From: a bacterium
Lineage (GTDB): Bacteria; Actinomycetota; Acidimicrobiia; Acidimicrobiales; CATQHL01
Assembly (NCBI GenBank): GCA_026706565.1
Contig: JAPOYM010000173.1
Coordinates: 1 to 38,285 of the forward strand
Reading direction: 5' to 3'
Length of the DNA: 38,285 nucleotides
Each line of letters starts with the position of its first letter. Position 1 is the stretch's first letter. The position numbers and the translations under genes are program-made. Shown here piece after piece: positions 1 to 38,285 of the stretch. The notes beneath the pieces were generated by a model. It had not been told where the DNA came from and made no database searches. It saw only the letters and a list, made by a program, of their open reading frames with translations.

Positions 1-131
1 CCACCGGCGCCAACGAGACCGCCGGCCGCTTCTGCCGCGGCCACTTCGACCTGCCGATGCGCAACTGCACCGTCACCCTCGACGGCGAGACGGTCGTGGA
101 CCGGGGCCGACTGCGAGCCGACCTGCACTGA
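1..131 (+). CDS. C-terminal end of a protein truncated by the window edge (unidentified; possibly aminopeptidase/dioxygenase-like)
   Basis: Open frame from position 3, ...TGANETAGRFCRGHFDLPMRNCTVTLDGETVVDRGRLRADLH*, ending TGA 129-131. Confidence 0.45.
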   Translation, partial: TGANETAGRFCRGHFDLPMRNCTVTLDGETVVDRGRLRADLH

Positions 132-186
132 CGAAACGACTTCTAGATTCTTATGCTGTTCTACTATATATTGATATACTCAATGC

Positions 187-437
187 ATGAAGATCCTGAC
201 GTCGGCCTACCGACACGGCGTGTCCGATGACGCGATTCGACACGCCTGGAAGAACGCATTGGGCTTCCACGACATCGAACCCGACCACGACCGCCGAAGA
301 GTCTCTGCATCGGCTCGGATCCGGCTGGTAACCTCCTTGAAGTGCTCTACTTCTGGATTGCGGACGACAATGTGGTCATTCACGCCATGCGACTCAGGCG
401 CAGGTTCCGGCACTATCTGACGAAAGGAAGGCAATGA
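187..437 (+). pseudogene. Small toxin-like protein, frameshifted
   Basis: Frame 1 gives MKILTSAYRHGVSDDAIRHAWKNALGFHDIEPDHD; a shifted frame continues PPKSLCIGSDPAGNLLEVLYFWIADDNVVIHAMRLRRRFRHYLTKGRQ* to TGA 435-437. One missing C near 291 would restore a single ~83 aa protein typical of short toxin-like families next to ribbon-helix-helix-type antitoxins. Confidence 0.6.
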
Positions 438-664
438 GTCAGAATTCTCAAAGAACACTAGGAGATGAGGAACTTACAGCTATCGCCATCGAATTTGAGA
501 AACGTGAATTCACACACGAGGAACTCGTCGCAATCGCAGCAACCCGCCGGAGCACGCCACGACCGATTGCAGGGCGGCCCTCGGCGAGAGACGACGGGCA
601 AGGCTGCAACCCGGTCGAGGATGGCTCGGGCCACATTGCGCAAGCTCGCGCGGATTCGCGATAG
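434..664 (+). CDS. Putative antitoxin-like partner, possibly also frameshifted at its C-terminus
   Basis: ATGA overlap with the preceding stop; MSQNSQRTLGDEELTAIAIEFEKREFTHEELVAIAATRR...GRPSARDDGQ, then loses protein-like character; another frame reads RMARATLRKLARIRDSDCSPSLVR. Confidence 0.4.
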   Translation: MSQNSQRTLGDEELTAIAIEFEKREFTHEELVAIAATRRSTPRPIAGRPSARDDGQGCNPVEDGSGHIAQARADSR

Positions 665-734
665 CGACTGTTCCCCCTCGCTCGTGAGGCTTCTCCGGCC
701 CCTCTCGCCATGAGCGTCCCGCGCCTGCCTACCG

Positions 735-1232
735 ATGCGCGACCCCGATGGCACTGTCCGCCCCTTCGAGAACGAGGCCGCCGATGAGGTGGCGGCGTCC
801 CTCGGCCTCACCGTCCGGAATCCCGAGACGCCCGAACTGCTCGGAACCACGTTCCTCCTCGTCGAGCCGACCGTCAGTGAGCACGACCTTGTGGTCGCCA
901 TCGAACGGTACTGGTGGCCGGCGCTGGAGGAGGACGACTTCAACGCGGTCGTCGAGGGCGACGAGGGCCTGCTCCATCCGAGACCGCGCAGCGACCCGGT
1001 GCTGGCAAGCTTCCGCGACGCGGACGATGAGACGGCGCGCGACCCCGTCAAGATGCATGTCAAGGCCCCGGCTGGATTCAGCGCGCACAACGGCGACGCT
1101 GGCACGTTCGTCGGCAGTCTCTCCCACGAGGCCGTAGTGTTCGAGTTCGCCAGCAAGCCCTACGGAGCCGACTGGACCGGGCGGCTCGTGGCCGAAGTCG
1201 ACCTTGACACATCGGAGGGCGAGGGATCGTGA
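735..1232 (+). CDS. Uncharacterised protein, first gene of the methyltransferase operon; possibly the C-terminal part of a larger protein
   Basis: 165 aa ORF with RNPETPELLGTTFLLVEPTVSEHDLVVAIERYWWPALEEDDFNAVV; stop overlaps the GTG start at 1229. No clear SD upstream; in-frame stop at 711-713. Confidence 0.6.
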   Translation: MRDPDGTVRPFENEAADEVAASLGLTVRNPETPELLGTTFLLVEPTVSEHDLVVAIERYWWPALEEDDFNAVVEGDEGLLHPRPRSDPVLASFRDADDETARDPVKMHVKAPAGFSAHNGDAGTFVGSLSHEAVVFEFASKPYGADWTGRLVAEVDLDTSEGEGS

Positions 1233-2209
1233 GCTCCGAATCCCGAATCGTGCGTCCCTTCCGAAGCACGCCACTGGACAAGGTTCTCAACTCGACCAGC
1301 GTCCTGTTCGGGGATCAGGTTTGCGAGGCGGATGCGGGCATCACGGTTGCCGATCCCGAAAGCTTCGCCCGCAGGAGCGGCCAGATCGTCTGGGCACCGG
1401 AGAGCGAGTTCGAGGACTTCAAGCGGGCGCTCGTGCTCGGGGCGTCCGACCTGGACGTCGAACCGTCGGCGCTAGGACTGCTGGCCGTCGCCTCAACCTC
1501 GTACATCAAGCGATCCGAAATCGTGTACCACCGTCCGCTCTCCGAGTTGGACGACCTCCAGCGGGTTACCTCGATTACAGATGGGCAGCGGCCGGTGCCG
1601 TTCCGAACGGGCTTCCACGGGGCGACGCTGGAGGTGTACGTGCTGCTCCTGCGGCAAGTTGAGAAGCGCCCACTCCGTCCATGGCGGAAGGGCACCTGGA
1701 TTTCCCGCGCTAAGTTCAGGATCGACGTCGAGAAGGGCGCGGCGCTCTTCCGTCCGATCCCGCTTGACGACGAGGCGCGCGAGCGCCTGGGGCTTCCCTC
1801 CGGTGCCGTGCGTTACGTCGACCTGGACGACCACGACGTCCTGGCGCCGTTCGAGGATTCCGAGCCGCCTCGCTTCTACATCGACGCGGACCTGCTCAAC
1901 AGGCTGGGTGCCCACCAGAACTCGCCGGCGGCGCGGGCGATCCAGGCGCAGTTGGCGCAGGACTTCATCGCCGCCGTCGTACATCGAGCCGCCGGCGAGG
2001 CACAACTCGACACGCATGCGTGGGAGGACGTCGAGTCCTCGCTGCTCGGCCGGGTCCTGCGCTTCACCGCCGGATCGGGTGCCTCCCGAGACGACCGGCA
2101 GCTGCTCCTCAAGCAGGTGAAGGACAACGCAGAGCGAACATTGGCGCGAACCGAGCACGCGATCGACGTCAGGAAGGCGCTGATCGACTCGCTGGAGGCC
2201 GACTCTTGA
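1229..2209 (+). CDS. Uncharacterised 326 aa protein of the methyltransferase operon
   Basis: Intact ORF with GTG start overlapping the upstream stop (GTGA) and a charged C-terminal helix; no recognised catalytic motif. Confidence 0.75.
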   Translation: MSSESRIVRPFRSTPLDKVLNSTSVLFGDQVCEADAGITVADPESFARRSGQIVWAPESEFEDFKRALVLGASDLDVEPSALGLLAVASTSYIKRSEIVYHRPLSELDDLQRVTSITDGQRPVPFRTGFHGATLEVYVLLLRQVEKRPLRPWRKGTWISRAKFRIDVEKGAALFRPIPLDDEARERLGLPSGAVRYVDLDDHDVLAPFEDSEPPRFYIDADLLNRLGAHQNSPAARAIQAQLAQDFIAAVVHRAAGEAQLDTHAWEDVESSLLGRVLRFTAGSGASRDDRQLLLKQVKDNAERTLARTEHAIDVRKALIDSLEADS

Positions 2210-2593
2210 GGTATCGGGCGCTGTCGAGGTCGAAGTGCGTGGAGTTGGCCCGCCGGATGGTGGCGGGCGAGACCCCCGTGCGTGCTCACCAGGATGTACG
2301 CCCGCGGGTCAGCTGTCGGCGGCCTCGACCATCTCGATTCCGCCACCGCCGTCAAAGGCACTGACTTCTGGCGGAGCTACGTCCTGCGGGTCCGGACCGC
2401 CACTGCGCCTTCTGTCGTGCGGGCGTTCGTGGCAATGCAGGCGGCGCATCCCCTGAAGACCGATGACCTCCGGGTCTTGGCCAAGGCGCTGACCAAGACC
2501 TGGGCAAACGTCGTACCGGTGATCTACGACGACGATGACGCCCGGGCACTGATCGACGAGTTGCGCCGGGAGATGTCCCCGATCAGCTCATGA
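2206..2593 (+). pseudogene. Uncharacterised ~130 aa operon protein, apparently frameshifted near 2278-2285
   Basis: TTG at 2206 overlaps the upstream stop: LRYRALSRSKCVELARRMVAGETPV; a shifted frame continues LTRMYARGSAVGGLDHLDSATAVKGTDFWRSYVLRVRTATAPSVVRAFVAMQAAHPLKTDDLRVLAKALTKTWANVVPVIYDDDDARALIDELRREMSPISS*. GTGCGTGC duplication at the shift site. Confidence 0.55.
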
Positions 2594-4002
2594 TGAGCCC
2601 GGTGCCTGGACCGGTCGAGCGCGTCAAACCGGGGACGCTTGCCGTTGGTCCAAGGGAGCGCTTCGCGTGGGAAGGGACGCGGGGAGTCCACACGCTTGAA
2701 CTCGGGGCGTTGGATCTCCGGTCGTTCGTGGAACTTCCTGGAGCGATCGGGCTAGTCGGCGACGGCCGCCCGGATCCCAAGGGAGATTGGTGGAGTGCCT
2801 ACCTGGTCGGTGAGCGCCCGGCGCCGGTTGCCGAGCCCGCCTCCGATCGACCGCTGCGGGCCGTGGATCTGTTCTGCGGCACCGGCGGACTGGCCTTGGG
2901 GGTGGCGCAGCTGGCCGCCGAGTTGGGCGTCCGGATGGTGACCGAGATGGTCGCGGACTCCGACGCCGAGGCGGTCGCGGTCTACGCCGCCAACCACGAC
3001 ACGCGGCTGCGCTGCATCAAGTCGGTCTCATCGCTCCTCGACTACCGCGTCAGGGGTAGGAGCGCGGATGCGGGCTTCGTCTACCCCCCGGAGATCGTGG
3101 ATCCAGGTCTCGCCGAGGCGGTGGGCGGGGTCGACGTGGTGATGGCGGGTCCGCCGTGCCAGGGTCACTCGAATCTGAACAACCGCACGCGCCGCAGCGA
3201 CAGGCGCAACACCTACTACCTGACGGTGCCGGCGTTCGCCGTTGCCGCCAGCGCACGCATGGCGATCATCGAGAACGTACCGGAGGTGGAGCACGACGAC
3301 AGACAGGTGGTCGAGGTGGCCCAGCGGCTCTTCGAGGCCGCGGGATACGGCGTGGTGCGCGGCACGCTCCGGGCTGACGCCATGGGCTGGCCGCAGACGC
3401 GGCGGCGCTCGTTCCTCGTGGCCCGGCGGGACGCCGCCCCGATCCCTCTCGACGTCGTCGCCGAGGCGCTGGCCGATGCGGGGCCGCGGACACTCGAGTG
3501 GGCGATCGGTGACCTCACCGACCGCGAGGACTGCGGCATCATGGACGTGGCGTCGGAGATGAGTCCGGAGAATCGGGAGCGGGTGGACTGGCTGTTCGAC
3601 AACGGTGAGTACGATCTGCCCAATGCGTGGCGCCCCGAGTGTCACCGCGACGGCACGACCTACGGCTCGGTTTACGGCCGGATGTGGCCCGACAAGCCCG
3701 CCCCCACGATCACCACCGGTTTCATGACGCCCGGACGGGGCCGCTACGTGCATCCGACCAGACGCCGCACACTGACCCCGCGGGAGGCCGCACGGATTCA
3801 GGGGTTCCCCGACACGTACCGCTTCGTGGCAGACCCGCGGCATCCGCCGTCGCGAGCGAAGCTGGCCAAGTGGATCGGCGACGCCGTGCCGATGCCCCTC
3901 GGCTACGGCGCGGCCCTGTCGGCACTGGGCCCGGGTCTCGACGCCACCGGTGGCTCCGGTTCGTCAGGCGGGACCGACAGTGACACGCACCTTGACAACT
4001 GA
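2590..4002 (+). CDS. DNA (cytosine-5) methyltransferase with an N-terminal extension
   Basis: C5-MTase motifs in order: VDLFCGTGGLALG (I), AGPPCQGHS (IV), IENVPEV (VI), PQTRRRSFLVARR (VIII), PTITTGFMTPGRGRYVHPTRRRTLTPREAARIQGFPDTYRF (IX/X). ATGA overlap with the upstream gene. Confidence 0.95.
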   Translation: MMSPVPGPVERVKPGTLAVGPRERFAWEGTRGVHTLELGALDLRSFVELPGAIGLVGDGRPDPKGDWWSAYLVGERPAPVAEPASDRPLRAVDLFCGTGGLALGVAQLAAELGVRMVTEMVADSDAEAVAVYAANHDTRLRCIKSVSSLLDYRVRGRSADAGFVYPPEIVDPGLAEAVGGVDVVMAGPPCQGHSNLNNRTRRSDRRNTYYLTVPAFAVAASARMAIIENVPEVEHDDRQVVEVAQRLFEAAGYGVVRGTLRADAMGWPQTRRRSFLVARRDAAPIPLDVVAEALADAGPRTLEWAIGDLTDREDCGIMDVASEMSPENRERVDWLFDNGEYDLPNAWRPECHRDGTTYGSVYGRMWPDKPAPTITTGFMTPGRGRYVHPTRRRTLTPREAARIQGFPDTYRFVADPRHPPSRAKLAKWIGDAVPMPLGYGAALSALGPGLDATGGSGSSGGTDSDTHLDN

Positions 4003-4121
4003 AGAGTGACGCCAGCCCGCTCCGCGACCCTCACAGGTGATAGCCAGCAGGCGGGGCCGGGGGGCGACAGCCTCGGGGGGTTGGCGATTGAAGAGCGGCG
4101 CTGGCCCGCTGCGCGATCCTC
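4001..4121. repeat. Imperfect 32 bp direct repeat (4001-4032 and 4090-4121) downstream of the methyltransferase
   Basis: GAAGAGTGACGCCAGCCCGCTCCGCGACCCTC versus GAAGAGCGGCGCTGGCCCGCTGCGCGATCCTC, 26/32 identical. Confidence 0.7.
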
Positions 4122-4136
4122 TTGGGGCCGTGTCGG

Positions 4137-4493
4137 CTAGAGGCGGCGCATCACCTTGCGGAGTTCATTGTTGACGGGGTCCACGGCGAAACCGCCGGAA
4201 CCCAGGGCCGTGACGCCCAGCAGCGGATCGACGTCGTCGGGGCCGAAGATGACGATGCCGCCCAGCCTGCGCCCCTCGAACTCCATCTGGGCGAGAGCCG
4301 TCTGAGTGTGGAACTCGCTGCCGTCGGCGAGCAGGTAGACAGCGTCCTCCAGCGGCTCGACGCCGATCGCTTCAAGGTGCCGGCGCGGCACGACCGAGTC
4401 GATCGCCCCGGTGTCCACCACGAACTCGCCCTCCCAGCAGCGCTGCGAGTCCGCTGGATTCCTGATCGTCACGTCTACACGGGTCTCGCCCAT
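4137..4493 (-). CDS. Retropepsin-like (clan AA) aspartyl protease family protein
   Basis: MGETRVDVTIRNPADSQRCWEGEFVVDTGAIDSVVPRRHLEAIGVEPLEDAVYLLADGSEF...GVTALGSGGFAVDPVNNELRKVMRRL; DTGA catalytic-type motif. Confidence 0.75.
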   Translation of the reverse strand: MGETRVDVTIRNPADSQRCWEGEFVVDTGAIDSVVPRRHLEAIGVEPLEDAVYLLADGSEFHTQTALAQMEFEGRRLGGIVIFGPDDVDPLLGVTALGSGGFAVDPVNNELRKVMRRL

Positions 4494-4640
4494 GGTGGTC
4501 CCTCCCTCTCTCGATGTGAGGACTCGTCCTCTCGGCGGCAGGCCCGGATCCGGCTGCGGCGGCTCGAGCTGATCCGACCTGGGTGCGACCATACTCGATC
4601 CCGGAGCTTTGTAACGCCCTGACAATGATTTACGGATGAT

Positions 4641-4656
4641 TCTGAAACATTTCAGA
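4641..4656. promoter_or_regulatory. Perfect palindrome TCTGAAA-CA-TTTCAGA
   Basis: 7 bp arms around a 2 bp centre in a locally AT-rich intergenic region between coaBC (3' end) and the aspartyl protease gene. Confidence 0.4.
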
Positions 4657-4677
4657 TCACCCATCGCGTCGTACCAG

Positions 4678-5892
4678 TCAGCGAGCGGCGCGCAGGGCCA
4701 CGACGCGGTCGAGGATCGCCTGAGCCACCTGGCGTTTGGATGTGAGCGGGACCGCGGTGCGGCCCGCAGCGTCGAGGAGGACCACCTCGTTGGTGTCACC
4801 GTCGAACCCGACGCTCGGCGCCGAGACGTCGTTGACGACGATGAGATCGGCGCCCTTCGTGCGCAGCTTGGCCTCGGCGTTAGCCAGAACGTCGCTGGTC
4901 TCGGCGGCGAAGCCGACCAGGGTCTCCACTTGGCCGCCGCGGCCCAGTTCCGCCAGGATGTCCGGGGTCGGCTCGAGAGTGACGGTGCGCGCCTCGCCGG
5001 ACTTCTTGATCTTGTCCGCCGCCGGCGCCGCCGGACGGTAGTCGGCCACCGCGGCGGCCATCACAACCACCTCGGCGGGGAGCCGGTCCACGACCGCGGC
5101 GCGCAGCTCCTCGGCGGTCTCCACCAGCACTAGGTCCACGCTGTCGGGCAGCGGGCGCCGCACCGTTGCGACGAGGGAGACCTTGGCGCCCCGGGCCGCT
5201 GCCTCCACTGCGACCGCGTAGCCCTGCTTGCCCGACGAGCGGTTGCCGACGAAGCGCACCGGGTCGATCGGTTCGCGGGTTCCGCCCGCCGTCACGAGCA
5301 CTCGCAGCCCGACCATGTCCCTGACGGGGGCCTGAGGGCCTGCAGCCAGGGCCTCCGCGGCGGCGGCCAGGATCGACTCTGGAGCAGCCAGGCGGCCGGC
5401 GCCCGTATCGCCGCCGGCGAGGCGGCCCTCCTCCGGCGCGACGACGGTCACGCCGCGCTCGGCGAGCAGGCGGAGGTTGTCCCGCACGGCGGGGTGCTCC
5501 CACATCTCGGTGTGCATCGCGGGGCACACCACCACCGGCGCCCGGGTCGCCAGAAGGGTGGCGCTCAGCAGGTCGCCAGCCAGGCCGGCGGCGTAAGCGC
5601 CGATCACCCGGGCGGTGGCGGGACACACCACGACAAGATCGGCCTGCTGCCCGAGGGTGACGTGAGGGATCGGATCGTCGTCGTCGAAGAGCGAGAGGCG
5701 GGCCCGCTCGCTGGCCAGCGCCGAGAACGTGGCCTCGCCCACGAAACGCTTCGCCGCGGGGGTCAGAACCGGCGTGACATGGGCGCCCGCGTCGACGAGG
5801 CGCCGACAGACCTCGACGGCCTTGTAGGCGGCGATCCCACCGCTGACGGCGAGAACGACGCGGCGTCCGGCGAACGCCCTCATCGGCCCCAC
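4678..5892 (-). CDS. coaBC: Bifunctional phosphopantothenoylcysteine decarboxylase / phosphopantothenate--cysteine ligase
   Basis: VLAVSGGIAAYKAVEVCRRL N-terminus; VCPAMHTEMWEHPAV; VTAGGTREPIDPVRFVGNRSSGKQGYAVA CoaB motif. Confidence 0.95.
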   Translation of the reverse strand: MGPMRAFAGRRVVLAVSGGIAAYKAVEVCRRLVDAGAHVTPVLTPAAKRFVGEATFSALASERARLSLFDDDDPIPHVTLGQQADLVVVCPATARVIGAYAAGLAGDLLSATLLATRAPVVVCPAMHTEMWEHPAVRDNLRLLAERGVTVVAPEEGRLAGGDTGAGRLAAPESILAAAAEALAAGPQAPVRDMVGLRVLVTAGGTREPIDPVRFVGNRSSGKQGYAVAVEAAARGAKVSLVATVRRPLPDSVDLVLVETAEELRAAVVDRLPAEVVVMAAAVADYRPAAPAADKIKKSGEARTVTLEPTPDILAELGRGGQVETLVGFAAETSDVLANAEAKLRTKGADLIVVNDVSAPSVGFDGDTNEVVLLDAAGRTAVPLTSKRQVAQAILDRVVALRAAR

Positions 5893-5919
5893 CGTCGCCG
5901 CACCGGGCGCTCGGCGGCC

Positions 5920-6255
5920 TCAGCCGGCCTGTTCGGGCGGCGCCCCGGCCAGTTCCAGCGTCGGCTCGTCGTCTTCAGACTCCGGGGGATCCTGGACGGT
6001 CACCGCGACGATCTTGCCCTGCTCGATCTCCTGCAGGGCGATCGACAGCGGCTTGCGGGCCGTCGAAGAGACCTGCGGCGGGATCATCCGCCCGAGTCCC
6101 TCGCCGAGTTGGCCGTAGTAGGAGTTGATCTGCCGGGCGCGCGTGGCGCCCAGGGAGACCAGCCGGAACTTGGAGTCGTCGGCCCTCTCGAGCAACTCCT
6201 CCACCGGAGGGTTGATCATGCTGTTGGTGTCATCGCCGACATCGGCTTCACGCAT
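5920..6255 (-). CDS. rpoZ: DNA-directed RNA polymerase omega subunit
   Basis: NPPVEELLERADDSKFRLVSLGATRARQINSYYGQLGEG...KPLSIALQEIEQGKI; between gmk and coaBC as usual. Confidence 0.9.
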   Translation of the reverse strand: MREADVGDDTNSMINPPVEELLERADDSKFRLVSLGATRARQINSYYGQLGEGLGRMIPPQVSSTARKPLSIALQEIEQGKIVAVTVQDPPESEDDEPTLELAGAPPEQAG

Positions 6256-6354
6256 CGTCGCTCCCCGGAGTGGTCGTGAGGTACATCGTCGGGTCTGGCT
6301 CGACCGCCGACGCAACGCTTCAGTCTACCGAGCGCTCCCGGTGACCCGGCCAGT

Positions 6355-6382
6355 GGATTCCGGCTCTCGCCGGAATGACGAC
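6355..6382. repeat. Dispersed palindromic intergenic repeat, copy a
   Basis: GGATTCCGGCTCTCGCCGGAATGACGAC; arms ATTCCGGC/GCCGGAAT. Confidence 0.75.
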
Positions 6383-6383
6383 G

Positions 6384-6422
6384 GGGCGGGCGGACTGGGC
6401 GGGCGGACCGGGCGGGCGGATC
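6384..6422. repeat. Tandem repeat, 3 x 13 bp (GGGCGGGCGGAYY)
   Basis: GGGCGGGCGGACT / GGGCGGGCGGACC / GGGCGGGCGGATC ending just before the gmk stop at 6424. Confidence 0.85.
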
Positions 6423-6423
6423 G

Positions 6424-6972
6424 TTAGCGGCGGCGGTCGTCGATGATCCGCCCCATTTCGGCCACGGTCTCGTCCAGGTCGGCGTTCACGACCATGACCG
6501 CGCCGAGTTCACGGGCGGTTTCCCGCTCGCCGGGCCCGTAGGACAGTCGGGCCCGCACATGGTCCTCGCTGTCGCCCCTCCCGCGCAAGCGGTGCGCCTG
6601 ATCCGAGTCGGACGGCGCTTCGAGGAAGAGCAGCAGCGCCTCCCGGTGGCGGGCGCGCACCTGCCGGGCGCCTTGGACGTCGATCTCCAAGAGGATGTCA
6701 TGGCCCGGCGGCGGATCGGGATGGGGCGTGCCGTAGCGGTACTCGCCGAAGTCGGTCCACTCCAGGAAGCCCCCAGCGGCGATCGCCGCGTCGAAGACGG
6801 CGCGGTCCACGAAGCGGTAGGCGTCGTCGGGCTCGCCGGCGCGCTGCGGCCGAGTCGTCCACGAGCGGCTGAGCCAGAGCCGATCGTCCTGGCTGACGAG
6901 CAGGCGCGCCAACGTGCTCTTGCCGGACCCGCCGGGTCCGGAGAGGACGATCAGCAGTGGTGATGTTGCCAG
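6424..6972 (-). CDS. gmk: Guanylate kinase; start codon uncertain, no ATG/GTG/TTG upstream of the P-loop
   Basis: LLIVLSGPGGSGKSTLARLLVSQDDRLWLSRSWTTRPQRAGEPDDAYRFV...GGFLEWTDFGEYRYGTP...ILLEIDVQGARQVR. In-frame CTG at 6972, 6957 or 6954 are candidates. Confidence 0.9.
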   Translation of the reverse strand: MATSPLLIVLSGPGGSGKSTLARLLVSQDDRLWLSRSWTTRPQRAGEPDDAYRFVDRAVFDAAIAAGGFLEWTDFGEYRYGTPHPDPPPGHDILLEIDVQGARQVRARHREALLLFLEAPSDSDQAHRLRGRGDSEDHVRARLSYGPGERETARELGAVMVVNADLDETVAEMGRIIDDRRR

Positions 6973-7013
6973 TCCCGGTGCCCTCGAAGGCCGACGCCAG
7001 CCCTCGAAGGAGG

Positions 7014-7328
7014 CTACGACAGTCGGGCTAGGAGTGCCTCGCGCTGCTTGACGCCGAGCCCTCGCAGCCGCCGCGTCTCGCTGATGTCGAGTTCCTCCAT
7101 GAGCCTTCGGGCCGTGACCTTTCCGATTCGGGGCATCGACTCCAGAACGGCCAGTACCTTCGTGCCGCCGACCACATCGTCGTCGGCGGCCATGTCGAGC
7201 ACATCGGCAAGCGTCAGATCACCGATCTTGAGGCGATCCTTCAGCTCCGCCCGCCGACGGCGAACCGCGGCAGCCTTGGCGAGAGCCTCCTGACGTTGTG
7301 CATCACTGAGTTGTGGGGGTAGTGGCAT
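7014..7328 (-). CDS. mihF: Actinobacterial integration host factor
   Basis: MPLPPQLSDAQRQEALAKAAAVRRRRAELKDRLKIGDLTLADVLDMA...MPRIGKVTARRLMEELDISETRRLRGLGVKQREALLARLS; adjacent to gmk. Confidence 0.92.
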   Translation of the reverse strand: MPLPPQLSDAQRQEALAKAAAVRRRRAELKDRLKIGDLTLADVLDMAADDDVVGGTKVLAVLESMPRIGKVTARRLMEELDISETRRLRGLGVKQREALLARLS

Positions 7329-7421
7329 GGCGGCGACTGTAACCGTGTTGAAGCCCGTAGCGGCGCATTTCGCGGAATGACCGGCCACACCCCTGCGGGC
7401 ACCGGCCGGCGGGCCCCCGAC

Positions 7422-8123
7422 TCAGCCGCCCAGCAGGGCCGCAGCGGCCTCGGCTGGATCGGTCGCCGCGGTCACCGGGCGCCCGATGACGAGGATGTCG
7501 GCACCCGCGGCGACGGCGGCGGCCGGCGTGGCCACCCTGGCCTGGTCGTCGGCGGCGGCGCCGCGGGGTCGGATCCCCGGCACGGCCCGCAGCAGGCCGG
7601 GAACGGCCGCCCGGATCGCCGGCAGATCACCGGCGGCACACACCACGCCACCGCATCCGGCCGCCGCCGCGGCGCGGGCGCGGCGGGCCAGCACGTCCGG
7701 CTCAGCCAGCGAATCGCTGGTCAGCACGGTGACGGCCAACGCCACGGGCGCCTCGGCGCCGGCAGGCCGCGCCGCGGCGAGCCCCTCCGCGCCTGCCCGG
7801 AGCATGTCCGGACCCCCGGCGGCGTGCAGCGTGACATAGCGTGCGCCGAGGCCGGCGAGGGAGCGGGCCGCTCCAGCGACCGTGTTGGGGATGTCGTGCA
7901 GCTTCAGGTCCACGAACACCTCGAAACCCTCGTCGCTCAGGGACAGCACGGCCCGGGGCCCCACGGCGCCGAACAGCTCGAGGCCCACCTTGGCGATAGC
8001 GAACCAGGGACGAAGGATCCGGGCCAGCCCCAGCGCCCTGTCGAGATCGTGGGTGTCCAAGGCGACCGCGCAGGCCGCGGGATCCAATGGCGCCGCCGGC
8101 GGGGCGGCGCCCTCGGCCGTCAC
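7422..8123 (-). CDS. pyrF: Orotidine 5'-phosphate decarboxylase
   Basis: VALDTHDLDRALGLARIL...KVGLELFGAVG...VFVDLKLHDIPNTVAGAARSL...GIRPRGAAADDQARVATPAAAVAAGADILVIGRPVT; GTGA overlap with pyrD. Confidence 0.95.
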   Translation of the reverse strand: MTAEGAAPPAAPLDPAACAVALDTHDLDRALGLARILRPWFAIAKVGLELFGAVGPRAVLSLSDEGFEVFVDLKLHDIPNTVAGAARSLAGLGARYVTLHAAGGPDMLRAGAEGLAAARPAGAEAPVALAVTVLTSDSLAEPDVLARRARAAAAAGCGGVVCAAGDLPAIRAAVPGLLRAVPGIRPRGAAADDQARVATPAAAVAAGADILVIGRPVTAATDPAEAAAALLGG

Positions 8124-9069
8124 GACGGTCCCTCGGCGGACCCGTGGGCCGCGCCGGTGAGGCCCCGAACCGACGCCGCGCCCCGGCGCCGGCACCAGGC
8201 TGCGAGCTCGGCGCACACCCGCTCGGGGGCGCGCGGCGAGGCGAACGTGGCGGTGCCCACCTGCACGGCGCAGGCGCCCGCCATCAGCATCTCCACGGCG
8301 TCGATCCCGCGCGCCACCCCGCCGACACCGAGGATCGGGAGGTCGCCGAGCGCGGCGTGGCACTCCCAGATCGCCCGCACCGCCAGCGGGCGGATGGCCG
8401 GGCCCGACACGCCGCCGCCTCCGGCGCCCAGGACGGGGCGGCGCTCGGCCACGTCGATGACCATGCCCGGGACCGTGTTGATGAGCGTCACGGCCGCTGC
8501 GCCGGCCTCCCGGGCGGCTGCCGCCACCGCCACGATGTCGGGCGCTGCGAGGCTCAGCTTCGCCCAAAGAGGCAGGCCCGCGGCGGCCGCGGCCTCGACG
8601 GCGGCGGCGGTGGACCCCGGCGCCCGGGCGAAGAGGTGCTCGCCCTCGTCAAGGTTGGGGCAGGAGAGGTTCACCTCCACCGCCAGGATGCCGGAGCGGT
8701 GCGGGGCGAGCAGCTCGGCGGCCCGGCGGTACTCGGCGACGGTGCGCCCCCAGATGCTGGCCACTACCCGCACGCCCGCCGCCTGCAGCGCCGGCAACTG
8801 CTCGGCGGCCCAGGCCGCCACGCCCGGCCCCTGCAGGCCGACGCTGTTGATCATCCCCGCGGGGGTGGCGTCGAGCCGGGGGGCGGGGTTCCCCGGCCAT
8901 GGCGCAGCGGCGAGCGACTTCACGACCACCGCGCCGGGCGCCGTCAAGTCCATCACCCCTGCCAGTTCGGTCCCGTAGCCCGCGGTCCCCGAGGCGCACA
9001 GCACCGGGTTCGGCAACTCCACGGCGCCCACCGCGGTCCGCAGGTCCACCGGGTGCCGCGAGCGCCGCC

Positions 9070-9073
<4 letters not shown>
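8120..9073 (-). CDS. pyrD: Dihydroorotate dehydrogenase, class 1 (catalytic-Cys type)
   Basis: [16 protein letters not shown]...[12 protein letters not shown]...[13 protein letters not shown]...[31 protein letters not shown]. Confidence 0.93.
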
Positions 9074-12437
<3,364 letters not shown>

Positions 12438-12438
<1 letters not shown>

Positions 12439-13613
12439 CAGCGGTCAGCGGGGGCGTCGGACTCGAGGCCGCAGCCAGCAGCGAATCCGGCCCCGTCGGG
12501 CGCCGAGCCGTGCAACTCCCCCAGCCAGGCGTCGAGGGTTGCGAAGACGTGGTGGCTGTCGTGGGGGCCGGGGCCCGCTTCGGGGTGGTGCTGAACGCCG
12601 AAGGCCGCCGCCTCGAGGCTGCGGAGGCCTTCGACGGTGCCGTCGTTGAGGTTGAGGTGGGTGACCTCCACACCCGGCGCGCCGCTGTCGGCCACGCTGA
12701 AGTTGTGGTTCTGGCTGGTGATCTCGACGGCGCCGCTGGCGAGGTGGCGCACCGGATGGTTGCCACCGTGGTGCCCGAAGGGCAGTTTGAAGGTCTCGCA
12801 GCCGAGGGTGGCGGCGAGGAGCTGATGACCCAGGCAGATGCCGAAGACGGGGACCGCGTCCAGCAGCCCGCCGATGAGGTCCGTGGCGCCCGCCACGGCG
12901 GCAGGATCGCCGGGGCCGTTGGACAGCAGCACGCCGTGAGGGCGCCGGGCCAGGATCCGTTCGGCGCCGTAGCCGGCGGGAACCACCTCGACGTGGCCGA
13001 AGGCCGCGAGCCGGCGCAGGATCGAGGTCTTCACGCCGAAGTCGACGACGCTGAGGCGCCAGGGGGGCCGGCCGTCGGCGCGAGCAGTGGGCCGCCGGTA
13101 GGGACGCTCCGCGGTCACCGCGGCGACGAGGTCGACGCCGTCTGTGCCGGGCTCGGCGGCGGCGGCGGCTCGCAGGTCGGCCTCCGCCGCGCTGCCGAAG
13201 GCGCCCACCATGGCGCCCGCCGCGCGGATGTGCCGGGTGAGACGGCGCGTGTCGACGCCCGCGAGGCACGACAGGCCGCAGCGCATGAGGAACGAGTCCA
13301 GACTTGCTGTGGCGCGCCAGCTGCTGGGCGTCGCTACCAGGTCGCGCACCACCAAGCCCCGGCAGAACGGGCGGCGGCTCTCGAAGTCGGCGTCGACGAC
13401 CCCGTAGTTGCCGATGTGCGGGTAGGTGAATGCAATGATCTGCCCGGCGTAGGAGGGATCGGTGAGAACCTCCTGGTAGCCGGACATGACGGTGTTGAAC
13501 ACCACTTCGCCCGCGGTGACGCCCCCCGGCGGCGGCGCGCCGGCCAGCTCGCCCTCGAAGGTCTCGCCGTCGGCGAGGACCAGAGCGCCGCCGCGGCGCG
13601 CCGCGGCCCTCAT
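12438..13613 (-). CDS. carA: Carbamoyl-phosphate synthase small subunit
   Basis: [16 protein letters not shown]...[24 protein letters not shown]...[16 protein letters not shown]...[20 protein letters not shown]. Confidence 0.97.
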
Positions 13614-14908
13614 CGTTGCGCCTCGCCGTCGATGACCACCGGCTCGCCCGCCACGATCGTGTGGCGCACCCTGCCCCGCAGCCGTCGGCCCGCATAGGGC
13701 GTGTTGCGGCTGCGGCTGGCGCCGCCGGAGCCGTCCACTGTCCAGGTTGCTTCCGGGTCGAAGACGCAGAGATTCGCCGGGCGCCCCGCGACTACCGGGC
13801 CGCCGTGGGCGGCGTCGATCCCGGCGAGTCGCGCCGGCCGCCACGACAGCAGCGCCAGAACGTCCGCTACGGGCATGTGGAGTTCGGTCAGAGCGAGCGG
13901 CAGCGCCGTCTCCAGACCCAGCATCCCCGGCGGGGCCTCCTCGAAGGGCAGGTCCTTGGCGTCGGGGGTGTGCGGCGCGTGATCGGTGGCGATGGCGTCC
14001 ACTGTCCCGGCGGCCAGAGCGGCGCGCACGGCGGCCACGTCGGCCTCCGGGCGCAGCGGCGGGTTCACCTTGAACGCGGCGTCGTAGGAGGCGCAGCACT
14101 CGTCGGTGAGCGTGAAATGGTGGGGCGCCACCTCGGCGGTGACCGCCACGCCGCTGCGCCGGGCCGCCTCGAGGATCGCCACCGAGCCCGCCGTGGAGAG
14201 ATGTTGGAAGTGTACCGGCGCCCCGGTGAGGCGGCTGAGGGCCACGTCGCGCATCACCATGATCTCCTCGGCCTCGGCGCAGATGCCGGGGATGCCCAGC
14301 CGGGAAGACCACTCGCCCTCGTGCATGTGCCCGCCGGCGGCGAGCGAGTCCACCTCGCAGTGCTGCGCCAACCGCACTCCGAGGTCTGAGGCGTACTCCA
14401 AGGCGCGGCGCATGACCGCGGCGTCCTGCACCCCGTGGCCGTCGTCGGTGAACAGCCGGACCCCGAGGGCCGCCATCTCGCCCATCGGCGCTAGCCGCCC
14501 TCCGGCCCGGCCTACGGTGATGGCGCCCGCCACCTCCACATCGCAGAGCGCGGCGCGGCCCAACTCCTGCACCTCCCGCACCACTGCGGCGGAGTCGATG
14601 GCCGGGCTGGTGTTGGGCATTGCCACCACCGCGCAGAACCCTCCGAGTACCGCGGCGCGGCTGGCGGATTCCACGGTCTCGGCCTGCTCGCCGCCGGGCT
14701 GGCGCAGATGGGCGTGCAGGTCCACGAGGCCCGGCGCCACGACGCAGCCGCGGGCGTCGAGGGTTCGGTCGCCGGCCGCTCCCGGGGCCAGACCCCCGCC
14801 GACGGCCGCGATCACCCCGTCGGGGCTGACGACCACGTCGGCCGGCCGCTCGCCGGTGGCGTCTATCACCGTGCCGCCGGCGATGAGGAGCCGGGGACGC
14901 TCAGCCAC
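13610..14908 (-). CDS. pyrC: Dihydroorotase
   Basis: GTG start; VVAPGLVDLHAHLRQPGGEQAETVESASRAAVLGGFCAVVAMPNTSPAID...AIATDHAPHTPDAKDLPFEEAPPGMLGLETALPL. Confidence 0.96.
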   Translation of the reverse strand: MAERPRLLIAGGTVIDATGERPADVVVSPDGVIAAVGGGLAPGAAGDRTLDARGCVVAPGLVDLHAHLRQPGGEQAETVESASRAAVLGGFCAVVAMPNTSPAIDSAAVVREVQELGRAALCDVEVAGAITVGRAGGRLAPMGEMAALGVRLFTDDGHGVQDAAVMRRALEYASDLGVRLAQHCEVDSLAAGGHMHEGEWSSRLGIPGICAEAEEIMVMRDVALSRLTGAPVHFQHLSTAGSVAILEAARRSGVAVTAEVAPHHFTLTDECCASYDAAFKVNPPLRPEADVAAVRAALAAGTVDAIATDHAPHTPDAKDLPFEEAPPGMLGLETALPLALTELHMPVADVLALLSWRPARLAGIDAAHGGPVVAGRPANLCVFDPEATWTVDGSGGASRSRNTPYAGRRLRGRVRHTIVAGEPVVIDGEAQR

Positions 14909-15929
14909 CGCCCACCCCGGCCGGCGACGCCCCTTCGGCGGCCGGGGCGGCCGCTACGTCGGCTGTCGAGGCGGTCCCCGGCTGGGCCCCCAGCAGCCAG
15001 AAGAGCACCGCCATCCGCACCGAGACGCCGTTGGCGACCTGCTCGGCGATCGTGGTGCAGGCCATCTCGGGCACTTCGGCGCCGATCTCGACCCCGCGAT
15101 TCATGGGACCGGGATGCATCACGATGGCGTGGTCGGCCAGGCGGCGGGCGCGTTCGGCGCTCAGCCCGAAGCGCTCGTGGAACTCGCGCAGGCTGGGCAG
15201 CAGCGCCCGCTCCTGCCGCTCGCGTTGCAGGCGCAGCAGGTAGACCACATCCGCCCGCGCCAGGACATCGTCGATGCGGCTGCTGACGCCCACACCCCAG
15301 CCGTCCACCGCGGGGGGCAGGAGCGTGGCCGGCGCCACCAGCGTGACCGCCGCGTCGAGCATCCGCAGCGCCGCCACTAGCGACCGGGCCACCCGCGAGT
15401 GGGCGATGTCGCCCACGATCGCCACATGCCGCCCCTCAATGCTCCCCAACCGCCGGCTGATCGTGTAACAGTCCAGCAGGGCCTGGGTGGGGTGCTCGTG
15501 GCGGCCGTCGCCGGCGTTGACCACCGCGGCGTCGAGCCAGCGGGAAAGCTGCACCGCCACGCCGGCGCTGCGGTGGCGCACGACCACGCAGTCGACGCCC
15601 ATGGCTGTCACCGTCTGGGCGGTGTCGCGCAGCGACTCTCCCTTGCTCAGCGAGGAGCTGCCGGCGCTGAAGGCCATCGTGTCGGCCGAGAGGCGCTTGG
15701 CCGCGGTCTCGAAGGAGAGGCGGGTGCGGGTGGAGTCCTCGAAGAACAGCGAGGCCACCGTCCTGCCGCGCAGGGCGGGGACCTTCGGGATGGGCCGCGC
15801 GTTGACCTCGGCGAAGCTGTCGGCGAGGCGCAGGATCTGCCCGATCCCGTCGGTGCCGAGGTCGCCGACGGCCAGGAGGTGCCGCCGAGTGACGGCGCCT
15901 GCCGCGGGACCCGCCGGCGGCCCGCTCAC
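14901..15929 (-). CDS. pyrB: Aspartate carbamoyltransferase catalytic subunit
   Basis: VASLFFEDSTRTRLSFETAAKRLSAD...SSLSKGESLRDTAQTV...VVVRHRSAG...NAGDGRHEHPTQALLDCYTI...MHPGPMNRGVEI. Confidence 0.97.
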   Translation of the reverse strand: MSGPPAGPAAGAVTRRHLLAVGDLGTDGIGQILRLADSFAEVNARPIPKVPALRGRTVASLFFEDSTRTRLSFETAAKRLSADTMAFSAGSSSLSKGESLRDTAQTVTAMGVDCVVVRHRSAGVAVQLSRWLDAAVVNAGDGRHEHPTQALLDCYTISRRLGSIEGRHVAIVGDIAHSRVARSLVAALRMLDAAVTLVAPATLLPPAVDGWGVGVSSRIDDVLARADVVYLLRLQRERQERALLPSLREFHERFGLSAERARRLADHAIVMHPGPMNRGVEIGAEVPEMACTTIAEQVANGVSVRMAVLFWLLGAQPGTASTADVAAAPAAEGASPAGVGGG

Positions 15930-16498
15930 ACCGTCTCTCCCAGAACGACGCCCCGGTCGCTGACGTCCACCAGCTCCTCGCGCCGGGTCGGCAGGTTCTT
16001 GCCCACATAGTCGGCCCTGATGGGCAGCTCGCGGTGGCCGCGGTCGACCATCACCGCCAGCTGCACCGCTCGGGGGCGCCCGAAGTCGCAGACCGCGTCG
16101 AGCGCGGCGCGCACGGTGCGCCCCGTGTACAGCACGTCGTCCACCAGCACCACGGTGCGCCCCGTCAGGTCGCCGCTGATGCTGGTGGGGGCTTGGGGGA
16201 GCACGGGCCGCAGCCCGATGTCGTCGCGGTGCATGGCCACGTCCAGCGACCCGCACGGCACCTCGGCGCCGTCGATGTCCGCCAGCAGCGCGGCCAGGCG
16301 TTCGGCCAGGAACACTCCCCCGGTCTGCAGCCCCACCAGCACCAACTCCGACGTGGCGCCGTTGCGTTCGATGATCTCGTGCGCCATGCGCCGCAGCGCC
16401 CGCTCGAGCGCCGCGCCGTCCATGATCTCGACGCGGGGAACAAAGTCTCCCGGGGTCCCGGCGTGACGTCCGGCTACGAGAGGTCCAGCTATAGGCAC
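15926..16498 (-). CDS. pyrR: Bifunctional pyr-operon regulator / uracil phosphoribosyltransferase; start codon uncertain
   Basis: [18 protein letters not shown]...[80 protein letters not shown]. Confidence 0.95.
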
Positions 16499-16565
16499 AG
16501 GGCCCTCAGGGCCGCCGGGGCCGCTCTCCGCCCGTACACTGCGCTCGCGATCGGACAGCGTTCTA

Positions 16566-16607
16566 CCTCCGGTCCGTACGGGCCTCGCCGGACCCGCTTA
16601 ACGGTCC
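16566..16607 (-). promoter_or_regulatory. PyrR-binding RNA element (stem, internal bulge, hexaloop) followed by an SD-like GGAGG
   Basis: Minus strand: GGACCGU UAAGC GGGUC-CGGCGA-GGCCC GU ACGGACC | GGAGG. Hexaloop CGGCGA fits CNGNGA; UCCGGCGAGGC fits the UCCNGNGAGGY core. Confidence 0.8.
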
Positions 16608-16719
16608 GCTGACGGTACCACGACCGGCCCCCGCCACCACGCATCCCGCCAGCCGGTGAGCGCTCCGGATCGATCTGCCGTGCCGCTCGGGTCACACCTC
16701 CGCGCTGCGCCCCTCACAA

Positions 16720-16938
16720 ATGCATTCGAAGCTCGGCGGCGGCGTCATCTGGGAGTTCAGCACCGAGACCTGGCAGGAGATCGCGGCGCGGGGCCGGCGC
16801 TCTGAAGCCGGCTGGGGCACCATCGCCGCCGCGGTCTGGGAGGGCCGCCGCTTCGCCGAGGAGATCGAGGACCCCAGCGACGATGCCGACGCCACCCCCT
16901 ACCGCCGGGAGGTCACCCGGCTGGCCCGAAGGACCTGA
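16720..16938 (+). CDS. Small hypothetical protein (72 aa)
   Basis: MHSKLGGGVIWEFSTETWQEIAARGRRSEAGWGTIAAAVWEGRRFAEEIEDPSDDADATPYRREVTRLARRT; GC-rich third positions; no obvious SD. Confidence 0.4.
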   Translation: MHSKLGGGVIWEFSTETWQEIAARGRRSEAGWGTIAAAVWEGRRFAEEIEDPSDDADATPYRREVTRLARRT

Positions 16939-16950
16939 CCGATCGGGGCT

Positions 16951-17442
16951 CTAACGGTCCCAGAACCCCCGGTGGGCCTCGACGGCCTCCGCCGCTAGGT
17001 GCGGGCCGCTGACTTCGATGCGGCGCTGCCCGCTGGCGAGCACGGCGCGGCAGCCGAGCCCGGTCATGGTGGGGTTCTCGCCGCCCTCGCCGTCGGCCAG
17101 CGGCAGCAGATCCTGCTCGCTCATGGCGTAGACGAGCCGGTTCACACCGACCCAGTACATGGCGCCCGCGCACATCGAGCACGGCTCGCAGCTCGAGTAC
17201 AGGGTGCCGCCGGCGATCTGGGCAGCGCTGAGGGTGAGTCCGATCTGCCGTGCCAGATTGGTCTCGGCGTGGCCGAGCCGGTCGCCGCTGGTGACCACCG
17301 AGTTCTCCGCCTCGAGGAGCACGTCGCCGCCGCGCTCCGCGAAGACCGCCCCGAAGGGGTGGTTGCCGTTGGCGCGCGCGCTCTTCGAGACCCCGATCGC
17401 CCGCCGCAGGAACCCCTCGTCGCGTTCGCTGAGTGCGCTCAT
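16951..17442 (-). CDS. Nucleoside/nucleobase deaminase (cytidine/deoxycytidylate deaminase superfamily)
   Basis: NHPFGAVFAERGG; GHAETNLARQ (HAE); YSSCEPCSMCAGAMYWVGVNRLVYAM (PCxxC); SD GGGAGGTGA before ATG. Confidence 0.9.
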   Translation of the reverse strand: MSALSERDEGFLRRAIGVSKSARANGNHPFGAVFAERGGDVLLEAENSVVTSGDRLGHAETNLARQIGLTLSAAQIAGGTLYSSCEPCSMCAGAMYWVGVNRLVYAMSEQDLLPLADGEGGENPTMTGLGCRAVLASGQRRIEVSGPHLAAEAVEAHRGFWDR

Positions 17443-17507
17443 GTCAAGTCACCTCCCGTCTCGGACATCAGGACCGGCCGCAGCCTCACGCCTCACCGCT
17501 CGCCGCC

Positions 17508-17535
17508 GGATCCCGGCCTTCGCCGGAATGACGAC
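17508..17535. repeat. Dispersed palindromic intergenic repeat, copy b
   Basis: GGATCCCGGCCTTCGCCGGAATGACGAC. Confidence 0.75.
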
Positions 17536-17580
17536 GGCCACGACGATCGCCCTCAGGCTTCTGTGGGGATGCATCCGGCG

Positions 17581-18009
17581 TCACGTCCGGACCCGGCGGG
17601 CGATGGTGGCCAGCACGCCGTTCACGAAGCGCCCCGAGGACGCCGTGGAGTAGAGGTCGGCCAGTTCCACGGCCTCGTTCAGCACCACCGCTGTCGGCGT
17701 CTGCGGCCGGTGCGCCAGTTCGTAGACCGCGAGGCGCAGGATGGCGCGGTCCACCGGCGCCATGCGCGCCACCGACCAGTCCACCGCCACCTCGCCCAGC
17801 AGCTCGTCGATGGCCGCGCCGTGGACGGCGACGCCCTCGACCAGTTCTGCGGCCAGCGGTTGCGGCGGCAGGTGCTGGCGCCGCAACAGTTCGAGAGTGT
17901 CGAGTTGGCGGGCTTCGGCCTCGTACAGGAGCGCCAGCGCCCGCTCGCGCGCCCCGCGGGCCTCGCTGCGGGCGCCCGGCGTGGCGTCGGGGTCGGCGTG
18001 CCCGCTCAC
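17581..18009 (-). CDS. nusB: Transcription antitermination factor NusB
   Basis: ARERALALLYEAEAR...ARMAPVDRAILRLAVYELAHRPQTPTAVVLNEAVELADLYSTASSGRFVNGVLATIARR. Confidence 0.95.
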   Translation of the reverse strand: MSGHADPDATPGARSEARGARERALALLYEAEARQLDTLELLRRQHLPPQPLAAELVEGVAVHGAAIDELLGEVAVDWSVARMAPVDRAILRLAVYELAHRPQTPTAVVLNEAVELADLYSTASSGRFVNGVLATIARRVRT

Positions 18010-18569
18010 CCTCGGGCGATGTACTGGCCCGAGCGGGTGTCCACCTTGATGCGCTCGCCCGGCTCGATGAACAGCGGCACCGACACCACCAGACCGGTCT
18101 CGGTGACGGCCGGCTTGGTTGCGCCGGAGACCCGGTCGCCCTGGATGCCCGGCTCGGTCTCGGTGATGGCCAGGGTGACCGCGGCGGGCAGGTCGGTGCC
18201 CACGATCTCGCTCCCGTACATCTGCAGGATCACCGAGTCACCCTCGATGATGTAGCTCCCGGCGTCACCCAGCGTGGCCTCCTCCACGTCGAGCTGCTCG
18301 TAGGTCTCGCCGTCCATGAACACCCGGGCCTCACCGTCGCGGTACAGGTACTGCATGGAGCGCTTGTCGATGATGGCCCGCTCCACCTTCTCGCCGGCCC
18401 GGAAGGTGCGCTCCAGCACCGCCCCGGTGCGGGCGTTCTTGAGGGTGGTGCGCACGAATGCGTGGCCCTTGCCCGGCTTGACGTGCTGGAACTCCACGAC
18501 CGAGAACAGTCCCTCGCCCAAGTCGAGGGTCATGCCCGTCTTCAGGTCGTTGGTGGTGATGGCGACCAT
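18006..18569 (-). CDS. efp: Elongation factor P
   Basis: TTNDLKTGMTLDLGEGLFSVVEFQHVKPGKGHAFVRTTLKNARTGAVLERTFRAGEKVERA. Confidence 0.98.
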   Translation of the reverse strand: MVAITTNDLKTGMTLDLGEGLFSVVEFQHVKPGKGHAFVRTTLKNARTGAVLERTFRAGEKVERAIIDKRSMQYLYRDGEARVFMDGETYEQLDVEEATLGDAGSYIIEGDSVILQMYGSEIVGTDLPAAVTLAITETEPGIQGDRVSGATKPAVTETGLVVSVPLFIEPGERIKVDTRSGQYIARG

Positions 18570-18596
18570 TCCTACCTCCGTCGGGTGTGGCCGGGC

Positions 18597-19805
18597 TCAG
18601 CCCACGACCAGCGTCTTGGGCGAGCACGTGAGGCGCCGGCAACCGTCGTCGGTCACGACCACGGTGTCCTCGATGCGCACGCCTCCCTCGCCGGCCAGGT
18701 AGATGCCCGGCTCCACCGTGACGACCTCGCCGGCGGCGAGCACCTCGTCGCTGCGGCTGCTGAGGCTGGGCGCCTCGTGGATGTCGAGACCCACCCCGTG
18801 CCCGGTGCTGTGCAGGAAGGCCTCACCCCAGCCCGCGTCGTTGATGACCTCGCGGCAGACCGCGTCCACGTCCGCGCAGGGCACACCGCCGGCGACGGCC
18901 TCGACGCCGGCCTGCTGCGATGCCCGCACCACCTCATAGACCCTCCCACCGGGGGGCCGCGGCTCGCCAACGCAGACCGTGCGGGTCATGTCGGAGCGGT
19001 AGCCGTCGATGATCGCCCCGAAGTCGATGACCACCAGATCCCCGGGCTCGATGCGGCGCCGGCCCGGTCGGGCGTGGGGCAGGGCGCTGTTCTCGCCGGC
19101 CGCCACGATGGTGTCGAACGCCGAGCCGGAGGAGCCGCGCCGACGCATGAGGTAGTCCAGTTCGGCGGCCACCTCGCCTTCGGTGGGGCGCTCGGCCAGT
19201 CGGGGGAGCACCTCGGCGAGGGCGTCGTCGGCCGCCGCGGCGGCCGCCGCCATGCGTGCTGCCTCTTCGGGCGACTTGCGGCGACGCAGGCGCTCGATCA
19301 CACCGGTCGCGGGCAGCAACTCGGCGCCGGGGAACCACTCTCGGGCGAACCGCCGGTAGCGGGACCAGCTCACATCGTCCGCCTCCAGGGCGAGACGACC
19401 CAGGCCGCTGACCGCAGCGGCCGCCGCCTCCTTCTGCTCGTCGCCGCGGTCGGCAATGACGACCCTGCCGTCGACGCCCGCGGCCGCAAGCTCGGCGGGC
19501 GCCTGCGTGGCGTAGCGGCCGTCGGTGATGACCAGCAGATCGTCGGGCGCCACGACCACGATCATGGCGGAGCCGCTGAAACCGCAGACCCAGCGACCGT
19601 TCGCCAGGTTGGTGATGACGAGCGCGTCGCAGGGCTGCGGCCCGTCGCCGTCTTCGCCGGGGCCGCCGCGGTCGGGCGCGTCCGGGCCTGCTGCCACCGC
19701 GACCCCGCCCTCCAGCGCGGCCCGCACGGCTTCCGCCCTGCCAGCGAGCAGCAGCGGCGGCAGATCCTCCGCTCCGGGGGGCGCCGCCGCGTCGGTGACA
19801 GCCAT
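18597..19805 (-). CDS. pepP: Xaa-Pro aminopeptidase (M24 family)
   Basis: SGSAFDTIVAAGENSALPHARPGRRRIEPGDLVVIDFGAIIDGYRSDMTRTVCVG...FLHSTGHGVGLDIHEAPSLSSRSDEVLAAGEVVTVEPGIYL. Confidence 0.93.
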   Translation of the reverse strand: MAVTDAAAPPGAEDLPPLLLAGRAEAVRAALEGGVAVAAGPDAPDRGGPGEDGDGPQPCDALVITNLANGRWVCGFSGSAMIVVVAPDDLLVITDGRYATQAPAELAAAGVDGRVVIADRGDEQKEAAAAAVSGLGRLALEADDVSWSRYRRFAREWFPGAELLPATGVIERLRRRKSPEEAARMAAAAAAADDALAEVLPRLAERPTEGEVAAELDYLMRRRGSSGSAFDTIVAAGENSALPHARPGRRRIEPGDLVVIDFGAIIDGYRSDMTRTVCVGEPRPPGGRVYEVVRASQQAGVEAVAGGVPCADVDAVCREVINDAGWGEAFLHSTGHGVGLDIHEAPSLSSRSDEVLAAGEVVTVEPGIYLAGEGGVRIEDTVVVTDDGCRRLTCSPKTLVVG

Positions 19806-19806
19806 C

Positions 19807-20265
19807 TCAGCGCCGCGCCAGTTCGGCGGCAGCCTCGACCGCCAAGCGGTAGCCCAGCCCTCCGAAGCCGCAGACGACGCCGTCGGCGACGGGGGCGACC
19901 ACCGAGCGGCGCCGCCAGGAGTCGCGGGCGTAGGGGTTCGAGAGGTGCAACTCCACGACCGGTCCGTCGAAGGCCGCCAAGGCGTCGTGCAGCGTCCAGG
20001 AGTAGTGGGACAGAGCGCCCGCGTTGATGACGACGGCAGCCGCCCGACCCAGCGCCCCGCCGACGGCGTCGACCAGCTCGCCCTCGTGGTTGGACTGCAC
20101 GTGCTCCAGCGCGAAGCCGGCCTCGCTGGCGGCCGCGGTGGCCGTCGCGACGTGATCTTCGAGCGTGTCGGTGCCGTAGACCTCCGGCTCGCGCCGTCCG
20201 AGCAGCTGCAGGTTGGGCCCCGACAGCAGCAGGATCAGCGGGGACGGGGTGGGTGTCCTGTTCAT
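19807..20265 (-). CDS. aroQ: 3-dehydroquinate dehydratase, type II
   Basis: LLLSGPNLQLLGRREPEVYGTDTLEDH...QSNHEGELVDAV...VINAGALSHYSWTLHDALA...VVELHLSNPYARDSWRR. Confidence 0.95.
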   Translation of the reverse strand: MNRTPTPSPLILLLSGPNLQLLGRREPEVYGTDTLEDHVATATAAASEAGFALEHVQSNHEGELVDAVGGALGRAAAVVINAGALSHYSWTLHDALAAFDGPVVELHLSNPYARDSWRRRSVVAPVADGVVCGFGGLGYRLAVEAAAELARR

Positions 20266-21896
20266 CGGATCGCCTCCAAGGATGCGGCCAGGACGTCCCG
20301 GCCCACGCCGCGCACGGGCTCGGGCCCGTTCGGACCGTCGAGCACCAAGGTGAGCCCGCCGACGGCCTTCTTGTCCCGGCCGAACAGGTCGATGAGCCCC
20401 CCGGAGTCGACGCCCGCGGGCAGCGTGGCGCCGAGACCGTAGGCGCTCACCACCTGCCGGTGCTCGGCCACCCTACCGCCGTCGATGCGCCCCAGCCGCA
20501 GCGCCACCTCGGCGGCGTAGACCAGACCCACCGCCACCGCCTCGCCGTGTCGCAGGCCGAAGCCGCCGGCGATCTCGAGGGCGTGGGCCAGCGTGTGGCC
20601 GTAGTTCAACAGCATGCGTCGCCCCGACTCCCGCTCGTCGGAGGCCACGATCTCGGCCTTCAGCGCCACGCAGCGGGCGATGCGCTGCTCCAGCGGCAGG
20701 GCGGCCATCGCAGCGGCGTCGATCCGCCCCGAACCGGCGCCGCCCAGGAAGCAGTACTTGGCCATCTCGCCTAGGCCCGAGCGGTACTCGGCGGGGGGCA
20801 GCGTGTCCAGCACCTCGGTGTCGCAGAGCACCAGCGACGGCTGCCAGAAGGCCCCTACCAGGTTCTTGCCCTCGGGCAGGTTCACGCCCGTCTTGCCGCC
20901 GATGGCGGCGTCGATCTGACCCAGCAGCGTGGTGGGGACGAACACCACCGGGGTGCCCCGGTGGTAGACGGCGGCGGCGAACCCCGCCACATCGGTGACG
21001 AGACCGCCCCCGACCGCCACCACCGCGTCGCCGCGCGTGAGGCCGAAGCGACTGAAGCGTCGGCAGAGATCCTCCACGGTGGCCAGCGACTTGGACCGCT
21101 CCCCCGCCGGGATGGTGAACGTCTCGCTCGTGATCCCGGCGCCGGGGTCCGCCTCCACCCCGATGCCGTCGGAGGTCACCACGGCGACCCGGCGCGGGAC
21201 CGCCGGCAGGCAGGCGGCCAACTCGGCGGCCAGCAGGTTCCGCACGCCGGGACCCACCAGCACGTCGTAGGAGCGCTTGCCGAGCCCGACGCGGATGCGG
21301 GAGAGCCCGGTCCCGTCCTCGCCCCCCTCGCCGCTGCCGTCCCCGGCATCACCCTCGCCGGTCGCCATCCACCCGCGGACGCGGGTCAGGCGTGTCGCCA
21401 GAGCGGAGGCCGCCTCACGCTCCGAGAGCTCGTCGGCATCCAGAACGACGTCAGCCACCTCGTCGTACCAGCGGTCGCGCTCGGCTGTCAGCTCGCGCAG
21501 TTCCGCCATCAGCGCCTCGTCGCCCTCCGCTCCCGCCAGCAGGGGCCGCCCCGACCCGTCACCCAGCCGGGCGGCCAGCACCTCGGGCCGCACCCGCAGC
21601 CAGCAGACCACGGCCCCGGCCAACTGGACACGGTTGGCGGCGACGGTCACCACGCCGCCGCCGGTGGCCACCACCAAGGGCTCGGCGCTCGCCAGAACCT
21701 CGGCGAGGATCTCGCTCTCGCGGCGGCGGAACCCGGCCTCACCCTCGGCCTCGAAGATCTCCGGGATCGAGCGCCCCGCCGCGCCGGCTACCAACTCGTC
21801 GCAGTCCACGAAACGGCGCCCCAGCACGAGCGCCAGCCTCCGCCCCACCTCGGACTTACCCGAGCCCATCATCCCCACAAGGGCAACGTGACGCAC
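20262..21896 (-). CDS. aroKB: Fused shikimate kinase / 3-dehydroquinate synthase
   Basis: N-terminal VRHVALVGMMGSGKSEVGRRLALVLGRRFVDCDELV...VVATGGGVV (AroK); C-terminal GDAVVAVGGGLVTDVAGFAAAVYHRGTPVVFVPTTLLGQIDAAIGGKTGVNLPEGKNLVGAFWQP (AroB); one uninterrupted ORF. Confidence 0.95.
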   Translation of the reverse strand: MRHVALVGMMGSGKSEVGRRLALVLGRRFVDCDELVAGAAGRSIPEIFEAEGEAGFRRRESEILAEVLASAEPLVVATGGGVVTVAANRVQLAGAVVCWLRVRPEVLAARLGDGSGRPLLAGAEGDEALMAELRELTAERDRWYDEVADVVLDADELSEREAASALATRLTRVRGWMATGEGDAGDGSGEGGEDGTGLSRIRVGLGKRSYDVLVGPGVRNLLAAELAACLPAVPRRVAVVTSDGIGVEADPGAGITSETFTIPAGERSKSLATVEDLCRRFSRFGLTRGDAVVAVGGGLVTDVAGFAAAVYHRGTPVVFVPTTLLGQIDAAIGGKTGVNLPEGKNLVGAFWQPSLVLCDTEVLDTLPPAEYRSGLGEMAKYCFLGGAGSGRIDAAAMAALPLEQRIARCVALKAEIVASDERESGRRMLLNYGHTLAHALEIAGGFGLRHGEAVAVGLVYAAEVALRLGRIDGGRVAEHRQVVSAYGLGATLPAGVDSGGLIDLFGRDKKAVGGLTLVLDGPNGPEPVRGVGRDVLAASLEAIR

Positions 21897-21933
21897 GGAT
21901 CCGAGGCTACCGGCCACACCACGCCGGGCTCGT

Positions 21934-22037
21934 GAGCTATACGCCGAACAACCTCCACCCCGCCGCGCTCGCGGACAGCAGCCTCTCCACGCACCCCGCA
22001 CTCGGGAGCTATGCGCCGAACAACCTGCGCCCCGCCG
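21934..22037. repeat. Direct repeat, two 32 bp copies (21934-21965, 22006-22037), period 72 bp
   Basis: GAGCTATACGCCGAACAACCTCCACCCCGCCG versus GAGCTATGCGCCGAACAACCTGCGCCCCGCCG, 29/32 identical; weaker similarity extends upstream. Confidence 0.85.
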
Positions 22038-22139
22038 GCCAGCGCTTGAGTCGAGGACTTGGCAGACTCCGGCGATCGGAGGCGCGTCAGTTTTCGGCGG
22101 GAAGCGACGGCGGCGAGTGCATGAGAGATCCTCCCCTGA

Positions 22140-22369
22140 GTCCTCAACATTGCCTGGGCCTGGTCGGCCGGATTCTCGGCGCCGACCGTCGGCGCACGAA
22201 TCGCCGCGCGTTTGCCTCGGCGGTGGTCGTTTCGCAGTTCGTCGCTTCGATGCTGGCGGGAACGCTCGACGAGCAGCACGCTTTCTCCTGCATCGGCGAG
22301 CACCCCAGCGACGACGCCTCCGACAATGCCCGCCCCTGTGCCGATGCCAAAGCGCTTGTTTTCACCCAA
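22140..22369 (-). pseudogene. N-terminal fragment of a GMC-type FAD-dependent oxidoreductase
   Basis: GIGTGAGIVGGVVAGVLADAGESVLLVERSRQHRSDELRNDHRRGKRAAIRAPTVGAENPAD; dinucleotide-binding GxGxxGG fold, then breaks off. Confidence 0.65.
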
Positions 22370-22446
22370 TACATTGACACCCAGGATTACCTTGCTGACC
22401 AGCTTCGAACACTTACCGTGAATGGTCGCTCAATCGGCGTTCACTG
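22337..22446 (+). pseudogene. Short fragment resembling a SNF2/superfamily-2 helicase C-terminal domain
   Basis: DAKALVFTQYIDTQDYLADQLRTLTVNGRSIGVH*; resembles the K-V-L-V-F-T-Q-Y/F-x-D-T-x-x-Y-L start of HELICc domains. Confidence 0.45.
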
Positions 22447-23100
22447 ACCCATTCCGCACTGCAAGTCGGAAACACATCCCGCCTTGCGCCGCCGTATTGC
22501 CAAGTAGGCGCGAGAGCCAGGGGTTAGGACGACCACTTCATGAAGACCCAGGCCGTCGTCTGCGAGCATCTCGGTGGAGTGTGTCGACAGGAGAACCTGA
22601 ATTCCTTTGCGTCTAGTCACGCGACTAAGCATCGAGGGGAGTTGGCGAACGACCGCCGAGTGCAGTGACAATTCTGGCTCCTCGAGTAGAACAAGCCGAT
22701 TCGTCTTCGACGCCCGCTCCTGCATCATCCAAAGTAGCCCGATAAGGCGTAGGGTCCCATCGGAGAAGTCTTGCTCATCCTGTAGCGCGCCCTTCACACG
22801 CCAATGCTGATAGCGCGCCTGCAAGTGAGGCATGCCAACCTCATCGCGAACAAGTTGCAGTTCTTCGAGTTGTGGAACCGCTCGCTTCAGTGCCTCATTC
22901 ACATGTCGCAAGCGGGACTCACGACTCCTTACTGAAGTCTCTGCTACACGCACTAGGAAATCGCTCCCGAAAGGATCGCGGCTCGAACTCTGGCCAGCCT
23001 CAGATTCACGAATAATCTGCGGCACGAGATGCAGGTAACGGACACCTGTCAGGAAGTCCACAACGGCGCGGAACTGGCGATCGGAATTCCGGGTTCCGTG
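22441..23100 (-). pseudogene. AAA-family (OLD/RecF-like, AAA_21) ATPase lacking its N-terminal Walker A half
   Basis: FRAVVDFLTGVRYLHLVPQIIRE...QDFSDGTLRLIGLLWMMQ...RLVLLEEPELSLHSAVVRQLPSMLSRV...IQVLLSTHSTEMLADDGLGLHEVVVLTPG; Walker B and downstream present, no Walker A; open frame runs into the ruvX 5' end. Confidence 0.8.
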
Positions 23101-23124
23101 GCGAACCGCGTTACTGTCGGGTGC

Positions 23125-23556
23125 GTGCGGGCCTTGGGAGTCGACCTCGGGACACGGCGGATCGGGCTGGCGCTCTCTGACTCCGGCGGACTCGTCGCCA
23201 CGCCCCTAGAAGTGCTGGAGCGCTGCGGGTCGGAGGCCCGGGACCACGCCGCCATCGCCGAGGTGGCGGCCGAGCGCGACGTCGCGGTGTTGGTGGTGGG
23301 ACTGCCGATCTCACTGGACGGATCGATGGGCCCGGCGGCCCGGGCGGCCCGCGCCGAGATCGCGCGCCTCGAGGCAGCGGTCGGGGTCCCGGTGGAGACC
23401 TGCGACGAGCGCTTCAGCACCGCCGCCGCCGAGCAGCGCCTCGACATGGGCGAAGTGCGCGGACCCAAGCGGCGCCAAGTGGTGGACATGGTGGCCGCCG
23501 CCGTGCTGCTGCAGTCCTGGCTCGACGCCCGCCGCCGCCAACCCCGGGCCACATGA
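23125..23556 (+). CDS. ruvX: Holliday junction resolvase-like protein RuvX/YqgF
   Basis: VRALGVDLGTRRIGLALSDSGGLVATPLEVLER...VLVVGLPISLDGSMGPAARAARAEIARL...DERFSTAAAEQRL. Confidence 0.93.
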   Translation: MRALGVDLGTRRIGLALSDSGGLVATPLEVLERCGSEARDHAAIAEVAAERDVAVLVVGLPISLDGSMGPAARAARAEIARLEAAVGVPVETCDERFSTAAAEQRLDMGEVRGPKRRQVVDMVAAAVLLQSWLDARRRQPRAT

Positions 23557-24773
23557 GCAGCGACCGCGACCAGCCCGGCATCGATCCCCTGCTTAGCCGG
23601 GAGGCGCCCGAGGCCGACCCGGCGGGGGGCGCCGGGCCCCGCGAACCGGCGACCGGCGACATGCTGTTGGACCCCGAGGCGATCGCCGAGGACGAGGCGC
23701 TGTTCTTCGGCGACGACACTTGGATCCGCTTCCGGCGGCCCTGGGGGTTCTGGCGGCGCCTGCTGGTGCTCGGCGGCGGCTTGGCGCTCGTGCTCGGCGG
23801 CGCCTTCTGGTGGGGCTACTCGTGGCTGCAGCGCCAACTCGACCCTCCCGGCGAACCGCAGGGCCGGCTCGTCGTGGAGATCCCCAGCGGCGCCGGCGTC
23901 AACGACATCGCCCGCATCCTCGCCGGCGAGGGCGTGGTCGCCAACGCCACAATCGCCCGCCTCTGGTGGCGCGACGCCGAGGGCCTCCAAGCCGGCCACT
24001 ACTACTTCGCCGGGAACATGTCGGTGGCGGAGGCCAGGGAGGTGCTCGAGGCGGGACCGATCCCGCCGGCTTTCGAGAGCATCACCATCCCCGAAGGGCT
24101 CTGGCTCAGCGAGGTCGCCGACCGCCTGCTGGACTCGCTGCCGGAGTTCGATCCCGCCGAGCTGCAGACCGCCATGACTGACGGCGGCATCCGTTCCCGG
24201 TTCATGCCTGAGGGCGTCACCAGCCTCGAAGGGGTGCTGTTCCCCGACACCTACCAGGTGGACGAGGGCGGCGTGGGCGACGAGCGGGATCTCCTGCGCC
24301 GGATGGTCGAGCAGTTCGACACCGTCGCCGGCGAGATCGGATATGACAACGCCCTAGCACGGATCGGTCTGGAGCCCTACCAGCTGCTCGTGGCCGCGTC
24401 CATCGTGGAGGAGGAGGCCTCGCGCTCCGAGGACCGCCCCAAGGTGGCCAGAGTCATCTACAACCGCCTGAACGCCGGGATGAAGTTGGAGATGGACGCC
24501 ACAGTGCTCTACGCCATCGGACAGCGCAAGAGCTCCATCACATCGTCGGAACTCGACGTCGACTCGCCCTACAACACCCGCAAGTTCCCAGGGCTTCCCC
24601 CCACGCCGATCGCCGCGCCCGGAAGGGAGTCGCTGCTGGCCGCCATGAACCCCGAGCCGGGGCCGTGGCTGTTCTTCGTGCTAGTGGAGCGCGACGGAAC
24701 GCTGTTCTTCACCGACGACTACGACGAGTTCCTCGTCCGGGCTAACGACGCCCGCGCCCGAGCAGTGTTCTGA
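23553..24773 (+). CDS. mltG: Endolytic murein transglycosylase MltG
   Basis: Transmembrane segment; LVAASIVEEEASRSEDRPKVARVIYNRLNAGMKLEMDATVLYAIG...SPYNTRKFPGLPPTPIAAPGRESLLAAMNPEPGPWLFFV. Confidence 0.95.
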   Translation: MSSDRDQPGIDPLLSREAPEADPAGGAGPREPATGDMLLDPEAIAEDEALFFGDDTWIRFRRPWGFWRRLLVLGGGLALVLGGAFWWGYSWLQRQLDPPGEPQGRLVVEIPSGAGVNDIARILAGEGVVANATIARLWWRDAEGLQAGHYYFAGNMSVAEAREVLEAGPIPPAFESITIPEGLWLSEVADRLLDSLPEFDPAELQTAMTDGGIRSRFMPEGVTSLEGVLFPDTYQVDEGGVGDERDLLRRMVEQFDTVAGEIGYDNALARIGLEPYQLLVAASIVEEEASRSEDRPKVARVIYNRLNAGMKLEMDATVLYAIGQRKSSITSSELDVDSPYNTRKFPGLPPTPIAAPGRESLLAAMNPEPGPWLFFVLVERDGTLFFTDDYDEFLVRANDARARAVF

Positions 24774-25621
24774 TGGACCAGAGGAGGCGCCTCAGCGGGC
24801 ATACCCGCCTAGCGGTCGTGATCGGCGACCCGGTCCGCCATTCGCTGTCGCCGGCCATCCACAACGCCGGCTTCGCCGCGCTCGGCATGGACTGGGCTTT
24901 CCTGGCCTGCGAGGTGCCCGAAGGGCGGGTTCCCGAGGCCCTCGCGGGGGCGGTGGCGCTGGGAGTCGAGGGGCTCTCGGTGACGATGCCCCACAAGGCC
25001 GCCGCAGCCGCCGCGGTCGACGAGCTCTCCGCCACGGCGCGCCTGCTGGGCGCCGTGAACTGCGTGTCGCGCCGCGGCGACCGCCTCGTCGGTCACAGCA
25101 CCGACGGCGGCGGCTTCACCGACGCGCTGGCCGATGAGGCCGGCTGGGTTCCGGCCGGGGCGCGGTGTGCGGTGCTCGGGGCGGGCGGCGCGGCGCGGGC
25201 GGTCACGCTGGCGTTGTCCGAAGCCGGGGCAGCAGAGGTGGCGGTCGTGAACCGGACCCAGGGGAACGCCGAGGCCGCCGCCGCGCTGGCGCGAGACCGG
25301 GGCCGCGTCGCCCAGCCCGCCGAGGTCGGCGGCTTCGACCTAATAGTCAACGCCACACCGCTGGGGATGAGCGGCCACAGCGGCGCCCCGATGCCCTTGG
25401 ACCCAGACCTGCTGCGGCCCGATCAGCTGCTCGTGGACCTCATCTACGAGCCGGCCGAGACGGCCCTGCTGGCCGCGGCGCGCCGACGGGGCCTGCGCGC
25501 CTTCAACGGTGTGCGCATGCTGGTCCACCAGGCCGCCCGGGCCTTCGGGCTGTGGACCGGTGCCGAGGCGCCGGTAGACGCCATGGTGGCGGCCACGGAG
25601 CAGGCCCTGGCCCAGCGCTGA
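24773..25621 (+). CDS. aroE: Shikimate dehydrogenase
   Basis: TRLAVVIGDPVRHSLSPAIHNAGFAALGMDWAFLAC...GLSVTMPHKAAAA...GHSTDGGGFTDAL...VLGAGGAARAVTLALSEAG. Confidence 0.95.
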   Translation: MDQRRRLSGHTRLAVVIGDPVRHSLSPAIHNAGFAALGMDWAFLACEVPEGRVPEALAGAVALGVEGLSVTMPHKAAAAAAVDELSATARLLGAVNCVSRRGDRLVGHSTDGGGFTDALADEAGWVPAGARCAVLGAGGAARAVTLALSEAGAAEVAVVNRTQGNAEAAAALARDRGRVAQPAEVGGFDLIVNATPLGMSGHSGAPMPLDPDLLRPDQLLVDLIYEPAETALLAAARRRGLRAFNGVRMLVHQAARAFGLWTGAEAPVDAMVAATEQALAQR

Positions 25622-25676
25622 CCGCGCCCAGGAGACCACGCTTCAGAGTCACCCCGTCATCACGACGGAGGAGAAC

Positions 25677-28271
25677 TCAGGCTCGGGCGCGCTGGTCCGC
25701 CGCTGCCCGGCGCACCAGATCCAGGGCCTCGTCGAGGCGGGCGGCGTCCTTGCCGCCGGCGGTGGCGAAGTCGGGGTTGCGGCCCCCTCCCCCCCCGACC
25801 AGCTTGAGGGCGTCGACCAACAGGTCGGAGGCGTGCCAGCCGGCACCCGGCACGGCCGCGGCCACGAACGCCACGCCGCCCCCGGCCGACGCGGTGGCCA
25901 GAACCACCCCGGTCACGCCCTCGCGGTCGCGCACAGAGGTTGCCAGATCGCGCAGCTCGTTGCGGTCGACCTCCTCCACCCGGGCCACCACCAAGCCGTC
26001 GTCGGCGGCTGCGGCCAGGTCGCCGGCGCGGTCGCCGGCCGCCTGTCGGCGCAGGTTCTTCAACTCGTCCCGCAGGGCCTTCAGCTCGCCGGCCCAGCGG
26101 CCCGCTCCCTCCACCACGTCCTCGGGCGGTACGCCGAGCACGCCGGCCGCCTCCGCTAGGCGCGACTCGGCGCGGCGCAGGCGCAGGATCGGACCGTGGC
26201 CGCACACCGCCTCGAGGCGGCGGATGTTCGACCCTATGGACCCCTCAGAGACGATCTTCAACGGCCCGATGTCGCCGAGCGCCCGCACATGCGTGCCGCC
26301 GCAGAGCTCGATGGAACGCGGGCCGGCCTCCAGCACGCGCACGACCTCGCCGTACTTGTCGCCGAAGAACGAGACAGCCCCCAGCGCCTTGGCCTCATCC
26401 ATGGTCGTCTCGTAGTGGCGGCACGGCGGGTTGTCCAGGATCTCCTCGTTGGCGAGGTCCTCGATGGCATCGATCTCGTCGTCGCTAAGGCCGCTGTAGT
26501 GGCTGAAATCGAAACGGAGCCGGTCGGGGGCCACCAGCGAGCCCTGCTGGCGGACGTGGCTGCCGAGCACCTCCCGCAGCGCCCAGTGCAGGATGTGGGT
26601 GCCGGTGTGGTGGCGGCGGATGGCGGCGCGCCGCTCGGCGTCGATGACCGCCCGCACGCTCTGGCCGGGCCGCAGGCGTCCTGTCGCACCCTCGACGTGG
26701 TGCAGGTGCAGGCCCGCCACGACGTAGGTGGTGTCGCTGACCGCCAGCGCCTCGTCGCCGCCGTCCGGGTAGAGCGCGCCGGTGTCGCCGATCTGCCCGC
26801 CGGCCTCGGCGTAGAACGGGGTGCGGTCCAACACGACGCCCAGTTCGGTCACCACCAGCACCCGCCCGGTTGACTCGTCGCGGTCTCGGCCCACAAACTC
26901 GGTCTCGCCGAACTCCTCCAGCACCTCCAGGTAGACGCTCAGATCGGAGGCCGCGGTGGAGCGAGCGGCGAAGTCCTCCCGGGCCCGGCGACGCTGCTGG
27001 TCCAGTTCGGCCTCGAACCCCTCGCTGTCCAACTCCACGCCTCGCTCGCGGGCGATCTCCTCGGTCACCTCGAAGGGGAATCCGTAGGTGTCGTGCAGCA
27101 GGAACGTCACGCCGCCCCCCAGCGGCTCGCCCGCCTCGAGGCCCGCCAGCGCCTCGTCCAGCAGCACCGAGCCCTTCCCGAGGGTCTCCCGGAAGCGCAC
27201 CTCCTCCCGTTCGGTGACGTCGCGGATGAAGGCGTGGTTGCCGAGCAGTTCGGGGTAATCATGGCCCATGATCTCGACCACCTCGTCCACCAGGAGGGGG
27301 GTCACGACGCTGTTCACACCCAGCAGGTAGGCGTGACGGATGGCGCGGCGCATAATCCGGCGCAGCACGTGGCCGCGCTCGGAGTTGGACGGGAAAACGC
27401 CGTCGCCGATGAGGAACGCCATCGTGCGGGCGTGCTCGGCGAGGATGCGCAGCGACACGTCGGAGGATTCGGAATCGCCGAGCCGCACACCGGAAAGTTC
27501 GGAGGCCTTGGCGACCAACCGCGCCATCTCGTCGATCTCGAAGACCGAGTCCACTCCCTGCAGCAGGGTCAGGACCCGCTCCAGACCGGCGCCGGTGTCG
27601 ATGCTGGGTCTGGGCAGGGGAACCATCGAGCCGTCGGCCTGCTGCTCGAACTGCATGAACACCAGGTTCCAGAACTCCACGTAGCGCTCGTCGCCGCCGT
27701 GCGCCGGCCCGCCGCCGGGCCCGTACGCCTCGCCCTTGTCGAAGAAGATCTCCGAGCACGGCCCGCAGGGGCCGGTGTCACCCATGCGCCAGAAGTTGTC
27801 CTCGTCCAGTCGCTGGATCCGCTCGGCGGGCACGCCCACGGCGTCATACCAGATCTCGGCGGCCTCGTCGTCGCTGAGGTGGACCGTGATCCAGAGCCGC
27901 TCGGGGTCGAACCCGAGGCGCTCGGTGGCGAGCTCCCAGGCCCAGGCGATGGCGTCCTCCTTGAAGTAGTCGCCGAAGCTGAAGTTGCCGAGCATCTCGA
28001 AGAAGCTGAGGTGCCGGCGGGTGCGGCCGATCTCGTCGAGGTCGTTCTGCTTGCCGCCGGCGCGCACACACTTCTGCACCGTCGTGGCCCGCTTGTAGGG
28101 CGACGGTTCGGTTCCCACGAAATAGGACTTGAACGGCACCATCCCGGCGACGGTGAACAGCAGCGTAGGGTCGTAGGGAATCAGGCTGGCCGAGGGGACG
28201 ATCGTGTGGTCGCGCTCGGCGAAGAAGCCGGTGAAGATGCTGCGCAGCTCGCGTGCTGTGGTTCCGGGCAT
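25677..28271 (-). CDS. alaS: Alanyl-tRNA synthetase
   Basis: 864 aa; TARELRSIFTGFFAERDHTIVPSASLIPYDPTLLFTVAGMVPFKSYFVG; HHTGTHILHWALREVLG; CRHYETTMDEAKALGAVSFFGDKYGEVVRV; GGGGGRNPDFATAGGKD. Confidence 0.98.
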   Translation of the reverse strand: MPGTTARELRSIFTGFFAERDHTIVPSASLIPYDPTLLFTVAGMVPFKSYFVGTEPSPYKRATTVQKCVRAGGKQNDLDEIGRTRRHLSFFEMLGNFSFGDYFKEDAIAWAWELATERLGFDPERLWITVHLSDDEAAEIWYDAVGVPAERIQRLDEDNFWRMGDTGPCGPCSEIFFDKGEAYGPGGGPAHGGDERYVEFWNLVFMQFEQQADGSMVPLPRPSIDTGAGLERVLTLLQGVDSVFEIDEMARLVAKASELSGVRLGDSESSDVSLRILAEHARTMAFLIGDGVFPSNSERGHVLRRIMRRAIRHAYLLGVNSVVTPLLVDEVVEIMGHDYPELLGNHAFIRDVTEREEVRFRETLGKGSVLLDEALAGLEAGEPLGGGVTFLLHDTYGFPFEVTEEIARERGVELDSEGFEAELDQQRRRAREDFAARSTAASDLSVYLEVLEEFGETEFVGRDRDESTGRVLVVTELGVVLDRTPFYAEAGGQIGDTGALYPDGGDEALAVSDTTYVVAGLHLHHVEGATGRLRPGQSVRAVIDAERRAAIRRHHTGTHILHWALREVLGSHVRQQGSLVAPDRLRFDFSHYSGLSDDEIDAIEDLANEEILDNPPCRHYETTMDEAKALGAVSFFGDKYGEVVRVLEAGPRSIELCGGTHVRALGDIGPLKIVSEGSIGSNIRRLEAVCGHGPILRLRRAESRLAEAAGVLGVPPEDVVEGAGRWAGELKALRDELKNLRRQAAGDRAGDLAAAADDGLVVARVEEVDRNELRDLATSVRDREGVTGVVLATASAGGGVAFVAAAVPGAGWHASDLLVDALKLVGGGGGRNPDFATAGGKDAARLDEALDLVRRAAADQRARA

Positions 28272-28354
28272 GGCGTGGGGCTGGGGTCGTTCGTGCGGCC
28301 CGCTCCGGGGAGCAGGATTCCGGGTCGAGGGTATTGCCCGAGGGACCGAAGGTG

Positions 28355-29152
28355 CTACTCGGGCCGGCCGCCGGTCCTGCGCGCGGTGCGCAGAGCCTGG
28401 CGGCCCTCCTCTAGGGCCGCGGAGATCTCGCGGGTGACCTCCCGGATCGACTCGACTAGCTGGCGGGCCGAGGCGGTCGGCGCACCGGCGGCGGTCCCGC
28501 GGTCCGCTGCGGCGGCGGCAGCGTCGACGCCTGCGTCACCCCCGCCGCGGGTCGTGGCGCCCCGGCGGTCGGATCGGGCGGCCGTGCCGCGCAGCTGGAT
28601 CTCTCCGGCAGCCAACCGGGCGGCAGCGCAGCGCAGCTGGACCTGCGCTGCGGCCAACCGGGCAGCGGCGAGCCCGGAGACCGCCCTGTAGCCGGCGCGC
28701 AGCAGGTACGTGGCCCCCCGGCGCGCCCAGGGGGCCCGACGCGAGGGTCTGGGGGCCTCGGCAGCGCTCCCGCCTCCCGAACCCGTGGGGGGCGGCTCGT
28801 CGCCGGCGGCGGGCCGGGAGGGGGCTGCGCGGCGGAACAGCGAGGCGGCCGCGGCGAGCGGCTCGACGAGTGCGCGATGGGTCGCCCGCGACAGCGAGTC
28901 GGCCCGCTCCGAGACGGCCTCGGCCACGTCCAGCAGGCCGCCGACCCGCTGCACCTCGCCGGTCACCCTCCCCGACGCCTCCTCGATGCGCCGCACGGCA
29001 GGCAGCAGGTCGCGGCGGATCTCACCCAGCAGTCGGCGCAGATCCTTCAGCGCCCGGCTGAGGCTCACCCCCACAGCGCCGAGCACCGCCACCGCCACCA
29101 CCACAGCCGCACAGGCCAGCACCACGGCAAGCTCGCCACCACTCACGGTCAC
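28355..29152 (-). CDS. DUF948-like membrane-anchored coiled-coil protein
   Basis: N-terminal TM ELAVVLACAAVVVAVAVLGAVGVSLSRALKDLRRLLGEIRRDLLPAVRRIEEASGRV; Ala/Arg-rich low-complexity tail; next to alaS. Confidence 0.7.
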   Translation of the reverse strand: MTVSGGELAVVLACAAVVVAVAVLGAVGVSLSRALKDLRRLLGEIRRDLLPAVRRIEEASGRVTGEVQRVGGLLDVAEAVSERADSLSRATHRALVEPLAAAASLFRRAAPSRPAAGDEPPPTGSGGGSAAEAPRPSRRAPWARRGATYLLRAGYRAVSGLAAARLAAAQVQLRCAAARLAAGEIQLRGTAARSDRRGATTRGGGDAGVDAAAAAADRGTAAGAPTASARQLVESIREVTREISAALEEGRQALRTARRTGGRPE

Positions 29153-29230
29153 TCTCCCCGGCCGACCCGCGCCTAGAAGCCAGGATACCCGCCCTCTTCG
29201 CTGGTGCCCGCACGACCGCAGCCAGCTTGC

Positions 29231-29476
29231 TCAGCCAGCTACCTCGATGAGCAGGCGGCAGTGGTCGCTGGGCCCCCACTCTTCGACGGTGTTCAAGGCG
29301 CGGGCCGTGACCTCGTTGTGGAAGCCGCGTGAGGCGAACACGTAGTCGAACTGACTGAGGGCGTCCGCGGGCTTCCCCGCCTCTTGGAGCAGCGCCACAT
29401 CGGCGTCCATCTCCGCGAGCCGGCGCCACGCCTTGTGCCTCATCGCGATGTTCCAACACACAACCGTCGTCGCCAT
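29231..29476 (-). pseudogene. Internally deleted endonuclease/exonuclease/phosphatase (EEP) family remnant
   Basis: 81 aa: N-terminal TTVVCWNIAMRHKAWRRLAEMDADVALLQEAGKP joined in frame to C-terminal QFDYVFASRGFHNEVTARALNTVEEWGPSDHCRLLIEV; the central catalytic region is absent. Confidence 0.75.
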
Positions 29477-29503
29477 CTCAAGCTCCTCTCCGTCTGAATC
29501 GCC

Positions 29504-31198
29504 CTATTGGAACGATACGAATACCGGCGTCGGGGTGAGGTTGAGTACTCGGTCCGGTCCGGCCATCGGGGAGTCCTCGTCGTAGAAGTTCTTCCAACCC
29601 CAGTAGAACCCGTCGGCGTCGGGCGCTCCGGTCAGGGTGTTCCATGTGCCTTGCTTGGTTCCTTGATCGCCGTAGCCGTCCATGTGGATCAGCACCGCGA
29701 CCTCCGGAGGGGTCTCGATCCGAGGACGGTTCGTGATCATGGCGTAGTGGAACTGGTGGATGACGAGCAGCTTCTGGGGGAGGGCCGCTTCACGCACGAG
29801 GCCGGCCAGCCACTCCGCAACCTGGTTGATCTCCGCGGCGTCCACCGTGCCGACCTGGCGCATGTGGACCTGGTTCGGCTTCAGCCTCCACTCCGGGTCG
29901 AGCGCGAGCCCTACGTGGGGGAGGCGCAGGAACTCCTCGTAGATCCTCGCCTGGGTCAGGAAGTCGGTCCGCCCCGGCTGCAGATCCAAGAGCACGTACA
30001 CATCGTTGGCGGCTGCTACCTCGACCCAGGGCCTTATCACGTCTCGGGCGGTCTCACTCGAATAGTCCCCGTCCGCGCCGGGGTCGGCGGACGCGACGGT
30101 GGCGATGATCTCGAAAGTGCCCAGGACACGCGCACCGTCCGCGCCGTAGCCGGCGGCGATGGAACGGAGACGATCGACGCCCTCGCTGGGCCCCTGCTCG
30201 CCCAGCACTCCGAGGCCCGCCGTCGTCGGATGCCCGTACATGGCCACTAGCCGGCGGGGTGGGTCGGCGTCGAACATGAGCAGTCCACCGCCGGGTATCT
30301 CATCGCCCCGGCGGATGACGTCGAGTTGCCAAGCCGCGTCCTCGCCGAAGTCCGAGAGCAGCTCTACCTCCGAAGCGCCCGAGATCAGCTCCCTCGCCTC
30401 CGGGGAGGCCGCTCGGATGTCGCCGGCCACCGCCACCACCCCGACGCCGATCCGGTGGCCCAGGGCTGCCAGGGGCGCGGCCACCCCCGCGTCGTGGACG
30501 ATCCACACGCGGTCATACGTCGCCCCTTCAGGCGGGAACGTGGCCCCCCGATCCACGGGCACCGGTTCGACGGCGAAGTCGGCGAGCGCGTCGCCGAGTA
30601 TGCGAGGGTCGCTGAGGACACGCGAGTCGATCCCGGCAGCCACGATCCGCTCCGGGGCGAGACGCCTCACCTCCTCCGCCAGAGCGGTGTCGAAGCTGGA
30701 ACCGACGAGGAGCAGCGGGCCTCGAATCCCGCGGGACAGCAGGGTGGAGATCGCGTCGGGTTGAGCAGCGAACGCCAGACCGACCTCGTGGGCACAGCCG
30801 TAGGCAGCTCGCGACAACTCGAGCGCGGCCGCCGCAGGAGAGGTGTCAGTGAGATAGAGATCCTCAGAAATCCGCGGTACACAGTCGCGCTCGGGTCCGG
30901 CGGGTCCGAGAGTGCCCTGCGCCTCCGGCGCGGCCGCTCGGGTCGCCGCGTTCTCCCCGGCGGCGCCGGCCGGCGGAGGGCTCGCACCAGAGGGCTCTGT
31001 GGCCTGCTGAGTCCCGGCTGTGTGCGCGCCCTCCGGGGCTTCGGCGCCGGGCACCCCGGACAGCACCGCTGCGGTAACGAGCGCTGCGAGGACAGCGAGC
31101 AGCGCGAGCGAGCGTCGGGAGAACGGCTTCCGCATCGGGTATCCGGAGACCCGGCGCCAGTGGGCAGCGACCCGCCGCGGATCGAGTGGGACTCTCAA
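29504..31198 (-). CDS. Secreted/membrane-anchored protein of unknown function (possible cell-wall-binding-repeat-2-like region plus glycoside-hydrolase-like C-terminal domain)
   Basis: N-terminal TM/signal RRSLALLAVLAALVTAAVLSG; Ala/Pro/Gly linker; SRGIRGPLLLVGSSFDTALAEEVRRLAPERIVAAG; C-terminal GTFEIIATVASADPGADGDYSSETARDVIRPWVEVAAANDVYVLLDLQPGRTDFLTQ...HVGLALDPEWRLKPNQVHMRQVGTVDAAEINQVAEWLAGLV. Confidence 0.75.
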   Translation of the reverse strand: MRVPLDPRRVAAHWRRVSGYPMRKPFSRRSLALLAVLAALVTAAVLSGVPGAEAPEGAHTAGTQQATEPSGASPPPAGAAGENAATRAAAPEAQGTLGPAGPERDCVPRISEDLYLTDTSPAAAALELSRAAYGCAHEVGLAFAAQPDAISTLLSRGIRGPLLLVGSSFDTALAEEVRRLAPERIVAAGIDSRVLSDPRILGDALADFAVEPVPVDRGATFPPEGATYDRVWIVHDAGVAAPLAALGHRIGVGVVAVAGDIRAASPEARELISGASEVELLSDFGEDAAWQLDVIRRGDEIPGGGLLMFDADPPRRLVAMYGHPTTAGLGVLGEQGPSEGVDRLRSIAAGYGADGARVLGTFEIIATVASADPGADGDYSSETARDVIRPWVEVAAANDVYVLLDLQPGRTDFLTQARIYEEFLRLPHVGLALDPEWRLKPNQVHMRQVGTVDAAEINQVAEWLAGLVREAALPQKLLVIHQFHYAMITNRPRIETPPEVAVLIHMDGYGDQGTKQGTWNTLTGAPDADGFYWGWKNFYDEDSPMAGPDRVLNLTPTPVFVSFQ

Positions 31199-31283
31199 CA
31201 GGCGCTCCTTCGAGGCTCAGGCGGGCGCCGGCCGACAGGGTGCCCGCCCGGGCGGCCGTTGATGCATGCCCGCAGCGCGGCCA

Positions 31284-32615
31284 TCACGAGCACGGCGCCG
31301 GGTCCTCAGGCGCCTCGCCCGGCGGCTGCCGGCGGGCGCGCAGCCAGCGGTCGTGGATCTCCTGCTCGACGCCGTGGGGCGACGGCTCGTAGTACACGCC
31401 TTCGCCGGCTTCGTCGGGGCGGTGCTGCTGGGGGCGCCAGCCGCGGGGGTCGTCGTGGGGGTACTCGTAGCCCTCGCCGTGGCCCAGTCCCTTGGCTCCC
31501 CGGTAGTGGGCGTCGCGGAGATGCGGGGGCACCTCGCCACGGCGGGAGCGGACCTCCTCGCGGGCCCGGCTCAGGGCGACGGTGACCCGGTTGGACTTCG
31601 GAGCCGTGGCCAGATACACGACCGCGTGCGCCAGGTTCAGGGCGGCCTCGGGCAGCCCCACGTACTCCACGGCGCGGGCGGCGGCGTCGGCCACCAGCAG
31701 GCCCTGAGGATCGGCCATCCCCACGTCCTCCGACGCCAGGATCACCAGGCGCCGTGCCACGAAGCGGGGATCCTCGCCGGCCTCCAGCATCCGGGCCAGC
31801 CAGTACAGGCCGGCGTCGGGATCCGAGCCGCGGATGCTCTTGATGAAGGCGCTGGCCACGTCGAAGTGCTCGTCGACCCCGTACCCCAGGGCGGCGGCGT
31901 CCACGGCAGCTTCGGCGTCGGAGAGGCGCACCTCCGGCGGCTCGACGCGCTCGCCGGCTAGGGCCACGGCCACCTCCAGGGCACCCAGCACCGCCCGCCC
32001 GTCGCCTCCCGCCCGCGCCACGAGGTGCTCGAGCGCGTCGGCGTCGACGGTGGCCCCGGTCGCCTCCAGGCCCCGCCGCAGCAGCACCCCCAGAGCGGCA
32101 TCGTCGAGGGGGTGCAGCCGGAACAGCGCCGAGCGGGACAGCAGCGGGCGGTTCACCTCGAAGTAGGGGTTCTCGGTGGTCGCCCCGACCAGCACGATGA
32201 GCCCCGACTCCACGGCGGGCAGCAGGGCGTCCTGCTGGGCCTTGTTGAAGCGGTGTACCTCGTCGAGGAACAGGATGGTGCCCTGGCCCCGCTCGCCGAG
32301 ACGGTGCTCGGCCGCGACTAGTTCGGCGCGCACGTCCTTGACCGTGGCCGACACCGCGCTGGCGGCCACGAACGCCTTGGCGGTGCTGGCGGCGATGACC
32401 TCCGCGATGGTGGTCTTGCCGGTTCCGGCCGGCCCCCACAGAACCAGCGACGACACCCGGTCGGCCTCGATGAGCAGACGCAGCGGTGCGCCCGGCCCCA
32501 GCAGGTGGTCCTGCCCGACGATGCCGTCGAGGCTGCGGGGCCGCAGCCGAGCGGCCAAGGGCTGACGGCGCGCCCCCTCACGGCGGGCCCGGTCGGCGAA
32601 CAGGCTGTCGGCCAT
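31284..32615 (-). CDS. rarA: Replication-associated recombination protein A (MgsA/RarA AAA+ ATPase)
   Basis: PLAARLRPRSLDGIVGQDHLLGPGAPLR...LVLWGPAGTGKTTIAEVIA...ILFLDEVHRFNKAQQDALLPAVESGLIVLVGATTENPYFEVNRPLLSRSALFRL. Confidence 0.96.
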   Translation of the reverse strand: MADSLFADRARREGARRQPLAARLRPRSLDGIVGQDHLLGPGAPLRLLIEADRVSSLVLWGPAGTGKTTIAEVIAASTAKAFVAASAVSATVKDVRAELVAAEHRLGERGQGTILFLDEVHRFNKAQQDALLPAVESGLIVLVGATTENPYFEVNRPLLSRSALFRLHPLDDAALGVLLRRGLEATGATVDADALEHLVARAGGDGRAVLGALEVAVALAGERVEPPEVRLSDAEAAVDAAALGYGVDEHFDVASAFIKSIRGSDPDAGLYWLARMLEAGEDPRFVARRLVILASEDVGMADPQGLLVADAAARAVEYVGLPEAALNLAHAVVYLATAPKSNRVTVALSRAREEVRSRRGEVPPHLRDAHYRGAKGLGHGEGYEYPHDDPRGWRPQQHRPDEAGEGVYYEPSPHGVEQEIHDRWLRARRQPPGEAPEDPAPCS

Positions 32616-32670
32616 CGTCTACAAGTCTGCTGAATATCCGGCGGCGCTGCAGGCCAACTCGACTTGGTCT

Positions 32671-32794
32671 GGATTCCGGCCTGCGCCGGAATGACATGTG
32701 GGGGCCGGAATGAGGTGGCGTGGGGCCGGGGTCGTGGGAGGTGAGGGGTTCTGGGTTCGGGCCTGCGCCGGAATGACGTGTGGGGGCCGGAATG
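32671..32794. repeat. Dispersed palindromic repeat, copies c and d, as a direct repeat (32679-32712, 32761-32794)
   Basis: GCCTGCGCCGGAATGACRTGTGGGGGCCGGAATG twice with one mismatch, 82 bp apart; copy c has the full GGATTCCGGCCTGCGCCGGAATGAC hairpin. Confidence 0.85.
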
Positions 32795-32809
32795 GTCCCG
32801 AGTCTGGGC

Positions 32810-34567
32810 TCAGGTCGGGCGCAGGCGGAGACCGAGTTCGGTGAGGTGCTCCGGGCCGATCGGGCCGGGAGCGCCGGTGAGCGGGTCGGCGCCGGACTGG
32901 GTCTTCGGGAAGGCGATGACCTCGCGGATGTTCTCCTCGCCCGCCAGCAGGGCGGCGAGCCGATCGATGCCGAAGGCGAACCCGGCATGCGGCGGCGCCC
33001 CGTGGCCGAAGGCTTCCAGCAGGAAGCCGAAGCGGCGCTCGGCCTCGTCCGCGTCGATGCCGAGGGCGGCGAAGACCTGCCTCTGAATGTCGGCGTCGTG
33101 GATCCGCACGCTGCCCGAGCCCAGCTCCCAGCCGTTGATTACTAGGTCGTACGCCTGCGAGCGCACCCGCAGCAGGGACTCGCCGCCGCCCCGCACCAGG
33201 TAGTCCAAGTCGTCGGGGTGCGGCATCGTGAACGGGTGGTGGGCGGGCAGCGGATTCCCGCCGTCGTCGATGTCCTCGAACAGCGGGAAGTCCACGACCC
33301 ACAGCGCCGCCAGGCCTCCCTCGGTCACCGGCGGGCGCCCCAACTCCAGCCGCAGCAGCCCGAGAACCCGGTCAGCGAGCCGCTTCTCGTCGGCGATGAG
33401 CATGATCAAGTCACCGGGGCCGGCGCCCAGCCGCTGCGGGAGGGCCGCCCGCTCCTGGGGTGACATGAACTTGCACAGCGCCCCGTCGAGGACCGGCGCA
33501 GCGTCGCCGTCACCGCCCGAGGCACCCACCCTGAACCACGCCAGACCCTTCGCCCCCCAGCGTTTGCACGCCGCGGTCAGCTCGTCGATGCGGTTGCGGC
33601 CCATCTCGGCGCCGCCGGTGACCGTGATCCCCTTGACGCAGGGCACCCGGAAGACCCGGGCCTGCGTGCCGGCGAACAGGTCGGTGCAGTCGACCAACTC
33701 CATGCCGAAGCGGGTGTCCGGCTTGTCGCTGCCGTAGCGGTCCATCGCCTCGTTCCAGGTGATGATCGGCACCTCGCCCAGAGGGGTGCCCGTCACCGCC
33801 TCCACCGTGTGGCTGACGGCCGTGCCGATGAAATCGATGATCTCGTCGGCGCCCACGAATGCGGCCTCGGCGTCGAGCTGCATGAACTCGAACTGCCGGT
33901 CGGCGCGCAGGTCCTCGTCGCGCAGGCAGCGGGCGATCTGGTAGTAGCGGTCGAGCCCGCCCACCATGCAGAGTTGCTTGAAGAGCTGCGGGCTCTGGGG
34001 CAGGGCGTAGAAGTCGCCCGGGTGCAGCCGGGAGGGCACCACGAAGTCCCGCGCCCCCTCGGGCGTGGAGGCCACGAGCATCGGGGTCTCGACCTCCACG
34101 AAGCCCTGGGCGTCCATGGCTTCCCGGATGGCGGCGTTGACCCTGGCACGGATGCGCAGGTTGCGCTGCATCCGGGCGCGGCGCAGGTCCAAGTACCGGT
34201 AGCGCAGCCGCAGGTTCTCGTCCACGTCGGCATGCAGCGGGATCGGCATCGGCTCGGCCCGCTTGAGGACCTCCAGCCTGCAGTCGCCGACCTCCACCTC
34301 GCCGGTGGCCAGCGCCGGGTTGGCGGTCCCCTCGGGACGCGTCCGCACGACCCCGGCGACCCGCACGACGTACTCGCTGCGGGCGTCGATGCGCTCGTCG
34401 ACTACGCACTGCACGACGCCCGTGTGGTCGCGCACGTCCAAGAACGCCAAGTGCTCGCCGTGGGTGCGCCGGCGGTCCACCCAGCCGCAGACCACGACCT
34501 CGCGGCCGGCGTCGCCGGGGCGCAGCTCACCGCAGTAGGCGGTGCGCATCCCGCGCGGGCCGCTCAT
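32810..34567 (-). CDS. aspS: Aspartyl-tRNA synthetase
   Basis: VVVCGWVDRRRTHGEHLAFLDVRDHTGVVQCV...LRYRYLDLRRARMQRNLRIRARV...TPEGARDFVVPSRLHPGDFYALPQSPQLFKQLCMVGGLDRYYQIARCLRDEDLRADRQFEFMQLD. Confidence 0.98.
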   Translation of the reverse strand: MSGPRGMRTAYCGELRPGDAGREVVVCGWVDRRRTHGEHLAFLDVRDHTGVVQCVVDERIDARSEYVVRVAGVVRTRPEGTANPALATGEVEVGDCRLEVLKRAEPMPIPLHADVDENLRLRYRYLDLRRARMQRNLRIRARVNAAIREAMDAQGFVEVETPMLVASTPEGARDFVVPSRLHPGDFYALPQSPQLFKQLCMVGGLDRYYQIARCLRDEDLRADRQFEFMQLDAEAAFVGADEIIDFIGTAVSHTVEAVTGTPLGEVPIITWNEAMDRYGSDKPDTRFGMELVDCTDLFAGTQARVFRVPCVKGITVTGGAEMGRNRIDELTAACKRWGAKGLAWFRVGASGGDGDAAPVLDGALCKFMSPQERAALPQRLGAGPGDLIMLIADEKRLADRVLGLLRLELGRPPVTEGGLAALWVVDFPLFEDIDDGGNPLPAHHPFTMPHPDDLDYLVRGGGESLLRVRSQAYDLVINGWELGSGSVRIHDADIQRQVFAALGIDADEAERRFGFLLEAFGHGAPPHAGFAFGIDRLAALLAGEENIREVIAFPKTQSGADPLTGAPGPIGPEHLTELGLRLRPT

Positions 34568-35859
34568 CGTGTACTCCCCTCGCCAGCCGCCCGGACCACC
34601 TCGCCCACGACATCGCTGCGAGCGACCCGCCTTTGGACCGACGCGCCCGCGTGCCCGGCGCCGTGACCGCGCATCTCGCGCATCGAGACGACGCCGTCGG
34701 CCAGTTCGTCGGGCCCGACCAGCAGCGCCCAGCGCGCCCCGGAGCGGTCGGCCGCCTTCATCTGCGCCTTCATGGAGCGACCGTCGAAGGCGCGCTCCGC
34801 CCTGACGCCCGCCCCGCGCAGCTCCTCGGCTAGCAGCGTGGCCTCGCCTCCGCCGGTCACGTCCACCACGAACACGTCCGCCGCCCCCGGCGGCGGGGGG
34901 AACGCGCCCTCGGCGTCGCAGGCCAGCAGGAGGCGGTCCACCCCGAGCGCGAAACCCACGCCCGGCACCTCAGGGCCGCCCAAGTCGGCCACCAGTCCGT
35001 CGTAGCGGCCGCCGCCGCCGACCGCGTCCTGGGCGCCGTCGAGGGCGTCGGAGGCCAGCTCGAAGGCGGTGCGCCGGTAGTAGTCCAAGCCGCGCACCAG
35101 CCGGGGGTTGCGCTCGAACGGAATGCCCAGCGCCTCCAGTCCCGACAGCACCGCGCCGAAATGCCCCGCCGCCGCCTCGCTCCAGTAGTCGTCGACGGCC
35201 GGAGCGCCGGCCACGACGGCCAAGTCCGCGGGGCGCTTGGAGTCCAGCAGACGCAGCGGGTTGCGATCCAGCGTCTCGCGCCCCTGCGCCGACAACCCGG
35301 CGGCCCGCTGCTCGAAGTGGGCCGACAGCGCCCCCAGATACCTCTCCCGGTCGGCGCGGTCGCCCAGCGAGTTCACCACCAGGCGAAGCTCCCGGAGGCC
35401 GAGGCTCGTGCAGAACCGCCACGCCAGGGCGATCACCTCCACGTCAGCCTGCGGGTCGTCGCTGCCGAACAGCTCCGCACCCACCTGGTTGAACTGCCGG
35501 AAGCGCCCAGCCTGGGGCTTCTCGTAGCGGAACTGCGGCCCCTCGTACCACGCCTTCCACGGCAGCGTCGGGCGGTGCTGCACGAAGGCCCGCGCCAGCG
35601 AGGCGGTCAGCTCGGGGCGCAGCGCCAGGCGCCGGTCGCCGGGGTCCCGGAACTCATACATCTCCTTGGAGACGATGTCGGTGGCCTCGCCGACTCGCCG
35701 GAACACCTCGATCTGCTCGAACATCGGCGACACGACCTGGCCGTAGCCCGCCAGCTCGGCGGCGTCGGCGAAGGTCTCCGCCAGGGCGCGCAGCCTCGCC
35801 GAGTCCGGCGCCAGGATGTCGCGCGTGCCCCGCGGCGCCTGCAGCGACACGGCGCTCAC
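34564..35859 (-). CDS. hisS: Histidyl-tRNA synthetase
   Basis: [18 protein letters not shown]...[27 protein letters not shown]...[30 protein letters not shown]...[16 protein letters not shown] start overlaps the ndk stop. Confidence 0.97.
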
Positions 35860-36269
35860 GTCGGGAGTTCGGGGAAGAACAGGGCGATCTCCCGCGCCGC
35901 GGCGGCCTCGCTGTCGCTGCCGTGAACGAGGTTCTCGGTGACCTCCAGGCCGAAGTCGCCGCGGATCGTGCCCGGCGGGGCGTCCGCAGGGTTCGTCGGA
36001 CCCATCAGCGTGCGGACGACGGCGTAAGTCTCCTCGGGCCCCTCCAGCACGAGCGCCAGCGTCGGCGAGCGGCCGATGAAGTCGCGCAGTTCCGGGTAGA
36101 AGGGTTTCTCGGTGTGCTCGGCGTAGTGGCGCGCCGCCAAGGCCGCGTCGACGTGCAGCAAGCGGGCCGCTGCGATCCGCAGTCCTTTGCGCTCGAAGCG
36201 GCTCAGGATCTCGCCCACCAGGCCGCGCTCGACGGCGTCCGGCTTGCACAGGACCAGCGTTGCACCCAT
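35856..36269 (-). CDS. ndk: Nucleoside diphosphate kinase
   Basis: [29 protein letters not shown]...[46 protein letters not shown] (catalytic His present). Confidence 0.97.
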
Positions 36270-36362
36270 CGTTCCCGCTCCGATTCGCTCCGAGATCCCC
36301 CGCCCGGGGACCGGGGGTCAGGCTACCGGCGGGAGCGCGGCCCGGGCGGGAGGCCGGGGGCC

Positions 36363-37691
36363 TCAGAAGCTCGAGGCGCCGGCCGATTCGACGGCCTCGG
36401 CGTCGCGGGCTGCGCCGGCCACGTACAGGGAGCCCGACACGAAGACCATGTCGCCGCTGCCTGCCAGGGCCTTGGCGCGCCGCACCGCGGCGGCGGGGTC
36501 GTGAACGGCCTCGCAACGGATCCCGGCCTCGCCCGCGAGGCGGGCCAGCTCGGCGGCGGGGATCCCGCGAGGTGACGGCGCGGTCGTGGCGACGAGCAGT
36601 TCGCAGCGGAGGGCGCCGATCTCCTCGAACATGCGCAGCGGGTCGCGCTCGCGCATCATGCCGATCACCATGACCGTGCGGGCCGCGCCGGCGAAGTCCT
36701 CCTCGAGCGCGAGCCGGGCGGCCGAGGCGCCGTCGGGGTTGTGCGCGCCGTCCACGACGACCAGCGGGGACCGCCCGATGACCTCCATGCGACCCGCCAG
36801 CCCGGCGTCGCCGAACGCCTCGGCGACCACCTCGGCAGACGGCGGCGCGTCGAAGAACGCCTCGCAGGCGGCCAGGGCGAGCGCGGCGTTGTGGCCCTGA
36901 TGCCGGCCGTGCAGCCCCAGGAAGACGTCCTCGTAGCGCCCGCCGGCGGCGATGTCCAGCAGCCGGCCCCCCACGGCCAGGTCGTTGCGAGTGCAGGCGA
37001 AGTCCTCCCCCTGCAGGTACGTCCGGGAAGGCCCGGACTCGCTGAACACCCCGCGCAGAGCCGGGTCGGTCTCGCCCAGCACCAGCACGGAGCCGGGCTT
37101 GATGATTCCGGCCTTCTCCCACGCCACCGCCGCCCGCCATCCGGGGCCGCCGTCGGTGTGGTCCTCCCCCACGTTCGTGACCACCGCCACGTCGCCGTCT
37201 ACGACGTTGGTGGCGTCGTAGCGGCCTAGTTTGCCGACCTCCACGACGGCCACGTCCACAGCGGCGTCGGCGAAGCAGCGCAGCGCCGCGCCGGTCATTA
37301 TCTCGAACCAGGAGGGCTCGAGGCCGGAGGCCTCGACCGTCCGCCGCAGGTCGCCCAGCAGTTCAGCCAGGGCATCGTCGCCGGCGGGGGCGCCCGCTAG
37401 CTGTATGCGCTCGTTGATGCTGCTGACGTGCGGGCTCGTGTAGGTCCCTGCGTGCAGGCCCTGCGCCGCGAAGAGGCGGCTGACGAGGTGCGCGGTGGAT
37501 CCCTTCCCGTTGGTGCCGGTGATGTGTACCGACGGGAAGTCGCGCTGCGGGTCCCCCAGCACCGCCGCCAGCGACCGCATCCGGTCCAGGGACAGCCCGT
37601 GTACCGCCCCGGCGGTGGCCTCCAGGTTCACATGGCGGTCCAGCCACGCCAACCCGTCATGCAGCGTCATCGGCTCGGGGGAACGCACCAC
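36363..37691 (-). CDS. folC: Folylpolyglutamate synthase / dihydrofolate synthase
   Basis: VHITGTNGKGSTAHLVSRLFAAQGLHAGTYTSPHVSSINERIQLAG...VVVDGAHNPDGASAARLALEE. Confidence 0.95.
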   Translation of the reverse strand: MVRSPEPMTLHDGLAWLDRHVNLEATAGAVHGLSLDRMRSLAAVLGDPQRDFPSVHITGTNGKGSTAHLVSRLFAAQGLHAGTYTSPHVSSINERIQLAGAPAGDDALAELLGDLRRTVEASGLEPSWFEIMTGAALRCFADAAVDVAVVEVGKLGRYDATNVVDGDVAVVTNVGEDHTDGGPGWRAAVAWEKAGIIKPGSVLVLGETDPALRGVFSESGPSRTYLQGEDFACTRNDLAVGGRLLDIAAGGRYEDVFLGLHGRHQGHNAALALAACEAFFDAPPSAEVVAEAFGDAGLAGRMEVIGRSPLVVVDGAHNPDGASAARLALEEDFAGAARTVMVIGMMRERDPLRMFEEIGALRCELLVATTAPSPRGIPAAELARLAGEAGIRCEAVHDPAAAVRRAKALAGSGDMVFVSGSLYVAGAARDAEAVESAGASSF

Positions 37692-37743
37692 AGCGTCGTG
37701 GGCCGTGCGGCTCGGACAACAGTTGGGGCGGGACAGCGCGGGC

Positions 37744-38285
37744 TCAGGAAGCGGCGCGCCTCGAGGCCTCGGCGGGACGCAGGCGCGGAACCAGGGTGGG
37801 GTTGGCGTTGGCCCGCACGGTGGCGTCGTCGATGACGCAGCGCTCGACGTCCGAGCGCCCCGGAAGGTCGAACATGAGGTCTAACAGCACCTCTTCCATC
37901 ACGGCCCGCAGGCCGCGGGCGCCGGTGCCGCGGGCCATGGCCACATCGGCCACCGCCTCGAGGGCCTCCGGGGTGAACTCCAGTTCGACGTTCTCGTACT
38001 CGAACTTCTTGCTGTACTGCTTGGTCAGGGAGTTCCGGGGCTCCACGAGGATGCGCACCAAGGCGTCCTGCTCGAGGTTCGACACGGCGCCCACCACCGG
38101 CAGCCGCCCCACCAACTCGGGGATCATGCCGAAACGCAGCAAGTCCTCGGGCTGGACCTTGCTGTACAGCTCGCCGAGGTCCTTCTCCTCGATCGGGCGC
38201 ACGTCGGCGCCGAACCCGACGCCCTTGCGTCCGATGCGGTTCTCCACGATCGTGTCGAGGCCGGCGAACGCCCCGCCGCAGACGA
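37744..38285 (-). CDS. clpX: ATP-dependent Clp protease ATP-binding subunit ClpX (N-terminus outside window)
   Basis: Open to the window edge; CGGAFAGLDTIVENRIGRKGVGFGA...VQPEDLLRFGMIPELVGRLPVVG...EPRNSLTKQYSKKFEYENVELEFTPEALEAVADVAMARGTGARGLRAVMEEVLLDLMFDLPG. Confidence 0.97.
   Translation of the reverse strand, partial: VCGGAFAGLDTIVENRIGRKGVGFGADVRPIEEKDLGELYSKVQPEDLLRFGMIPELVGRLPVVGAVSNLEQDALVRILVEPRNSLTKQYSKKFEYENVELEFTPEALEAVADVAMARGTGARGLRAVMEEVLLDLMFDLPGRSDVERCVIDDATVRANANPTLVPRLRPAEASRRAAS

Follow-up and report, generated by a model that had tools for sequence, protein, structure and literature searches.

A probable broken copy of a methyltransferase-linked, ATP-dependent restriction-like operon in an acidimicrobial genome

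Predicted restriction-modification (R-M) operons can combine GHKL ATPases of the MORC and paraMORC families with cytosine methylases and Vsr nucleases, and these ATPases have been proposed to use ATP to loop the DNA between the sites of recognition and cleavage (Iyer, Abhiman and Aravind 2008, PMC2292703). A second point of reference is PDC-M33, a candidate system catalogued in PADLOC (models PDLC04582-04586); a literature search on PDC-M33 or DUF6339 found no paper. In this work we analysed a stretch of 38,285 nt from a member of the Acidimicrobiales (hereafter, the window), in which a methylase operon lies at 735-4002. Sequence comparison suggests that this operon is probably a recently broken copy of a conserved ATP-dependent R-M-like defence system, with the gene order A-B-C-M(-V), of which the methyltransferase (MTase) survives. 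The features of the locus are collected in Table 1.

Table 1. Features of the operon and its surroundings (G, L and C numbers are our handles for genomes, loci and contigs)
Feature	Position in window	Strand	Basis or remark
3' end of upstream neighbour gene	1..124	+	89% identity to G560:C341 3321-3444, upstream of the same operon in the congener
Small gene pair, toxin-antitoxin-like by eye	187..664	+	three-frame translation; 482-558 matches G560:C341 3523-3599
Deletion 1 junction	730..746	.	729 nt of the congener (A start and GHKL domain) replaced by 17 nt; blastn against G560:C341
Remnant of gene A (GHKL/Topo VI-B-like ATPase)	735..1232	+	57-61% aa identity to A of L013/L015
Deletion 2 junction	1023..1027	.	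net 693 nt of A gone, in frame; flanking matches overlap by 5 nt
Gene B, 326 aa, intact	1229..2209	+	25-71% identity to 10 relatives
Remnant of gene C (DUF6339-like)	2206..2593	+	5' 24 codons, 332-nt deletion near 2277, then 3' part 2282-2593
Gene M, C5-cytosine DNA methyltransferase, 470 aa, intact	2590..4002	+	PF00145 2.1e-32
Vsr site after M in congener G561; gene absent in window	4003..4136	.	L044 699-1145, Vsr directly after M
Aspartyl-protease-like ORF	4137-4799	-	PF13975 9.8e-07
coaBC, downstream neighbour marking the shared locus	4678-5892	-	PF04127/PF02441

The operon in the window and its counterpart in congeners

The initial annotation had described four ORFs, each overlapping the previous stop by 4 nt. 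The extents of the ORFs of 165, 326 and 470 aa, starting at 735, 1229 and 2590, were confirmed on checking, as were the overlaps GTGA at 1229 and TTGA at 2206, but the ORF that opens at 2206 ends at 2364, after 52 aa, short of the MTase. It is the different frame of the 3' part of C that overlaps the MTase at ATGA, and comparison with the same-genus copy in G560 indicated that a single frameshifting deletion joins the two frames. The overlaps are not due to chance, since the same 4-nt spacing is found in intact relatives, between B and C and between C and M (e.g., in L012) and between A and B and between B and C in L015. On sequence comparison, 735-4002 is thus a four-gene operon by ancestry, in which two genes (A and C) are broken and two (B and M) intact.

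Two same-genus genomes, G560 and G561, carry the operon locus beside coaBC (L042 and L044). The order in G560 is neighbour gene, small genes, A, B, C, M, a DUF222/HNH gene and coaBC, and in G561 it is M, Vsr, DUF222/HNH gene and coaBC. The window has kept the left and right neighbours of its congeners, with the Vsr and DUF222/HNH genes both missing, which indicates inheritance of the operon at this position, followed by the loss of some of its parts. In the small gene pair upstream of the operon, the three-frame translation revealed a frameshift in the first gene and a late loss of frame in the second; a Pfam search of the pair gave no match.

The deletion map, drawn against contigs C341 and C259 of G560, which overlap by about 140 nt, suggests that three deletions deprived A of its ATPase domain and of a central stretch, and C of a central stretch; V is absent. 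Gene A encodes 620-665 aa in intact relatives and C, when intact, about 235 aa. In the window, 750-1022 pairs with A of L013 and L015 and the alignment then jumps to the C-terminus of A, so that the remnant lacks residues 1 to about 220 and with them the ATP-binding domain; it contains no poly-G/C tract and no match to PDC-M33A was obtained in PADLOC. With the ATPase domain and the middle of both A and C lost and V absent, the restriction arm should be dead. These results do not support a working four-gene system in the window genome, nor the proposal that the 165-aa protein is the effector, as this protein is what deletions have left of a GHKL ATPase, the ATPase domain and 231 further codons being gone. 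They agree with the other option of the initial annotation, a methylation-linked module whose effector has been lost, given that A and C are partly deleted and M is intact.

Substitutions in the remnants are still coding-like, with dN/dS values against G560 of 0.13 for the C remnant and 0.23 and 0.39 for the A pieces; the values for B, M and coaBC were 0.27, 0.33 and 0.14. This pattern implies that the breakage is recent or, alternatively, an assembly error. According to the latter explanation, the deletions are artefacts of assembly or binning and the organism carries an intact A-B-C-M, and it draws on the source of the window, which is all of contig C3 in a metagenome-assembled genome (MAG) of 187 contigs that is 75.6% complete, on the coding-like substitutions themselves, and on the fact that three separate deletions within 2 kb are many. 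Nevertheless, we consider it quite unlikely, as the deletions are internal to one 38-kb contig and have clean and open flanks, the neighbours coaBC, rpoZ, gmk, pyrF and pyrD are undamaged, and other relatives are broken too, L014 by many frameshifts and L045 by a deletion. In the latter (L045:1573-2747, on G075:C33), this deletion has fused the middle of A with the C-terminal part of M. A frameshift that was suspected in the gmk gene of the window was ruled out, its frame being open.

Gene families and their distribution

For the window alone, it is correct that only the last gene can be recognised, but relatives make A and C recognisable as well. With the 326-aa B protein as query, intact operons were detected in G001 (L012) and G022 (L013), a decayed one in G127, and further B loci in L015 (Acidimicrobiia) and L016 (Gemmatimonadetes); a search with PDC-M33A added four B-family loci (L084, L086, L087 and L088). 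The gene order of this B type is always A-B-C-M, often with V, and A-B-C-M is intact in L012, L013, L015, L084 and L086. The occurrence is patchy, with 4 of 198 genomes of the class and 3 of 397 of the phylum.

The A proteins of L012 and L013 match the PADLOC model PDC-M33A (7e-11 and 3e-15), and haloarchaeal A proteins match it at 2e-22 and 4e-36; in Pfam, HATPase_c_3 was found in 2 of 18 members of the family, with a best value of 0.003. Because a search of A against PDB sequences gave no match, the structure of the full L013 protein was predicted (pLDDT 80, pTM 0.69). Foldseek placed Topo VI-B as its best match (9o8p_B, E 3e-10), with the Hsp90 protein TRAP1 at 7e-8; the alignment to Topo VI-B has about 10% sequence identity and a low TM-score of 0.32. 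Two conserved motifs, ExxxNSWDA (in the stretch REVIQNSWDA) and GGSYGYGK, fit the GHKL N-box and lid in sequence. The predicted model and these motifs indicate that A of intact relatives is a GHKL ATPase with a Bergerat ATP-binding fold. For gene C, matches of intact relatives to PDC-M33C were weak (0.003 and 0.016), and the C homologue of L013 has a weak DUF6339 match (5.6e-5), just above the cutoff.

The B protein, of about 330 aa across relatives, gave no significant match in Pfam, PADLOC, NCBIfam or PDB sequences, and its predicted model (pLDDT 79) gave none among PDB folds or viral folds. No nuclease fold or motif was found in B, and a search for it in viral contigs and plasmids returned none. 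The middle genes of the window, G001, G022, G602 and haloarchaeal records were compared with the PDC-M33B model with no match; a PDC-M33B match in G601 belongs to a different locus. Homology of B to the middle proteins of other PDC-M33-type loci was considered and left unproven by profile comparison, in which the best probability was 2.7%. The B gene adjoins C and M in all 12 genomes that have it (12/12). The suggestion that the 326-aa protein acts as the effector thus found no support: B is intact and always accompanied by the MTase, yet it has no nuclease fold or motif.

The assignment of M as an intact C5 MTase with its core motifs was borne out by a PF00145 score of 113 against a cutoff of 22 bits and by the visible motifs DLFCGTGG, GPPCQ, ENV, QTRRR and LTPREAARIQGFP. 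Its best PADLOC model is DruM2 of Druantia (2.7e-84), DrmMII was also matched, and the protein is 82% identical to M of a congener. Members of the V family match PF03852 at 2e-15 to 2e-16; the Vsr gene adjoins M in L012, L013, L015 and the congener G561, lies near the operon in L014 and L086, and is absent from about half of the B-type loci. A search for Vsr in the window gave no match. It was likewise right that no restriction gene stands beside M: there is none in the window, and the core operon of relatives has Vsr and no known restriction endonuclease. Further MTase and Vsr pairs occur in the window's own genome (G000, C61 23150-24656 and C103 6188-6785), and these could act in trans.

Loci of the A-x-C kind with other middle genes have an MTase nearby in 4 of 14 cases and none adjacent in 10 of 14 by our own count. 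Co-occurrence with a C5 MTase, which had been proposed as a check, thus holds for B but not for the wider A and C families, which are mostly without an adjacent MTase. Regarding breakage, an intact A is always accompanied by an intact M (5/5 loci), and where A is broken, M is also broken in three of six loci (L014, L045 and L088) and intact in the window, G560 and L087. The direction of this pattern is that expected if A-B-C attacks unmethylated DNA, in a small sample in which it is not significant (p about 0.12, Fisher estimate on scorable loci only).

Several neighbourhoods of relatives deserve mention. In L012, a 107-aa gene, Vsr, an REase-ARP-like PD-(D/E)XK gene (PF22558) and a 243-aa gene follow M at 12374-14764, and a RecQ-like helicase lies further on; this region is possibly a defence island. 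In L082 (2730-9618), a PDC-M33-type module adjoins a C5 MTase, a NaeI restriction endonuclease (PF09126, 1.1e-82) and Vsr. In L021, on a plasmid of Halomicrobium urmianum (1-19002), two PDC-M33-type A-x-C modules flank a DrmMII-like MTase and a Vsr-like nicking endonuclease, near DISARM-type DrmC/DrmB/DrmA genes; L020 is similar.

Homopolymer tracts in gene A

Five long tracts of 9-17 nt were found in A genes, four of which are out of frame. A loses its frame at or beside a homopolymer in G560 (C9; C341 at about 4853, L105/L089), L087 (C17, at 8014), L088 (G13, at 9399) and the PDC-M33-type locus L047 (C11, at 9577), and the G11 tract of L015 (at 8468) is in frame. Against about 0.23 tracts expected from genome-wide run counts, with G562 excluded, the five observed represent an enrichment of about 20-fold (P about 4e-6, in a post hoc test). 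Contigs of G562 break at G/C runs inside A. In two genomes, tracts of G15 (L076:805) and G12 (L079:6435) also precede A-family genes by about 720 nt. Some of the MAG tracts are probably artefactual, as they fall at contig ends or cluster in G562, G703 and G642. The idea that all poly-G tracts are sequencing artefacts was rejected, since in G601, the main contig of which is a single 3-Mb chromosome, each of the two A genes has a tract. Phase variation of the ATPase A through poly-G/C tracts is a serious but unproven possibility. Going further, the B-type operon might be an undescribed, phase-variable restriction system driven by a Topo VI-B-like ATPase, in which slippage at the A tract toggles the restriction arm, M keeps protecting and B serves as specificity or cleavage subunit; we offer this picture tentatively, as it seems to us somewhat unlikely.

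Proposed function and comparison with described systems

We hypothesize that M, an intact C5 MTase, methylates a cytosine-containing site and would thereby mark self DNA, and that A, B and C, in view of the fold of A and the linkage of the three genes, may assemble into an ATP-powered clamp or remodelling complex acting on DNA that lacks methylation. Cleavage would then fall to a nuclease, which may be the Vsr-type enzyme often encoded beside M, an enzyme provided in trans, or B itself, through an active site that escaped recognition. Alternatively, Vsr may be involved solely in T:G mismatch repair at methylated sites. In the window genome, the intact M would act as an orphan methyltransferase.

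Another explanation is that the module is not a defence system, and that M, V and the ATPase take part in epigenetic regulation, in shaping the chromosome or in repairing deaminated 5-methylcytosine. Such a role is favoured by the repair function of Vsr in E. coli, by the fact that no restriction nuclease was recognised in A, B or C, and by the compaction of DNA by eukaryotic MORC proteins. However, the patchy distribution and repeated inactivation fit defence better than housekeeping, and relatives are located beside R-M and DISARM genes, so that we regard a non-defence function as distinctly improbable. A complete four-gene system with the 165-aa or the 326-aa protein as effector is hardly credible, despite the tight overlaps and an intact B always linked to M, because the 165-aa ORF has lost the ATPase domain together with another 231 codons present in its homologues, the frame of C is disrupted and B has no nuclease fold or motif.

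Under the preferred interpretation of a recently broken R-M-like copy, the operon of the window is ordinary as a single decayed locus, and it points to a rare, phylogenetically scattered and uncharacterised methylase-linked variant of PDC-M33. An unexplained methylase operon can thereby be treated as a defined system of five genes that is open to testing and has intact counterparts in other genomes, and PDC-M33, a defence candidate with no function attached, is now tied to a methylase and a Vsr nuclease. Our findings also suggest that the Topo VI-B-like ATPase is a costly, frequently inactivated component.

Compared with described systems, Topo VI-B comes first among the structural matches to the full A model, but no Topo VI-A/Spo11 partner was seen with A, the TM-score is low and the domain arrangement differs in detail. 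As for Druantia type II and DISARM class 2, M scores best with DruM2 and also matches DrmMII, and a PDC-M33-type module lies near DrmC/DrmB/DrmA-type genes on the haloarchaeal plasmid. Nevertheless, neither DruE/F/G nor DrmA/B/C/E is present in the operon or its intact homologues, and the earlier statement that signature genes of BREX, DISARM and Druantia are missing holds with PADLOC models for this operon and for intact homologous operons. With PDC-M33, the B type shares the gene order A-x-C and, in intact relatives, an A that matches PDC-M33A, and C is probably related to PDC-M33C/DUF6339, to which its matches are weak. With regard to a named system, the A family and, more weakly, the C family match this catalogued candidate, but the middle gene does not: B matches neither PDC-M33B nor other PDC-M33-type middle proteins, and in the B type C is always followed by a C5 MTase gene, often with Vsr, whereas most PDC-M33-type loci are without. 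With the MORC/paraMORC operons (PMC2292703), the B type shares a GHKL ATPase with a presumed transducer domain, a cytosine methylase and Vsr. It differs from them in that its core operon has no SFII helicase gene and no recognised RE-fold nuclease gene except Vsr, in the extra proteins B and C, and in that no named paraMORC family was assigned to A. By analogy, the B-type operon fits the MORC/paraMORC looping scheme, with B and C as extra parts, and if the ATPase A powers restriction, the proposed role of MORC-like ATPases in restriction would become directly testable.
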